DNA of 64,000 nucleotides from Pseudoalteromonas sp. MM1. GTDB taxonomy: Bacteria > Pseudomonadota > Gammaproteobacteria > Enterobacterales > Alteromonadaceae. The notes beneath the pieces are model-generated. The model searched no databases. It was given only the letters and a program-made list of their open reading frames with translations, and had not been told where the DNA came from. Both the position numbers and the translations under genes were made by a program. The DNA lies in the NCBI RefSeq assembly GCF_030296835.1, contig NZ_AP027922.1, forward strand, positions 992,001 to 1,056,000. Direction: 5' to 3'. Below are positions 1 to 64,000 of the stretch, piece by piece. Positions within the stretch are counted from its first letter, which is position 1, and each line of letters starts with the position of its first letter.

Positions 1-14
1 TACTGTGTAATTAT

Positions 15-40
15 AAAAAGTCGCTTATTGCGGCTTTTTT
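15..40 (+). terminator. Intrinsic terminator of an upstream gene
   Basis: A 10-bp stem (15-24 with 30-39, one G-T pair) with a TTATT loop ends in a T-run. It most likely ends a gene lying left of the window; that gene itself is not visible. Confidence 0.6.
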
Positions 41-1694
<1,654 letters not shown>

Positions 1695-1697
1695 GAG

Positions 1698-2900
1698 ATG
1701 GGTTTAAAGAAATTTTTAGAAGACATTGAGCCGCATTTTGAACCAGGTGGTAAACACGAAAAATGGTACGCCCTGTATGAAGCAGCCGCGACTATTTTTT
1801 ACACGCCAGGTTATGTAAATAAAGGCGCAACTCACGTTCGCGATAATATCGACCTAAAACGCATGATGATTTTAGTGTGGATGGCGACGTTCCCAGCTAT
1901 GTTTTTTGGTATGTTCAACATCGGTCATCAGGCCGCAGGTGCTTTAGCGCAAGGTTTTGAACTAGCAAACTCTTGGCAGGTTGGCTTGTTCCAGTTATTT
2001 GGTGGTGAATTAACCGCTGAGTCGGGCTGGGGCGCTAAAATGTTCTACGGGGCATGTTTCTTCTTACCAATATACGCCGTTACTTTTGCAGTAGGTGGTT
2101 TTTGGGAAGTACTATTTGCTTCTGTGCGTAAGCATGAAGTTAACGAAGGTTTCTTCGTAACCTCTGTATTATTTGCACTTATTTTGCCTGCGACTATTCC
2201 TTTATGGCAAGTGGCGTTAGGTATTACGTTTGGTGTTGTTATTGCTAAAGAAATCTTTGGTGGTACAGGCCGTAACTTCTTAAACCCTGCATTAGCGGGC
2301 CGTGCGTTTTTATTTTTCGCATACCCTGCACAAATTTCAGGTGACACAGTATGGACTGCAGTAGACTCGTTCTCTGGTGCAACTATGCTAGGTCAAGCGT
2401 TTGTAGGCACTCTTGATTACAGCAACATGGCACTATGGTGGGATGCGTTTTACGGTTTCATTCAAGGTTCTGTAGGTGAAACATCTACTCTTGCTGTGCT
2501 TATTGGTGGCTTATTCTTAATTTACGTTCGCATCGCTTCTTGGCGCATTGTTCTAGGTGTATTCCTAGGTATGGTGGCAACTGCATTCTTATTAAATGCA
2601 ATTGGCTCTGAGAGTAACCCTGTATTTGCTATGCCTTGGCATTGGCATTTAGTACTAGGTGGCTTTGCGTTTGGTATGTTCTTTATGGCTACTGACCCTG
2701 TATCAGCTGCATTTACCGATAAAGGTAAGTTCGCATACGGCGCGCTTATTGGCTTTATGGTAGTTATGATCCGTGTAGTAAACCCTGCTTTCCCAGAAGG
2801 CATGATGCTAGCAATCTTATTTGCTAACTTATTTGCTCCACTGTTCGATCACTTTGTAGTGCAAGCTAATATCAAGCGGAGGTTGGCACGTAATGTCTAG
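1698..2900 (+). CDS. nqrB: Na+-translocating NADH:quinone reductase subunit B
   Basis: NqrB is a polytopic inner-membrane subunit carrying a covalently bound FMN and riboflavin and forming the Na+ path. The 400-residue product has many hydrophobic segments. It has the flavinylation motif SGAT at residues 226-229, where Thr229 should carry FMN through a phosphodiester bond made by ApbE, which is encoded downstream. The length is close to the roughly 410 residues of Vibrio NqrB. The start at 1698 follows the nqrA stop closely, with an AAGGAAGG-like purine tract upstream. The 3' end overlaps nqrC by 8 bases, which suggests translational coupling. Confidence 0.97.
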
Positions 2901-3642
2901 TAATAACGAATCAATCGGCAAAACGTTAACGGTTGTTGTCGCACTATGTTTAGTGTGTGCAATTATTGTATCGTTTGCTTCTGTACAGCTTCGTCCTTTA
3001 CAGCAAGCTAACAAAACTCAAGATATTCAACGTAATATCCTAGCGGCAGCTGACATTGAAGTTGAAGGCTCTGTGTCAGAGACTTTCAATGGCAAAATTG
3101 AAGCTCGAGTTGTAGAGATGAAATCTGGTGAGTTTGTTGATGTAGATCCTAACTCATTTGATTTTGAGAAAAGCAAGTTCGACCAGAGCATCAGTAAGTC
3201 TTTAAAAGAGAAGGGTGTTAAAGATATTGCTGGTATTCAGCGTATGACTGATAACTCACCTGTTTACATCTCTAAAAAAGAAGATGGCTCTACAGATGCA
3301 ATCATTTTACCTATCCAAGGTTACGGCCTTTGGGGTGTAATGTACGGTTTCTTAGCGCTTGAAAGCGATGGCGAAACAGTTAAAAACATCAACTTTTACA
3401 AGCATAGCGAAACACCAGGCCTGGGTGGCGAAATTCAAAACCCACAATGGACAGCTAAATGGCAAGGTAAAGAGTTACCTATTAACATTATGAAAAGCGG
3501 TGCTAGCAACGAACATCAAATTGATGGTTTATCAGGTGCTACACTAACTTCTAATGGTGTTGATCACACAGTTGACTTTTGGACTGGTGAAAACGGCTTT
3601 GGTCCTTTCCTTGCGAAGGTACGTGAAGGAGCGTTGAAATAA
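2893..3642 (+). CDS. nqrC: Na+-translocating NADH:quinone reductase subunit C
   Basis: NqrC is a single-pass inner-membrane protein whose periplasmic domain carries the second covalent FMN of the complex. The protein (249 residues) has an N-terminal hydrophobic segment at about residues 11-30. The FMN-attachment motif SGAT lies at 214-217 within [10 protein letters not shown], so Thr217 is the predicted acceptor. The start codon lies inside the end of nqrB (8-base overlap) and the stop overlaps the nqrD start by one base (TAATG), typical of tightly coupled operon genes. Length and motif agree with the family. Confidence 0.97.
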
Positions 3643-4274
3643 TGGCTGATACTAAAGAAATGAAGTCGGTCCTATTTGGTCCGGTTTTAGCTAACAACCC
3701 AATCGCATTACAAGTACTTGGTATTTGTTCTGCACTAGCGGTAACGTCTAGCTTAAAAAATGCCTTAATCATGTCAATTGCTTTGACATTAGTAACGGCG
3801 TTTTCTAGCTTGTTCATTTCAAGCATTCGTAACCACATACCTTCATCAGTACGTATTATCGTACAGATGACGATAATTGCTTCACTAGTAATTGTTGTAG
3901 ACCAAGTATTACAAGCATTCTCTTACGCTACAGCAAAAGAGCTTTCTGTATTCGTTGGCCTAATCATTACTAACTGTATTGTAATGGGTCGTGCTGAAGC
4001 GTACGCAATGAAGTCGCCACCACTTATGTCATTTTTAGATGGTATTGGTAATGGCTTAGGCTACTCAGTGGTATTACTTACTGTTGGTTTCATTCGTGAG
4101 CTATTTGGTAAGGGAACACTATTCGGTGTTGATATTATCCCATTAGTACAAGATGGTGGTTGGTATCAACCTATGGGTCTATTGATTTTACCACCGAGTG
4201 CATTCTTCATCATTGGTTTATTCATATGGGTACTTCGTACTTATAAGAAAGACCAAGTAGAAGCTAAAGCGTAA
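3642..4274 (+). CDS. nqrD: Na+-translocating NADH:quinone reductase subunit D
   Basis: NqrD is an inner-membrane subunit that, with NqrE, forms a symmetric pair holding an iron centre ligated by four cysteines in the membrane. The 210-residue hydrophobic protein has Cys29 and Cys112, the two positions known as ligands in the Vibrio enzyme. It belongs to the NqrDE/RnfAE family; its place between nqrC and nqrE and the surrounding nqr genes exclude Rnf. The start overlaps the nqrC stop by one base. Confidence 0.97.
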
Positions 4275-4284
4275 GGGGCAAGCA

Positions 4285-4893
4285 GTGGAACATTATATTA
4301 GTTTATTTGTAAAAGCGGTTTTTATTGAAAACTTAGCTTTAGCTTTCTTCCTAGGTATGTGTACTTTCTTAGCAGTATCTAAAAAAGTAACTACGTCGAT
4401 TGGCCTAGGTGTAGCCGTTATTGTGGTACTGGGCATTTCTGTACCAGTAAATAACTTGGTTTACCATGCCGTACTTGCACCAGGTGCATTAGAGTGGCTT
4501 GGTTACCCTGAAGCAGACCTTAGCTTTTTACGTTTCTTAACGTTCATTGGTGTTATTGCAGCACTAGTGCAAATTTTGGAAATGGCATTAGATAAGTTTT
4601 TCCCTGCACTTTACAACGCATTAGGTATCTTCTTACCACTAATCACAGTTAACTGTGCAATTTTTGGTGCGGTATCATTCATGGTTGAGCGTAACTATAA
4701 CTTCGGCGAGTCTGTTGTTTATGGTGTTGGCGCTGGTGTTGGTTGGGCGCTTGCAATTACATTACTTGCAGGTATCCGTGAGAAAATGAAATATTCAGAC
4801 GTGCCAGATGGCCTACGTGGTTTAGGTATTACCTTCATCACTGTTGGTTTAATGGGTCTTGGCTTTATGTCATTCTCTGGTATTTCACTGTAA
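4285..4893 (+). CDS. nqrE: Na+-translocating NADH:quinone reductase subunit E
   Basis: NqrE is the membrane partner of NqrD. The protein (202 residues, all membrane segments) begins [11 protein letters not shown] and starts with GTG at 4285, preceded by a GTAAGGGG purine tract. Cys26 and Cys124 are the likely iron ligands; the second is four residues later than in the 198-residue Vibrio protein, consistent with a short insertion between them. The spacing is 10 bases from nqrD and 18 to nqrF, in the standard operon order. Confidence 0.97.
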
Positions 4894-4911
4894 AGGTAGC
4901 GAGGATAAATC

Positions 4912-6141
4912 ATGAGTTATGAGATTTTCTTAGGCGTTGGTGTTTTCATCGCTATCGTTGTACTACTAGTTTTAGTCATCATTGGTGCTAAATCTAAGTT
5001 AGTTGCAAGCGGTGACATCATCATCGGTATTAATGGCGATCCAGACAAAGCCATTAAAACATCAGCAGGTAGCAAGCTTTTAGGTGCGCTATCTGAATCA
5101 GGTATTTTCGTATCTTCTGCTTGTGGTGGCGGTGGCTCTTGTGGTCAGTGTCGTGTACACATTAAAGAAGGTGGTGGCGATATCTTACCAACAGAACTTG
5201 ATCACATTTCTAAAGGTGAAGCCCGTGAAGGCTGTCGTTTAGCATGTCAGGTAAATGTTAAAAATGACATGGAAATTGAACTTGAAGAGTCAATTTTCGG
5301 TGTTAAAAAATGGGATTGTGAAGTTATCTCTAACGATAACAAAGCAACGTTCATTAAAGAGCTTAAGCTACAAATTCCAGATGGCGAATCAGTGCCTTTC
5401 CGTGCGGGTGGTTACATCCAAATCGAAGCGCCTGCTCACCATGTTAAATACGCAGATTTCGATATTCCTGAAGAGTATCGTGGCGACTGGAATCACTTTG
5501 GTTTCTTCGACCTGGAGTCAAAAGTAGACGATGAAACAATTCGTGCATACTCAATGGCTAACTACCCGGAAGAAGAAGGCATTATCATGCTTAACGTGCG
5601 TATTGCTACACCGCCGCCAAGAAACCTAAGCCTACCATGTGGTAAAATGTCATCGTACATTTGGTCACTTAAAGAAGGCGACAAGGTAACTATTTCAGGT
5701 CCATTTGGTGAGTTCTTCGCTAAAGACACAGACGCTGAAATGGTATTCGTAGGTGGTGGTGCAGGTATGGCACCAATGCGTTCACATATCTTTGACCAAC
5801 TTAAGCGTTTAAACTCTAAGCGTAAGATTAGTTTCTGGTATGGTGCGCGTTCTGAGCGTGAAATGTTCTATGTTGAAGATTTCGACGGCTTAGCAGCTGA
5901 AAATGATAACTTTGTATGGCATACCGCATTGTCTGACCCACAACCAGAAGATAACTGGGAAGGTTACACAGGCTTTATCCATAACGTACTTTATGAAAAC
6001 TACTTGAAAGATCATGAAGCGCCAGAGGATTGTGAGTTCTACATGTGTGGTCCTCCAATGATGAACGCGGCTGTTATCGGCATGCTTAAAGACCTAGGTG
6101 TAGAAGACGAAAACATCTTACTAGATGACTTCGGTGGTTAA
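4912..6141 (+). CDS. nqrF: Na+-translocating NADH:quinone reductase subunit F
   Basis: NqrF is the NADH-oxidising entry point of the complex. Domains in order: one N-terminal membrane helix (about residues 5-26), a 2Fe-2S ferredoxin domain with ligands Cys71, Cys77, Cys80 and Cys112, and a ferredoxin-reductase-type module. That module has the FAD motif RAYSMANYP, the nucleotide-binding [11 protein letters not shown] motif and the C-terminal MCGPPMMN motif. The length of 409 residues is normal. A strong terminator about 40 bases after the stop closes the structural operon. Confidence 0.98.
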
Positions 6142-6180
6142 CACCCATATCAAAACAGCTTAGTTTTGGTTAAAATACGG

Positions 6181-6218
6181 GCCTCGTCGCACTTTGTGCT
6201 ACGGGGCTTTTTTTATTT
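6181..6218 (+). terminator. Intrinsic terminator after nqrF
   Basis: A 12-base arm at 6181-6192 pairs with 6196-6207 (one mismatch, one G-T) around a TTT loop and is followed by a run of seven T and more T-rich sequence. It should end nqrABCDEF transcripts, so apbE is either expressed by read-through or from its own promoter. Confidence 0.85.
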
Positions 6219-6239
6219 TATTTTACATGGGCTAATTTA

Positions 6240-7271
6240 ATGAACAGAGTAAGCAGTTCTCAAGGCGCTATCAGTATTTTTTTATTAACTATAATGCTAT
6301 TTATTTCTGGCTGTGGGGCTGATAAAACACCTCAGGAGGTATTCTTAGAAGGCAAAACGATGGGCACCACCTATCATATTAAATACTTTGCCGACGATAA
6401 AAGCGTTGATGCCACAAAGTTACAGCAGCAAATAGATGATGAGCTAAAAGCAGTTAATCAGTCTATGTCTACGTATATTCCAGATTCTGAAATTAACACA
6501 TTTAATAAATTACCCGCCAATCAGGTTATGTCAATTAGCGAAGACTTTAGGGCTGTGGTGAGTGAATCTATTCGCTTAGGTAAGTCGACCAAAACGCTCG
6601 ATGTAACCATGGGCCCGTTAATAGATTTATGGGGCTTTGGACCTGATAAAAAACCAACTAAGCGTCCAGATGATGAAGCACTTGCTGCAATGATTGAAAA
6701 AATAGGTGTAGATAAACTTAGCCTTACTGAGCAGGGCCTTGCTAAAACAGTTGATGGTTTAGAGCTATCGTTTTCGGCCACAGCGAAAGGGTATGGCATT
6801 GATAAAGTAGCGCAATTACTTGAAAGCCAAAACATTAGTAACTATATGGTAGAAATAGGTGGGGAGCTGCGCATTGGCGGTGAAAAGCCAAATAACCAAG
6901 ATTGGAAAATTGCGATAGAGCAGCCAGATGCGCCACCAGGTGAGCGAAAAGTTCACCGTGTATTAGCGCCTGGTACGAATGGCATTGCAACATCAGGTGA
7001 CTACCGTATTTTTTATAAAATGGATGGCGAAACCTACACCCATTTAATAGACCCAGTAACAGGCATGCCAATAAAACATGACTTAGTGTCGGTTACTGTA
7101 TTACATCCTAGTGCAATGACCGCAGATGGCTTAGCAACTGCATTAACGGTTATGGGAATGGACGATGCTAAAGCATACGCTGAAAAGCACGATTTACCAG
7201 TGTACTTAATGGCTAAATCAGACAAAGGCATTGTGACTTACGCGAGCACTGCATTTAAACCTTATTTGTAA
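6240..7271 (+). CDS. apbE: FAD:protein FMN transferase (lipoprotein ApbE)
   Basis: ApbE transfers FMN from FAD onto threonine in the SGAT motifs of NqrB and NqrC, on the periplasmic side. The 343-residue protein has a hydrophobic leader ending in a lipobox with Cys25, so it is predicted to be a lipoprotein. Family motifs visible are KTMGTTYHI near residue 40, ATSGDYRIF, HLIDPVTG and TADGLATAL. It lies directly behind nqrF, separated by a terminator. Assignment is firm from motifs plus context. Confidence 0.95.
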   Translation: MNRVSSSQGAISIFLLTIMLFISGCGADKTPQEVFLEGKTMGTTYHIKYFADDKSVDATKLQQQIDDELKAVNQSMSTYIPDSEINTFNKLPANQVMSISEDFRAVVSESIRLGKSTKTLDVTMGPLIDLWGFGPDKKPTKRPDDEALAAMIEKIGVDKLSLTEQGLAKTVDGLELSFSATAKGYGIDKVAQLLESQNISNYMVEIGGELRIGGEKPNNQDWKIAIEQPDAPPGERKVHRVLAPGTNGIATSGDYRIFYKMDGETYTHLIDPVTGMPIKHDLVSVTVLHPSAMTADGLATALTVMGMDDAKAYAEKHDLPVYLMAKSDKGIVTYASTAFKPYL

Positions 7272-7433
7272 TATAATAACGTTTAGTTAAAGCTTTATTA
7301 GTGCTAAACGCATATTACAACCGATTTTTTGAAATAGACTTTTCTCGCATCTATGTGGGTTTTGGGTGTATAATTTAGCGGTCGCTCAACAATGTTTGAG
7401 CATAATTTGTTGCTGATCAATAGGGGCTAAGCA

Positions 7434-7646
7434 ATGTCACTTTTTCTTCTTACATTTGGTTTATTAATTTTAATCGTGATAGCTATGGCTGTTGGTATGA
7501 TCGTGCAAAGAAAGTCTATGGCAAGTAGTTGCGGTGGATTAGGCTCGGTAGGTATTGATAAAGCCTGTGATTGTGACGATCCATGTGATAAGCGTAAAAA
7601 GCGTATGGCTAAAGAGCAAGCCTGGAAAGAAAACCAAATTATTTAA
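7434..7646 (+). CDS. nqrM: Na+-NQR maturation protein NqrM (DUF539)
   Basis: NqrM is a small membrane protein needed to assemble active Na+-NQR, thought to help deliver iron to the NqrD/NqrE site. The 70-residue product has one N-terminal membrane helix (about 3-25) followed by a cysteine-rich tail with Cys33, Cys45, Cys47 and Cys51 and then a basic end. This is the DUF539 signature. It has its own upstream gap of about 160 bases, so it may be transcribed separately from apbE; a terminator follows. Confidence 0.93.
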   Translation: MSLFLLTFGLLILIVIAMAVGMIVQRKSMASSCGGLGSVGIDKACDCDDPCDKRKKRMAKEQAWKENQII

Positions 7647-7662
7647 GCTGTAGCTTAATGAC

Positions 7663-7688
7663 AAAAAGCGCCTTTTGGCGCTTTTTTT
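7663..7688 (+). terminator. Intrinsic terminator after nqrM
   Basis: A perfect hairpin AAAAAGCGCC/GGCGCTTTTT with a TTTT loop and T-run, 17 bases after the nqrM stop. The A-rich 5' arm would also give a T-run on the other strand. Confidence 0.9.
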
Positions 7689-7892
7689 GTACCTGCAAAA
7701 CGCCTTCGCATCATAGTTTCCAAAGCAATCCAATCTAAATGTATTAGACCAAGGTCTATAGTTTAGTTTTTTTCACCTATTAGGTTTATTTTTCTCGTTT
7801 GTCAAATTGGAGCTAACACTCTAAAGTTTAACCATAGACACAGAGCAAGGCTCTAGTGACAAGCTTGAGGCAAGTTAGCCTCGCTGAAAAGA

Positions 7893-7978
7893 ATCTTTAT
7901 AAATGTGTGTGTAAAGATGTTGTCAGTGTAAAAGCAGCTCGACTTTGGTGGTGACCAACTGAGAGCTGTTTTATTTTC
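7893..7978 (+). repeat. Structured repeat unit 1 of 4 (candidate small RNA)
   Basis: First and most divergent copy. Hairpin I pairs ATCTTTA (7893-7899) with TAAAGAT (7912-7918) around a TGTGTGTG loop. A linker GTTGTCAGTGTAAAAG follows. Hairpin II pairs CAGCTC (7935-7940) with GAGCTG (7963-7968) and its loop holds GGTGGTGAC. A T-rich tail (TTTTATTTT) follows, as in an intrinsic terminator. The distance to unit 2 is 144 bases. Strand is taken from the terminator polarity. No ORF of useful length covers it. Confidence 0.7.
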
Positions 7979-8036
7979 TTACAACGCACATGTTTATGGC
8001 TTAGACCTAAATTGGTTAGCGTAGCTAACAAACTGA

Positions 8037-8119
8037 ATCTTTATATTGTGTGTGAAGATGTTGTCAGTGTGAAAGGCAACTCAAGGTCGGTGGTGACTGG
8101 TTTTGAGTTGTTTTTATTC
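8037..8119 (+). repeat. Structured repeat unit 2 of 4 (candidate small RNA)
   Basis: Hairpin I pairs ATCTT (8037-8041) with AAGAT (8055-8059). Hairpin II has a perfect 8-bp stem, CAACTCAA (8077-8084) with TTGAGTTG (8103-8110), and a loop with GGTGGTGAC, followed by TTTTTATT. The stretch after it (CCCTGCAATTGCCACG and so on to AAACCAAAA) is repeated almost exactly after unit 3, so units 2 and 3 together form a 113-base tandem duplication. Confidence 0.75.
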
Positions 8120-8149
8120 CCTGCAATTGCCACGTAGTGTAAACCAAAA

Positions 8150-8233
8150 ATCTTTATATTGTGTGTGAAGATGTTGTCAGTGTGAAAGGCAACTCAAGTT
8201 CGGTGGTGACTTAGCTTAAGTTGTTTTTATTCC
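8150..8233 (+). repeat. Structured repeat unit 3 of 4 (candidate small RNA)
   Basis: Nearly identical to unit 2 in its first 45 bases. Hairpin II pairs CAACTCAAG (8190-8198) with CTTAAGTTG (8215-8223) with one C/A mismatch, and the GGTGGTGAC loop and TTTTTATT tail are kept. It starts 113 bases after unit 2 and is followed by the same spacer as unit 2. Confidence 0.75.
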
Positions 8234-8262
8234 CTACAATTGCCACGCAGTGTAAACCAAAA

Positions 8263-8345
8263 ATCTTTATATTGTGTGTGAAGATGTTGTCAGTGTGAAA
8301 GGCGGCTCAATTTCGGTGGTGACTGAATTTGGGCTGTTTTTATTT
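8263..8345 (+). repeat. Structured repeat unit 4 of 4 (candidate small RNA)
   Basis: The 5' half matches units 2 and 3. Hairpin II differs on both arms: CGGCTCAA (8303-8310) with TTGGGCTG (8329-8336), all eight positions paired with two G-T pairs. The GGTGGTGAC loop and TTTTTATTT tail are present. It starts 113 bases after unit 3 and is the last copy. Confidence 0.75.
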
Positions 8346-8501
8346 GTGCTCCTTTATTTTCAACCTCATTAATATCCTTATCTCTACTCCTCAAGCCTCT
8401 TAAATATCAAATATCTATAAGCTAAACCTTTATTTTTTATTGTGTTATTTTTTATTAACAAAATAGCTGCGAAAGCTTAACGCAAAACTTTATATTTTTT
8501 G
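8346..8501. other. AT-rich spacer after the repeat array
   Basis: AT-rich sequence with no ORF or hairpin that I can support. It separates the repeat array from the promoter-like sequence upstream of the cyo region. Together with 7689-7892, also without a clear feature, it completes the roughly 1-kb gene-free stretch. Confidence 0.5.
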
Positions 8502-8529
8502 TTGAACCGAAAACTGTCTTTGTTATACT
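8502..8529 (+). promoter_or_regulatory. Candidate sigma70 promoter for the cyo region
   Basis: TTGAAC (8502-8507), a 16-base spacer and TATACT (8524-8529). Transcription would begin near 8536 and run into the small membrane ORF and possibly cyoABCDE. A perfect FNR-type site lies just downstream at 8565-8578. Confidence 0.45.
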
Positions 8530-8564
8530 CAGCATCGAACTTTCAGTAAGTTTTGAAAGTTTGT

Positions 8565-8578
8565 TTGATACGGATCAA
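8565..8578. promoter_or_regulatory. FNR-type binding site (TTGAT-N4-ATCAA)
   Basis: Both half-sites match the FNR/Anr/EtrA consensus exactly. The centre lies about 36 bases downstream of the predicted start of transcription from the 8502-8529 promoter, a position that favours repression without oxygen. In E. coli the cyo oxidase operon is repressed anaerobically by FNR and ArcA, so the placement makes sense. Confidence 0.55.
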
Positions 8579-8716
8579 TTCTCACTAGGTAAATGTGTGC
8601 TAGCCGGGTTTGATTGTATTTAGCACCTCGTTTTAGGGCTTACAGCAGCAATGTTTTTTAATTTTTCCATTGCGCGCTTAATTACTCTAATTTTGTTATT
8701 AGTCATTTAGTAGGTT

Positions 8717-9142
8717 ATGTCTTTGAACACACTTTCTTTGCATCATACAAATACGGCTTTTGCTTCTAGCAAACCGCAAACGTGTGAGCGCTTGAATAAA
8801 GCGGGCAAGGGCGTGTGTGTCGCTATAACATTATTAGTGTTTAATACGGTAATGCTGCTAAGTGGTGCATTAGAGGATGCCTTTCAGCTTGAAGCGCTGT
8901 TTAGCAATGGCTCTATTGTTGAGCCTGTTTTGCTGCACATCACGCAATTTTTAGCTCATCCGATCATATCTAGTCAGCTACTCATTGGCCTTTGCTGGTT
9001 ATTGTTCCATATTTTTCCGGCGCGTCGTGCTGGAATAATCCTTCGTAAAGCCGCTTTCGCTTTTCGCGAGGCAAAAGTACACCAACCTGTGTCCGCTGCA
9101 CATGGTTGTCGTGCTCCACCTAGCTTTACAGGTTGTCTGTAA
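8717..9142 (+). CDS. Hypothetical two-helix membrane protein upstream of cyoA
   Basis: The 141-residue product is not recognised. It has a polar N-terminus, a hydrophobic segment at about 32-50, a second at about 86-100 ending in a basic FPARRAG stretch, and a polar tail with three cysteines overall in its first and last thirds. The start at 8717 lacks a strong ribosome-binding site, so the call depends on ORF length and the membrane-like composition. It sits between the FNR-type site and cyoA in the same direction, and could be co-transcribed with the oxidase. A non-coding long leader is the alternative. Confidence 0.5.
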   Translation: MSLNTLSLHHTNTAFASSKPQTCERLNKAGKGVCVAITLLVFNTVMLLSGALEDAFQLEALFSNGSIVEPVLLHITQFLAHPIISSQLLIGLCWLLFHIFPARRAGIILRKAAFAFREAKVHQPVSAAHGCRAPPSFTGCL

Positions 9143-9248
9143 GGCTTCATTTGTTGCTGGTTTTAATTATTTTTTCTTGCTGTAAATAATTAAAGTTTGC
9201 ATTAGCAATGTAGCCGCGTGTTTTAAACACGTCAGCCAACCAACACTC

Positions 9249-9378
9249 ACCCAAGTTAACTTTTATTACGTTATATAAATGCGTTTAGAAGCTGGGTTTG
9301 TTGCTAGGTATTTTTTGCATCCACTTGCAGCGGGTTCAGTCCCTTTATTTTTATAATTTAGTTCTAGTTAACTTGGGT
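9249..9378. repeat. 13-bp inverted repeat enclosing 104 bases upstream of cyoA
   Basis: ACCCAAGTTAACT at 9249-9261 is perfectly inverted at 9366-9378 (AGTTAACTTGGGT). In RNA it would close a 130-base domain ending about 75 bases before the cyoA start; in DNA it could be a pair of regulator sites, since GTTAAC is itself palindromic. No target duplication typical of a mobile element was seen. The surrounding 9143-9451 gap holds no ORF. Confidence 0.5.
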
Positions 9379-9451
9379 TTTTATTGAAAAATCGTTGCTT
9401 GATTTTTATTCAAAGCAGCAAATTAAAACTCTAGGTTTGTAGGATACTCCC

Positions 9452-10405
9452 TTGTTAATTCGTAACCTTTGTAATATTGCTTTAGCTAGTACGGTGCTGG
9501 CGTTGTCAGGCTGTAAAGGCGGGATACTCGATCCAAAAGGCCAAATAGGTATTGATGAGAAAAACTTAATCATCATTGCTACTGTCCTTATGCTGCTTGT
9601 AGTAATCCCCGTTATTGTGATGACTTTGTATTTCGCATGGAAATACCGAGACACACAAGATCATGAAATTTATGCACCAAAATGGGCTCATTCAAATAAG
9701 ATTGAAGCCGTTGTTTGGGCTGTTCCTATTGTTATCGTTATTATTTTAGGTGTTATTACTTGGCAGTCTACCCAAGACTTAGACCCCTATAAACCTATTG
9801 AAGGTAAAGGCGAGCACCTCACTGTAGAGGTGGTTTCATTAAACTGGAAGTGGCTATTTATTTACCCAGAGCAAGGTATTGCAACGGTAAATGAATTGGT
9901 ATTTCCGGCTAATGTACCTGTTGAATACAAAATCACTTCACAAAGCACAATGAACTCGTTTTTTATTCCTCAGCTAGGTAGTCAAATTTATTCTATGGCT
10001 GGCATGGAAACCAAGCTTCACTTAATTGCTAATGAGCCGGGCACATTTAAAGGCTTTTCAGCTAATTACAGTGGCGCAGGTTTTACCGGTATGAAATTCA
10101 ATGCCATTGCCACTCCAACACAAGCCGACTTTGAAAAGTGGGTAACAAGCGTTAAAGCCAATGCTAATAACCTCACCCATGCCAATTATGTTGAGCTTGC
10201 AAAAGCCAGTGAAAATAATCCTGTTGCCTATTATGGCAAGGTCGACGACGGCCTATTTCATACCATTGTTATGAAGTATATGCAGGCACATGGCGATATG
10301 AATAAAAAACATCAAGCGATGAGCGAGCATGGGCAAATGAGCAAAAAGCACCATGAAATGAATGAACACGCAATGCCTTCATCTCACAGCCAGGGCGAGG
10401 AATAA
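9452..10405 (+). CDS. cyoA: Cytochrome o ubiquinol oxidase subunit II
   Basis: Subunit II of the proton-pumping bo3-type quinol oxidase. The 317-residue protein has a lipoprotein leader with lipobox Cys21, two membrane helices (about 45-67 and 85-105) and a periplasmic cupredoxin-fold domain. The CuA ligand set of cytochrome c oxidases is not evident, as expected for quinol oxidases. The start is TTG at 9452, supported by AGGA seven bases upstream. The last 40 residues form an unusual His/Met-rich tail with repeated KKH and MSEHGQM-like units. It is followed two bases later by cyoB. Confidence 0.95.
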
Positions 10406-10407
10406 TA

Positions 10408-12396
10408 ATGTCGTTTTTAGGTAAACTTTCACTCGACGCAATTCCGTTTCATGAGCCAATTATAATGGTTACCATGACGGTGATAGCGATTGCCGGGCTT
10501 ATTATTGCCGGGCTTATTACTAAATATAAAAAGTGGGGCGTGCTTTGGCACGACTGGATCACCTCTGTTGATCATAAACGCTTAGGCGTAATGTACATTT
10601 TTTTAGCACTAATAATGCTGTTTCGTGGTTTTTCTGATGCAATAATGATGCGTGCGCAGTTGGCACTTGCTACCAGTGGTGCGCCAGGTTATTTACCTCC
10701 TGAGCATTACGACCAAATATTTACAGCGCACGGCGTTATCATGATCATATTTATGGCTATGCCATTTATGATTGGCCTAATGAACATTGTATTGCCACTG
10801 CAAATTGGCGCACGCGATGTCGCTTTTCCATTTTTAAATAACCTAAGTTTTTGGTTTACTGCCAGCGGGGCCATTTTAATTAACTTGTCGCTTGTATTTG
10901 GTGAGTTTGCAAAAACAGGTTGGGTGGCGTATCCGCCGCTTTCGGAGCTGACCTTTAGCCCTGGGGTGGGGGTCGATTATTATATATGGGCCTTGCAGAT
11001 TTCCGGGCTCGGTACACTTTTAACTGCAGTAAACTTTTTAGCGACTGTGTTTAAAATGCGTGCCCCAGGTATGACCCTAATGAAAATGCCAATTTTTACA
11101 TGGGCATGTACATGGGCAAACATCTTAATTGCAGCATCATTCCCAATTTTAACTGCTGTACTTGCAATGCTAACGCTTGACCGGTACCTCGACTTCCACT
11201 TTTTTACCAATGAATTGGGCGGTAACGCCATGATGTACATCAACCTGTTTTGGGCATGGGGTCATCCTGAGGTATATATTTTAGTACTGCCTGCGTTTGG
11301 TATTTTTTCTGAAATTATCTCAACCTTTGCCGGTAAACGTTTGTTTGGTTACAAATCGATGGTTTACGCCAGCGGTGCAATCTCAATTTTAGGTTTTATT
11401 GTTTGGCTACACCACTTTTTCACCATGGGGTCGAGTGCAAACGTTAATGCGTTCTTTGGGGTAATGACCATGGTTATTGCAGTCCCTACTGGCGTTAAGC
11501 TATTCAACTGGTTGTTTACTATTTACCGCGGCCGTTTACGTATCAGCGTTCCTGTACTTTGGACATTAGGCTTTATGGTTACCTTTACAGTAGGCGGTAT
11601 GACCGGCGTACTACTGGCTATTCCGGGTGCCGATTACGTGTTGCATAACAGTTTATTCTTAATTGCGCATTTCCATAACACAATTATTGGTGGCGCTGTA
11701 TTTGGCTACCTTGCAGGTTTTGTGTTTTGGTTCCCTAAAGCAATGGGCTTTAAGCTTAGCGAAAAATGGGGTAAAGCGTCTTTTTGGTGTTGGATAGTTG
11801 GTTTCTTCGTGGCATTTATGCCGTTGTATGTACTTGGTTTCTTAGGTATGACACGTCGCTTAAACCACACTAACAACCCAGATTGGAACATGTGGTTATA
11901 CATTGCCGCAGGCGGTGCTGTGATTATTATGTTTGGTATTATTTTCCAAGCCGTACAGCTATTTGTTAGCTTTAGAGACCGTGAAGCACTTGACGATGCA
12001 ACTGGCGATCCGTGGAACGGCCATACACTAGAATGGGCAACTAGCTCACCTCCACAAGTGTATAACTTTGCCACTATTCCACACATTGACGATATTGATG
12101 CCTGGACCGACATGAAAGAAAAAGGCCAAGCTTATCAAACAAAAGCAAGTTACAGCCCAATTCATATGCCTAAAAATACCTCTGCAGGTGTGTTGATGGC
12201 AGCTAGCCTAACAGCATTTTGTTTTGCCATGATCTGGCATATTTGGTGGTTAGCTGTAGTAGGGCTAGTGGGTGGAATTGCCATATTTATTAAGCGTTGT
12301 TACACCAATGATGTTGATTACTACATACAGCCAGATGAAATTGCACGCACTGAAGCTGCGTATAATTCAAGTGGAAATAAGGAGCTAAACGCGTGA
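10408..12396 (+). CDS. cyoB: Cytochrome o ubiquinol oxidase subunit I
   Basis: Catalytic haem-copper subunit: oxidises ubiquinol, reduces oxygen to water and pumps protons across the inner membrane. In the 662-residue protein the haem and copper ligands are in place: His108 for low-spin haem, His286 with Tyr290 in [10 protein letters not shown] and His335/His336 for CuB, and His421 and His423 in HFHNT for the two haems. Length and motifs match CyoB, not the shorter cytochrome c oxidase CoxA. The stop overlaps the cyoC start by four bases (GTGA). Confidence 0.97.
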
Positions 12397-13034
12397 GTAC
12401 ACTTTCTGCAAATCTAGAATCTGCAAATTTAGACTCTGTATCGCACGATGCTCATGCCCACGCGCATGAGCATCACGACACATCGGGCGATACGATATTT
12501 GGCTTTTGGTTATACCTAATGACCGATTGCCTATTATTTGCCTCGTTTTTTGCCACTTACGCCGTGCTGTTTATGAACACAGCCGGCGGTGTATCAGGTA
12601 AAGACATTTTTGAACTCGACTTTGTTGCAGTAGAAACTGCTGCGCTACTTATTAGTAGTATTACCTTTGGCTTTGCCATGATTGCCGCACAAGGGCAAAA
12701 AAAGGCACTAACACTCATCTGGTTGTTTATCACCTTTTGTTTAGGTGCTGTGTTTATAGGCATGGAAATTTACGAATTTCACCACCTAATTGTGCATGGT
12801 AACGGCCCGCAACAAAGTGCTTTTTTAACCTCATTCTTCTCGTTAGTAGGCTTACATGGCTTACACGTAACTGCGGGTCTAATTTGGATGAGTATTATGA
12901 TGATAGAAGTGGCTAAACGTGGTTTAGGTAAACAAACAGTGACACGCTTAAGCTGCCTAAGCCTGTTTTGGCACTTCTTAGACATTGTTTGGATTTGTGT
13001 ATTTACCGTTGTTTATTTAATGGGAGCAATGTAA
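12393..13034 (+). CDS. cyoC: Cytochrome o ubiquinol oxidase subunit III
   Basis: Subunit III of the bo3-type oxidase, a five-helix membrane protein that stabilises subunit I. The 213-residue product starts with GTG inside the cyoB stop. A polar His-rich N-terminal extension (about residues 17-30, with HAHAHEHH) precedes [18 protein letters not shown], the conserved first helix. The stop overlaps the cyoD start by one base (TAATG). Order and coupling are as in E. coli cyoABCDE. Confidence 0.95.
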
Positions 13035-13390
13035 TGAGCCACAGCGAAGCGCACGCGTTAAAGCAAATGCAAAACGAGCACCATGATGAATCTCATGGCA
13101 GTGTTAAAACTTACTTAATAGGCTTTGTGCTATCAATAATTTTAACCGCCATACCGTTTTACATGGTTATGGAAGGCGACTTTTCAAAAGTAACTACGCT
13201 TTGGAGCATTGTTACTTTAGCTATTGTACAAATTTGGGTGCACTTAAAATACTTTTTACACCTTAATTTTACGACAGAAGATGGCCGTGCAAGTACCTTC
13301 TCATTTTTATTCAGCGCCCTAATTATCGTCATGGTTGTTGGGTTATCGGTTTGGATAATTTACGAATCTAACGCAATGATGATGTACTAG
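13034..13390 (+). CDS. cyoD: Cytochrome o ubiquinol oxidase subunit IV
   Basis: Small membrane subunit needed for assembly of the oxidase. The ATG at 13034 overlaps the cyoC stop and begins [13 protein letters not shown]; an in-frame upstream extension to 12968 lies inside cyoC and is rejected. That gives 118 residues with a His-rich polar N-terminus and three membrane helices, consistent with CyoD. It is followed by cyoE after nine bases. Confidence 0.93.
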   Translation: MSHSEAHALKQMQNEHHDESHGSVKTYLIGFVLSIILTAIPFYMVMEGDFSKVTTLWSIVTLAIVQIWVHLKYFLHLNFTTEDGRASTFSFLFSALIIVMVVGLSVWIIYESNAMMMY

Positions 13391-13399
13391 GAGTTGAAG

Positions 13400-14284
13400 A
13401 TGTTTCGTCGTTATTTATCAGTGACTAAGCCGGGCATTATTATGGGCAACCTTATTAGCGTTGCAGGCGGTTTTTTGCTTGCCTCTCGCGGAGATATAGA
13501 CCCATGGCTAATGGTTGTTACGCTTATTGGCTTGTCACTTGTGGTTGCATCGGGCTGTGCTATCAACAATGTTATTGATAGAGATATAGATGTAGCCATG
13601 GCACGTACGCGTACGCGGGTTACAGTAACAGGCGAAATGTCGGCCTTTGCTGCACTGAGTCACGGGGTTTTGTTGGGGGTTGTAGGTTTTGGTTTACTCA
13701 TTGCTTACACCACACAAGCCGCGGTATTTTTTGCAGTGTTTGGTTATGTCATTTATGTTGGGGTTTATAGCCTTTACATGAAACGCAACTCTGTTTATGG
13801 CACGTTTGTAGGCAGCCTTTCAGGCGCTGTGCCCCCTGTTGTAGGTTACTGCGCCGTAACAGGGCAGTTCGATATGGGCGCATTAATACTGCTAGTTATG
13901 TTTAGTTTGTGGCAAATGCCGCACTCATATGCCATTGCTATTTTTCGCTTTAAAGATTACCAAGCCGCAGGTATTCCTGTATTACCTGTAGCGCAAGGGA
14001 TTGATAAAGCGAAACGTCATATCGTACTTTATATTGCTGTATATGCTTTAGTCGTCATGCTGTTACCAATAAGTGGCTACACGGGCGCCGCCTTTATGGC
14101 TGTGGCGTGTATTACCAGTTTTTGGTGGTTACTTATGGCACTGCGTGGCTATCGCCGTAATGTTAATTTAACAAGCTGGGCACGCCAAGTATTTGCTTTT
14201 TCTATTATAAATATTACAGCACTCAGTATAGCCATGGCCGTTGACTACCACAGCGCAGCGCCACAACTGCTTACACTAATATAA
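13400..14284 (+). CDS. cyoE: Protohaem IX farnesyltransferase (haem O synthase)
   Basis: Integral membrane UbiA-family prenyltransferase that farnesylates haem B to make haem O for the oxidase encoded just upstream. The ATG at 13400 has AGGAG six bases upstream and is preferred to the TTG at 13394. In the 294-residue product the Asp-rich prenyl-diphosphate motif NNVIDRDID is at about residues 56-64, followed by the ARTRTR segment; [18 protein letters not shown] is the second conserved region. An intrinsic terminator follows. Confidence 0.96.
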
Positions 14285-14315
14285 TTTTAAAACTTTACAT
14301 TTCCAAAGTTAATCC

Positions 14316-14339
14316 AAAGGCTCGAAAGGGCCTTTTTTT
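14316..14339 (+). terminator. Intrinsic terminator after cyoE
   Basis: An 8-bp stem AAAGGCTC/GGGCCTTT (one T-G pair) with a GAAA tetraloop and a T-run, ending the cyo operon just before the convergent PaiB-like gene. Confidence 0.85.
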
Positions 14340-14343
14340 ATGC

Positions 14344-14931
14344 CTAAAATAGCTGGGCAATAGAGTGCTTGTTGGCAAGTTCTAGGCTTTGTTTTATACG
14401 GGCTCTTACATCAGGTGATTTATTTTGGCTTAGTTTAAAGTTTCCACTCCAATGAGTGGGAGTAAACTCTATAAAGCTTAATTGTTGATACATTACTTGG
14501 CGACTGCGTATGGGCACGTGATTAATATTCCACATGGGCTTAAAGGGTTGCTCAAAATGGGTTGTTAGTTGATTCATTATTTTTTCTTTCTCAATATCAC
14601 TTTTAATAATCACTACCTTTGCGGTTATTTGCACAGATGAGTAAAGCCAGCTCGGCAGTGTTTTATTATTGCTATAAGAGGGAGATAGGTAACAATTGTC
14701 ACCATTGAAAAGTAATTTTACAGAGTGTTCATCACATTGTGTTAACGGATTGTTTTTTGCTACGTGAGCCATAAATACATTACGTGAGTGCTCATATAAT
14801 ACAGGTACATGGCATATAGTATTTAAGCCACTTTGCGAGCTGGGCATTAAAATACTCGCTAGCGGAAATTGCTCAACCAATGCCTTTAAGCGTTTAATAT
14901 CATGTTCTTGAAAATGCATCGGTGGGTACAT
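14344..14931 (-). CDS. PaiB-like FMN-binding negative transcriptional regulator
   Basis: The protein starts MYPPMHFQEHD, the hallmark of the PaiB/FMN-binding split-barrel family (195 residues). Members are annotated as negative regulators, but the fold is that of flavin-binding oxidoreductases and the real role here is unknown. The start at 14931 overlaps the stop of the acetyltransferase gene by one base (TAATG) and has a GAGG-type site upstream; a longer frame to 14970 reads into that gene and is rejected. It is the second gene of a two-gene unit, opposite the MocR-type regulator. Confidence 0.85.
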   Translation of the reverse strand: MYPPMHFQEHDIKRLKALVEQFPLASILMPSSQSGLNTICHVPVLYEHSRNVFMAHVAKNNPLTQCDEHSVKLLFNGDNCYLSPSYSNNKTLPSWLYSSVQITAKVVIIKSDIEKEKIMNQLTTHFEQPFKPMWNINHVPIRSRQVMYQQLSFIEFTPTHWSGNFKLSQNKSPDVRARIKQSLELANKHSIAQLF

Positions 14932-15518
14932 TAAAACCTCTCCTCTAGTTGTAATTTTATACTCGGCCACTGCTCATCAACTATGCTAAATTTTGCTGTG
15001 TTTCTATAGCTACCATCATTAAGCTTTCTATCTTTATAAGCGAGTCCTTCAAAATGGGCGCCTAAACGAGTAATTGCGTTACGTGATTTTTGATTTTTTT
15101 CATGAGTATTAAATGTAATTCTCACTAAATTAAGCTCATCAAACGCGTATTTAAGCAGTAAATATTTAGCGTGTGTATTTATGTAAGTTCGCTGCCAGTC
15201 ATTACTAATAAATGTATGACCAATCTCAGCGCTTAAATTATGTGTATCTAACTTAAATAACCGTGTTGTGCCCACTACTTGCTGTGTGTTTTTATCAATA
15301 ATGGCAAAAACAACTTGTTCGTTTTTATTAAATTGCGCCTGAGTTAAAAACCATTCGTGTAGTATTGCAGGGCTTTTAGTGTAATTGCTTAATACCCACT
15401 GCCATACATTAGGGTGCTGGCCCGCCTTATATAATCCATTTAGGTGCTTATGGTTTAATGGCTCTAAAATGACCTTGTTTGTTTTATGTGTTTGCAGATT
15501 AAACATTAATGGCTCCAT
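14931..15518 (-). CDS. GNAT family N-acetyltransferase (RimJ/RimL type)
   Basis: Predicted acetyl-CoA-dependent acetyltransferase, 195 residues or 191 if the second methionine (15506) is used. Similarity to the RimJ/RimL subgroup is seen in the LEPL start, the HPNVWQWV region, and the later GTTRLF and RSRNAITRLGAHFEG-like stretch (here KSRNAITRLGAHFEG) typical of acetyl-CoA binding in this group. The substrate is unknown. It is co-directional and overlapping with the PaiB-like gene and divergent from the MocR-type gene, which probably controls it. Confidence 0.85.
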   Translation of the reverse strand: MEPLMFNLQTHKTNKVILEPLNHKHLNGLYKAGQHPNVWQWVLSNYTKSPAILHEWFLTQAQFNKNEQVVFAIIDKNTQQVVGTTRLFKLDTHNLSAEIGHTFISNDWQRTYINTHAKYLLLKYAFDELNLVRITFNTHEKNQKSRNAITRLGAHFEGLAYKDRKLNDGSYRNTAKFSIVDEQWPSIKLQLEERF

Positions 15519-15610
15519 TTTTGCTATTTGTGAGCAACAAATGTACGCTTATTTGGGTTGGTAAAAACAACCAGAATGTAACTTTTACCTATACCAGATT
15601 AAGGAAGCGT

Positions 15611-17071
15611 ATGCAGCCGATTAATATTGAGTTTAATGAGCAACGCAAAGCAAAGTATTTGCAGCTAGCGCAAGCACTTCGTAGCGCAATTATTAAAGGC
15701 GATATTGCGGTAGGCGCTAAGTTAAGCTCAGCCAGAGAAATGGCGCAAACTTACCAGTTAAACCGTCATACAATAATGAATGCTTTACAACTATTAGTGG
15801 CTGAGGGATGGTTAGAGTCTCATGAGCGTAGCGGTTATAAGGTAACGCAAACTTTACCTATCCAAGGCAGCGCTAATACTAAGCAAGTGCCAGCCTTAAC
15901 ACCTAAAGCCTATAAATTTGCTAAAGAGCTAGCAGTTCCAGCTCCTGCAATGAATTTAAATAATTATAAGTATAATTTTGCAGGTGGCCTCCCAGATCTT
16001 AATTGCTTCCCATATAAAGAATTTAAACGCTCCTTAAGCCATGTTTTTAACCATGTAGATACCAGTAAATTTCATTATGGTGATATAAGCGGTGTGAGTG
16101 AGTTAAAAGTGCAAATAAGCAATTACTTATATAAAGCGCGTAACTTAAAAACAAACGACTTACTTGTGTGTAATGGCTCACAAGAAGCACTATTTTTAAT
16201 CTCGAAAGCATTTATTAGCACTAACGATTTTGTTGCTGTAGAAACGTTAGGGTATCCACCAGCCCGTAAAGCTTTTGCGGCATGTGGCGCACAAATAGTA
16301 GATATAAAACAAGATGAATACGGTTTATGTATTGATGATTTGAAAGCGCAACTTAGCCGCTTCTCAATTAAAATGTTGTACTTAACACCGCTGCATCAGT
16401 ACCCGACAACTGTTACTTTATCGCCTACACGGCGTATGCAAATTTATCAGTTATGTTACCAACATGGCGTAATGATTATAGAGGATGACTATGACCATGA
16501 GTTTCATTACCAATGTCACCCGTTACAACCAATGGCGGCGGATGACCCTGCGGGTATAGTTATTTACCTTTCTACATTCTCTAAAATTATGTTTTCCGCA
16601 GCCAGAATCGGTTACATTTGCGCTGCCCCTGATGTTATCGCACAGCTTAATGCGTGGAAGCAGTTAATGAATCATAAAAATGATGTGGTTATGCAATTAG
16701 CTTTAGCGCACTTTATGAAAGAAGGCGCATTTGAACGTCATTTAAAACGCATGACAAAGCTTTATAAACAGCGATATGAAGCAATGGATAACTCATTAAG
16801 AGCACTGCAGGCTAAAGGATTACCTCTTGAGTTTAAAAAGCCCGATGGTGGGATGGCAATGTGGATTAACTTAAACATAGATACGGCTAATATTAAAAAG
16901 CACCTGCACATGCACAGTATTTATTTACAAACAGAAGCAGAGTTTTATTTTTGCGACTCTTATAGAAGCTTAAAACCTAAACACTTTAGCTACTTGCGTC
17001 TAGGCTTTGCTGGCCAGTCAGAGGAAGTCATGCAAGAAGGTATAAACATAATTGCTGAGTATGCTTATTAA
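15611..17071 (+). CDS. MocR-type transcriptional regulator (GntR HTH plus aminotransferase domain)
   Basis: Fusion of an N-terminal winged-helix DNA-binding domain (about residues 10-80) with a fold-type I aminotransferase domain that binds pyridoxal phosphate. The PLP lysine is Lys325 in STFSKIMFSAARIG, and the EDDYDHEF motif at 291-298 is the usual cofactor-binding aspartate region. ATG at 15611 follows AAGGAAG and gives 486 residues, normal for the family; the frame extends upstream to 15509 without support. The 90-base divergent gap to the GNAT/PaiB pair suggests it regulates them. Confidence 0.88.
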   Translation: MQPINIEFNEQRKAKYLQLAQALRSAIIKGDIAVGAKLSSAREMAQTYQLNRHTIMNALQLLVAEGWLESHERSGYKVTQTLPIQGSANTKQVPALTPKAYKFAKELAVPAPAMNLNNYKYNFAGGLPDLNCFPYKEFKRSLSHVFNHVDTSKFHYGDISGVSELKVQISNYLYKARNLKTNDLLVCNGSQEALFLISKAFISTNDFVAVETLGYPPARKAFAACGAQIVDIKQDEYGLCIDDLKAQLSRFSIKMLYLTPLHQYPTTVTLSPTRRMQIYQLCYQHGVMIIEDDYDHEFHYQCHPLQPMAADDPAGIVIYLSTFSKIMFSAARIGYICAAPDVIAQLNAWKQLMNHKNDVVMQLALAHFMKEGAFERHLKRMTKLYKQRYEAMDNSLRALQAKGLPLEFKKPDGGMAMWINLNIDTANIKKHLHMHSIYLQTEAEFYFCDSYRSLKPKHFSYLRLGFAGQSEEVMQEGINIIAEYAY

Positions 17072-17072
17072 G

Positions 17073-17738
17073 CTATTTTTTTAAACTTGCTGCTTCGTAA
17101 AACAAGGGCTTTAATGTACCGCAATTTATAAATTTATATGTTAACTCATTCTGGCTAGGAAGGAGAGTTGAGGTTCTAAACTTTTGCATGCAGGCATTTA
17201 CCAAATCTACAAAAATTAGGTGGTTAAAACTAGGTGCTTGGCTAATTTTATGAATATAAATACGTTCAGTGCTGCCTAAATCAATCATATCGTATTCTTG
17301 CCATTGAGTTGGCTGTGCTAAGTCTTTTAATTGGCGGGCATACAGCTGTTTACTCATTTCTATTGTTCGGTTTGTGTAAATTAGGCTACCTGCTTTTTTG
17401 TAATTGCCTTCGTACACATCGGCGGTAATAGTTATTGCTTCACCGCGCATTAAACGTTGAATATTAAACGGTTTGGGCTTTAGCGTTATAAGTTCTGCGT
17501 TGCGTACAACATCTAAAAAAGCTACATCGGGGTTTTTAATCCTATACACCACTTGTACATCGTGTGGTAATTTATAGCCAGGTAAGTTAAATGCATAAAT
17601 TCCCGAACCTTTATTCACCAGTGCTATTGCATGCTCAGCATTGTATTTGGGGTTGAGCGGGGGCAATTCTGCTGCCTCTTGCTCAGCAAAAGCGCATCCG
17701 CTTATAGTAATGATCAACAAAGTAAGTAATAAACGCAT
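17073..17738 (-). CDS. Hypothetical periplasmic protein
   Basis: A 221-residue protein with an N-terminal signal peptide (cleavage likely after the CAFA stretch near residue 19; the SGC could also be read as a lipobox at Cys15). I do not recognise the family. The mature part looks like an extracytoplasmic beta-rich domain with two later cysteines, in NACMQ and INCGT. It converges with the MocR-type gene, ending one base after that gene's stop, and is separated from the TlpA-like gene by about 100 bases. Confidence 0.7.
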   Translation of the reverse strand: MRLLLTLLIITISGCAFAEQEAAELPPLNPKYNAEHAIALVNKGSGIYAFNLPGYKLPHDVQVVYRIKNPDVAFLDVVRNAELITLKPKPFNIQRLMRGEAITITADVYEGNYKKAGSLIYTNRTIEMSKQLYARQLKDLAQPTQWQEYDMIDLGSTERIYIHKISQAPSFNHLIFVDLVNACMQKFRTSTLLPSQNELTYKFINCGTLKPLFYEAASLKK

Positions 17739-17840
17739 AATAATCTCATTAATTTATGAGCTTAAATTGTAGTATATAGTGCGCTAAGCTGGTGATTTAT
17801 TGTTGGGCCAAGTAAGCCTATTTAAGATGTATTTATGCAC

Positions 17841-18335
17841 TTAGTTTCTCACTTCGTGTAATAAAGTTCTGGCATATACGTGTAGGTTTTCGTCTTCAGG
17901 GTTTGAAGTGTTGGTTAAATAAATTATACGCCCAGCTTTATTAATAAATAAGGTAGTGGGTGTGCCTCTTATTCCTAATTGTTTTGCTATGGCATCGGCT
18001 TTAATAGCTGTTTTAAATGTATAGCCTCTATCAATTATTGCTTTGGCGGGGGTGGCATCGTCGTCTTCTTGAAAGCTTACCGCAATGACCTTTAAGCCTT
18101 TGTGTTTTATTTTTTCAAGTGCTGGTTGCAGCTTTTTACAATATGGGCACCACGTAGCCCAAAAATGTAAAACGTAGGGTTGGCCTAATAAATCTTGTGT
18201 GTGAACGGACGAACCATCAGCCATGTTTAACGTTATTGCAGGCAATAGTGGTAATGAGTCATCATCAGCGAGTTGCTGTGCAGAGCTTATAAAGCTTAAT
18301 AAAATCAGTGTAATTGCAGTAATTAGTTTTCTCAT
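17841..18335 (-). CDS. TlpA-like periplasmic thioredoxin
   Basis: Predicted exported thiol-disulfide oxidoreductase of the TlpA/ResA group. A signal peptide occupies about residues 1-20; the active site is WCPYC (Cys63, Cys66) and the cis-proline region is GIRGTPTTLFINKAG. At 164 residues it is a single thioredoxin domain. The role may be reduction of periplasmic thiols for cytochrome maturation or oxidative defence; the neighbours do not decide it. Confidence 0.9.
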   Translation of the reverse strand: MRKLITAITLILLSFISSAQQLADDDSLPLLPAITLNMADGSSVHTQDLLGQPYVLHFWATWCPYCKKLQPALEKIKHKGLKVIAVSFQEDDDATPAKAIIDRGYTFKTAIKADAIAKQLGIRGTPTTLFINKAGRIIYLTNTSNPEDENLHVYARTLLHEVRN

Positions 18336-18395
18336 GGTTCGTTCTTATTATTTTTTTAATATTAATAAGAACGTGAATTAAGTTATTTCATTTCA

Positions 18396-19304
18396 TTAAA
18401 AACCAGCGGCCTGCTCAATCACTATTGCATGGCGCTTTGCTAAACGCGTATGGTTTCTGTCGTAACCGCCGCCAATAACACTGGCAATAGCGGTGTTATG
18501 TTCAAGGCAGCGCTTAAACACTAAATGGTCACGCTGTTTAATGCCGTCCCAGCTTATATCTAGTTTACCTAAGCCATCGTCTTGCCAAATATCTACACCG
18601 GCATCGTATAGGACTAAATCGGGGTTGAGTTCTTTTAATAAAAACTGCAGGGTGTCATCCACAATGCCTAAGTATTCTGCGTCTTGCATATTATTAGCAA
18701 GGCCGATGTCTAAATCGCTGGGGGATTTTCTAAACGGGAAGTTTTTTTCGCAGTGTATAGAGCAGGTATACGCATACGGCTGATGCGCGAGCATTTCAGC
18801 GGTGCCATCGCCTTGGTGTACGTCTAAATCAAAAATGAGCACGTTGGTCACTTCATTGCTTTGTATTAATGTTTGCGCGGTAAAGGCTAAGTCGTTCACC
18901 ATGCAAAAACCTGAGCCAAAATCAGTGTGTGCATGGTGCGTACCGCCCGCTAAATGACAGGCTAAGCCATGTTTTAATGCTAAGCGTGCAGTTTGTAACG
19001 TGCCTTGTGGGGCGGTGAATGTACGGTTCATTAGCGGTTGCGACCAAGGTAAGCCAATACGGCGCATGGCTTTTTCGTCTAGGCGGTTATGCCATAAGTC
19101 GTGAATGTAGTTTTCGCAGTGTACAAGTTCAAGTGGCTCGGGGGAGCCCAAAATAGGCTCAACTAAATTATTACCTGCAATGCCTAAACCTTTAACCTGC
19201 TCGTATAAATGAGCAAATTTACTCATTACAAATCGGTGCTTAGGATCAAAGCTAAACGAATAATTACTGTGATAGACCAAAGGTAAGTGAGGGTTTAGGC
19301 GCAT
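18396..19304 (-). CDS. Histone deacetylase family protein (zinc-dependent deacylase)
   Basis: A 302-residue member of the arginase/deacetylase superfamily, related to bacterial acetylpolyamine and acetoin-utilisation (AcuC) type enzymes. The active-site His pair is His123/His124 in GGTHHAH; zinc ligands are Asp161 and His163 in FDLDVHQGDG and Asp242 in DIWQDDGLG. The catalytic tyrosine is in GGGY (278-281). The substrate in this organism is unknown. Nearly all conserved residues are present, so it should be active. Confidence 0.92.
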   Translation of the reverse strand: MRLNPHLPLVYHSNYSFSFDPKHRFVMSKFAHLYEQVKGLGIAGNNLVEPILGSPEPLELVHCENYIHDLWHNRLDEKAMRRIGLPWSQPLMNRTFTAPQGTLQTARLALKHGLACHLAGGTHHAHTDFGSGFCMVNDLAFTAQTLIQSNEVTNVLIFDLDVHQGDGTAEMLAHQPYAYTCSIHCEKNFPFRKSPSDLDIGLANNMQDAEYLGIVDDTLQFLLKELNPDLVLYDAGVDIWQDDGLGKLDISWDGIKQRDHLVFKRCLEHNTAIASVIGGGYDRNHTRLAKRHAIVIEQAAGF

Positions 19305-19366
19305 AACCGTATCAATAATAAAGTTTGCGCTATGGTAATAAACTTAACTAAGGGAGTCTATTGCTG

Positions 19367-19762
19367 CTATTCAATCAATGAGGCAAGCTCGCGATGAAGT
19401 AATTGTTCATCGGCTAAATTAAGTTCAACTAATCGTTTTAAATAGGTAATACTGTTTATATCAATATGGTGGCAATTAAGACCGATGTGTTGATCTTCTA
19501 TGTGGCAAATAAGCACCTCCATTTTTATTTCTATATCGCTTTGTGGCAAGGTAAAGCGCAAGGTGGCTTCGCTATTTTTGGTGCCACTAAACGCCGCGCA
19601 TTTAGTAATGAGTGCACCATGTAAAGATACATCGAGTAATTTGCATGAGTAGCTCTCTCCTGCAAATTCTAACTGGGCCGCGGTTGAAAAAAGAATACGC
19701 GAGAACTGACGTCGATTTTCCATAAAACGAATTGCCTTTATTGTAATATTTAAATCAAGCAT
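19367..19762 (-). CDS. PilZ-domain protein (cyclic-di-GMP binding)
   Basis: A small single-domain PilZ protein. The c-di-GMP motif RRQFSR is near residue 17 and is followed by DVSLHG (the D/N-x-S-x-x-G element) some 30 residues later. Length is 131 residues from the first ATG, or 118 from an internal ATG at 19723 directly before ENRRQFSR, which fits PilZ proteins better; neither has a strong ribosome-binding site. It is a probable receptor linking c-di-GMP to surface behaviour. Confidence 0.85.
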   Translation of the reverse strand: MLDLNITIKAIRFMENRRQFSRILFSTAAQLEFAGESYSCKLLDVSLHGALITKCAAFSGTKNSEATLRFTLPQSDIEIKMEVLICHIEDQHIGLNCHHIDINSITYLKRLVELNLADEQLLHRELASLIE

Positions 19763-19796
19763 AGCGGGAAATAGCGCATAGCGATAAAAAATGGCA

Positions 19797-19824
19797 TAAA
19801 AAAACCCCGCATAAATGCAGGGTT
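19797..19824 (-). terminator. Intrinsic terminator after ettA
   Basis: On the minus strand, AACCCTGC pairs with GCGGGGTT around ATTTAT and is followed by a T-run (the A-run at 19798-19804 on the plus strand). It lies 19 bases past the ettA stop. Confidence 0.8.
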
Positions 19825-19842
19825 TGTTATATCAGTTAACAA

Positions 19843-21516
19843 TTAACCAATTTTTTTGTATTTAATACGCTTAGGTTGTGCAGCTTCTGCGCCTAAGGTC
19901 TTTTTAAGCCATTCTTCGTATTCAGTGTAGTTACCATCGAAGAAGTTAATTTGGCCTTCGTCGCGGTAATCTAAAATATGCGTTGCAATACGGTCGAGGA
20001 ACCAACGGTCATGCGATATACACATTACACAGCCAGGGAACTCTAAAATAGCGTTCTCAAGGGCGCGAAGTGTTTCAACATCAAGGTCATTGGTTGGCTC
20101 ATCCAGTAGTACTACGTTACCACCGGCTTTTAAAAGCTTAGCAAGGTGTAAACGGTTACGCTCACCACCGGATAAGTCTTTTACAAACTTTTGCTGATCG
20201 TTACCTTTAAAGTTAAAGCGGCTAACGTATGCACGGCTTGGGAACTCAAAGTTACCAATTTTTAGCACGTCTTGTCCGTCAGATATTTCTTGGAATACAG
20301 TTTTGCTTTCGTCCATATTGCCACGGAACTGATCAACCGTTGCAAGCTCTACAGTTTCACCTACGCTAATGCTGCCGCTATCTGGTTGTTCTTCGCCACT
20401 TAGCATTTTAAATAGGGTTGATTTACCCGCGCCATTGGCACCAATAATGCCCACAATGGCACCTTTTGGCATACTAAAGCTTAAATCGTCGATTAAAACA
20501 CGATCGCCAAAACTCTTACGTAAGTTATTAACTTCAAGCACTTGGTCGCCTAAACGCGGACCAGGTGGAATAAATAGTTCGTTAGTTTCGTTACGCTTTT
20601 GGTAATCAGACTGCTGTAGTTCGCTAAACTGCGCCATACGCGCTTTAGACTTAGCTTGACGACCTTTAGGGTTTGAACGTACCCACTCAAGCTCTTGAGC
20701 AATTGATTTTTGACGTGCTTTTTCAGACTTTTGCTCTTGTTGTAAGCGTGCATCTTTTTGTTCAAGCCAAGAAGAGTAGTTACCTTCCCATGGAATACCT
20801 TCACCACGGTCAAGCTCTAGTATCCAGCCAGCTACATTATCAAGGAAGTAACGGTCATGCGTTACTGCCACAACAGTGCCTTCGTAATCGTGTAAGAAGC
20901 GCTCAAGCCAAGCAACCGACTCAGCATCTAAGTGGTTAGTAGGCTCATCGAGAATAAGCATATCTGGCTTTTCGAGTAATAAACGACAAATAGCAACACG
21001 GCGGCGCTCACCACCTGAAAGGTGCTCAATTTTAGCATCCCACTCAGGTAAGCGAAGTGCATCGGCAGCGCGCTCTAAAACGTTATCGATGTTGTGACCA
21101 TCGTGCGCTTGAATAATCGCTTCAAGCTCGCCTTGCTCTTTTGCTAGGGCGTCAAAGTCAGCGTCTTCCATTGCGTACTCGTTGTACACTTCGTCAAGGC
21201 GGTTAAGGGCATGTTTTACTTCACCAACAGCTTCTTCAACTATTTCGCGTACTGTTTTGCTTTCATCCAGTACTGGCTCTTGCGGTAAGTAACCAATTTT
21301 AGTGCCCGGTTGAGGGCGAGCTTCACCTTCAAAGTCTTGGTCAACACCGGCCATAATGCGAAGTAATGTAGATTTACCAGCACCATTTAAACCTAGCACG
21401 CCAATTTTAGCGCCAGGGAAAAAGTGCAACGAAATATCTTTTAAAATTGTGCGCTTAGGTGGCACAACTTTAGATACTCGACTCATCGAGAATATAAACT
21501 TATCAGGTAAAACCAT
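19843..21516 (-). CDS. ettA: Energy-dependent translational throttle protein EttA
   Basis: ABC-F ATPase that binds the ribosomal E site and gates entry into elongation according to the ATP/ADP ratio. The 557 residues hold two ABC domains: Walker A GLNGAGKST with signature LSGGERRR, and GANGAGKST with LSGGERNR, each followed by a DEPTN Walker B. A linker of the ABC-F type carries the charged arm region. Near full-length agreement with the 555-residue E. coli EttA (for example RVSKVVPPKR near the start) makes the assignment firm. It has a single-gene layout, divergent from metA. Confidence 0.97.
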   Translation of the reverse strand: MVLPDKFIFSMSRVSKVVPPKRTILKDISLHFFPGAKIGVLGLNGAGKSTLLRIMAGVDQDFEGEARPQPGTKIGYLPQEPVLDESKTVREIVEEAVGEVKHALNRLDEVYNEYAMEDADFDALAKEQGELEAIIQAHDGHNIDNVLERAADALRLPEWDAKIEHLSGGERRRVAICRLLLEKPDMLILDEPTNHLDAESVAWLERFLHDYEGTVVAVTHDRYFLDNVAGWILELDRGEGIPWEGNYSSWLEQKDARLQQEQKSEKARQKSIAQELEWVRSNPKGRQAKSKARMAQFSELQQSDYQKRNETNELFIPPGPRLGDQVLEVNNLRKSFGDRVLIDDLSFSMPKGAIVGIIGANGAGKSTLFKMLSGEEQPDSGSISVGETVELATVDQFRGNMDESKTVFQEISDGQDVLKIGNFEFPSRAYVSRFNFKGNDQQKFVKDLSGGERNRLHLAKLLKAGGNVVLLDEPTNDLDVETLRALENAILEFPGCVMCISHDRWFLDRIATHILDYRDEGQINFFDGNYTEYEEWLKKTLGAEAAQPKRIKYKKIG

Positions 21517-21657
21517 GGAGGAAAGCCTTCAAATAATAATAAAAATTTCAATGTTGTATTGTAGTGGCTCACGGGTGAAACAGTCAACGAATGGCGGGTT
21601 TTAAAGCGCTAAAGCACACTTGTTAGCAAAGTATAAAACCATGAATAAATTTCATTT

Positions 21658-21681
21658 AGACATCTATACATCTAGAGGTTG
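21658..21681. promoter_or_regulatory. Candidate MetJ operator (tandem met boxes)
   Basis: Three consecutive 8-base blocks, AGACATCT, ATACATCT and AGAGGTTG, match the met-box consensus AGACGTCT at 7, 6 and 5 of 8 positions. They lie about 70 bases upstream of metA, where MetJ with S-adenosylmethionine would repress the methionine operon. metJ itself is not in the window. Confidence 0.55.
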
Positions 21682-21749
21682 ATATTTTTAGCATTCTGTT
21701 CATAATGAGAGCGTATAAATTCTCGGTTTTTATGAGTAGGAGTAAAAAT

Positions 21750-22697
21750 ATGCCAATTACAGTGAAAGACGAGCTACCGGCTATTGCCCGTTTACGTGAA
21801 GAAAACGTGTTTGTAATGCCAAAAAGCCGTGCAAAAACGCAAGAAATTCGCCCAATGCGTTTGGCTATTTTAAATTTAATGCCTAATAAAGTAGAAACCG
21901 AAGTACAGTTTATTCGCTTGCTTGCTAATTCGCCTTTGCAAGTAAATGTAGAACTATTACGCCTAGATACACACCGCAGCAGTAGCAACTCAGAAGAGCA
22001 CTTAGATACCTTTTACCGTTATTTCTCCGAGGTAAAAGATAATAACTACGATGCCTTATTAGTAACTGGCGCGCCACTAGCACACCTTGAATACGACGAT
22101 GTAGCCTACTGGGATGAGCTAAAAGTGATTATTGACTGGGCAGAGCAGCACGTTACCTCTACGCTGTTTTCGTGCTGGGCGGCGCATGCGGCGTTGTATC
22201 ATCGTTACAATTTAAAGCGTGATTTAAAAAAAGATAAACTCTGTGGCGTGTTTACCCACCAGTGTTATTTTGATCACGGAGCACTTACTCGTGGCTTCGA
22301 CGACACCTTTTTAGTGCCGCACTCACGTTATGGCCACATTGATATAAATAAAATAAACGCCTGCGACGATATAGTGGTATTGGCAGGCTCTGAAAAAGTA
22401 GGTGCTTACTTAATGAAAAATAAGTCGGGCAGCCAAGTGTTTATAACCGGCCACCCAGAATACGATGCCGACACATTAAAAGCAGAGTACGAACGCGATT
22501 TACAAAAAAGCCCAGACGCGCCAAAACCCGAAAACTATTTTCCAGATAACGATGCAAGTAAAAAGCCGTCTAAAACGTGGCAAAGCCATGCCTTTTTGCT
22601 TTTTTCGAACTGGTTAAATTACTACGTGTACCAAACTACACCTTATGATATTAATTTAGTTAGCCAAGATGTGAGGACTAACAACTATGCCGAATAA
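21750..22697 (+). CDS. metA: Homoserine O-succinyltransferase
   Basis: First committed enzyme of methionine synthesis, acylating homoserine. The ATG at 21750 has AGGAG seven bases upstream and begins [12 protein letters not shown] like other MetA proteins; the frame open to 21705 is not used. Of 315 residues, the catalytic Cys142 (FSCWAAHA), His235 and Glu237 (GHPEYD) sit at the numbering known from E. coli. Residue 111 is Ala. Glu at that site marks acetyl-CoA users, so succinyl-CoA is more likely, though Ala in place of Gly is a small departure. It overlaps the next gene by 11 bases. Confidence 0.95.
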
Positions 22698-23760
22698 CGT
22701 GCCAAACAAAAATAAGCAAAGCGAATTAAGCGCTGCGCTAAAACAGCGTATTTTAATTTTAGATGGTGCAATGGGCACTATGATCCAAACTCACAAGCTT
22801 GAAGAAGAAGACTACCGCGGTGAGCGCTTTAAAGACTGGCACGTGCTAATAAAAGGCAATAACGATTTATTAAGCCTTACCAAGCCCGAGCTAATAACCG
22901 ATATACACCGCAGCTTTTTAGCCGCCGGTGCAGATATTATTGAAACCAATACCTTTAATTCAACCACCATTTCGATGGAAGATTACGACATGGCAAGCAT
23001 AAGCCGTGAGGTAAACCTAGAGTCGGCAAAACTCGCGCGTGCGATATGTGACGAGTTCACCGCTAAAAATCCAGAAAAACCTCGCTATGTAGCCGGTGTT
23101 TTAGGGCCAACATCTAAAACCTGTTCTATCTCGCCAGATGTAAACGACCCAGGTTACCGTAACGTAACGTTTGATAAGCTGGTTACTGCCTATGTTGAGT
23201 CTACTCTTGCATTAATGGAAGGCGGCGCTGATTTAATACTTATCGAAACCATATTCGACACTCTTAATGCAAAAGCTGCCTCATTTGCAGTAGAAGAAGC
23301 ATTTGAACAAGCAGGGCGCACATTACCCGTTATGATCTCAGGTACCATTACCGATGCGTCAGGCCGTACGCTTTCGGGGCAAACAACCGAAGCATTTTAT
23401 AACTCTATTCGCCATATAAAACCTATTTCGATTGGCCTTAACTGCGCCCTTGGCCCCGATTTACTGCGCCAATACGTAGAAGAGCTTTCGCGCGTATGCG
23501 AAACATTTACCTCAGTACACCCTAATGCGGGTTTACCTAACGAATTTGGTGAGTACGACCTAGAAGCAGAGGACATGGCTGCCGAGATTATAGATTGGGG
23601 TAAATCGGGCTTTATAAATATTGTTGGTGGTTGCTGCGGCACCACGCCTGCGCATATTCGTGCGTTTGCCAAAGGGCTTGAAGGGGTTAAACCTCGCCCA
23701 TTACCAGAGCTTGATGTACGCATGCGTTTATCAGGCCTTGAAGCCTGTAACTTAAACTAG
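22687..23760 (+). CDS. metH: Methionine synthase, homocysteine-binding half (split MetH)
   Basis: Corresponds to the N-terminal homocysteine S-methyltransferase domain of cobalamin-dependent MetH. The zinc ligands are present: Cys253 (LNCALGPD) and Cys316/Cys317 (GGCCGTTP). The 357-residue product ends [12 protein letters not shown], just where the linker to the folate domain starts in the single-chain E. coli enzyme of 1227 residues. The stop TAG is followed by GAGCCAAC and the ATG of the second half, with GGAG as ribosome-binding site. It is translationally coupled to metA by overlap. Not a decay product, since both halves are intact. Confidence 0.93.
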
Positions 23761-23768
23761 GAGCCAAC

Positions 23769-26399
23769 ATGACACAGCAAATTGCAGTATTTACCAATGT
23801 TGGTGAGCGTACCAACGTAACCGGCTCTGCCATGTTTAAACGCTTAATCATGGAAGAAGATTATGAAACAGCTCTTAATGTTGCTCGCGAACAAGTAGAA
23901 AATGGCGCCCAAGTTATTGATATAAACATGGACGAAGCCATGTTGGACTCAAAGGCGGCCATGATTAAGTTTTTAAACTTAATTGCATCAGAGCCCGATA
24001 TATCTAAAGTGCCTATTATGGTCGACTCCTCTAAATGGGATGTAATAGAGGCAGGGCTTAAATGTATTCAAGGCAAGGCGATTGTTAACTCAATATCGCT
24101 TAAAGAAGGCGAAGAGCCATTTAAGCGCCAAGCTAAAATTATTAAACGCTTTGGTGCAGCCGCCGTTGTAATGGCGTTTGACACCGAAGGCCAAGCCGAC
24201 ACCGCAGACCGTAAATACGAAATCTGTGAACGCAGCTACAAAATATTAGTAGAAGAGATTGGCTTTCCGCCGGAAGACATTATATTCGACCCTAATATAT
24301 TTGCCGTAGCCACCGGTATAGAAGAGCACGACAACTACGCCGTAGAATTTATTGAAGGCACACGCCGCATTAAACAAAACTTACCGCACTGTAAAGTGTC
24401 GGGTGGGGTGTCTAATGTATCGTTTTCATTTAGGGGTAATAACCCCGTGCGTGAAGCTATTCACTCAGTGTTTTTATACCACGCGATAAAAGCGGGCATG
24501 GACATGGGTATTGTAAACGCAGGCCAGCTTGCGGTTTACGACGATATCCCAGAAGAACTTCGCAAAGCCGTAGAAGACGTAATCCTTAATACCGACCCAG
24601 GAGCCGGTGAGCGCCTTGTAGAAATAGCCCCTAAGTTTTCGGGCATGGCACAAGCCGAACGCGTAGAAGATTTAGAATGGCGCACATGGTCTGTTGAAAA
24701 ACGTCTAGAACACGCGCTTGTTAAAGGTATAACCACCTTTATAGATGAAGACACGGAAGAGTGCCGCGCAGCCGCCGATAAACCTATTCACGTGATTGAA
24801 GGGCCACTTATGGATGGCATGAACGTGGTAGGGGATTTATTTGGTGCAGGTAAAATGTTTTTACCGCAAGTTGTTAAATCTGCCCGTGTAATGAAGCGAG
24901 CAGTGGCCTACCTAGACCCATTTATTGAAGCCGAAAAAGAAGAAGGCGCCACTAACGGTAAAGTAGTTATGGCAACCGTAAAAGGCGACGTGCACGACAT
25001 AGGTAAAAATATTGTAGGCGTAGTACTGCAATGTAATAACTACGAAGTAATCGACTTAGGCGTAATGGTACCTGCCGAAAAAATACTGCAAACAGCTATC
25101 GACGAAAAAGCTGACATAATCGGCCTTTCGGGTTTAATTACCCCATCGCTAGACGAAATGGTACACGTAGCTAAAGAAATGACCCGCCGAGGCTTTGAGT
25201 TACCCCTTATGATTGGCGGCGCAACGACCTCTAAAGCGCATACTGCCGTTAAAATTGAGCCACAGTACGACAAAGGCGTAGTGTACGTAAATAACGCCAG
25301 CCGTGCAGTAGGCGTGGTATCGAGCTTATTATCTAAAGAGCTAAAACCCGCCTTTTTAGAAAAAACTAAAGCCGAATACGAAAAAGTACGCGAGCAACAA
25401 GCGCGCAAAAAGCCACGTTCAAAACCAGTTACAATTCAGCGTGCCCGCGATAACGCCGCCAAGCTTGATTGGGATAACTACACGCCACCAGTGCCTAAAA
25501 AGCTGGGCGTAACCGAATTTAAAAATGTATCAATTGCCACGTTGCGTAAATATATAGATTGGACCCCGTACTTTATGACGTGGTCAATCGCTGGTAAATA
25601 CCCGCGCATAATGGATGACGAAGTAGTGGGCGAGCAAGCACGTAGCCTATTTAAAGACGCTAACGACATGCTCGACGACCTTGAAAAATCAGGTGCTTTG
25701 CAACCTTTAGGTGTAATTGGTTTATTCCCTGCAAACCGTGTGGGTGATGACATAGAAATTTACACCGACGAAACCCGCAAAGAGTTGTTAACCACCTCGT
25801 GCCATTTACGCCAGCAAACCGAAAAAACCGACTTTGCTAACTATTGTTTAGCCGACTACATTGCGCCAAAAGGCACACCAGATTACTTTGGCGCGTTTGC
25901 AGTAACGGGCGGTTTAGAAGAAGACGACCTAGCCGACGCGTTTGACGCACAGCAAGACGACTACAATAAAATAATGGTAAAAGCGGTTGCCGACAGGCTC
26001 GCAGAAGCCTTTGCAGAATACCTGCACGAGCAAGTACGCAAAGAGTATTGGGGCTACGCAGCAGATGAAAACTTAACTAACGACGAGCTAATTCGCGAAA
26101 ACTACCAAGGTATTCGCCCAGCGCCAGGTTACCCAGCGTGCCCAGAGCACACCGAGAAAAAGAAAATTTGGCAGTTACTCGATACCGAAAAACGCATTGG
26201 CATGCAGCTAACTAGCTCCTACGCCATGTGGCCAGGGGCTGCGGTTTCGGGATGGTATTTCTCACACCCAGAGGCAAAATACTACGCCGTAGCTGCTGTG
26301 CAAAAGGATCAGGTAGAAGACTACGCCAAGCGAACCAATATGACGCTCGCAGAGGCAGAAAGATGGCTGTCGCCTAATTTGGGGTATGAGCCGGAATAA
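23769..26399 (+). CDS. metH: Methionine synthase, folate/cobalamin/activation half (split MetH)
   Basis: Carries the rest of MetH: the methyltetrahydrofolate (pterin-binding) domain starting at [11 protein letters not shown] (about residues 11-21), the cap and cobalamin domains with the B12-ligating His409 in DVHDIGK, and the C-terminal S-adenosylmethionine reactivation domain ([15 protein letters not shown]). The 876 residues plus the 357-residue neighbour equal a full MetH. It would act as a complex with the upstream half, transferring methyl from folate to homocysteine through B12. A terminator follows. Confidence 0.95.
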
Positions 26400-26457
26400 A
26401 AGCGAAAAGGTTAAATAGCGAAGCGGTCAGTTTTTAGCTGTCAGCTATCAGTAAAAC

Positions 26458-26486
26458 AAAACGAGCCAAATTAGGCTCGTTTTTGT
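26458..26486. terminator. Bidirectional terminator between metH and a pseudogene
   Basis: ACGAGCC (26461-26467) pairs with GGCTCGT (26474-26480) around AAATTA, flanked by A-runs and T-runs on both sides, so it can serve metH on the plus strand and the pseudogene on the minus strand. Confidence 0.85.
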
Positions 26487-26487
26487 T

Positions 26488-27031
26488 TTAAAGTTTATCA
26501 GTGAGCAACTCATTTATTTTGTTCGTAACATCTTTTGGAGTTGGTTTAGTCGTTTGGTGTTTTAACCAATCGATTAGCTCCACTCTGACTTTAAAGCCTT
26601 CTTTAATGCAATAGGGAGCTTACCCAAATATCAGGCGCACCAATTGAGCCTCGGCCATACCAATTACAAATACTATAACCTTCACTCTCAATTTTATTTT
26701 CAATAATGTTAGTGTAAACGGGTATGGTAACAACCATAACTAATAAAGTTATTCCACACAGTTTGAACCACTTATTCAGTAGGCTTGGGCTAATTTCAGT
26801 GTTCTTAATTTTTAGCCATAGTAAGCCTGTTAGCGTCGCAAACATTGGAACGCACAAAATTAAACTTGGGCTAAAGCTGCGTTCTTTAAAAATGAGGGCG
26901 TTGTTGTTTAAAGCTTCAATTACTGAGGATACTTCAACCTATGCCGTAAAAGGAGAGGCTAAGGTTAAAGCAAAAAATAAAATAAAGAGTACGCTTTGTT
27001 TTATTTGAAATAATGTTATCTGACTTTGCAT
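26488..27031 (-). pseudogene. Broken gene for a small membrane protein (in-frame stop plus frameshift)
   Basis: Reading from ATG at 27031, the frame gives MQSQITLFQIKQS, a hydrophobic helix and then a TAG stop at residue 31 (about 26939-26941). The same frame continues for over 110 more codons with clear protein character (SPSLILCVPMFATL, TLLVMVVTIPVYTN, GYSICNWYGRGSIGAPD). It then ends early at 26603, while the +1 frame carries on as YCIKEGFKVRVELIDWLKH to a stop at 26488. One extra base in the G run at 26614-26616 explains the shift. Repairing both gives about 180 residues with three membrane segments. The family is not recognised. Confidence 0.75.
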
Positions 27032-27133
27032 TATCGCTTTTATTATTTTTATACTAATGAAACTATTTTTGCACTTTGATGCAAAACAAGTCAAATTAGC
27101 CCTTCTAATCATTTTTAGGAACAGGAAGCTAAA

Positions 27134-27499
27134 ATGCACAGCTCACGTAATATTAAAACTCGTGACATTAGCTTGTTAAAAAGAGCGCTAAATTTAGCTT
27201 TATTATTTACTCATATAATTTTTTTATTTGGCGTAGCTACCATAGCATTAGATCGTGAGAGTTTTGAAGCGATAAGTAACGCAAAATATGGCAATAGCGC
27301 TCCCTTAATGCAATCTAAATTAGCAGATATATTTGTATCCTCTTGGTTTGCTTATTTGTGCTTAGTTTTGATCCCAATAACTTTAATGAAAGAGCGCTTT
27401 TTGAAAAGCTATAACGTTCGAATTTATTCAAATGTACTGGCTTCGTTTATATGCGGATTAATAATCTATATATTTATTAATAAACTGTATGGTTTATAA
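27134..27499 (+). CDS. Hypothetical three-helix membrane protein
   Basis: A 121-residue protein with AGGAAG five bases before the ATG. Hydrophobic segments lie at about 19-38, 70-86 and 100-117, separated by short polar loops, and the N-terminus is basic. No family recognised. It is divergent from the broken membrane-protein gene and the two are separated by about 100 bases, so they may be related in origin or function, but no sequence likeness is obvious. Confidence 0.7.
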   Translation: MHSSRNIKTRDISLLKRALNLALLFTHIIFLFGVATIALDRESFEAISNAKYGNSAPLMQSKLADIFVSSWFAYLCLVLIPITLMKERFLKSYNVRIYSNVLASFICGLIIYIFINKLYGL

Positions 27500-27566
27500 G
27501 GTTTATTTAATGTGATTTTCAGCTTCTTTAAGAGGAAAATTTATAACTAAAAGGAAAAAATATCTA

Positions 27567-27947
27567 ATGGAAAATATTTTTTGTGGGTATTATGATGAGG
27601 AAGCGGAGCAGGATGTTCCATTACAACCAAATATTAGTGAAGCTATAACCTTTTTCAAAGGTTTTATTTGGGAGAATGAGAATTCAGAATCCGCCATGAA
27701 AATTTTATTTTTTCAAGCTCTAGGAGATAATAAGGCTTCATTGCAAGTAAGTTGCCTAGAAAAAAAATTATGGTGCATTTCTACCAGTGTTTCCATCCGA
27801 AGGCGCTTTCTAGGACCCTTTTTTAAGCGTAACACCTTTAAAATCTTTATAGATAAAAATGAAGATGAAACAGAAAGTATTATACGTCTATTTTATGATA
27901 GCTCACCTCACGAGTTCGCTGCCTTTTTAAAAAATAGTAAAGGCTAA
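27567..27947 (+). CDS. Hypothetical acidic cytoplasmic protein
   Basis: A 126-residue protein without signal peptide or membrane helix, acidic at the N-terminus (YYDEEAEQD), with several aromatic residues and three cysteines, and a basic RRRFLGPFFKR patch near residue 80. AAGGAA lies 11 bases upstream of the ATG. The look is that of small immunity-type or orphan proteins, but no toxin gene is adjacent and I cannot assign it. Confidence 0.6.
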   Translation: MENIFCGYYDEEAEQDVPLQPNISEAITFFKGFIWENENSESAMKILFFQALGDNKASLQVSCLEKKLWCISTSVSIRRRFLGPFFKRNTFKIFIDKNEDETESIIRLFYDSSPHEFAAFLKNSKG

Positions 27948-28102
27948 ACTTTAAGAGGAGTTGAAGTTTAATTTTTTGATTATTGAAATAATAAGTTAAT
28001 TAGTGTTTCTTCCTTTAGGTTATTAGATATGCTTTACCTAAAATCCTAGTACATTTAATCTCTTTATAAATCTATTCTATTACTTTGGATAAAGGACTAT
28101 AA

Positions 28103-28858
28103 ATGAAGTATCTAAATTACATATTCCTTTGCCTATCTCTACTTTTTACATCGAACACATTTGCGCTTGAGCAAAAGTATCACGAGAGTGTTTTACCTAT
28201 TATTGCTGCTTTTAAAACGCAGGATAAAGCTGCGATTGCTGCGCATATTCGCTACCCTCTAAAAAGACAATACCCATTGCCTGACATTAAAAATGAAGCT
28301 GAGTTTATTAACCGCTTTGATGAAGTGTTTGACGACGAGCTAGTGGCAGTTATTGGCAGCTCTAATATTAATACCGATTGGGATAAAGTTGGTTGGCGTG
28401 GCATTATGCTAAATAACGGCGTGATGTGGGTAGATACTGACGGTAAAATTATTGGTATAAATACCCAAAATGCTGAAGAGCAGGCATTTGCTAAACGCTT
28501 AATTGAACAAGACAAGCAATCACTTCATTCAAGTATTAATACGTTTGAAGAGCCAATGCTTGATTGGAAAACGGCTAGCTACCATATTCGCGTTGATGAT
28601 TTAGGTGATAGAAATTACCGTTATGTAGCGTGGGGTATTGATAAAAGCCCAAAGGATAAGCCAGATATGGTTTTATTAAACGGTGATATTACCTTTGAGG
28701 GTAGTGGCGGGAATCATCATTATACGTTTAAAAACGGACGTTACAGTTACATATTACACGTTACTGTAATTGGCTGCGATACATCACCACCCGGTTGGCT
28801 TGAGGTATATAAAGGTGATGAGCAGTTATTAAAAGAGCGAGTTATAAGTGCTGAGTAA
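28103..28858 (+). CDS. Hypothetical periplasmic protein
   Basis: A 251-residue exported protein. The signal peptide is about residues 1-21 (cleavage near NTFALEQ). The N-terminal half (YHESVLPIIAAFKTQDKAAIAAHIRYP) resembles a helical domain counting on a small polar substrate; the C-terminal half looks beta-rich. No family is recognised. About 155 bases separate it from the upstream gene, with an AAAGGA ribosome-binding site. Confidence 0.7.
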   Translation: MKYLNYIFLCLSLLFTSNTFALEQKYHESVLPIIAAFKTQDKAAIAAHIRYPLKRQYPLPDIKNEAEFINRFDEVFDDELVAVIGSSNINTDWDKVGWRGIMLNNGVMWVDTDGKIIGINTQNAEEQAFAKRLIEQDKQSLHSSINTFEEPMLDWKTASYHIRVDDLGDRNYRYVAWGIDKSPKDKPDMVLLNGDITFEGSGGNHHYTFKNGRYSYILHVTVIGCDTSPPGWLEVYKGDEQLLKERVISAE

Positions 28859-29043
28859 AATTAACAACTTCTTCTTATGTATACCCAATAAAGCTGTCGC
28901 TTAATAACAACTATAAATTAGCGGTTCGCCGATAAAAATTTCAATAAAATTGATCTAAGTGGTAGGCTAAAAAAGTAGCAAGTATTCAAACCGTTCTCGC
29001 GCAACAAGGAATTCCTTTAAAGCGCTTTGCCAAGGAGTTAAAT

Positions 29044-29541
29044 ATGATCACGCTTACCGTTAATGGTAATAAACATGAGTTTACAGGCGATCCGTCAACG
29101 CCGGTGCTTTGGTATCTTCGAGATGAATTAAATTTAACCGGGCCTAAATTTGGCTGTGGTATGGCGCAATGTGGTGCCTGCACCATACATATTGATGGCG
29201 TAGCGCAGCGCTCGTGCATATTACCGGTATCGGCTGTAGTAGGGCGTAATATTACCTCTATTGAAGGGCTAAGCGAGCAGGGCGATCATCCTGTGCAAAA
29301 AGCCTGGGTTGAGCATAAAGTGCCGCAGTGTGGGTTTTGTCAGTGTGGGCAAATAATGCAAGCGGCAAGCTTATTAGCCGCTAACCCCAATCCAACTGAT
29401 GATGAAATAGTGAGTAATATGTCGGGCAATATTTGCCGTTGTGGCACTTATCCGCGTATTCATAAAGCAATTAAGTCAGCAGCTAAAACTATTGCGGGCG
29501 TTGAATATTTTGACCCAAATGAACAAGGGGAAGAAGTATGA
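29044..29541 (+). CDS. Molybdenum hydroxylase small subunit, two 2Fe-2S clusters (IorA-like)
   Basis: Electron-transfer subunit of the xanthine dehydrogenase/isoquinoline 1-oxidoreductase family. The plant-type 2Fe-2S ligands are Cys38, Cys43, Cys46 and Cys58; the second cluster uses Cys96, Cys99, Cys131 and Cys133 (CGFC and CRC). The 165 residues are usual for this two-subunit type. There is no signal peptide; export would be by hitch-hiking with the Tat-carrying large subunit. It overlaps the next gene by four bases (ATGA). Confidence 0.93.
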
Positions 29542-31799
29542 AAAACAACAATACGTACTTTGACCTAAACCGCCGCCAATTTTTAAAAACCAGCGCAATA
29601 GGCGCATTAGTATTAGGTACTTATTTTGTAGGCAGTGCACCAAAAGCATTTGCTGGCGTGTTAGAACAACCCTCTGAGCAAGCAAAACGTGCCAACTTAT
29701 TTATAGCACTGCGCCCCGATGGCATGGTTGAAATAACCTGTCATCGCTCTGAAATGGGCCAACAAATTCGTACCGCCATAGCACAAATTGTGGCAGACGA
29801 AATGGAAGCTGCTTGGGATAAAGTAGTTGTTATTCAAGGTAAGGGCGACCCTAAATACGGGGATCAAAATACAGATGGATCGCGCAGTATTCGCTACAAC
29901 ATGCAGCGCCTACGCGAAATGGGTGCAAGCGTACGCTACATGATGCAGCACGCAGCTGCTAAATATTGGAACGTTGAGCCTCAAACCTGTACAGCTAATC
30001 AGCACGTGGTTACCCACAGCTCGGGTAAAACGCTTGCCTATAAAGATTTAATTGACCTAGCGCTTGGCATTACCCCGCCAGAATCAGACAAGTTAGCACT
30101 TAAAACACGTAAAGAATGGCGTTATATAAATACCGGTATGGCGCACATAGATTTAACCGATTTAGTAACCGGTAAAGCCACATTTGCTGCCGATGTACGT
30201 GAACCAAAAGCGCTGGTGGCTATGATTGAGCGCCCGCCGGTAGTAGGTGGTGTGGTTAAATCGTTTGATGTTAGCGCCGCTAAAGCAATTAATGGCGTAG
30301 TTGATGTTATTGAAATGCCTGTACCAAAAGGTGCGCCGCAATTTCAGCCAAAAGGCGGCATTGCTATTGTTGCTAAAAATACCTGGGCTGCATGGCAGGC
30401 GCGTAAAGCACTAAAAGTAGTGTGGGATGATGGTAAAAACGGCGATTATAATTCAGAAAACTTTAAAAAGTCGTTATTACAAACAGTGAGTGAGCCGCAG
30501 GCGCATGTGCGTGAAAAAGGCGATACCACCAGCGTACTGGCTAAATCGAGCAATAAGTTAGTAGCCGATTATTACGCGCCACATTTGGCTCAAGCACCCA
30601 TGGAGCCACCTTGCGCCACGGCAATGTACAATAAAGACCGCGTTGATATTTGGGCTGCAACGCAAAACCCGCAAGCCGATATGAAAACCGTAGCCGCACT
30701 ACTGGGTATGGACGAGAGTAAAATTAACGTACATGTCACCATGTTAGGTGGCGGGTTTGGGCGTAAATCAAAACCTGATTTTTCAGCAGAGGCCGCCTAC
30801 ATTTCAATGAAAGTAGGACAACCTATACGCGTACAATGGACGCGAGAGGATGATATTCAACACAGTTTTTATCATGCAGTATCGGCCCAACATATTGAAG
30901 CTTCACTCAATGAAAAAGGCAATATTGAGGCTTACTTACATCGCACGGCGTTTTCGCCAATTGTATCTACGTTTCAAGAAGGGGCAACATCGCCTGCAGG
31001 CTTTGAGCTGCGCTTAGGCTTTACTGATAACCCTATAAACTCACCTAACTTAAAGCTAGAAAATGGCGAAGCACCCGCTAAAACTAGGGTAGGTTGGATG
31101 CGCTCGGTATCAAATATATTTCATGCTTTTGCTATTCAGTCATTTATTGCTGAAGCTGCGCATAAAGCAGGGCGCGACCAAAAAGACTATTTACTCGAAA
31201 CCATAGGCCCTGATCGCATTTTAGATGTAACCGAGCAAAATGCCTCGTACGATAACTATGGCGCCGATAAAGACGTTTACCCATTAGATATTGGTAAATT
31301 ACGCCATGTTATTGAAAAGGTGGCTGAGATAAGTAAATGGGGCAGAAAGCTGCCAAAAGGTCGCGGATTAGGTATTGCAGCACACCGCAGCTTTTTAACC
31401 TATGTGGCTACTGTGGTAGAGGTAGAAGTTTCAGATGCTGGTGATTTAAACGTGATTAAATCGTGGGTAGCTATTGATGCAGGTACGGTTGTAAACACCG
31501 ATACCGTTAAAAACCAAACGCAAGGTGGCTCTATTTACGGTATTACCACTGCAATTAGCGATGGTATTACCTTTGATAAAGGCCGCGTGCAACAAAGTAA
31601 CTTTCATGATTACCGCGTACCGCGTATGAGCGATTCACCACTCGAGGTAGAAGTAGAAATAATACAAAGCGATGCGCCACCAGCAGGCGTAGGCGAGCCC
31701 GCAACACCGGTTTACGCCCCTGCATTATGTAACGCTATTTTTGCCGCTTGTGGTAAGCGTATTAGGCAGCTGCCTATAGGTAACCAATTAAAAGCGTAA
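29538..31799 (+). CDS. Molybdopterin-binding aldehyde/isoquinoline oxidoreductase large subunit (IorB-like)
   Basis: Molybdenum-cofactor subunit of the IorAB/aldehyde dehydrogenase type, 753 residues. A twin-arginine signal (NRRQFLK at about residues 11-17, followed by a hydrophobic stretch) predicts Tat export to the periplasm. Molybdenum cofactor regions include LGGGFGRK and the late [18 protein letters not shown] glutamate motif. The substrate is not known; aldehydes or N-heterocycles are both possible. No cytochrome c subunit follows, so the electron acceptor is encoded elsewhere. A terminator lies 25 bases downstream. Confidence 0.92.
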
Positions 31800-31825
31800 A
31801 TAACGTCCTTTTTTAACCGTAAAAC

Positions 31826-31853
31826 AAAAAAACCGCCAAATGGCGGTTTTTTT
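31826..31853. terminator. Bidirectional terminator
   Basis: AACCGCC (31831-31837) with GGCGGTT (31842-31848) around AAAT, flanked by an A-run and a T-run. It separates the IorAB-like operon from the convergent csbD-like gene and can serve both. Confidence 0.88.
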
Positions 31854-31865
31854 AGAAGTTAACGA

Positions 31866-32063
31866 TTAGTGCGTTTTTTCAAACTCATCTACTTCACGCT
31901 CTGCTTCTTCTTTAGATTTACCGTACTGCTGCTGGATTTTACCCACTAGCTCTGTACGGCTACCTTCAATTTTGTCTAAATCGTCGTCAGTAAGATCACC
32001 CCATTTTTGTTGCGCCTTACCTTTAAGTTCGTTCCAATTACCTTTCATACGATCGCTGTTCAT
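31866..32063 (-). CDS. CsbD family stress-response protein
   Basis: A 65-residue hydrophilic protein of the CsbD family, with MKGNWNELKGKAQQKWG near the N-terminus and the KIEGSR element; these are abundant, poorly understood general-stress proteins. An AAGGAGA ribosome-binding site is six bases upstream. Single gene, convergent with the molybdenum hydroxylase genes. The upstream gap to hrpB (32064-32335) is AT-rich with no other feature seen. Confidence 0.92.
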   Translation of the reverse strand: MNSDRMKGNWNELKGKAQQKWGDLTDDDLDKIEGSRTELVGKIQQQYGKSKEEAEREVDEFEKTH

Positions 32064-32335
32064 AAGTTTCTCCTTACTTAGATTTAATTAACGTTCACTA
32101 TAAAAGGAGCAAGGCGTGTACCAATCAGTTAAATTTAAATTTTGTATTTATAATCATAGTGTTATTTTTTATTGGCGCAGTAGTGATTAATATAGCGCGC
32201 ATGTTCTTAAAAAATGTACAGAGTGGTTTGTAATTATTTCTGATTATGATGCCCTTTATAACCACACAGCTTTAGCGGCGCGTTTATTTTTGGTTTTTGT
32301 TACAATGCGTGCAAAGCAATTTTTGGTAAATAGCA

Positions 32336-34762
32336 GTGCTGCCGGTTCAAAACATATATCAACAACTCGTAACTACATTACAAAGTAACCCTATAACGTT
32401 ATTACAAGCACCGCCTGGTGCAGGTAAATCAACATGGTTGCCGCTACAGCTTATGCGCGACGGCCATTTTAAGCGTATTGTAATGCTGGAGCCGCGCCGC
32501 TTAGCGGCACGTAATATTGCCAATTACCTAGCGCAGTGCCAAAACGAAAATGTGGGGCAAAGCGTTGGCCTTCGTGTACGCGGTGAGAGCAAAGTAAGTA
32601 GCAATACGCGCCTTGAAATAGTTACAGAGGGCATGCTTACTCGCATGCTACAAAACGATCCAGAACTTAGCGACATTGATTTACTGATATTTGATGAGTT
32701 TCATGAACGCTCAATTGCAGCCGATACCTCACTGGCCTTTGCTTTAGAGACCCAAAGTGCACTGCGTGACGATTTAACCATACTACTTATGTCGGCGACC
32801 CTTGATACCGAGCGCTATACGCAATTTTTTGATTGCCCCGTTATTCAATCAAGTGGGAGAAGCTACCCCATAGACGAAATTTATATACCCATAAAAGATG
32901 AAAGCCGCTGGCTTGATGCTATTTCCGCTTTAATAAAACAAGCACTAAACGAGCAAAGCGGCAGTGCGTTGGTGTTTTTACCTGGGCAATTTGAAATATT
33001 ACGTGTGCAGCAAGCGCTTAATGATTTGCCAGGTAACTGCCTAGTTGCCACGTTATTTGGCGAGCAAGATAAAGCCAATCAGCAAGCGGCGATTGCTCCT
33101 GCGCCTAAGGGAATGCGCAAAATAGTGCTTACCACCAATATAGCCGAAACCAGCTTAACCATTGAAGGCATTCGCATTGTTATTGATAGTGGTAAACGCC
33201 GCGCTGCAACGTTTAACTTAAAAACAGGCGTAACGGAGCTTACAACACAAAGTATATCGCGTTCCTCTGCCGTGCAGCGAGCAGGGCGAGCCGGAAGAAT
33301 AGAACCCGGTGTGGTTTACAGGCTTGGCTCAAAGCAAACCTTTGAGCGACGCAATAGCCACGATAACCCCGAAATACTCACCTCAGACATAAGCCAACTT
33401 ATGCTTGAAGCAAAACAGTGGGGCGCAAATATTAGCGAACTCACCTTGCTTGATACGCCAACAGCGCAGCAATGCACACAAGCAATGAGCTTACTAACTA
33501 TGCTTGAAGCTATCGACGCCAAAGGCAAGCTAACCAAGCTGGGCAGCAACATGCTGGGTTTTGGGGCGGATATTCGCTTAGCACATATGCTGTTAAAAGC
33601 GCAGGCGCTTGAGACTGAACTCCCTGGTATTTATCGCTTAGCACTTTATTTAGTGGCGCTGCTTGAGAGCAGAATAAACAGCGCCAACGAGCTAAGTCTG
33701 GCGCTTCATAGCCAACAGCAAAGGCCACACCCAGTATTTAAACAGCAGTTAAAATATTGGCAAAGCCGCTTAAAAGTAACCGACAGTAACAGCGAGCTAA
33801 ACACCGAGTATTTAGGTTTGCTGGTGGCATTAGCTTACCCCGACCGCATTGCAAAAAAACGCGGCAATGGCTACTTACTTGCCAATGGTGCGGGCGCTGA
33901 TTTAAACCCCGATTACTGGCATAACGATGACTACCTTGCTATTACTACCATGGGCGGCCATAAAGGCACACGTATATTTGCAGCGACAGCGCTTAGCCCA
34001 TTTGAGCTACAAGAGTACTTACCGCATTTATTTACTACGCTCACCCGCTGTGAGTTTGATGAAAAAACCGCGCGCTTTATCCACCAAGACGAAGTAAAGC
34101 TCGGTGCTATTACCCTTACAAGCCAACCAAGCAAACAAAAGCTTGATAAAACCGAGCGCGCTAAAGCGTGGCTTAATTTATTTACTAAACACGGCTTTGC
34201 ATTATTTAATGAACAACCCGACGCGCAGCAATTATTAATACGCATGAGTTTAGCCAGTCAATTTATGCCCGATACCTTTCCGGCAATAAGCGAGCAGCAA
34301 CTTATCGAAACAGCTGATAATTGGTTGGGCGTATATTTACAAGATATAAAAACACTCGACCAGCTTAAAAAGTTTAACTACTTTGAAGCACTGCAAAATT
34401 GTTTTGACTGGCCACAGCAAACAGCCCTAAAAACACTGTTACCGCTTAGGTTAACGGTACCGAGTGGCTCAAATATAAAAATTAATTACCAGCTAGATGG
34501 CCCCGCAAAGTTAAGCGTGCGCATGCAAGAAGTGTATGGTTTAACCAGTACGCCTATGCTTGCTAATGGAAAGCTGCCACTGCTTATGGAATTACTATCG
34601 CCAGGTAAGCGCTCATTACAGCTTACGCAAGATCTTGCGCACTTTTGGGCGAGCAGTTATCGCGATGTACAAAAAGAAATGAAGGGGCGTTACCCTAAAC
34701 ATTTTTGGCCGGACGACCCAGCCAACAGCGTGGCAACGAACAGAGTAAAAAGCAAAATGTAG
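32336..34762 (+). CDS. hrpB: ATP-dependent helicase HrpB
   Basis: DEAH-type RNA helicase of the HrpA/HrpB group. In the 808 residues, Walker A APPGAGKST is at about residues 24-32, DEFH in the motif II position, SAT in motif III and QRAGRAGR in motif VI, followed by the HrpB C-terminal domain. The start is GTG at 32336 with no strong ribosome-binding site; the next residues match the family N-terminus so nothing upstream is needed. The precise cellular RNA target is not known. Confidence 0.94.
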   Translation: MLPVQNIYQQLVTTLQSNPITLLQAPPGAGKSTWLPLQLMRDGHFKRIVMLEPRRLAARNIANYLAQCQNENVGQSVGLRVRGESKVSSNTRLEIVTEGMLTRMLQNDPELSDIDLLIFDEFHERSIAADTSLAFALETQSALRDDLTILLMSATLDTERYTQFFDCPVIQSSGRSYPIDEIYIPIKDESRWLDAISALIKQALNEQSGSALVFLPGQFEILRVQQALNDLPGNCLVATLFGEQDKANQQAAIAPAPKGMRKIVLTTNIAETSLTIEGIRIVIDSGKRRAATFNLKTGVTELTTQSISRSSAVQRAGRAGRIEPGVVYRLGSKQTFERRNSHDNPEILTSDISQLMLEAKQWGANISELTLLDTPTAQQCTQAMSLLTMLEAIDAKGKLTKLGSNMLGFGADIRLAHMLLKAQALETELPGIYRLALYLVALLESRINSANELSLALHSQQQRPHPVFKQQLKYWQSRLKVTDSNSELNTEYLGLLVALAYPDRIAKKRGNGYLLANGAGADLNPDYWHNDDYLAITTMGGHKGTRIFAATALSPFELQEYLPHLFTTLTRCEFDEKTARFIHQDEVKLGAITLTSQPSKQKLDKTERAKAWLNLFTKHGFALFNEQPDAQQLLIRMSLASQFMPDTFPAISEQQLIETADNWLGVYLQDIKTLDQLKKFNYFEALQNCFDWPQQTALKTLLPLRLTVPSGSNIKINYQLDGPAKLSVRMQEVYGLTSTPMLANGKLPLLMELLSPGKRSLQLTQDLAHFWASSYRDVQKEMKGRYPKHFWPDDPANSVATNRVKSKM

Positions 34763-34849
34763 GTGTTAGCTACGTAACGTTATTTGTTTGATTATTGAAC
34801 TTACTCAGGTAATGTACCTATAAAATACTTTTAGCTACAGGGATAGTCA

Positions 34850-35314
34850 ATGAGGTTACTTTTAACATTAAGTTTGGTATTGGTTGCTAGCTTTTCAGTC
34901 CGAGCCGAAGAGCCATTTGATTTAAAAGCATTTGCACAGCACTACTATAAAGCCATGACCGCCACGCAAGCCCCAAACGCCGATACCAAAGAGCTTGAAG
35001 CTTACCTTAGCTTATTAACAGACGACGTTGGCAGTCAGCACATACCGTATCAAATAGATGACTCTCGCACAGCTAATGGCAAAGAGCTAATGCGCAAGGG
35101 CATGAGTTTTTATTTAGGCGCGCATACCCACTATGAAAGTGAGCTACTTAACACCTTTATATTTAACGATAGCGGTTTTGCGATTCGTTATAAAAATCAT
35201 GCTAAAGGCATTCATCCACAAAGCAAACAACCACTAGAGTATACCTCAGTAATGATGGAAGTAATTGAGGTTGAAAATGGTAAAGTGGCGATGATCCGCA
35301 AATACCACGAATAA
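34850..35314 (+). CDS. Exported SnoaL/NTF2-like domain protein
   Basis: A 154-residue protein with a signal peptide (about 1-19, ending VRAEE) and a compact cone-like alpha-beta domain typical of the SnoaL/NTF2 fold: FAQHYYKAM at the start, GKELMRKGMSFYL in the middle and VMMEVIEVENGKVAMIRKY at the end. Such domains bind small hydrophobic ligands or catalyse simple isomerisations; no specific activity can be assigned. Confidence 0.75.
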   Translation: MRLLLTLSLVLVASFSVRAEEPFDLKAFAQHYYKAMTATQAPNADTKELEAYLSLLTDDVGSQHIPYQIDDSRTANGKELMRKGMSFYLGAHTHYESELLNTFIFNDSGFAIRYKNHAKGIHPQSKQPLEYTSVMMEVIEVENGKVAMIRKYHE

Positions 35315-35323
35315 CTTTATTGG

Positions 35324-35539
35324 TTAAACCTCTTTGCCACCGTGTTGCTCGGCTAAGTCATCAAGCTCGGCAGAGGTGTAATCAAACCCGCTTTCATCAT
35401 ACTCGTAAGTGACTTTTACACTGTCGCCACCATTAAATAGGCGAGTTTTAACTTGGTTTACGGGCCAATCTTTAAGTACATGCACAAAACGGTTGGCAAC
35501 TTGCGAGGATTCAAAACGGTAGCGAATTTCTGTTTTCAT
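35324..35539 (-). CDS. Conserved small hypothetical protein
   Basis: A 71-residue cytoplasmic protein predicted to form a small alpha-beta unit: IRYRFESSQVANRFVHVL, then VKTRLFNGGDSVKVTYEYD, then an acidic C-terminus. No function is known to me. It is convergent with the SnoaL-like gene, separated by 9 bases. Confidence 0.65.
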   Translation of the reverse strand: MKTEIRYRFESSQVANRFVHVLKDWPVNQVKTRLFNGGDSVKVTYEYDESGFDYTSAELDDLAEQHGGKEV

Positions 35540-36024
35540 AAAAAGGCTCTGTCATTGTATGGCTTAGCTAAAAGTGAGTAGTAAAATTACACTATTCAAT
35601 GCATTACCACCTCTCATAGTCGTTATTATACCTTTAATCTACACCCTGATATAAGCCTCTAAAACAGTAAGTGAAGCAAAAAACTACACCTGCAAGCTAT
35701 AAATGATGCGTTTTTAAAATAAATAATAATTATTACAAATAACCTTATTATCTAAAAAATTGATTTGATACTTTTTCACAAAATGTGCGTATTTAGTATT
35801 AAATTGAAGTAACCCGCCTTGAAAATATTTATCTTCCGCCCTTTTCTCTGTTGTTTAAGTTATTGTAATTAAGTTGTTTTATAGATTTTTAAATTTAAAT
35901 GTTTAATTTTTCACCAGCCAATTTAAATGCTGTTTATTCATGTTAAGAATTATTTTTGTTAGAGGTTTTTTATTCTAAAAATTGAAATTCTTTTAAAAAT
36001 AAAACAATAAATATACATTTTGTG
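35540..36024. other. AT-rich gene-free region upstream of the DUF4856 gene
   Basis: About 485 bases of very AT-rich sequence without an ORF worth calling on either strand. Several short inverted A/T tracts occur but none has a stem stable enough to support. The promoter and Fur-like site at its right edge are listed separately. Confidence 0.5.
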
Positions 36025-36084
36025 TTGATTGTTAGTTATTTGTAATTAGAATAGTCGATATTACAAATAAGAATGATTCACATA
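36025..36084 (+). promoter_or_regulatory. Sigma70-type promoter with Fur-box-like operator
   Basis: TTGATT (36025-36030), a 16-base spacer and TAGAAT (36047-36052) form a promoter. AATAAGAATGATTCACAT (about 36066-36084), just downstream, resembles gammaproteobacterial Fur sites of the AATGATAATGATTCTCAT kind and would cover the start of transcription. The operon behind it (TonB receptor, imelysin-like protein) is of a type usually iron-controlled. Confidence 0.5.
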
Positions 36085-36101
36085 CAATATTAGGATTCAA
36101 T

Positions 36102-37832
36102 ATGAATTTGCGTAAATCTCTCCTTGCTAGTGCAGTAATTACTGCAACTTTGGGTTTAACTGCATGTGGCGGCTCTAGCTCCAACGATAGCGATGAAACA
36201 CCGACCACTCCAACAGTGACTAATTCGGCACCTACCGCAATTAGCTTATCAACAGCAGCTGTAACAGAAGATGTAGTTGGTGCAGTAGTAGGTACTTTAA
36301 GTGCCACCGATGACGATGCTACGGGTATGGTATTTACGCTATCAGATGATGAGCAGTATTTTGAAATTAACGACAGCAACGAATTAACGCTTAAAAGCAC
36401 ATTAGCGCTTAATGCTGAGCAAGTAGAAACCGTAGACGTAACAGTCACCGCAACCGATGCGGGTGAGTTAAGCTTTACGCAAACATTAAGCGTATCTGTA
36501 ACAGATATTGAAGCGCAAGATGGCGTAAATGTTTACGAATTTGCTTCAACAGTAGATGCGAGTAATTCGGCTGTAAGTTACACAGGACAAGTGGCTCGCC
36601 ATGCGCTTTCGGCGCAAATTAAAGCCTACATAGGTTTATTAGATGTAGATTACATCGAAAGTGAAGGCTTGACAGGCGATGCTGTAAAAGCGCAGCTAAT
36701 GGCGTATTGGAGTGATTACGAAGCCGTAAAAGATAATAGCTTTTTGTTTGTTGATGGCAGCACAACGCTACAGCAATCATTTGCTGAAATTTCAAGTTCA
36801 GGTAAATCGTTAACGGGTAAAGTTGCCGGTAACGACGCATCAAAAATGGAAGAAGACTGGCTAACAGAAGGCACATTTGAAGGGTGGAGTGACTTTGGTA
36901 CTCAAGCTAAAACACCTGAAGGCCTTATTTTTCATTACTTTGATTTATTAGCAGCTAATGTAGATGCAATAGCAAGCGGCACACAATCTGAAGATGTAAA
37001 CGGTAACGACATTACAGCGGCTTATATTACAACAAGTGGCCTAGATTTAAATCAGCTTATTCAAAAACACACATTAGGTGCGTTAATGTTCTCGCAAGGT
37101 ACAGATGACTACCTAGACGACGGGCTTGAAGAAGATAACACCGATGCAGCAGCCGCTGGCAACAATTACAGCACTTTAGAGCATCAATATGATGAAGGTT
37201 TTGGTTACTTTGGTGCTGCTCGTCATTACTTAGAGTATAGCGACGACGCTATTTCGGATGGTAGTGCAAACGCAGATGTTGATGGCGATGGAAAAATAGA
37301 TTTAGCCAGTGAGTACAACTGGGGTAATTCAGTAAATGCCGCTAAACGTGATAACGGTGCAACAGTTGCGACTGACTTTAGCAGCGCAGCAATGACGGCG
37401 TTTATCGCTGGTCGTAAAATTATTAACGATGCAGCACCAAGCGCATTAACTAATGAGCAAAAAACGCAGTTATTAGCACAACGCGATATTGCTGTTGCTA
37501 ATTGGGAAAATGCAATTGCAGCGACTGTTGTTCATTACATTAACGATACATTAGCTGACGTCGATACAGTGCAAGGTACAGAGGCAAGCGCTGAAGATTT
37601 TGCTAACTTAGCTAAGCACTTTAGTGAAATGAAAGGTTTTGCACTGAACTTTCAATTTAACCCATTTTCACCTTTTTACAGCGACGATAACGCAGGTAAA
37701 TTTGCCGAGCTACATACGTTACTAGGTGAGGCGCCACAGTTAACAGATGCCTACAAAGCACAGTTAGTTGAAGCGCGTGATTTGATGCAGCAAGTATACG
37801 GCTTTGATGCTCAAAACGTTGAAAACTGGTAA
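36102..37832 (+). CDS. DUF4856 lipoprotein with N-terminal cadherin-like domain
   Basis: A 576-residue predicted lipoprotein, lipobox Cys22 followed by a Ser/Asn/Asp-rich linker, then a cadherin-like domain (about 40-145, with SATDDDATG and VTVTATDAGEL) and the DUF4856 domain (about 150-575, with QLIQKHTLGALMFSQG and YDEGFGYFGAARHYLE). DUF4856 proteins recur beside imelysin-like and TonB-receptor genes and are likely surface or periplasmic partners in metal acquisition. A calcium-like DVDGDGKID segment sits near residue 400. First gene of the cluster, behind a Fur-like site. Confidence 0.85.
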   Translation: MNLRKSLLASAVITATLGLTACGGSSSNDSDETPTTPTVTNSAPTAISLSTAAVTEDVVGAVVGTLSATDDDATGMVFTLSDDEQYFEINDSNELTLKSTLALNAEQVETVDVTVTATDAGELSFTQTLSVSVTDIEAQDGVNVYEFASTVDASNSAVSYTGQVARHALSAQIKAYIGLLDVDYIESEGLTGDAVKAQLMAYWSDYEAVKDNSFLFVDGSTTLQQSFAEISSSGKSLTGKVAGNDASKMEEDWLTEGTFEGWSDFGTQAKTPEGLIFHYFDLLAANVDAIASGTQSEDVNGNDITAAYITTSGLDLNQLIQKHTLGALMFSQGTDDYLDDGLEEDNTDAAAAGNNYSTLEHQYDEGFGYFGAARHYLEYSDDAISDGSANADVDGDGKIDLASEYNWGNSVNAAKRDNGATVATDFSSAAMTAFIAGRKIINDAAPSALTNEQKTQLLAQRDIAVANWENAIAATVVHYINDTLADVDTVQGTEASAEDFANLAKHFSEMKGFALNFQFNPFSPFYSDDNAGKFAELHTLLGEAPQLTDAYKAQLVEARDLMQQVYGFDAQNVENW

Positions 37833-37856
37833 TTACCACCTGTTTTAGCACCAAGG

Positions 37857-37882
37857 AAGGTCAGCCCACGGGCTGGCCTTTT
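37857..37882 (+). terminator. Hairpin in the DUF4856-imelysin gap (possible attenuator)
   Basis: An 11-base arm AAGGTCAGCCC (37857-37867) pairs with GGGCTGGCCTT (37870-37880, one T-G pair) and is followed by only TTTT before G, so termination may be partial. This would favour the first gene over the rest of the operon, or protect its 3' end. Confidence 0.55.
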
Positions 37883-37917
37883 GCCGTTTAATTTTCGAAG
37901 TTTTTAGGGTTGAAATA

Positions 37918-39192
37918 ATGATCAATTATGCAAAAAAAGGGGTCGTAGTTGCAGCTGCTGTTTTAACACTTAGTGGTTGTGGTGAAAGTAGCTCAAGTAG
38001 CACAGGCAGTGATTTTCAAGGTAGTGATAGCGGGCAAACTACTACGCCTGTGGTGACAGAGTTTGATGAAGCACAACTGGTTGCTAACTTAGTGGACAAT
38101 GTAATAACACCTACGTTTGTTTTGTTTAATCAACAAGCACAACTACAAACGCAAGCAGTAGCCAATTACTGTCAAGCCGAATTGCAAAGCGTCCAAGAAA
38201 GCTCTGATGAGGCCATAGCGCTGCGTACTCAGGCACAACAAGCATGGCTTGATACCATGGCTGGTTGGCAACAAGCCGAGATGATGCAAATGGGGCCATT
38301 ACTCGATAACTCTAGCCAATTGCGTAATCAAATATATTCTTGGCCTACGTTTAGCCGTTGTGGAATAGACCAAGATGTAGTGTATAACCAAGATGGCGTT
38401 ATAAACCAAGATCAAAATCGCCCGTATGACATTAATGAAAGAACAGCAACTCGCCGTGGCTTATTTGCACTTCAGCATGTGTTGTTTAACGAGCAATTAG
38501 ATCATCACTGTAGTGTTGCTAACGAGGCATTGGCAGATTGGAATAACCGCACAGATTTAGCGCGTCGCCAGGCCCGTTGTGAGTTTGCGGTGGTGGCAAG
38601 TGAAGATGTTTTAAATTCGTCAGCGCAATTATTACAAGCTTGGCAAGGTGATAATGGTTTTGCGAATGAATTAAAAAATACAGGGACGAGTGGGGCGCGT
38701 TTTAGCACAACTCATGAAGCGCTTAATCATATTAGCGATGCGTTGTTTTATATCGACACACTAGTAAAAGATAAAAAATTAGCAGAGCCAATTGGTATTT
38801 TTTCAAACTCATGTGGCACATCGGCGTGTCCGGAAGATGTAGAAAGTGTTGATGCTAAAAGCTCTTTAGACAATATACGTAACAATTTAACCGCATTTGA
38901 AGCATTAATAATAGGTAACTTAGCGGGCGAAAGCGCTGGTACTGGTTTTGATGACTTTTTAGATGCAGAGCAGGCAGAAGCCACCAAAGCACGCTTAGTT
39001 GATGGGATTGCAGCTCTTAAGGCTACCTTAAATAGTATCGACAGCTCGCTTAGCGAGCTGTTAATTGATAACGAGCAACAAGTGCGCGATATACATGGCG
39101 AGGTAAAAGTGCTTACTGATGAACTAAAAAATGATTTCATCAATGAGTTAGCACTTGAACTACCCACCACTTCTGCAGGCGACAACGACTAA
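37918..39192 (+). CDS. Imelysin-like (peptidase M75 family) lipoprotein
   Basis: A 424-residue predicted lipoprotein (lipobox Cys21, then a Ser/Gly/Thr-rich linker) of the imelysin family, relatives of which include iron-regulated IrpA proteins and the EfeO iron-binding component. The helical core begins near residue 55 (VITPTFVLF). The family's GLPALEYLLF-type motif appears as GLFALQHVLF (181-190), with Gln where Glu is usual, so a different metal-binding mode is possible. Next to a TonB receptor, an iron- or haem-handling role is likely; peptidase activity is not implied. Confidence 0.85.
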   Translation: MINYAKKGVVVAAAVLTLSGCGESSSSSTGSDFQGSDSGQTTTPVVTEFDEAQLVANLVDNVITPTFVLFNQQAQLQTQAVANYCQAELQSVQESSDEAIALRTQAQQAWLDTMAGWQQAEMMQMGPLLDNSSQLRNQIYSWPTFSRCGIDQDVVYNQDGVINQDQNRPYDINERTATRRGLFALQHVLFNEQLDHHCSVANEALADWNNRTDLARRQARCEFAVVASEDVLNSSAQLLQAWQGDNGFANELKNTGTSGARFSTTHEALNHISDALFYIDTLVKDKKLAEPIGIFSNSCGTSACPEDVESVDAKSSLDNIRNNLTAFEALIIGNLAGESAGTGFDDFLDAEQAEATKARLVDGIAALKATLNSIDSSLSELLIDNEQQVRDIHGEVKVLTDELKNDFINELALELPTTSAGDND

Positions 39193-39200
39193 GGGCAACA

Positions 39201-41435
39201 ATGAAATACAATAAACTTACAATTGCACTGCTTATGGCCGTGAGTTGCCAAGCAGTGGCTGAGCAGCAAAGCGATTTAGAGCATATTCAAATTATTAGTC
39301 ACAATGACAAGTTACGCACTGAGGCTGGATCTGCCACTTTAATTGGTGAAGCACAGCTTGAGCAATTTGAATTTGATGATATCCATCGTATTTTATCGCA
39401 GGTTCCTGGTGTAAATATACGTGAAGAAGACGGCTTTGGGCTAAGGCCAAATATAGGTTTTAGGGGCGTAACCCCAGAGCGTAGTAAAAAAATTACCATA
39501 TTAGAGGATGGTGTTTTAATTGGCCCAGCGCCGTATTCGGCTCCCGCGGCTTATTATTTTCCGCTAACTACACGCATGACTGCGGTTGAGGTATTTAAAG
39601 GCCCTGCGGCTATACATTATGGCCCGCAAACGGTGGCAGGTACGCTTAATTTAGTGTCGCGTCAAGTGCCAGATGATGCCAGTGGTATGCTTGATATATC
39701 AGCAGGGTCTGATGGTTATAAAAAAGCGCACGCGTATTATGGTGACCGCCAAGGGCAATTTGGCTTTTTGGTTGAAGGGGTACACCTAGAAAGCGACGGC
39801 TTTAAAGAGCTTGATGGTGGCCAAGATACTGGTTTTGAAAAAGATGACCTATTAGTTAAATTAGATTACAAGCTTGACGGTGAGCAATATAAGCAACGTT
39901 TTGAGTTAAAACTAGCGTACTCAGATGAGCTTTCAAATGAGACTTATCTTGGTTTAACAGAGGATGATTATAATCAAAACCCATACCGTCGTTATGCTGC
40001 CAGTGGCCCTGCAAATATGGACACTAAGCATACACAGGTTATGTTTACTCACCAGTTAAGCACTGATAATTTTGCACTTACTACCCGAGCGTATCGTAAT
40101 GACTTTGAACGGGCTTGGTTAAAGCTTAACTCGGTCACTAATAGCAGTGGCAGTTTGTCGGATATTTTAGCTGACCCAGCTCGCTTTGAGCGTGAATACA
40201 TGGTTATTAGTGGCCAAGCTGATTCGGTTAAAAGTGGTGAAAGCAATTTGTTTTTAACTATGGGAACTAACGATAGGGCTTTTTTCTCGCAAGGTATTCA
40301 GTTTGATGGTGATTGGCAAGTGGCCGCGTTTGGGCTTGATCATTCTCTCTCATTTGGGGTTCGTTTTCATCAAGATGAAATAGAGCGTGACCACTTTGAA
40401 GACACCTACGCTATGGTTAACGCGGTTAACACCCGTACAGATACTGACAGTGTATTTACTACGCAAAATACCGAGTCTACCGATGCATGGTCTGTTTATA
40501 TTGAAGACAAAGTGACGTTCGATAAGTTAACACTCGGTGTCGGCGTGCGCGGTGAGTTAATGGATATGTCGTATCAAAACGACTCGCCAGGCAAAGAGAA
40601 CGATTGGCAAAATAAATCAAGCCGAATTTGGCTACCTGGCCTAAGCGGTTTTTATCAGTTATCTGAAAACGCAGGGTTATTATTTGGTGTACACCAAGGG
40701 TTTGTGCCATCAAGTCCATCGAGCCCAGTACGTGAAGGAGATGATGAATTTGAAAAAAGCGTTAACTATGAATTTGGTGGCCGTTATAACGATGGCAATC
40801 GCCAAATTGAGGTGGTTAGCTTTTTTAACGATTACTCAAACTTAGTTGAAAGCTGCGGACAATCAAATTGTGGTATTGAAAATGAATTTGATCGTGAGTT
40901 TAGCGGTGGAGAAGTGGATGTATGGGGTGTTGAGTCTCAATTTGCACAAACCTTCTCATTAAATGAAAGTATCGATATTCCTTTACGTTTAACTTATACC
41001 TACACGCAAAGCGAATTTAAAGAAGAGCTATTTAGTGAGTTTACGCAGTGGGGGCATATTCGCCCAGGCGATCACCTACCGTATTTACCTAATCATCAAG
41101 CTGCACTTAGTGTAGGGCTTGCGCATAACGATTGGTCTGTAGATGTATTAATAAAATACACTTCAGATATGCCAGAGGCTGCAGGCGTTGCCTATTCAGC
41201 GGGTGAAATCGGTAATACAACAGGTAACGACTTTGCATTACCTTTAGCAGGTGTTGATGTGCCATCAACCACGGTTGTTGATATTGCTGCACGTTATGAG
41301 CTTGATCAATATGGGCATATTTACGCTAAAGTAGATAACTTGTTTGACCAAGATAATATTGTTAGTCGTCGCCCGTATGGTGCGCGTCCGGGTAAGCCGC
41401 GTAGCGTAGCCGTGGGTTACAAATATCAATTTTAA
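39201..41435 (+). CDS. TonB-dependent outer-membrane receptor (FecA-like, iron type)
   Basis: A 744-residue outer-membrane receptor. A signal peptide (about 1-20) is followed by a plug domain with SQVPGVNIREEDGFG, LRPNIGFRG, ILEDGVLIGPAPY and VEVFKGPAAIHYGPQTVAG, and a 22-strand-type barrel ending in the terminal aromatic (YKYQF). The plug resembles ferric-citrate-type receptors, but a FecA-type signalling extension is not seen. It starts eight bases after the imelysin-like gene and almost certainly shares its transcript. The ligand is not predictable from sequence. Confidence 0.92.
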   Translation: MKYNKLTIALLMAVSCQAVAEQQSDLEHIQIISHNDKLRTEAGSATLIGEAQLEQFEFDDIHRILSQVPGVNIREEDGFGLRPNIGFRGVTPERSKKITILEDGVLIGPAPYSAPAAYYFPLTTRMTAVEVFKGPAAIHYGPQTVAGTLNLVSRQVPDDASGMLDISAGSDGYKKAHAYYGDRQGQFGFLVEGVHLESDGFKELDGGQDTGFEKDDLLVKLDYKLDGEQYKQRFELKLAYSDELSNETYLGLTEDDYNQNPYRRYAASGPANMDTKHTQVMFTHQLSTDNFALTTRAYRNDFERAWLKLNSVTNSSGSLSDILADPARFEREYMVISGQADSVKSGESNLFLTMGTNDRAFFSQGIQFDGDWQVAAFGLDHSLSFGVRFHQDEIERDHFEDTYAMVNAVNTRTDTDSVFTTQNTESTDAWSVYIEDKVTFDKLTLGVGVRGELMDMSYQNDSPGKENDWQNKSSRIWLPGLSGFYQLSENAGLLFGVHQGFVPSSPSSPVREGDDEFEKSVNYEFGGRYNDGNRQIEVVSFFNDYSNLVESCGQSNCGIENEFDREFSGGEVDVWGVESQFAQTFSLNESIDIPLRLTYTYTQSEFKEELFSEFTQWGHIRPGDHLPYLPNHQAALSVGLAHNDWSVDVLIKYTSDMPEAAGVAYSAGEIGNTTGNDFALPLAGVDVPSTTVVDIAARYELDQYGHIYAKVDNLFDQDNIVSRRPYGARPGKPRSVAVGYKYQF

Positions 41436-41445
41436 GAGGTAAGTA

Positions 41446-42486
41446 ATGCTCGAGACTTTATGGCAAACATTGTTGCAAACGCCTGATTATTTGTTTGATG
41501 CCAATAAACGCATTTTTATTGGCTATAGCATTGCGGCGTTAGTAATTGCTATGTTGCTGTATTTCTCGGGCCGGTCGCAACAAAAAAAGCGTACCTGGCG
41601 TGGGCTAGGGCGTTATTTATTTAGTAAGCGTATTTGGTTCAGTAAAAGCGCTAAGCTCGACTATCAATTATTAATTATGAATCGCTTACTCAAAGCCGCG
41701 TTGTGGGTGCCTATAGTGCTAACTATGGTACCTGTAGCAATTGGCGTAAGTGATGCGCTGCAATGGCTTTTTGGTGAGCGAGCTGTATGGCAGCTTCCTA
41801 GCTCTGTAGTGTTAGTTATTTTTACTGTTTTACTATTTATATTTGATGACTTAACTCGTTTTTTATTACATTTAGCCCTGCATAAAGTGCCGTTTTTATG
41901 GCATTTTCATAAAGTGCATCATAGTGCGTTAGTACTCACCCCAATGACTATTTATCGCAGTCACCCGTTTGAAAGCTATTTGTATGCATGCCGAATGGCA
42001 TTAGCGCAAGGTTTTGTGGTGGGTGTATGTGTGTATTGTTTTGGCCGAAATTTAACAATGCTAGATATTTTTGGTGCTAATGTGTTTGTATTTGCTTTTA
42101 ATGCGTTAGGCGCTAATTTACGCCACTCTCATGTGTGGTGGAGCTTTGGTAAAAAAATAGAAAATTGGTTTATTAGCCCAGCTCAACACCAAATACATCA
42201 CAGTGATAACCCTAAGCACTTTGACCGTAACTTAGGCTCTGCTTTAGCCATTTGGGATAGAGCCTGTGGTACGCTAATAAAAGCACATCAAGTCGGTAAA
42301 ATTACGGTGGGGGTTGGTAATAACGACCGTGGACACCGCAGTGTGTTAGATGCCTATTGGCGACCTATTTATGAGAGTTTACAAAATCCTTGGCAACGTG
42401 TGGTAAAAGCGACTAACAAGGTAAATGTTTTTAACAAAAAAAAGCCCATTATTGAGGTGAATATTAACGACAAAACAGTTAAATAG
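41446..42486 (+). CDS. Fatty acid hydroxylase/sterol desaturase family membrane protein
   Basis: A 346-residue membrane protein with the di-iron histidine clusters of the family: HLALH (142-146), HFHKVHH (153-159) and HQIHH (248-252), plus a further His-rich stretch around RHSH. Four to five membrane helices precede and flank these. Members hydroxylate or desaturate lipids. In this operon, ten bases behind a TonB receptor, it may act on a membrane lipid or be a recurring but unexplained partner of this receptor type. Iron is its expected cofactor. Confidence 0.88.
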   Translation: MLETLWQTLLQTPDYLFDANKRIFIGYSIAALVIAMLLYFSGRSQQKKRTWRGLGRYLFSKRIWFSKSAKLDYQLLIMNRLLKAALWVPIVLTMVPVAIGVSDALQWLFGERAVWQLPSSVVLVIFTVLLFIFDDLTRFLLHLALHKVPFLWHFHKVHHSALVLTPMTIYRSHPFESYLYACRMALAQGFVVGVCVYCFGRNLTMLDIFGANVFVFAFNALGANLRHSHVWWSFGKKIENWFISPAQHQIHHSDNPKHFDRNLGSALAIWDRACGTLIKAHQVGKITVGVGNNDRGHRSVLDAYWRPIYESLQNPWQRVVKATNKVNVFNKKKPIIEVNINDKTVK

Positions 42487-42596
42487 TACTCGATTACAAA
42501 AAATAAAGGGTTAAATTGTAAATTTTGTGTTTCAATAATCGTATCAAACTCGGTACATACTAACGTACCTTATTTTATTTACGATGACGATTTAAC

Positions 42597-44504
42597 ATGC
42601 ATTACAAACCAGTTTTATTAGCAAGTTGTGCTTTATTGCTAAGCGCCTGTGGTGGTTCAGGCGGCGATGATACGCCCACCGTCAATTCAAATAAAGTGCC
42701 TACCTTGTCCGTATCCGATATTCCTAGCGAATTAACTAAAGGACAAACCATTGAGCTAATTGCAACAGCTAGCGATGAAGACGGCACTATAAGCAGCGTG
42801 GTTTGGCAGCAAACTGCTGGCTCAACCTTATTGAGTGAGCCATTAGAAGCGATAAGTACCCGCCTTACCATACCCGCAGCGCAAAGTTATAAGCCTATAA
42901 CGTATTCATTTAACGTAACTGCCACTGACAATGAAGGGGCAACAAACACTCAAACTGTAACATTTGTAGCGAAAAACAGTATGGATATACACAGCGCTGC
43001 TAGGTTATTACACCAAGGAAGCATGGGCCCAACGCTTACTGAAATAAACAGTGCCCAAGGCTTAAGTGAGCAACAATGGCTCGATAACCAAATAGCACTG
43101 CCGATTAGCTACCACCGCAACTACCTTGTAAAGCTTGAAGATGACGAAGACTTTAAATATATAAGTCGTATAGATGCATGGTGGAAAGCGGTGCTACAAA
43201 GTGACGATCAGCTACGTCAACGCGTTGCATTTGCGCTAAGTGAAATATTGGTTGTGTCGGATGAAAATAGTGATTTACGTGCCCAACCAGAGGGTATGAT
43301 CACCTACTACGATTTATTACTCAAACATGCGTTTGGCAATTTTAGAGAGTTATTGGAAGATGTAACGCTTTCGCCTGTTATGGGCACTTACCTAAGCCAT
43401 TTAGGTAACGAAAAAGAAGACGAAGAACTCAATATTCGCCCGGATGAAAACTACGCCCGCGAGGTTATGCAATTATTTACTATAGGGCTTGATGAGTTAA
43501 ACCTTGATGGCAGTGCTAAGTTAGATGCCAACGGCAATAGCATAGCAACTTACGGGCAGGCCCAAATACAGGGATTTGCGCGTGTATTTACAGGCTGGAC
43601 ATTTGCCGGCAGCGAAACCTTTAAACGCAAAAGTCGTGACTATATTAACCCGATGGAGCCGTTTGATGAATACCATTCGAGTAAAGAAAAAGTACTATTA
43701 AATAATGACGTTATTCCGCCTGGTTATGGGCCAGAGGAATCGCTAAAAATAGCGCTCGATAATTTATTTAATCACGATAACGTAGCGCCATTTATTTCCA
43801 AGCAGCTTATTCAGCGGTTAATTACCTCAAACCCTACAGCGCAGTATGTAGAGCGCGTTGCGCGTGTATTTAATGACAATGGAAGCGGTGTGCGAGGCGA
43901 TTTAGCTGCGGTTGTTAAAGCGATTTATTTAGATGATGAAGCGCGTCATTTTGGTAGCGTATTAAGCTATCAAGGTAAAATTAAAGAACCGCTTTTAAAA
44001 ACAGTGCAGTTTTGGCGAAACCTTAATACAAGGTCATTACAAGGTTATTATAAAACGTGGAACTTAGTCGATAACTACGGGCAAGGCCCAATGCAGTCTG
44101 CTTCAGTGTTTAACTTTTTTAGACCCGATTTTCAAAGTGCGGCTTTGCGCTCGCAAGGTTTGGTAGCGCCTGAGTTACAAATAGCCAACGACGCGACTTT
44201 AATAGGCACAATGAATGCTTTATTTGCAAGTTTGGTTTGGAGTACCGCCGAAGCTCATACCGATTTAAACCCCGCTGGAATTTATGTTTATGTACAAGGC
44301 GATATGGATTTTTTGGCGCAAAAAGGCATAAGCGCATTGATAGAGCAATATAATACCCTGTATTTTGCCGGCAACATGAGCGCTGACACTACACAAGCCT
44401 TGCTTGATTTAGATGCCTATTTTAACGAGGAGCAATACCGCGTAAGGGTATCGTATTTGTTATATATGATTGCTATTTCACCTGAATTTAACGTGCAGTA
44501 TTAG
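42597..44504 (+). CDS. DUF1800 lipoprotein with N-terminal Ig/PKD-like domain
   Basis: A 635-residue predicted lipoprotein: lipobox Cys18, then an Ig/PKD-like domain (about 30-125, with ASDEDGTISSVVWQQTAG) and the DUF1800 domain (AARLLHQGSMGPT, REVMQLFTIGLDEL, GWTFAG). DUF1800 proteins are found beside DUF1501 proteins in many marine bacteria, and their function is not established. A 110-base gap with a small GGTAC/GTACC inverted repeat separates it from the membrane hydroxylase, so it may have its own promoter. Confidence 0.88.
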   Translation: MHYKPVLLASCALLLSACGGSGGDDTPTVNSNKVPTLSVSDIPSELTKGQTIELIATASDEDGTISSVVWQQTAGSTLLSEPLEAISTRLTIPAAQSYKPITYSFNVTATDNEGATNTQTVTFVAKNSMDIHSAARLLHQGSMGPTLTEINSAQGLSEQQWLDNQIALPISYHRNYLVKLEDDEDFKYISRIDAWWKAVLQSDDQLRQRVAFALSEILVVSDENSDLRAQPEGMITYYDLLLKHAFGNFRELLEDVTLSPVMGTYLSHLGNEKEDEELNIRPDENYAREVMQLFTIGLDELNLDGSAKLDANGNSIATYGQAQIQGFARVFTGWTFAGSETFKRKSRDYINPMEPFDEYHSSKEKVLLNNDVIPPGYGPEESLKIALDNLFNHDNVAPFISKQLIQRLITSNPTAQYVERVARVFNDNGSGVRGDLAAVVKAIYLDDEARHFGSVLSYQGKIKEPLLKTVQFWRNLNTRSLQGYYKTWNLVDNYGQGPMQSASVFNFFRPDFQSAALRSQGLVAPELQIANDATLIGTMNALFASLVWSTAEAHTDLNPAGIYVYVQGDMDFLAQKGISALIEQYNTLYFAGNMSADTTQALLDLDAYFNEEQYRVRVSYLLYMIAISPEFNVQY

Positions 44505-44513
44505 GAGCGCATA

Positions 44514-45854
44514 ATGAGCATTAATAGAAGGCAATTTTTATCATTATGTTTAAAAGGCGGGGTTTCGGCAGCGGCTTTAACCAGTTTGCAGCTACAAGCG
44601 CTAACGGGGGCAACTAATGCAATAGAACTCGGTGATTACAAAGCCCTAGTGTGTGTGTTTTTATACGGTGGAAACGACTCACTTAATATGCTGTTACCTC
44701 TTGAGGGAGAGCAGCGCAGTTTATACCAGCAAAGCAGGCAAAACCTCGCAGTCGAAAACCCGCTAGCGCTAAGTGTTAGCTCGCAATTTGCAGGAGGGGT
44801 GGGCATTCACCCTTCACTTGCGCCTTTACAAAGTGTGTTTGAGTCGGATGATTTAGCCTTTATTGGCGGTGTAGGCACTTTACTTACCCCCACCACATTA
44901 ACAGACTACAAAAATAACGCGGTGCCTTTACCTAAGCATTTATTTTCGCACAACGATCAACAGGCATCGTGGATGTATGGGCGGGAAAAAGCGTCCTTAA
45001 ACAGTGGGTGGGGCGCACGTATGCTAGAGCGATTAGCTGTGCATGACGAGTTTGCGGCCAATATTTCGCTCGATGGTACAAACTTGTGGCAAACAGGAAT
45101 AAATACCAGTGCTTTTGCGCTTAACAAAAGTGGTATAAGTACTATTAACGCCTTTGGTGGTTACCAGCCGCGTACAGAGCACGTTACTAACATAATGAAT
45201 CGTGTGTTAGGCAATGCAAACCATGTGCTAGGGCGTGAATATGCAAATGGTTTAAATAATGCAATTGCCAATACGCAAACTATGAACAGTGCGCTCGAAC
45301 AAGCCCCCGAACTAACTACTTCTTTTAGTGATACCAGCTTGAGTGAGCAATTAGCTGCGGTAGCCAAAACAATTAGTGTGCAGTCGTCTTTGAGTACTCA
45401 GCGCCAAGTGTTTTTTGTCTCTATGGGTGGGTTTGACACTCACGATGATCAGCTTACGGCGCATCCTGTGTTGTTAAATATGTTGGCTCAAGGGCTCAGC
45501 GAGTTTAACAGTGCCATGAAAGAGCTAAACATGAATGATAAAGTAACCACATTTACTATGTCGGACTTTGGCCGCACGCTAACCTCAAACGGCGATGGCA
45601 CCGATCACGGCTGGGCGGGAAACCAAATAGTAATGGGTGGCGCGGTAAAGGGACGTAATATTTATGGTGAGCTACTTACTCAGCAATTAGACGGGGCAAA
45701 CGATACCGGAGGTGGGCGGCTAATTCCGCAAGTGGCTAACGAGCAGTACTTTGCAACGTTAGCGCAATGGTTTGGCGTACCTGTTTCAGAGTTGGTTGAT
45801 ATTTTTCCTAATTTAAGTAACTTTAACAGTGCAACATTAGATTTTTTTGTGTAA
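44514..45854 (+). CDS. DUF1501 protein with Tat signal
   Basis: A 446-residue protein with a twin-arginine signal (NRRQFLS, residues 4-10, then a hydrophobic stretch). It has the DUF1501 core: VFLYGGNDSLNMLLP, IHPSLAPL, FSHNDQQASWMYG, MGGFDTHDDQL, SDFGRTLTSNGDGTDHGW. DUF1501 belongs to the alkaline-phosphatase/sulfatase-like superfamily; Asp/His residues for metal binding are present but no substrate is known. It starts nine bases after the DUF1800 gene, the usual pairing. Confidence 0.9.
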   Translation: MSINRRQFLSLCLKGGVSAAALTSLQLQALTGATNAIELGDYKALVCVFLYGGNDSLNMLLPLEGEQRSLYQQSRQNLAVENPLALSVSSQFAGGVGIHPSLAPLQSVFESDDLAFIGGVGTLLTPTTLTDYKNNAVPLPKHLFSHNDQQASWMYGREKASLNSGWGARMLERLAVHDEFAANISLDGTNLWQTGINTSAFALNKSGISTINAFGGYQPRTEHVTNIMNRVLGNANHVLGREYANGLNNAIANTQTMNSALEQAPELTTSFSDTSLSEQLAAVAKTISVQSSLSTQRQVFFVSMGGFDTHDDQLTAHPVLLNMLAQGLSEFNSAMKELNMNDKVTTFTMSDFGRTLTSNGDGTDHGWAGNQIVMGGAVKGRNIYGELLTQQLDGANDTGGGRLIPQVANEQYFATLAQWFGVPVSELVDIFPNLSNFNSATLDFFV

Positions 45855-45954
45855 TTAGTCACTAATAGTAATCTAAACAAAGTGATTAGCAGTATAGTGT
45901 ACTCGTTTTACCCATTTAAAATTAAAGACCACACATAATAAGGGAATCATAATA

Positions 45955-46668
45955 ATGAAAATTTTAGTGAGCTTAGTCAGCTTTATTGCTTTTTTACTCG
46001 TTTTACTGCCAGGGCCTTTATATAAGTATGGGGTTGTTGAACTAAGTACTGCGTTTGCAGGGTTTAGATTTGGTGTTTATGTGGGTGGCGCTGCATTGGT
46101 GCTGCTTGTTATACAGGTTATTTTTATGCGTAAAACGCTTAGCATGGGCAGCACTTTAATGGTACTTGTGTTTGCAGCTATTGCGATTGCAATGCCACTG
46201 AATATGATGAGCAAAGCTAAAAGCGTACCGGCGATTCATGATATTTCGACCGACTTAGTTAACCCGCCAAAATTTGTGGCCATTGTACCTTTGCGAGCGG
46301 ATGCTAAAAACCCAGTCGATTACGCTGGAGAAGAGACTGCTACTGAGCAACGTAAAGCCTACCCAGAACTTAAAACGTTAAGTTACGCGCAGTCAAAAAC
46401 AGATCTGCTAGCAGCCACTGAACAAGCCATTGCTAACTTAGGGTTTGAGCTTGTTAATGCAAATGCAGCAACCGGCATAGTCGAAGCGACCGATACAACA
46501 ACCTGGTTTGGATTTAAAGATGATGTAGTGGTGCGTATAAATGACGAAGGCAGTCAGCGTTTTGTAGACATTCGTAGTAAATCTCGCGTAGGACGAAGCG
46601 ATTTAGGAAAAAATGCTGAACGTATACATTCACTCATTGATGAGATAAATACGTTACTGGATAAGTAA
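45955..46668 (+). CDS. DUF1499 membrane protein
   Basis: A 237-residue protein with three hydrophobic segments at the N-terminus (about 2-22, 38-60 and 65-85) and a soluble DUF1499 domain behind them (about 110-235, with TSDL-like PELKTLSYAQSKTDLLAATEQA and VEATDTTTWFGFKDDVVVRI). Function unknown. Single gene with its own terminator 15 bases after the stop. Confidence 0.85.
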   Translation: MKILVSLVSFIAFLLVLLPGPLYKYGVVELSTAFAGFRFGVYVGGAALVLLVIQVIFMRKTLSMGSTLMVLVFAAIAIAMPLNMMSKAKSVPAIHDISTDLVNPPKFVAIVPLRADAKNPVDYAGEETATEQRKAYPELKTLSYAQSKTDLLAATEQAIANLGFELVNANAATGIVEATDTTTWFGFKDDVVVRINDEGSQRFVDIRSKSRVGRSDLGKNAERIHSLIDEINTLLDK

Positions 46669-46683
46669 CCAACATTTAAGTTA

Positions 46684-46712
46684 AAAAAGCCCAACCTTGT
46701 TGGGCTTTTTTG
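46684..46712 (+). terminator. Intrinsic terminator after the DUF1499 gene
   Basis: A perfect 12-bp stem AAAAAGCCCAAC/GTTGGGCTTTTT around CTT with a T-run. Confidence 0.92.
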
Positions 46713-46870
46713 GTCAGGGTGCATTCACAGCGCCAGCGTTAGTGTAAACCACATCAAAGTGCATACAGGTATTTTTAGAGGCAGCCTCCTTATTGGATTG
46801 GTTTTAAAATAAAGCACTTAAATAAGCTAAAAGGTATACGACTTAAATTTTTACAGACTATGGAGTTGTT

Positions 46871-47920
46871 ATGAAAACAGTAGGATATGCAGCAAAAAGC
46901 GAAGGTGCGCAACTAGGTGAATATACTTTTGAGCGCCGCGATTTACGCGATAACGATGTAGAAATTGAAATATTATACTGTGGTGTATGCCACTCTGATT
47001 TACACGCCGTACGCAATGACTGGGGTGGCAGCCGTTACCCGTTAGTCCCTGGACACGAAATTGTAGGTAAAGTAAAAGCTATTGGTAGCGCTGTTAAAAA
47101 CTATGCAAAAGGTGACACGGTAGCGGTGGGCTGCATGGTTGATTCATGCCAAAGCTGCAAACAGTGTGGTAACGGCGAAGAGCAATTTTGCCAAGAAGGC
47201 ATGGTAGGCACATACGCAGGTAAAGATAGAGTAACCGGCGAGATGACCCAAGGTGGTTATTCTAAACATATTGTTGTTCGTGAAGAATTTGTACTATCAG
47301 TCCCTGAAAACTTAGAGCTTTCGCGCGTTGCCCCTTTATTATGTGCAGGTATCACTACTTACTCTCCATTACATAAGTGGGGGGTGACAAAAGGCAGCCG
47401 TGTTGCCGTTGTAGGGCTTGGTGGCTTAGGTCATATGGCTGTTAAAAATGCCGTAGCCATGGGCGCGAGTGTAACGGTGGTTGGGCGAAGTGAGTCTAAA
47501 AAAGATGACGCAGTAAAACTTGGCGCGCAGCATTATTTAGTGTCGACCGACGAAGAAGCAATGAAAGCGTCGCAGTCGGCTTTTGATATTATTATTGACA
47601 CCGTACCTGTTAAGCACGATTTGTCTATTTACACACCCTTATTAGATATAGATGGCACATTGGTTATTGTTGGGCAGGTTGGCCCCGTAGAAGAGCTAAA
47701 CACTGTGCCTCTTTTAATGGGTCGTCGGCGCATCACAGGCTCACTCATTGGTGGGATAGAAGAAACACAGCAAATGCTAGATTTTTGTGGCAAAAATAAC
47801 GTACTGCCAGAGTGCGAAATGATTAATATTGACCAAATAAACACCGCGTATGAGCGAATGGAAAAATCAGACGTGCGCTATCGCTTTGTTATTGATATGG
47901 CGTCGTTAGAGGCCCAGTAA
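46871..47920 (+). CDS. Zinc-dependent NAD(P) alcohol dehydrogenase (YahK/CAD type)
   Basis: A 349-residue medium-chain dehydrogenase of the cinnamyl-alcohol/YahK group. Catalytic zinc ligands: Cys40 (CGVCHSD), His62 and Glu63 (GHEIVG) with a second Cys in LLCAGIT. The structural zinc is held by Cys93, Cys96, Cys99 and Cys107. The Rossmann motif is GLGGLGHMAVK. It likely reduces aldehydes with NADPH. Convergent with the MFS gene and sharing its terminator. Confidence 0.93.
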   Translation: MKTVGYAAKSEGAQLGEYTFERRDLRDNDVEIEILYCGVCHSDLHAVRNDWGGSRYPLVPGHEIVGKVKAIGSAVKNYAKGDTVAVGCMVDSCQSCKQCGNGEEQFCQEGMVGTYAGKDRVTGEMTQGGYSKHIVVREEFVLSVPENLELSRVAPLLCAGITTYSPLHKWGVTKGSRVAVVGLGGLGHMAVKNAVAMGASVTVVGRSESKKDDAVKLGAQHYLVSTDEEAMKASQSAFDIIIDTVPVKHDLSIYTPLLDIDGTLVIVGQVGPVEELNTVPLLMGRRRITGSLIGGIEETQQMLDFCGKNNVLPECEMINIDQINTAYERMEKSDVRYRFVIDMASLEAQ

Positions 47921-47949
47921 GGTGGGTGATTAAATACCCTTGTTAAAGT

Positions 47950-47986
47950 AAAAAGAGCGGCTAATTGTATTAGCCGCTCTTTTTAT
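47950..47986. terminator. Bidirectional terminator (16-bp perfect stem)
   Basis: AAAAAGAGCGGCTAAT pairs perfectly with ATTAGCCGCTCTTTTT around TGT, with A- and T-runs. It sits between the convergent alcohol dehydrogenase and MFS genes. Confidence 0.93.
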
Positions 47987-47990
47987 ATGC

Positions 47991-49193
47991 TTAACACGTT
48001 TGTGCGGTGGGCTGTTGTTTATTAAGTTGTAAGTAGCTTAAAAACCACATTACTAAGCCGCCTAAAAACAACGCAGCTGCGACATAACCTGTTTGGTTAG
48101 GCGCTGCGCCTTGTGCAATAACAGCTCCGCCAACCCAAGGGCCGATAGCATTTGCGGTGTTAAATGCGCATTGTACTAATGCGCCAATCATTGCATGGCC
48201 CTCTGGGGCTACATCCATTAATAATGATTGAATAAGCGTTGCCAAACCAACACTGCAGCCAATAAAAAATATAACCACATATAGCATCCATATATTGTAA
48301 CTTGCGCTAACGTAGGCAATTGCAAATACGATGGTGCACACCAGTGCAAGGCCAGTGGTTTTAATAGCCGATTTATCGGCCGCTTTACCTAATATGTAAT
48401 TACCTAACGTACAACCAATACCAAACATCACCATGGCGATAGAAATAGTGTATGGGGCTGTTTTAGTTACATCTAAAATTGTATCGGCAATGTAAGTATA
48501 AATACAAAACACGCCGCCAAAGCCAATAATTACAATACCTAAAATAGACCACACCAGTTTATTTTTAAGTACGCCAAACTCGTTAAGTAAGTTAGATGGC
48601 TTAGCGTTATCAATATTTGGCACTACTTTGTATACAAATATAAACGCAATAAACGCTAAAATAGCTGCGCCCCCTAAGCAATAACGCCAGCTTAGATTTT
48701 GCCCCACCAAGGTAACAATAGGCACGCCAACAATGGTTGCAATGGTTAAGCCCATAAATACTTTTGACATAAAGCTTGCGCGCCTACCCGAAGGGGCAAT
48801 ATCGGAGGCAAGCAAAATAGCGGCGCCAAAGTAAGCACCGTGAGGTAAGCCACTTAAAAAGCGAAAAATAACAAGTTGCTCTAATGAGGTTGCTAATGCA
48901 CTTAAACCATTAGAAATACACATTAAGCTTAAAAAAATCAGCAAAGCTTTACGTTTTCGCATATTAGCCGTTGTGAGCATTAATACCGGTGCGCCTACCA
49001 CAACGCCAATCGCATAGGCGCTAATTGCATAGCCACTTTGCGAAGGAGTTGAGCCAAACGTTTCACTGATCAGCGGCAGCATAGGCATCATTGAAAATTC
49101 TGATAATCCTAAAATAAACGTACCTAGTGCTAACACTAATAAAATAGCTGCTTTATTTAACTGATTAGATGCCGACGCAACATCTGCACTCAT
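47991..49193 (-). CDS. MFS transporter (AraJ-like drug/sugar efflux type)
   Basis: A 400-residue major facilitator with twelve predicted membrane helices, DHA1-like; early segments are LALGTFILGLSEFSMMP and YAISAYAIGVVVGAP, and the loop after helix 2 is short and basic (ANMRKRK). The internal ATG at 49193 with an AAAGGATC site upstream begins MSADVASASNQ and is preferred over a frame that extends to 49262. The substrate is not predictable. Single gene. Confidence 0.9.
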   Translation of the reverse strand: MSADVASASNQLNKAAILLVLALGTFILGLSEFSMMPMLPLISETFGSTPSQSGYAISAYAIGVVVGAPVLMLTTANMRKRKALLIFLSLMCISNGLSALATSLEQLVIFRFLSGLPHGAYFGAAILLASDIAPSGRRASFMSKVFMGLTIATIVGVPIVTLVGQNLSWRYCLGGAAILAFIAFIFVYKVVPNIDNAKPSNLLNEFGVLKNKLVWSILGIVIIGFGGVFCIYTYIADTILDVTKTAPYTISIAMVMFGIGCTLGNYILGKAADKSAIKTTGLALVCTIVFAIAYVSASYNIWMLYVVIFFIGCSVGLATLIQSLLMDVAPEGHAMIGALVQCAFNTANAIGPWVGGAVIAQGAAPNQTGYVAAALFLGGLVMWFLSYLQLNKQQPTAQTC

Positions 49194-49560
49194 AGAAGAT
49201 CCTTTAACTTTGATTTTAAAAATAGTGAATAGCCACACATTAACCGTGTGGAGAGTAAACATATATTAGGTGTGGAGTGTGTCAGTGAGATGGCTATTTT
49301 AAGCTAAAAAGTGTACTGCGTCATGTATAAAAATAGCATTTTTGTCTTGTTTTACTTTTGTTAATCATTTAAAAATGCTACCTATTAGGTTAATTTATAA
49401 AAATTTTTTATAAAGCAGCAGACTAGCGAATTTTATTGCTCGCAGAAAAACTAAAAAGCACCTATATTTACAAAGCTATTACATTTCTAGCGAACTTACA
49501 TATTATTTTTATATTTGTTTGTTATTGTCATCCTATTATTGTTTCCTGAAGGTTTAATGC

Positions 49561-50862
49561 ATGTTTGGTTTACGAAAAGATAACGCTAAAGTTGAAGAAT
49601 TGGAACGTCAACTCAATGAAAATAAATCAGTGCTATCAGCTATTTATAAGCATGTAGCGTATATTGAATTTACACCCGAGGGAAAAATTTTAGACGCTAA
49701 TCAGCTTTTTTTAGATACAGTAGGGTATAAAAAAGAGCAGGTAATCGGTAAGCACCACAGAATGTTTTGTGATTCTGATTACGCTGAATCAAACGAATAC
49801 ACTCAGTTTTGGCAATCATTACAAGCTGCTAAATCCACTAATGGGACTTTTATGCGGTTTAAAGCAAATGGGGATAAACTGTGGTTAGAAGCGACTTACT
49901 TTCCTGTTGAAGTAAATGGGGTAGTTACTAAGGTTATTAAAATAGCGTCGGATATTACAAAAAGTTACGTACAGCGAAAATCGCAAGAAGCCCTCACTGA
50001 AGCGCTTGATAAAGCACTGGCAACCATAGAATTTAACCCTGATGGCACCATAATTAAAGCGAATAAAAACTTTTTATCTACAGTAGGTTACTCACTTGCA
50101 CAAATAGTTGGGCAGCATCACAAAATGTTTTGTACTGACTCTTTTTATAAAAATAACCCTCGGTTTTGGGAGGAGTTAAGCGAAGGGCAGTTTAAATCGG
50201 GTAAGTTTCAACGCATAACCTCTGAAGGAGCTGAAATCTGGTTAGAAGCAACTTACAACCCAATTTTAGATGACAAAGGTAATGTGATAAAAATAGTGAA
50301 GTTCGCTTCTAATATTACCGAGCGCATAAAAGATAACGAAGCCGTTAGTGAGGCCGCACAAATTGCATATGAATCGGCGGTATCGAGTGCACAAACGGCT
50401 AAAAAGGGCTCATATATATTACATGATGCAATTGCAAACTCGGATGCAATTGTAAGCCAAGTACTTAAATCGGTTGATTTAATTAAAAACCTGAATGAAC
50501 AGTCAGCAGTTATCGGATCTATTGTGTCGACCATAAGCAGTATTGCCGATCAAACCAATCTATTAGCGTTAAATGCAGCCATTGAAGCAGCACGAGCAGG
50601 CGAATATGGACGAGGCTTTGCCGTGGTAGCCGATGAAGTTAGGCAGCTTGCAGCAAGCACCAGCAGTTCAACCAACGAAATTGCAACCGTCGTTAAAAAT
50701 AACCAAGAGCTGACTAACGATATTTCAAAACAAATTACCTCCGTGTCAGACTCCTCAGAGCAAGGCCGAGAGCTAATAGCGAAAGTGTCAGAAGTAATTC
50801 AAGAAATTGAACGTGGCGCAGATGCTGTCTCTGCAACAGTGTCTAAGCTTAACGTAGGTTAG
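49561..50862 (+). CDS. Soluble PAS-PAS chemotaxis-type signalling protein (BdlA-like)
   Basis: Two PAS domains in tandem (about 20-140 and 142-262; each ends with a [13 protein letters not shown] or [12 protein letters not shown] element), followed by a methyl-accepting signalling domain whose hairpin tip is [24 protein letters not shown]. No membrane helix or periplasmic domain, 433 residues. This is the architecture of BdlA, an energy/redox sensor for biofilm dispersal, and of Aer-like sensors; PAS domains of this kind often bind haem or flavin. The signalling domain ends soon after the tip region, shorter than in typical receptors. Confidence 0.88.
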
Positions 50863-50921
50863 GTTGCAGTAAATTCTCAAACTGCGACATTTTGTCGCGC
50901 TATAAACTTGTAACTACATTA

Positions 50922-50959
50922 TATAATTTATGCCATATATAACAGTGGCATAAATTATA
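50922..50959. promoter_or_regulatory. Perfect 14-bp inverted repeat before the OprC-like gene
   Basis: TATAATTTATGCCA (50922-50935), ten bases, then its exact reverse complement (50946-50959), ending one base before the ATG at 50961. The left arm contains TATAAT, which could be a -10 element, so a bound dimer would block the promoter; as RNA it would form a stem in front of the start codon. A second small inverted repeat, GCGACA/TGTCGC, lies at 50884-50898. Confidence 0.65.
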
Positions 50960-50960
50960 A

Positions 50961-53096
50961 ATGGCTCATATTCAACATACTTATTTACTCTCTCCTTTAG
51001 CGCTATTAATTAGCGGCTTTTTATCGCCTATGGTGCTCGCTGATGATAACGACTTAGAAGTTATTGAAGTGCACGGGCATGCACAAAATAAACATTTATC
51101 ACTTGGTACTTCAGAATCATTACTTAGTAGTTTAGGTGTTGATTTTTCGGCTGCAGGCGGGGCCTCCAACTTGCCTATTTTAAATGGCATGATGGGCGAT
51201 AGGGTAAAAGTACTTGTTGATGGTGCGGATGTAACAGCAGCGTGCGCTAATCAGATGAACCCACCTCTTTCTTACGTATCAGCTAATCAAGTAACGGCTT
51301 ATAGTGTCGTTGCTGGTGTCTCGCCAGTGAGTGCTGGTGGCGATAACATTGCCGGTGTAATAAACGTTAATTCAATTTCACCACAGTATAGTGAAAGTAG
51401 TGATTTAGCATGGCACTCAGGTTATATATCGGCTAAGTACAGCAGTGTTGATAACGGCCGAAAGCTAGGAGTGGGATCTCGTTTAGCAAGCGATACTTTG
51501 AGCCTTAATTACCAAGGCTCGTTTAGTGATGCAGATAGTTATGAAGATGGTAACGGCGATGTAGTACTAGATACGCTATATCGGGCGCAAAACCACAGCT
51601 TAACCGCAGCTATGCGCGACGATAAACAGCAATTAGTGATAAAGCTGACACATCAAAAAATACCGTATCAGGGGTTTGCAAATCAATACATGGATATGAC
51701 TGATAACACCAGCTACGGTGCTATTGCCCAATATAAGCGCAGTTTTGAAAATAGCGAGTTTGAAGGGCAGGTTAACTGGCACAGCGTTAAACACAAAATG
51801 GGCTTTTTTAGTAAAGAAAAAACCGGCATGATGCCCATGAAAACAGATGCAAAAGACATAAGCACGCAGCTTAAATGGCGTCTTACACTTGATAAAAATA
51901 GCTCATTACTGCTTGGGCAGGAATATTATAACTACCGCATTGATGATTGGTGGCCGGCTATTGAAGGCTCAACCATGATGGGGCCAAATGACTATATAAA
52001 TATTAATAATGGTAAGCGTGAACGCATTGCCCTATTTGCAGAATATGAAAGCCAAATTACTAAAAAGCTCTGGTTAAACACGGGAATTAGGGTTGAGCGT
52101 GTTAATACGCAAGTTGATGAAGTACAGGCCTATAACAACGGCATGAATATGATGGATATGGGCAGTATGAGCGCAATGACCACTGCCAATAATGCTGTAG
52201 CTGCAAATGACTTTAATAATGCCGATAGAGACAAAACCGACACCTTAGTTGATGTAAATATATTAGCTAATTACCAAATTACACTTTATGACGAGCTGCA
52301 AATAGGCCTTGCTCGCAAAAATCGCGCACCCAACTTATATGAGCGCTACAGCTGGGGTGTAAGTAATATGGCCACCACTATGATTGGCTGGTATGGCGAT
52401 GTTAATGGTTATATTGGTAACACAGAGCTTGATGTAGAAACCGCCCATACTATTAGTGCAACGTATTCAAAAACAGCTAAAGATGATAATTGGCGAGTAA
52501 GTGCTAATGTGTGGTACACCGATGTAAGCGACTTCATTGACGCAAATAGTGTACGTAGTTTTAATAGTTATGGGTTAGCAAACACATCACGTAATATTTT
52601 GCAGTTTAGTAATGTTGACGCCACATTATATGGCGCAAAGCTTGATATAAGTAAGTCGCTTTACCAATCTAAGCCGTTTGGCGAGTGGGTATTAACAGCA
52701 AACGTTACAAGTACCCGTGGTAAGCGCGACGACACTAACCAACCGCTATATCAAATTAAGCCATTGCATACTGCGCTCTCATTAAGCCAGCAAATAGGAT
52801 TATTTGAAAATGCGCTGTCGTGGGAGTGGGTAGATACAAAATCACGCGTTGACTTTAACCGCCTTGAAAACCAAACGCACAGCTATAATTTAGTGAATTT
52901 AAGCTCTAAAGCCACCTTTAATGCATTAACGCTAAGTGCTGAAGTAACTAACTTATTTGATGAGTTTTACGAGTTACCATTAGGGGGAGTAAACATTGCT
53001 GCACTAAAACAAAACAACAGCGTGGGCTTTACCCAATTAGCTGGGCAGGGGCGCTCATTTAATATCAGTGCAAGTTATGTTTTTAGGCACATATAA
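50961..53096 (+). CDS. TonB-dependent receptor resembling copper receptor OprC/NosA
   Basis: A 711-residue TonB-dependent receptor with a signal peptide (about 1-27). The copper site of OprC is built from CxxxM and HxM motifs about 180 residues apart; here CANQM at 95-99 and HKM at 278-280 are in the matching places (183 residues apart). A further Met-rich surface-loop-like stretch lies at about 394-406 (six Met). Plug features include KVLVDGADV and GVSPVSAGGDNIAGVINV. The start has no ribosome-binding site but directly follows the palindrome. Probable copper import across the outer membrane. Confidence 0.85.
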   Translation: MAHIQHTYLLSPLALLISGFLSPMVLADDNDLEVIEVHGHAQNKHLSLGTSESLLSSLGVDFSAAGGASNLPILNGMMGDRVKVLVDGADVTAACANQMNPPLSYVSANQVTAYSVVAGVSPVSAGGDNIAGVINVNSISPQYSESSDLAWHSGYISAKYSSVDNGRKLGVGSRLASDTLSLNYQGSFSDADSYEDGNGDVVLDTLYRAQNHSLTAAMRDDKQQLVIKLTHQKIPYQGFANQYMDMTDNTSYGAIAQYKRSFENSEFEGQVNWHSVKHKMGFFSKEKTGMMPMKTDAKDISTQLKWRLTLDKNSSLLLGQEYYNYRIDDWWPAIEGSTMMGPNDYININNGKRERIALFAEYESQITKKLWLNTGIRVERVNTQVDEVQAYNNGMNMMDMGSMSAMTTANNAVAANDFNNADRDKTDTLVDVNILANYQITLYDELQIGLARKNRAPNLYERYSWGVSNMATTMIGWYGDVNGYIGNTELDVETAHTISATYSKTAKDDNWRVSANVWYTDVSDFIDANSVRSFNSYGLANTSRNILQFSNVDATLYGAKLDISKSLYQSKPFGEWVLTANVTSTRGKRDDTNQPLYQIKPLHTALSLSQQIGLFENALSWEWVDTKSRVDFNRLENQTHSYNLVNLSSKATFNALTLSAEVTNLFDEFYELPLGGVNIAALKQNNSVGFTQLAGQGRSFNISASYVFRHI

Positions 53097-53145
53097 TAAT
53101 TATTGAGCAGTTAAGCCACCATGTGTTGTGGCTTAACGCTAAATA

Positions 53146-53322
53146 TTAATCAGCAGTCGTATTTTGCTCATCGGCGGCACAAAGAGATTGCTCTGCTTCT
53201 AAAGCTCGTTTTTCGCGCTCGGCTTTAGATACATACGCTGGTTTATTACTTTTATGTAATTTAGCATTAGCACGTTTATCTTTTTTCTGAAATTTAGTGA
53301 CGATTTTTTTACGGCGATTCAT
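53146..53322 (-). CDS. DUF2986 small basic protein
   Basis: A 58-residue lysine/arginine-rich protein, MNRRKKIVTKFQKKDKRANAKL at the N-terminus with NKPAYVSKAER in the middle, the DUF2986 signature of gammaproteobacteria. Function unknown. The in-frame ATG at 53364 would add 14 residues and lies on weaker ground. It converges with the OprC-like gene over a short inverted repeat (53111-53136). Confidence 0.8.
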   Translation of the reverse strand: MNRRKKIVTKFQKKDKRANAKLHKSNKPAYVSKAEREKRALEAEQSLCAADEQNTTAD

Positions 53323-53479
53323 TAGTACTAATACTCTGATAAATTTAAGCCGCGCATTATACAACCAATGCGATTAAAGCCGCCATATAAATTTAAAGCA
53401 CGATCATTGTAATCCTGTCGCAAAGTGCTATTGAATATTATGCTGCAGCGCTATAATTTGGCCTTTATTTAGTCATACA

Positions 53480-54979
53480 ATGGGATACGTTTTGAAAAAG
53501 TTAGTTTTGCTTTGCAGTGCTTTATTTGCCTTTAATACTCACGCGCAATTACATGAAAATATTGATAGTGTTGCCGATTACGCAGTAAACACCTACCAGA
53601 AAGCTCAAGTACATACGCTAACTAACTTAGTGGCTTTTCCCACGGTAAATAAAGACTCAATACCCGCACCACAAAACCCAGACTTTATTAATTTTAAATC
53701 GGTATTAAAAATGAAAGCCGCAGAGCTTGGGTTTGATTACCAAGACCTAGGTTATACCGTGCTTATTGGCATGGGTAAACAAGCAGATAAAGTAACAGTA
53801 GTAACGCATGGCGATGTACAGCCAGCTAACGCGAGTAAGTGGAAGCAAAGCCCATTTATTATTGATACCTCAGAGCCTGGCAAATTAGTAGGGCGCGGCA
53901 CAGAAGACGACAAAGGCGCTATAGCTACTGCGCTTTACGCCATGAAAGCCATAAAGGATAAAGGCATAGAGCTTGATAACCGCATAGAGTTGATGATTTA
54001 CCTAGCTGAGGAATCTGACTGGGGCCCACTTACTGAATTTATGAAAACTTACGAGCAGCCAAAATACGCCGTAACCATTGATGCATCATACCCAGTTGTC
54101 GTGGCCGAAAAAGGCTGGAGCTTAATTGCCCCTACGTTTAATGCTACCTCAAAACAAACCGGTGTGTATGTAAGTGATGTTGCAGGTGGCGCGTTTAAAA
54201 GCCAAATACCAGAAGATGCAAGCTTAGTACTGCACAATGCAAGCGAGAGCTTAGTTGATTCATTAAAAGCTAAAGCTAAAACGCTTAGCGACGTTGAGTT
54301 TAGTTTTAAAGAGCAAGATGAAGGCTTAAAAATAACTGTAAAAGGCATGTCTGCGCATTCATCAGAGCCAGAGTCGGGCGTAAATGCTATTGCACACCTG
54401 AGTGAGTTATTTAAAGACATTGCACTTGAAAACAATAGCGATGGCCAGCTTATAAAATTTGTAAACCAGTTAATTGGCTTAGATATTCATGGTAAGCAAT
54501 TTGGTGATATTGCCTACGAGCACGAATTTATGGGCCCAATGAGCGTAGCCCCTACTGTAATTGAACGCGATGGTAACGCACTAACATTAGCCATTAATGC
54601 CCGCCGCCCAGTAGGTAAAGATGAAAGCGTACTTAAACAACAAATTAATAGCGCTATCAATGAATGGGAAACTGCAAATAAGGTAACGCTTACTGAAGTT
54701 GAAACCATTATTGGTACACCTATGCTGTTAGATAACGCACCGCACGCACAAAAGCTGCTCGATATTTTTAAACATTTTACAGGTGACCAAAAAGCTGACT
54801 TTGTATCCATTGGCGGCGGCACTAACGCAAAACTATTTGATAATGCCGTATCGTTTGGCCCTTCAATGCCGGGTAAACGTTATACAGGCCACTCAGAGCA
54901 TGAATTTATCACGCTTGAGCAATTGGAGCTTAATTTACGTATGTATACCGCAATGATGATAGAGCTAGGTAATATGTAA
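53480..54979 (+). CDS. M20 family metallopeptidase (dipeptidase type), exported
   Basis: A 499-residue zinc peptidase with an N-terminal signal peptide (about 1-22). Catalytic residues: His110 and Asp112 in THGDVQPA, Asp143/Asp144 in TEDDKGA, Glu177/Glu178 in AEESDWGP, and the late His in GKRYTGHSEHEF. It fits the M20 PepV/dipeptidase group. The GTEDDKG and SGVNAIA features are typical. Export suggests that it processes small peptides outside the cytoplasm. Single gene with a strong terminator. Confidence 0.92.
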   Translation: MGYVLKKLVLLCSALFAFNTHAQLHENIDSVADYAVNTYQKAQVHTLTNLVAFPTVNKDSIPAPQNPDFINFKSVLKMKAAELGFDYQDLGYTVLIGMGKQADKVTVVTHGDVQPANASKWKQSPFIIDTSEPGKLVGRGTEDDKGAIATALYAMKAIKDKGIELDNRIELMIYLAEESDWGPLTEFMKTYEQPKYAVTIDASYPVVVAEKGWSLIAPTFNATSKQTGVYVSDVAGGAFKSQIPEDASLVLHNASESLVDSLKAKAKTLSDVEFSFKEQDEGLKITVKGMSAHSSEPESGVNAIAHLSELFKDIALENNSDGQLIKFVNQLIGLDIHGKQFGDIAYEHEFMGPMSVAPTVIERDGNALTLAINARRPVGKDESVLKQQINSAINEWETANKVTLTEVETIIGTPMLLDNAPHAQKLLDIFKHFTGDQKADFVSIGGGTNAKLFDNAVSFGPSMPGKRYTGHSEHEFITLEQLELNLRMYTAMMIELGNM

Positions 54980-54999
54980 GCTATAACTGTTTTAATATA

Positions 55000-55047
55000 A
55001 AAGCCGCCTTGTTTAACTGAAGTGACTTCAGCAAGGCGGCTTTTTTT
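55000..55047. terminator. Long terminator hairpin between M20 and the outer-membrane pseudogene
   Basis: AAAGCCGCCTTG (55000-55011) pairs with CAAGGCGGCTTT (55032-55043), enclosing an inner CTGAAG/CTTCAG stem, with a T-run on the plus strand. The flanking composition allows use from both sides. Confidence 0.88.
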
Positions 55048-55054
55048 GTGTTTA

Positions 55055-55840
55055 TTAAAACTGAGCTACAAAACTAAGGTTGTATATGTCATAGTTATTT
55101 TTATCAGTGTAATTAGCGCTAAAATAGTAGCTATCGTTAATAAAGTATTTACCCTCAACAACTAAATCTGAGTCGTATAAACCAACGCCGACTGCGACAT
55201 GTTTATTAAAGTAATAATTTGCCAGCACATTAAAAAAAGGGTCATCACCAGTATTTAGGTAGTCAATATTTATAGTAACGTAGCTTTCATCGTAAAGGTG
55301 AGCAAAGTAACGTGATGATAAGTCCCACGACTCTATTTCATCATGAGTCTCAACAGTAAAACCAATGTAGTCGGTGTCATTAATTTGGTGATTATATTGC
55401 GCTTTAAATAAATAAACTGTATCACCATATTCGTAATCTAGCATACCTGCAGATACTTTTAACGAATCAGCAAATAAGTAACCTATGCCAAGTGAATAGG
55501 TATCGGTATCGCCAATATTAGGCAGCTCTAAGGTTGCAAAAGCGTTACCGTAAAAGCCTTCTCCAAAAATCCCTTTTTTGCTATAACCATCTGAATTAAA
55601 GTAATTTTAGCCTATATTACTATCTGTATCTAGGTAGCCATAATCATCCCACACTCCCGAGCTTTGTTGCTCTTCAAAATAATAATGAGTAGATAATCCG
55701 TACACATTATCGCTGTAATAGCGTGAATCAATTTTTGCGTAGTTGATTGTATTAAACCATTGCTTTGATGCTGATTGTTCAGCGTTTACTGACGCTGCAC
55801 AGCTAAGTGCAAGCAAAGAAAGTGGTATTAAATAGCGCAT
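55055..55840 (-). pseudogene. Outer-membrane beta-barrel protein interrupted by one in-frame TAA
   Basis: A signal peptide (about residues 1-20, ending SVNAEQ) starts at 55840, but TAA at 55607-55609 stops the frame after 77 codons. The same frame then runs on without another stop for 183 codons to the end at 55055, ending in the outer-membrane signature FVAQF. Reading through the stop gives about 261 residues, 12- to 14-strand-like, with alternating aromatic strands. Everything apart from that one codon looks intact, so a recent mutation, a sequencing error or stop read-through are all open. Confidence 0.75.
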
Positions 55841-56103
55841 AAGTATCCTTTCTTATAAAGTTAATTGGTTGTATCCGTAAAGGGTATTATATTTAAAATA
55901 AGTGAAAACACATCCTATTAATTGTAAGTAACTGTATGTTTATATAAGTAAATGTAAGAATAAACGAAACTTAAGAGCTCTCATTAAGTAGTTCAGTAAA
56001 ATGTAATAACCTGACTAACGTCATATCAACTGATGACAAGTAGCACCTTTCAGGCTTAAAAATTAGGGCAATAATAACCCTACATTTTAAGAGGAGAGCA
56101 AAC

Positions 56104-56283
56104 ATGAATACATCAACATTTTTTGATAACTTAAAACAATACCTTGTAGTTTTAATCTTTTTTACTGTGGTTAATTTAATCACATCGCCCAATTATTTAT
56201 GGGTAGTGTGGCCTGCTTTAGGGATGGGTATAGCACTGCTAAATGATTTATTGGACTTAAATAACGCTAAAAGAAGTAGTTAA
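56104..56283 (+). CDS. 2TM-domain small membrane protein
   Basis: A 59-residue ORF with AGGAGA upstream of ATG at 56104. It begins MNTSTFFDNLKQYLV and has two hydrophobic helices, LVVLIFFTVVNLIT and YLWVVWPALGMGIAL, with polar ends, the pattern of the 2TM domain family. A hairpin with a 13-bp stem follows ten bases after the stop. Function unknown. Confidence 0.75.
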   Translation: MNTSTFFDNLKQYLVVLIFFTVVNLITSPNYLWVVWPALGMGIALLNDLLDLNNAKRSS

Positions 56284-56293
56284 TGAATGTTAA

Positions 56294-56323
56294 TTAAGCC
56301 AAGTAATAATTTACTTGGCTTAA
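56294..56323. terminator. Hairpin after the 2TM gene
   Basis: A perfect 13-bp inverted repeat, TTAAGCCAAGTAA/TTACTTGGCTTAA, around TAAT. There is no T-run, so termination is uncertain; it could also be a transcript-end protector. Confidence 0.45.
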
Positions 56324-56356
56324 ACTTCATCATTTTATAGTTTGTGTATCAGCCAT

Positions 56357-56794
56357 TTATGAGGCGCGCTCGAGCGTTGCGTCTAGTGAGATTTTGGTAT
56401 TAAGCAGCTTTGAAATAGGACAGCTTTTTTTCGTTTGCTCACACAAAGCCTGAAATTGCTCGTTAGCAATATCTTTAATACGTGCATTTACTTCAAGCGC
56501 TATATGCGTGACTGCAAAGCCGTCATCAACCTCATCAAGGCTTACGGTGGCTTTGGTATCAATTTTATCGGCTGTGAAACCGGCGTCACCTAATGCAAGC
56601 GACAGCGCCATGCTAAAACAGGCACTGTGCGCCGCACCTACTAGCTCCTCAGGGTTTGACCCTGGCTCATCTTCAAAGCGGGTATTAAAGCCATACGGTT
56701 GTTTATCAAGTGCGCCACTTTGCGTAGAAATACTGCCTTTACCTGTTTTAATATCGCCTGACCAGGTTGAGTTTGCCGTTTTTTTAATCGTCAT
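56357..56794 (-). CDS. OsmC family peroxiredoxin
   Basis: A 145-residue organic-hydroperoxide-reducing protein of the OsmC/Ohr family. The redox cysteines are Cys59 (HSACFSMALS) and Cys125 (KSCPISK), with the N-terminal TANSTWSGDIKTGKG strand typical of OsmC. A strong GAAGGAG site precedes the start. Single gene, presumably stress-induced. Confidence 0.93.
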   Translation of the reverse strand: MTIKKTANSTWSGDIKTGKGSISTQSGALDKQPYGFNTRFEDEPGSNPEELVGAAHSACFSMALSLALGDAGFTADKIDTKATVSLDEVDDGFAVTHIALEVNARIKDIANEQFQALCEQTKKSCPISKLLNTKISLDATLERAS

Positions 56795-56935
56795 CGTCTT
56801 CTCCTTGCGTTGTATGTAAGCTTTTCAGGATGAGTAAGTGCTATTTACATAAAACACCTAAATACAGCCTTAAAAGCTGAGTTATTCATATCATTGCAAA
56901 ATAGACGCCAGCTAATTCACGCATAGCATAAAGGG

Positions 56936-57076
56936 TTAATTCCTTTTATTTCGCTTGCAGCGCTCTGAGCAGTAAATAACGTTATCCCAATCACGTTGCC
57001 ATTTTTTACGCCACGCAAATGGCTTGTTGCAAACAGGGCATATTTTTTGTGGCAGGTTTAACTTTTTATGCGCCAT
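56936..57076 (-). CDS. DUF2256 protein
   Basis: A 46-residue basic protein with a zinc-ribbon-like pair of Cys motifs, Cys13/Cys16 (CPVC) and Cys36/Cys40 (CSERC), with [12 protein letters not shown] between them; this is the DUF2256 signature. The ATG lies one base after the stop of the photolyase gene on the same strand (TAACATG), so they are probably translated together. DUF2256 genes are often found beside photolyase/cryptochrome genes. Too short for most gene callers. Confidence 0.85.
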
Positions 57077-57077
57077 G

Positions 57078-58580
57078 TTAATGCCTCTTTGCTTTTTGTT
57101 TTACTGTGCGAGTAAGCCCCACATGCCTTTTTAATATGCTAGGGATCGCGCGCTTAACATCATCGCGCTCGCGATATTGCCATAAACGTTCGCGCGCTTG
57201 CTTAGAGGCATCGGTTAAATCAAGCATGGGCTCGGGGTAATCTTCTCCTAATTTAAAGTCGTTAAACAGCGCTTCCATGGGTGTTTGTTGCCACGGTTCG
57301 TGTAAATATTCTATTGGTAGCTTTTCAAGTTCGGGACACCACTTTTTAATAAAAATGCCGGTTGGATCTTGCTCTTCAGATTGCTTAATTGGGTTGTAAT
57401 GTCTAATGGTGTTAATACCCGTAACTGAGGCCTGCATTTGTATTTGCGGGTAATGAATACCCGGTTCAAAGTCTAAAAAGTAATTTGCCAGAGGTAAGCT
57501 TGCCTGCTGCCAACTTATATTTAAATGGTGCGTTACAAAGCTAACCAACATAGCGCGCATTCTAAAATTAATATAACCCGTGGCTTTTAAACAGCGCATG
57601 CAGGCATCAATAATAGGGATACCCGTTTGGCCTTGCGCCCAACGCGCAATATCGCGTTCTACATGCTCATCGGTACGATACGGAAATACATGATAACCTG
57701 GGTTTAATGCTTTAAATTCCATAGTGCATTCACTTTCAAACTTTTGCATAAAGTGGCAATGCCAGTGCAGGCGCGATACAAAAGCAGCGAGCGGACGCTT
57801 CCAGCCTTTTTTATCAGGGTGTTTAGAATGGTATTCATCAATTGCCATTTGGTATACCTGTTTAAGGCTAATATTACCCCACGCTAAATAAGGTGAAAGC
57901 CTAGAGCAATGAATACGGCTTAAACTGGGGCTAGATATGCCTTTTTGATATCCCTTGCCGCGCTCAGTAAAAAAATTGTGCAATATACTATGGGCGTGTA
58001 ATGGCCCACCTAATTGAAAGTTGTCATCATTTTGCGTATAGCTAGCGGGCAATTTTGGGGGTTGGTAGTTATTAAGTGTAATGGTTTTTATGTTTTTCCA
58101 ATTAGGTATAGCGATAGGGGCCTGCATTGTTTGTTGCCAGCGTGCGTTCCAGTCTTTTCGGTTTTTTTTACCACGAATAACAGCGCCAGTCTGTGACTCA
58201 AGCCAATTAATTTTACTAGTTTTACACCATGTAGCTACGGCTTTATCGCGGTCAAAGGTATTGTTTAAGCCAATTTCTTGATGGCTAAATATGTTTTCTA
58301 TTTGGTATGTTTGGCTAAGCGTGTTTAACAGTGTCAGCATGTCTTGGTTAAAAATATACAGCGTGGCCTTGTAGCGAGCTAGCTGCTGATTTATTTCACA
58401 TATTGATTGATAAACAAATCGCCAATGTCGCTCGTTATAGTGCGGGTCTTCAAGCATAAGTGGCTCAAAATTATAGAGCAGTAATGTGGGTAAACCATTA
58501 TTAAATGCATTTTTAAGTGGTTGATGGTCGCTAAGGCGTAAATCGCGTTTAAACCACACTATGTTTATTTTTTCGCGCAT
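57078..58580 (-). CDS. Deoxyribodipyrimidine photolyase/cryptochrome family protein
   Basis: A 500-residue FAD-binding protein: N-terminal photolyase domain ([11 protein letters not shown] near residue 10) and C-terminal FAD-binding domain with [46 protein letters not shown] and [14 protein letters not shown]. It could repair pyrimidine dimers with blue light or act as a cryptochrome signal; DUF2256 next door points to the group often annotated as FAD-binding photolyase-related. The start at 58580 begins [10 protein letters not shown]. Divergent from flavin reductase. Confidence 0.9.
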
Positions 58581-58664
58581 ATTTAAAAAAGTGGCTGCAG
58601 TTATGAAATACTGTACGCTATAAAGCGCTTTTACGATTTGCAGTACGACGTATAAAGGAAAATT

Positions 58665-59273
58665 ATGTTTTTAGATTTAACGCAAAACACGCAGCACAAT
58701 GTTTACTCGTATTTAGTCGGGGGTATTAGCCCGCGGCCTATTGCTTGGGTAAGCACACTTAGTAAGGAGGGGATTGCTAACATTGCCCCTTACTCTTTTT
58801 TTACAGTGGCCAGTTGTAACCCGCCAGTGCTGAGCGTGACTCAAGTAAACCCACGCGACAAAGCCAATAAAGACACACTTTTAAACCTTCAAGCCACTAA
58901 CAGCTGCGTGGTTAATATTGTTAGTGAAGAGCTAGTAGAAAAAATGAATCAAAGCTGCGCTAACTATCCACATAATGTGAGTGAATTTGAGGCAGCGAAT
59001 ATTGAATCAGTTGCTAGTACACAGGTTGCATCCCCAGGCGCCGCAGCGGCTAAAGTAAGATACGAGTGTACTTTAAGAGAAATTATTCACATAAGCGACG
59101 AACCCGGTGGCGGCAAAGTTATGCTACTCAACGTGGTCGGAATTTATATTGACGATAACGTGTTAGTGAATGGCTATATAGATCCCACGCGTTTAAACAG
59201 CGTAGGCAAAATGGGCGGAGACTACTTTAGCTCTACCAAAGATAAATTTGTACTAAAAAGACCTAGTGTTTAA
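58665..59273 (+). CDS. Flavin reductase-like split-barrel protein
   Basis: A 202-residue FMN-binding protein with the flavin-reductase-like fold: [32 protein letters not shown] and [18 protein letters not shown] are family features. Such enzymes reduce flavin with NAD(P)H or hold FMN in small oxidoreductases. It is divergent from a flavin-dependent photolyase over an 84-base gap, which may be coincidence. AAAGGAAA precedes the ATG. Confidence 0.88.
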
Positions 59274-59455
59274 ATTAATGTTCACTTTTTCTGATTTTAT
59301 GCACATTGTTTACACTTTTATTTGTTAACTTTATACGATGTTATTGAGGGACACTTTTTAAAGTGTGCAAACCTTTTTTTATAATACGTTTTAGCACTAA
59401 AAAAACGCAATAAATAATAGCTCAAATGCTTTAGAGTCAGATTTATAAAAAATAA

Positions 59456-60910
59456 ATGAAAATTCATAATAAACTTTTTTTAATATTATTTAGCTTCACC
59501 TTTAGCATTATTGCGGGGCTAGTTGTGCTTATTCAGTACAGCATTGGTCAAGGTGTTATTGATTTTGTAAACGCTAAAGAAGTAAAAGCATTAGAGCCAT
59601 TAGCGGTGCAGCTGGCTAATAAATACGCGCAAACTCCCTCGTGGGATAAAATTATAGGTAACGATCAGCGCTTTTTAAGGTTGGTTGAATCGCAATTGCA
59701 ATCAAGCCAGTTTTTACCTAGTTTACGCGATATGCCACAGCGCCCGGAAATTCGCGGCGAACGCAGACCCAGACCTCCACAGCATATGGCGCAACGCGAA
59801 CGTCGCCCACCGCCTGAGCATGTCGCGCACTATGCACTACTTGATGAAAACCAGCAGCGTATTTTTGGTAAATTATTTGAGGATTTAAAGTACATTAAAA
59901 CGCCCATAGAGCTTGAAGGTAAAACAATTGCTTACCTTGCTGTTTCAAAAAGAAAAAGCCTAGCAGATGGGTACGAGCTGGATTTTTTAAAGCAACAAAC
60001 TAACTATTTATGGCTTATTGCGTTAACCGCAGGGCTACTTACCTTAATGTTGTCTTTTTTACTGGCAAGGCATTTAGTTGGCCCTGTAAAGCAAATTGCC
60101 AGTGGTATGCATAAGCTAACCAAAGGGCAGTACAGCACCAAACTTTTATTAGATAGAAAAGACGAGCTGGGCCAGCTTAGTGAAGATTTTAATACCTTGG
60201 CCTTTACGCTCGCTAAAGATGAGCAAGTACGTAAACGTTGGCTTGCAAATATTTCTCATGAACTAAGAACGCCCATGAGCATTTTACTCGGTGAGCTCGA
60301 AGCTATGTTGCTTGGGATACGTGAACCAAATAATAAAAATATAAGTTCTGCTAACGATGAAGCGCTGCATTTAAAGCGCTTGATTGACGACCTACACATG
60401 TTAAACAGCGCAGAGCTAGGCGGCATGCATTACACCATGCAACCTACCGACGTAGGTTATTTACTTAACTCCATAGAGCAAAAGTATCACGTTATTTTTA
60501 AGCAGCACGCTATTAATTTTTACTTTCTTAATAGCGCTAATAACACCACAGTAAACGCAGATAAAACGCGTATACTGCAGTTGCTAGATAATATATTAAT
60601 GAATGCGGTGCATTACGCCCAGTGCTCAACTATTTCTTTAAGTGCCAATAACGTAAATATTAAAGGCCAAGCCTATTTAGAGCTTATTATAGAGGACAAC
60701 GGGATAGGCGTTGAGCAAACGCATTTATCGCACTTGTTTGAATATTTATACCGTGTAGACAGCTCTCGCAATCGCCAAGAGGGAGGTTCTGGTTTGGGCT
60801 TGTCAATTTGCCAACATATCGTTAAAGGCCATCAAGGTGAAATAGCCGCTGAAAAAGCAAGTTTAGGTGGTTTAGCGATTATTATTCGCCTGCCTTTAGT
60901 AAAGGTTTAG
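59456..60910 (+). CDS. Sensor histidine kinase (BaeS-like) with Pro/Arg-rich sensor segment
   Basis: A 484-residue inner-membrane kinase. Order: helix 1 (about 8-28), periplasmic part (29-183), helix 2 (about 184-204), HAMP, phospho-acceptor His268 in ISHELRTPM, and HATPase with N and G boxes (NAVHYAQ, GIGVEQ, GSGLGLS). The periplasmic part holds an odd Pro/Arg/Glu-rich stretch at about 95-122 (RPEIRGERRPRPPQ and RERRPPPEH). The response regulator follows eight bases later. It likely senses envelope stress or a metal. Confidence 0.92.
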   Translation: MKIHNKLFLILFSFTFSIIAGLVVLIQYSIGQGVIDFVNAKEVKALEPLAVQLANKYAQTPSWDKIIGNDQRFLRLVESQLQSSQFLPSLRDMPQRPEIRGERRPRPPQHMAQRERRPPPEHVAHYALLDENQQRIFGKLFEDLKYIKTPIELEGKTIAYLAVSKRKSLADGYELDFLKQQTNYLWLIALTAGLLTLMLSFLLARHLVGPVKQIASGMHKLTKGQYSTKLLLDRKDELGQLSEDFNTLAFTLAKDEQVRKRWLANISHELRTPMSILLGELEAMLLGIREPNNKNISSANDEALHLKRLIDDLHMLNSAELGGMHYTMQPTDVGYLLNSIEQKYHVIFKQHAINFYFLNSANNTTVNADKTRILQLLDNILMNAVHYAQCSTISLSANNVNIKGQAYLELIIEDNGIGVEQTHLSHLFEYLYRVDSSRNRQEGGSGLGLSICQHIVKGHQGEIAAEKASLGGLAIIIRLPLVKV

Positions 60911-60918
60911 AGGACAGT

Positions 60919-61593
60919 ATGGAAGATCAAATACTTATTGTTGAAGATGAAATAAAACTTGCCAATTTAATGAGCGACTTTTTAACAACTCACCATTATC
61001 AAACGCACCTTATTCATCATGGTGATGAAGTACTTAGCTGGCTTGAAAGTAACAAGCCTAGCGTTATTTTATTAGATATTATGTTGCCAGGGCAAAGCGG
61101 TATAGAGCTGTGCAAAGCGATAAGAAAGTTCTCTAATGTGCCCATTATTATGGTTTCGGCAAAGGTGGAGGAGATTGACCGGTTACTCGGACTTGAACTG
61201 GGCGCCGATGACTATATTTGCAAACCGTTTAGTTATGCTGAGCTGGTGGCGCGTGTAAAAGCAATTTTAAGGCGTGTTAATAGCACAAAAGAGCCGGTAA
61301 ATAATGCCATGACACTGGATGAAAGTACTTACAGTGTAAACTATAAAAATAGCAGTATAGAACTTACTAATTTTGAATTTCAGTTATTTAAGCCCTTGTA
61401 TTCAAACCCTAACAGAATCTATTCACGCGATAGCTTAATGGACACCATGTATGCAGACCAACGTATAGTTAGCCACCGCACTATAGACAGCCACATAAAA
61501 AAGTTACGCAAAAAGCTTGATGAAGTAACGCAAACCGACAGTGTTATTCAGTCGGTTTACGGTGTGGGCTATCGGTTTGTTCACCCTCAATAG
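60919..61593 (+). CDS. OmpR-family response regulator (BaeR-like)
   Basis: A 224-residue regulator: receiver domain with Asp53 (LLDIMLPG) as phosphorylation site, acid pocket around residues 10-11 and Lys102; the C-terminal winged helix has the LTNFEFQLF and RTIDSHIKKLRKKL elements. It is co-transcribed with the kinase. Targets are probably nearby envelope genes, perhaps including the EF-hand gene beyond the RIO kinase, but no site was identified. Confidence 0.92.
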   Translation: MEDQILIVEDEIKLANLMSDFLTTHHYQTHLIHHGDEVLSWLESNKPSVILLDIMLPGQSGIELCKAIRKFSNVPIIMVSAKVEEIDRLLGLELGADDYICKPFSYAELVARVKAILRRVNSTKEPVNNAMTLDESTYSVNYKNSSIELTNFEFQLFKPLYSNPNRIYSRDSLMDTMYADQRIVSHRTIDSHIKKLRKKLDEVTQTDSVIQSVYGVGYRFVHPQ

Positions 61594-61611
61594 CTAAACG
61601 TGAGCGCAGTT

Positions 61612-62466
61612 TTACTCATCGTCAGCGTTTTTAATACGCTCTAAACGGTCGAACTCTTCGTATTCGGCCGCTTGTATTTCATCGAGTACTGCATCTACGT
61701 CAGCAACTTCGGTGCTGTCTTCAAATTCTCCGCTGAGCACAGTGTTTGGCGTTAAGCTAGCCTCTTCAAACAGTGCCCACATTTCTTTAGCGTAATGAGT
61801 GTTTAATAAGCTAGGTGCAAACTGCGCATAATAACGGCGCATGTTGTTTACATCGCGCGTAAACATTGCTTGCGCACTGTTATTGGCCGCTGCATTTACA
61901 GCTTGCGGAAGGTCAATAATGACAGGCCCTTTACTATCAACAAGTACGTTAAATTCTGATAAGTCACCGTGAATAATACCCGCGCACAGCATTAATTTAA
62001 TATAATGAACCATCATACTGTACTGCTCAATAGCCTCTTGCTGCGTAAGGGTCACATGCCCTAACTGTGGAGCAACATCACCGTCTTCATCGCACACAAG
62101 CTCCATTAACAGCACGCCATCAATGCAGTAATAAGTATCAGGAACTCTGACGCCAGCGCGTGATAAACGGCTAAGCGCGTCTACCTCTGCATTTTGCCAA
62201 ATTTCCTCTTCTAGTTGCCGTCCATAACTAGAGCGTTTACCCATGGCACGGGCTTGGCGTCCGCCTCGCACTTTTCGACCTTCTTGATACTGAGCCGCCT
62301 TTTTAAAGCTGCGCTTAACGGCATCTTTGTAGACTTTAGCACAACGAATTTCGCCACCGCTGCGTACCACAAATACATCCGCTTCTTTACCGCTCATTAA
62401 GCGGCTTATCACTTCATCAATTAGGCCATCATCAACGAGTGGCTGGAGGCGTTTAGGTATTTTCAC
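61612..62466 (-). CDS. RIO1-like atypical serine kinase
   Basis: A 284-residue kinase of the RIO family, found in archaea, eukaryotes and many gammaproteobacteria. Lys44 (AKVYKD) is the ATP lysine, HGDLSEFN (166-173) has the catalytic Asp168 and Asn173, and IIDLPQ has the metal Asp185. The basic region at 50-83 (KRSFKKAAQYQEGRKVRGGR) suggests RNA or ribosome contact. The C-terminus is acidic and Glu-rich. A role in ribosome maturation is known for relatives and inferred here. Single gene, convergent with the response regulator. Confidence 0.9.
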   Translation of the reverse strand: MKIPKRLQPLVDDGLIDEVISRLMSGKEADVFVVRSGGEIRCAKVYKDAVKRSFKKAAQYQEGRKVRGGRQARAMGKRSSYGRQLEEEIWQNAEVDALSRLSRAGVRVPDTYYCIDGVLLMELVCDEDGDVAPQLGHVTLTQQEAIEQYSMMVHYIKLMLCAGIIHGDLSEFNVLVDSKGPVIIDLPQAVNAAANNSAQAMFTRDVNNMRRYYAQFAPSLLNTHYAKEMWALFEEASLTPNTVLSGEFEDSTEVADVDAVLDEIQAAEYEEFDRLERIKNADDE

Positions 62467-62720
62467 TGCGATACAACTAGAAAAATTGGAAGATTAAACA
62501 TGTATGTTAATAAGTCCTTAGTATGTTAGCTCTCAAAACAGGTGTTGAAAGTGGTTTTAATTAATTAGTTATCACAATAACCGAAATACCGAATAAGGTA
62601 AAAATAACATGATAAAAATCGGATTTATTTTTATTTCCTAATTGTTTGCACAATGTTTGCGTTTTTTAAGCGTACTTTATATTCATACCCTTTATTAATA
62701 TTTAACCCAAGGTGACCACG

Positions 62721-62996
62721 ATGAAGCACTTTTCTACTTTTGCCGTTGCTGCATTATTATCAATGGCTTTTTCAGCCAATGTTGCAGCCAGAGGCGGTGA
62801 TAACCCTCCACCTAAACCTGACTTTTCAAGCATAGATGCAGATGGTGACGGTGTGATTAGCCTTGCAGAATTTAGCGAAAGTGCACCACCGCAAGGCGAT
62901 GCGCAAACTATTTTTGACGAAATAGATGCCGATGGGAATGGCGAAATTAGCGAACAAGAGTTAAGTGAACACAAGCCACCACGCCGCGCACGTTAA
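62721..62996 (+). CDS. Exported EF-hand calcium-binding protein
   Basis: A 91-residue protein with a signal peptide (about 1-23, ending VAARG) and two EF-hand loops: DADGDGVISLAE (39-50) and DADGNGEISEQE (69-80), both with full calcium-ligand patterns. Pro-rich links surround them (NPPPKPDF, SAPPQGD), and the tail is HKPPRRAR. The ATG at 62721 follows AAGGTG; a GTG frame from 62712 is not needed. It probably binds calcium in the periplasm. Confidence 0.88.
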   Translation: MKHFSTFAVAALLSMAFSANVAARGGDNPPPKPDFSSIDADGDGVISLAEFSESAPPQGDAQTIFDEIDADGNGEISEQELSEHKPPRRAR

Positions 62997-63007
62997 GGGA
63001 GATAAAT

Positions 63008-63460
63008 ATGATCAATAGTATTGGTAGCTCAGCGAGTTTTATGACTCAACAATCTAGCCAAGTAAGCGCTTTAACGTCAGAGCAAACTGAGTTTGTTAAA
63101 GAAACACTTGCAGAGTTTGATGCACAAAACTTAAGCACGGAAGATGCGCAAACTATTCAAGCCGCATTTGAAGAGCAGGGGATCTCGCCGACAAAAGAGT
63201 TGGCTGATCTAATGAGCGAACTTGATTTTGACGCTAAAAGTATCGGCGATGCAGGGCGCCCTGAAGGGCAGCGCCCGCCACCACCGCCGCAAAACTCTCT
63301 AGAATCTGTTGATACTGACGAAGTGGTTAGCTACTTAGATGAGTTATTAACTGAGTATTCAAGCCAGCTATCTGATGAAGATAAAGAATCAATTCTTTCA
63401 TCGGTACAAGAAAAATTTGGCTTAAGTGAAGGTGATTCACTGCTAAATGTAACTGCTTAG
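63008..63460 (+). CDS. Hypothetical Pro-rich helical protein
   Basis: A 150-residue protein with no signal peptide. The first half is helical (LTSEQTEFVKETLAEF, EDAQTIQAAFEEQG), the middle a Pro-rich run (GRPEGQRPPPPPQNS, about 81-95), and the second half again helical (DEVVSYLDELLTEYSSQ). Repeating acidic motifs look EF-hand-like but lack a full loop. It lies eleven bases after the EF-hand gene and echoes its Pro-rich linkers and the Pro/Arg-rich kinase segment. Not recognised. Confidence 0.65.
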   Translation: MINSIGSSASFMTQQSSQVSALTSEQTEFVKETLAEFDAQNLSTEDAQTIQAAFEEQGISPTKELADLMSELDFDAKSIGDAGRPEGQRPPPPPQNSLESVDTDEVVSYLDELLTEYSSQLSDEDKESILSSVQEKFGLSEGDSLLNVTA

Positions 63461-63510
63461 GTGTTATAACTTGAGGTCAAGCTGACTGTTTATCCTTAGG
63501 TCTTAAGTCC

Positions 63511-63545
63511 AAAGCCCGGCAATTATTTTGTTGGGCTTTTTTATT
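63511..63545 (+). terminator. Intrinsic terminator after the Pro-rich protein gene
   Basis: AAAGCCC (63511-63517) with GGGCTTT (63533-63539) around a 15-base loop, followed by a T-run. It probably ends the EF-hand/Pro-rich pair. Confidence 0.7.
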
Positions 63546-63659
63546 ATACCAAGCCACTAAGTGATCTATTTTGAGGATGGATAAACGTGTTGATAGCTAG
63601 GCAAAAAATTCGTTATTAAGGCGTTTATAAACTTGCTCTTTAGTGAGTTTATCATACAG

Positions 63660-64000
63660 CTAACTACACAATTTGTTTTGCTCATTAAGGTATGAATCTA
63701 CAAAGTGTTGCTCCATAGGTTTAGAAAAATAGTAACCTTGTAGGTGAGACACGCCAATTTCTTTTAGCATGTTGGCTTGCTCTGTGGTTTCTACACCTTC
63801 GGCAACGACCATAAAATCAAGTGTTGATGCCATTTGCACAATCGCATGAATAATGCTTAAGCCTCGTTTGTCCATGTTTTGAATGAAGCTTTTATCTATT
63901 TTTACTATGTCTACACCAATATCTAACATGCTCGACAAGGATGAATACCCTGTACCAAAGTCATCAATAGAAATACAAAATCCTTGTTTTTGTAGCTCTT
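63660..64000 (-). CDS. EAL-domain protein (c-di-GMP phosphodiesterase), C-terminal part only
   Basis: The end of a gene cut by the right edge of the window. The readable part is an EAL domain: DDFGTGYSSL, then VDIVKIDKSFI, VVAEGVETTEQ and LQGYYFSKPM, the late conserved part of EAL phosphodiesterases that degrade cyclic di-GMP. The EAL motif and any GGDEF or sensory domain lie beyond 64000. The stop is at 63660. Confidence 0.9.
   Translation of the reverse strand, partial: ELQKQGFCISIDDFGTGYSSLSSMLDIGVDIVKIDKSFIQNMDKRGLSIIHAIVQMASTLDFMVVAEGVETTEQANMLKEIGVSHLQGYYFSKPMEQHFVDSYLNEQNKLCS

Follow-up and report, generated by a model that had tools for sequence, protein, structure and literature searches.

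Between the Na+-NQR genes and the cyo oxidase genes of Pseudoalteromonas sp. MM1, four tandem copies of a two-hairpin element are found, which raises the question of whether this array encodes regulatory RNAs and, if so, what is kept in them by selection and to which cellular response they belong. A first-pass annotation of the sequence had proposed multicopy sibling small RNAs, with selection acting on the RNA structure and on a fixed loop sequence. The window referred to below is the whole stretch of DNA that was analysed, comprising 64,000 nucleotides, and coordinates given without a locus are positions in this window.

Architecture of the array

The window array consisted of four two-hairpin units on the forward strand, as delimited by alignment, covariance model, and fold (unit 1, 7893 - 7976; unit 2, 8037 - 8118; unit 3, 8150 - 8231; unit 4, the last one, 8263 - 8344), their starts coinciding exactly with those annotated at first pass. 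The spacing between units 2 to 4 was 113 nt, and 144 nt separated the start of unit 1 from that of unit 2. Every unit followed the same plan, namely hairpin I, a linker opening with GTTGTCA, hairpin II, and a T-rich tail. In the folds, hairpin I was indeed longer in unit 1 (7893 - 7918, forward strand; 26 nt), where it carried the GU-rich motif, than in units 2 to 4 (8037 - 8059, 8150 - 8172, and 8263 - 8285, forward strand; 23 nt), where it carried UUGUGUGUG. The linker motif GTTGTCA, located by sequence and family alignment, occupied positions 7919 - 7925, 8060 - 8066, 8173 - 8179, and 8286 - 8292 of the forward strand in units 1 to 4, respectively. Hairpin II, located on the same strand by fold and stem counts, was followed by TTTTATTTT in unit 1 (7935 - 7968), by TTTTTATT in units 2 (8077 - 8110) and 3 (8190 - 8223), and by TTTTTATTT in unit 4 (8303 - 8336), the latter hairpin being the most stable of the four. 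The DNA forms of the two motifs that recur in the units are TTGTGTGT and GTTGTC; in units of the window type, the GU motif forms part of hairpin I, and most of it is paired in the predicted fold.

Compared with dinucleotide shuffles, units 1 to 4 had z values of -4.04, -6.22, -3.95, and -5.98, whereby 0, 0, 1, and 0 of 200 shuffles each folded at least as well. The sequence GGTGGTGAC had been described as a nine-base loop, but in the structure used for counting its ends pair with each other at the top of the stem, which leaves only the four bases GGUG unpaired. The units had also been called terminator-bearing; a strict terminator scan of positions 7400 - 8800 returned 0 terminator-like sites (1.2 expected from shuffles), so that this label rests on the folds and the TTTTTATT-like tails. 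Downstream, a short open reading frame (8717 - 9142) lies between the array and cyoA, and an open reading frame of 47 - 53% identity was present at the same place in a deeper subgroup.

Promoter and upstream elements

A -35 hexamer TTGTCA (7799 - 7804) and a -10 hexamer TAAAGT (7822 - 7827), 17 bp apart on the forward strand, were located by promoter scan and array comparison ahead of a predicted leader (7834 - 7892, forward strand), the start of which was placed 7 nt past the -10 hexamer on the basis of promoter inference and fold. By itself, the promoter scan (7 sites versus 3.2 expected) would not single out 7799 - 7827. Alignment showed a stretch upstream that is common to both arrays of the genome, and the pattern TTGTNN-17-TAAA[GT]T was present without exception in the 42 arrays for which upstream DNA was available, representing 30 genomes; loci L038 and L056, with no real upstream DNA, and L014, L015, L018, and L058, where the upstream DNA was too short or the core was not matched, were set aside in this count. 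The array is thereby predicted to possess its own conserved sigma70-like promoter.

The -35 hexamer is overlapped by a T-rich promoter element (TTTTCACCTATTAGGTTTATTTTTCTCGTTTGTC; 7770 - 7803, forward strand), which was followed by pattern counts in the own genome and in the genus. With at most three mismatches, six copies were retrieved from the own genome (reversed control, 0), corresponding to the two arrays and four paralogous genes for TPR-like proteins, one of which is broken. Among 108 genomes of the genus, 42 contained the element (control, 0), namely 42 of the 44 genomes with arrays versus none of the 64 others; at two mismatches, it was absent from G023 and G037, both array-bearing. 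The exact promoter element, a search that misses diverged copies, was present in 11 named public records, all of Pseudoalteromonas, including P. fuliginea KMM 216, P. atlantica, and P. distincta.

Farther upstream, array comparison and a matrix of ACTU sites revealed an ACTU-like palindromic box (TAGACCAAGGTCTA; 7745 - 7758, forward strand), which may be bound by a regulator. The exact form TAGAC-N4-GTCTA was found in 25 of the 42 arrays (17 genomes), always 40 bp ahead of the -35 hexamer; the 17 arrays lacking it keep the hexamers and, among those inspected for it, the T-rich element as well. Written as TAGACYNNNGTCTA, the box had six occurrences across the own genome, i.e. at both arrays, at three TPR-like genes, and once within a coding frame. 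The matrix was derived from 8 sites printed in PMC5715377, several of which are uncertain predictions of that paper itself. With this matrix, 7744 - 7760 ranked first in the 64-kb window (14.1; next 12.3), as did the box of the second array in its locus (L012); the 8 matrix sites themselves scored 15.7 - 19.0, the own acs promoter 16.5, and the own actP-like promoter 16.5 and 15.8.

This resemblance brings the CrbS/R (MxtR/ErdR) acetate regulon into consideration, although the acs and actP-like promoters of the strain match ACTU better than the array box does. Behind acs, which encodes acetyl-CoA synthetase, a gene for a LuxR-type response regulator was present (L105:3623 - 4273, reverse strand), with ErdR as its best family (E 4e-66) at 222.8 bits versus a family cut-off of 390; a CrbS-like fusion was not found by an SSF search, which gave frames of 498 - 582 amino acids only. 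The array box lies near -82, farther upstream than the ACTU of the acs promoter of P. fluorescens, which is given at -52 to -36 in PMC5715377. Control of the array by CrbR/ErdR may be taken as a lead, albeit one that is more doubtful than probable, and the ACTU-like, acetate-type box offers an alternative, unproven lead to the signal. The respiratory or stress link suggested earlier draws only on the genes that flank the first array (nqr and cyo); the second array lies between LysR and msrAB genes, and the other genes with an array-type promoter encode TPR-like proteins.

Distribution of the family

A blast search with one unit gave seven matches in the own genome, namely the four window units and three units on the opposite strand at about 1.745 Mb. 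The latter form a second array (L012), located between a LysR gene and msrAB. A covariance model built from seven units, applied with strict filters that may lose weak members, retrieved window-type relatives from 32 of the 108 genomes of the genus. Copy number and covariation within the genus, which the first-pass annotation had put forward for comparison, were as follows: the loci read contained one to six units per array, those with a single unit being partly cut by contig ends, and covariation was present in hairpin II. The window family is thus made up of homologous units, two or more in number, that lie between genes and have a conserved core. Two places recurred, i.e. the gap between NqrM and cyoA and that between LysR and msrAB. 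Where a contig end cuts the locus, a single neighbour was visible, and L015, L036, L040, L041, and L058 had none of the neighbours asked for. Since arrays at one place are orthologous and clade-bound, these counts do not represent independent events.

A search for the exact core pattern, which misses diverged copies, covered 295 genomes of the bacterial family, 16 of them from the own genus; matches occurred in 6, all within the genus, and the 279 others gave none. The units had no match in plasmid and phage collections. In agreement with the earlier remark that no named RNA family fits, the whole Rfam library gave 0 matches at the gathering threshold for the window and seven related loci; a permissive threshold returned four weak matches, with scores far below the gathering thresholds of those families, none of which was credible.

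Conservation of stems and motifs

The best 150 of 170 model matches were aligned, representing 102 distinct sequences. Across these units, the sequence of hairpin I and GTTGTC(A) persisted, with ATTATTA replacing GTTGTCA in two units (L054 and L026). The linker had been reported as conserved, which holds for GUUGUC(A) but not for the remaining GTGT, absent in the deeper subgroup. Similarly, the loop described as invariant was identical in the four window units, but it was replaced elsewhere in the family: among the best 150 of 170 matches, GGTGGTGAC, a GGTGGATTCACTTCCATAAAG-like loop, or another short loop was found. The elements kept across the family are thus not the loop but the UUGUGUGU of hairpin I and the GUUGUC(A) of the linker. 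In three loci, the longer GGTGGATTCACTTCCATAAAG-like loop takes the place of GGTGGTGAC beside normal units (L017:1615 - 1836, L015:1614 - 1708, and L053:2415 - 2508). A CRP-like reading of TGTGA-N6-TGTCA, assessed by eye, was dropped, as the half-site is lost in units with GTGTAAGAT.

Pairing in hairpin II was assessed on 51 distinct sequences, out of 106 with the GGTGGTGA loop, over 15 pairs (765 cells). Of these cells, 96.9% were paired versus 88.2% in shuffles, 72 were changed on both sides versus 26.6, and covariation amounted to 0.436 versus 0.265; the number of pairs changed on both sides (7) was weakly above shuffles, 7 being reached in 41 of 500. The double change between A-U and G-C noticed among the window copies, where the stem changes while its pairing is kept, also held in the wider family, column pair 3/32 being GC in 30, AU in 16, GU in 4, and another combination in 1 of the 51 distinct sequences. 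Selection on the hairpin II stem, and with it the proposed selection on RNA structure, is supported by these comparisons. The types of hairpin I retain the AUCUU/AAGAU stem; its inner part, a TA/TG run, pairs in several registers, so that its covariation is weak and was not used as evidence.

Permuted arrays and TPR-like genes

A second type of array, with permuted units, was retrieved by pattern search from 12 of the 108 genomes, namely eleven with the promoter element and G023. The eleven genomes have no window-type units and contain one copy of the promoter element each; in eight of them, this copy led straight to the array (six) or to a TPR-like gene followed by the array (two). A permuted unit consists of TTGTTGTC(A), a hairpin with a TTTGTGTGTTCT-like loop, and a T run, and retains GUUGUC and UUGUGUGU in permuted order. 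Nine further genomes had a single pattern match each. The match in G003 is a unit that follows a TPR-like gene; the other eight are probably fortuitous, given 21 matches in all in the reversed control. Window-type and permuted arrays had no genome in common, and the homology of both types rests on the common promoter element and the two short motifs. In 5 of the 12 genomes, the coding match to the TPR-like protein ended 10 nt before the first unit (from sequence in two, from coordinates in three), and a single permuted-type unit was also found behind another TPR-like paralogue (five read). The spacer between permuted units can form a hairpin GAGTCAC...GTGACTC (L131:1615 - 2060; by eye).

The own genome contained four TPR-like paralogues (L093:2234 - 7175; contig C1, about 2.176 - 2.181 Mb), one with an internal stop, each standing behind an array-type promoter element and none with a unit within 230 nt downstream. 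The protein, small and probably secreted, has weak TPR matches below the cut-off, one weak DUF5897 match, and a start that, by eye, resembles a signal peptide; among the best 120 of 168 matches, it is mostly named a hypothetical or orphan protein of Pseudoalteromonas. The gene was present in 46 of the 108 genomes of the genus, including 44 of the 44 genomes with arrays of either type, while the 62 genomes lacking it yielded no array. Of the 64 genomes without arrays, two had the gene, i.e. G003, with its single unit, and G055, with a distant match (E 3.6e-10). The co-occurrence corresponds to a Fisher p of 2.6e-28, a value that ignores shared ancestry.

The last hairpin was the most stable one in all 10 permuted arrays folded out of the 12 (-13.6 to -17.5 versus -7.0 to -11.7 kcal/mol; 21 rows, since some arrays are covered by several loci). 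Among 35 window-type arrays, a count without L015, L053, and arrays cut by contig ends, the trend was weaker: the last hairpin was strictly the most stable in 18 (21 with ties; 10.5 expected), and the last unit had the more G+C-rich stem base in 26. In arrays that are related by descent, this trend fits a model of read-through of the internal units and a final stop.

Proposed function and alternative explanations

The window array may best be read as a variant of CcsR-like arrays, consisting of sibling sRNAs that are transcribed together and would pair through G/U-rich motifs. The original proposal of multicopy sibling small RNAs would thus survive, together with selection on hairpin II, without its supposed fixed element, as GGTGGTGAC varies. 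The promoter (7799 - 7827), probably controlled via the TAGAC box and the T-rich element, would direct the synthesis of the leader and the four sibling sRNAs as one RNA of about 510 nt, in which each unit would close in a stem-loop with a U tract. The internal stem-loops would be partly read through or cut, yielding RNAs of about 80 nt, and UUGUGUGU and GUUGUC(A) would pair, probably aided by Hfq, with C/A-rich stretches of target mRNAs. The pairing step is suggested by the GU-rich motifs and the precedent of GcvB. A search of the own genome for 17-mer complements (at most three mismatches) gave 8 matches outside the arrays versus 9 in the reversed control, and therefore no target signal. The array would further be part of a small regulon, the other members of which would encode TPR-like proteins with a signal-peptide-like start; in one subclade, the array stands directly behind a gene of this kind. 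What the sequences themselves show is the conservation of promoter and motifs, the recurrence of neighbours, the co-occurrence with the TPR-like gene, and the covariation of the stem. This full model of promoter-driven sibling sRNAs, pairing, and a TPR-like regulon, as judged from sequence, is considered somewhat better than an even bet.

A broader and more tentative view, to which slightly less than even weight is given, is that of a genus-specific RNA-protein regulon, in which free-standing arrays would descend from a module made up of the promoter and 3'UTR of a gene for a small TPR-like protein, and in which one lineage would have rebuilt the sRNA, setting its two GU-rich motifs in permuted order and on another fold. 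If true, the RNA would be defined by its motifs rather than by its structure, and it would serve the same response as the protein. A conserved fold can be a misleading guide: here the two short motifs persist, whereas stems and loop vary or have been rebuilt.

Repeated GU-rich hairpins might instead soak up an RNA-binding protein or a C/A-rich small RNA, in a manner similar to CsrB and CsrA. The survival of two short motifs under permutation, with up to six repeats per window-type array, would suit such a sponge, as would the lack of a long complement in the own genome; the stem-loop with a U tract in each unit fits separate short RNAs better, and no protein is known to bind UGUGUGU hairpins in sponge fashion. 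A sponge of the known CsrA kind was rejected, as no GGA motif occurs in 7834 - 8346, and sponge activity in general is regarded as unlikely. It is quite improbable that the array is a mere run of terminators or a barrier to read-through separating the nqr and cyo operons, with no product that acts in trans: its position between two respiratory operons and its hairpins with U-rich tails agree with this, but the array has its own conserved promoter, a second array exists at an unrelated place, and the invariant hairpin I and GUUGUC(A) would be needless. Still less probable is a REP-like or transposable DNA element that multiplied without RNA function, since tandem amplification and variable copy number are offset by the two recurring positions, the single oriented promoter ahead of unit 1, the pairing kept by double changes, and the mere two sites that a blast query of one unit finds in the own genome. 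Lastly, the units might be short peptide genes (ATG TTG TCA GTG TGA/TAA, i.e. MLSV-stop, in window units), a frame present in 110 of the 147 units counted, but this reading was rejected and is scarcely credible, because the frame runs to differing lengths in the deeper subgroup, because permuted units lack the ATG at this position, and because no ribosome-binding site is seen by eye at a usable distance.

Comparison with known systems

Several bacterial RNAs invite comparison with the sibling sRNA reading, namely CrcZ/CrcY of Pseudomonas, which act on Crc, the single-copy and longer RNA GcvB, the tandem NgncR_162/163 of Neisseria, and CcsR1-4 of Rhodobacter sphaeroides, which lie in a row. The promoter type and sequence of CrcZ/CrcY are unlike those of the array, for which control by CrbR is only a lead. 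According to PMC5715377, CrcZ/CrcY are raised by the CbrAB two-component system on poor carbon sources, and PMC9100948 places CbrA and CrbS in a single kinase family. PMC5715377 uses the term small RNA for CrcZ/CrcY only, and PMC5436829 contains it only within a reference.

Within the genus, the Csr sRNAs Pf1-Pf3 of P. fuliginea are multicopy sRNAs too, but they carry 25, 21, and 9 GGA motifs (PMC11882849), compared with 0 in the predicted array transcript. The literature on sRNAs of Pseudoalteromonas and Alteromonadales, as far as accessible, yielded these Csr papers of P. fuliginea and nothing on the present RNA family. Hundreds of sRNAs have been predicted from RNA-seq by the P. fuliginea group, as stated in PMC11882849, and the array RNAs may be among them. 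P. fuliginea carries the promoter, and a gene-editing system has been published for this species (PMC12628799).

The GU-rich pairing region R1 of GcvB provides a precedent for the array motifs, being a conserved single-stranded stretch that pairs with almost all targets (PMC3536696), whereas the GU motif of the array sits in a hairpin; the lack of an Rfam match gives no sign of homology between the units and GcvB. NgncR_162/163 are sibling sRNAs with a metabolic role (PMC9973317 and PMC5362039), differing in that there are two copies, in another bacterial class, with known targets. CcsR1-4 are homologous sRNAs processed from the 3'UTR of ccaF1 with involvement of RNase E and are probably under the control of the promoter of ccaF1, a small-protein mRNA, as described in PMC8625941; CcaF1 is a DUF1127 RNA-binding protein, according to a reference title therein. 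The permuted arrays resemble this system in that, in 5 of 12 genomes, a small-protein gene immediately precedes them. The gene concerned encodes a TPR-like protein with a signal-like start instead of a DUF1127-type protein, and the arrays in the clade of the window are free-standing behind the same type of promoter. The likeness proposed here is one of arrangement. As sibling sRNA arrays occur here both behind a coding gene and free-standing, with a common promoter, the origin of such an array becomes traceable.
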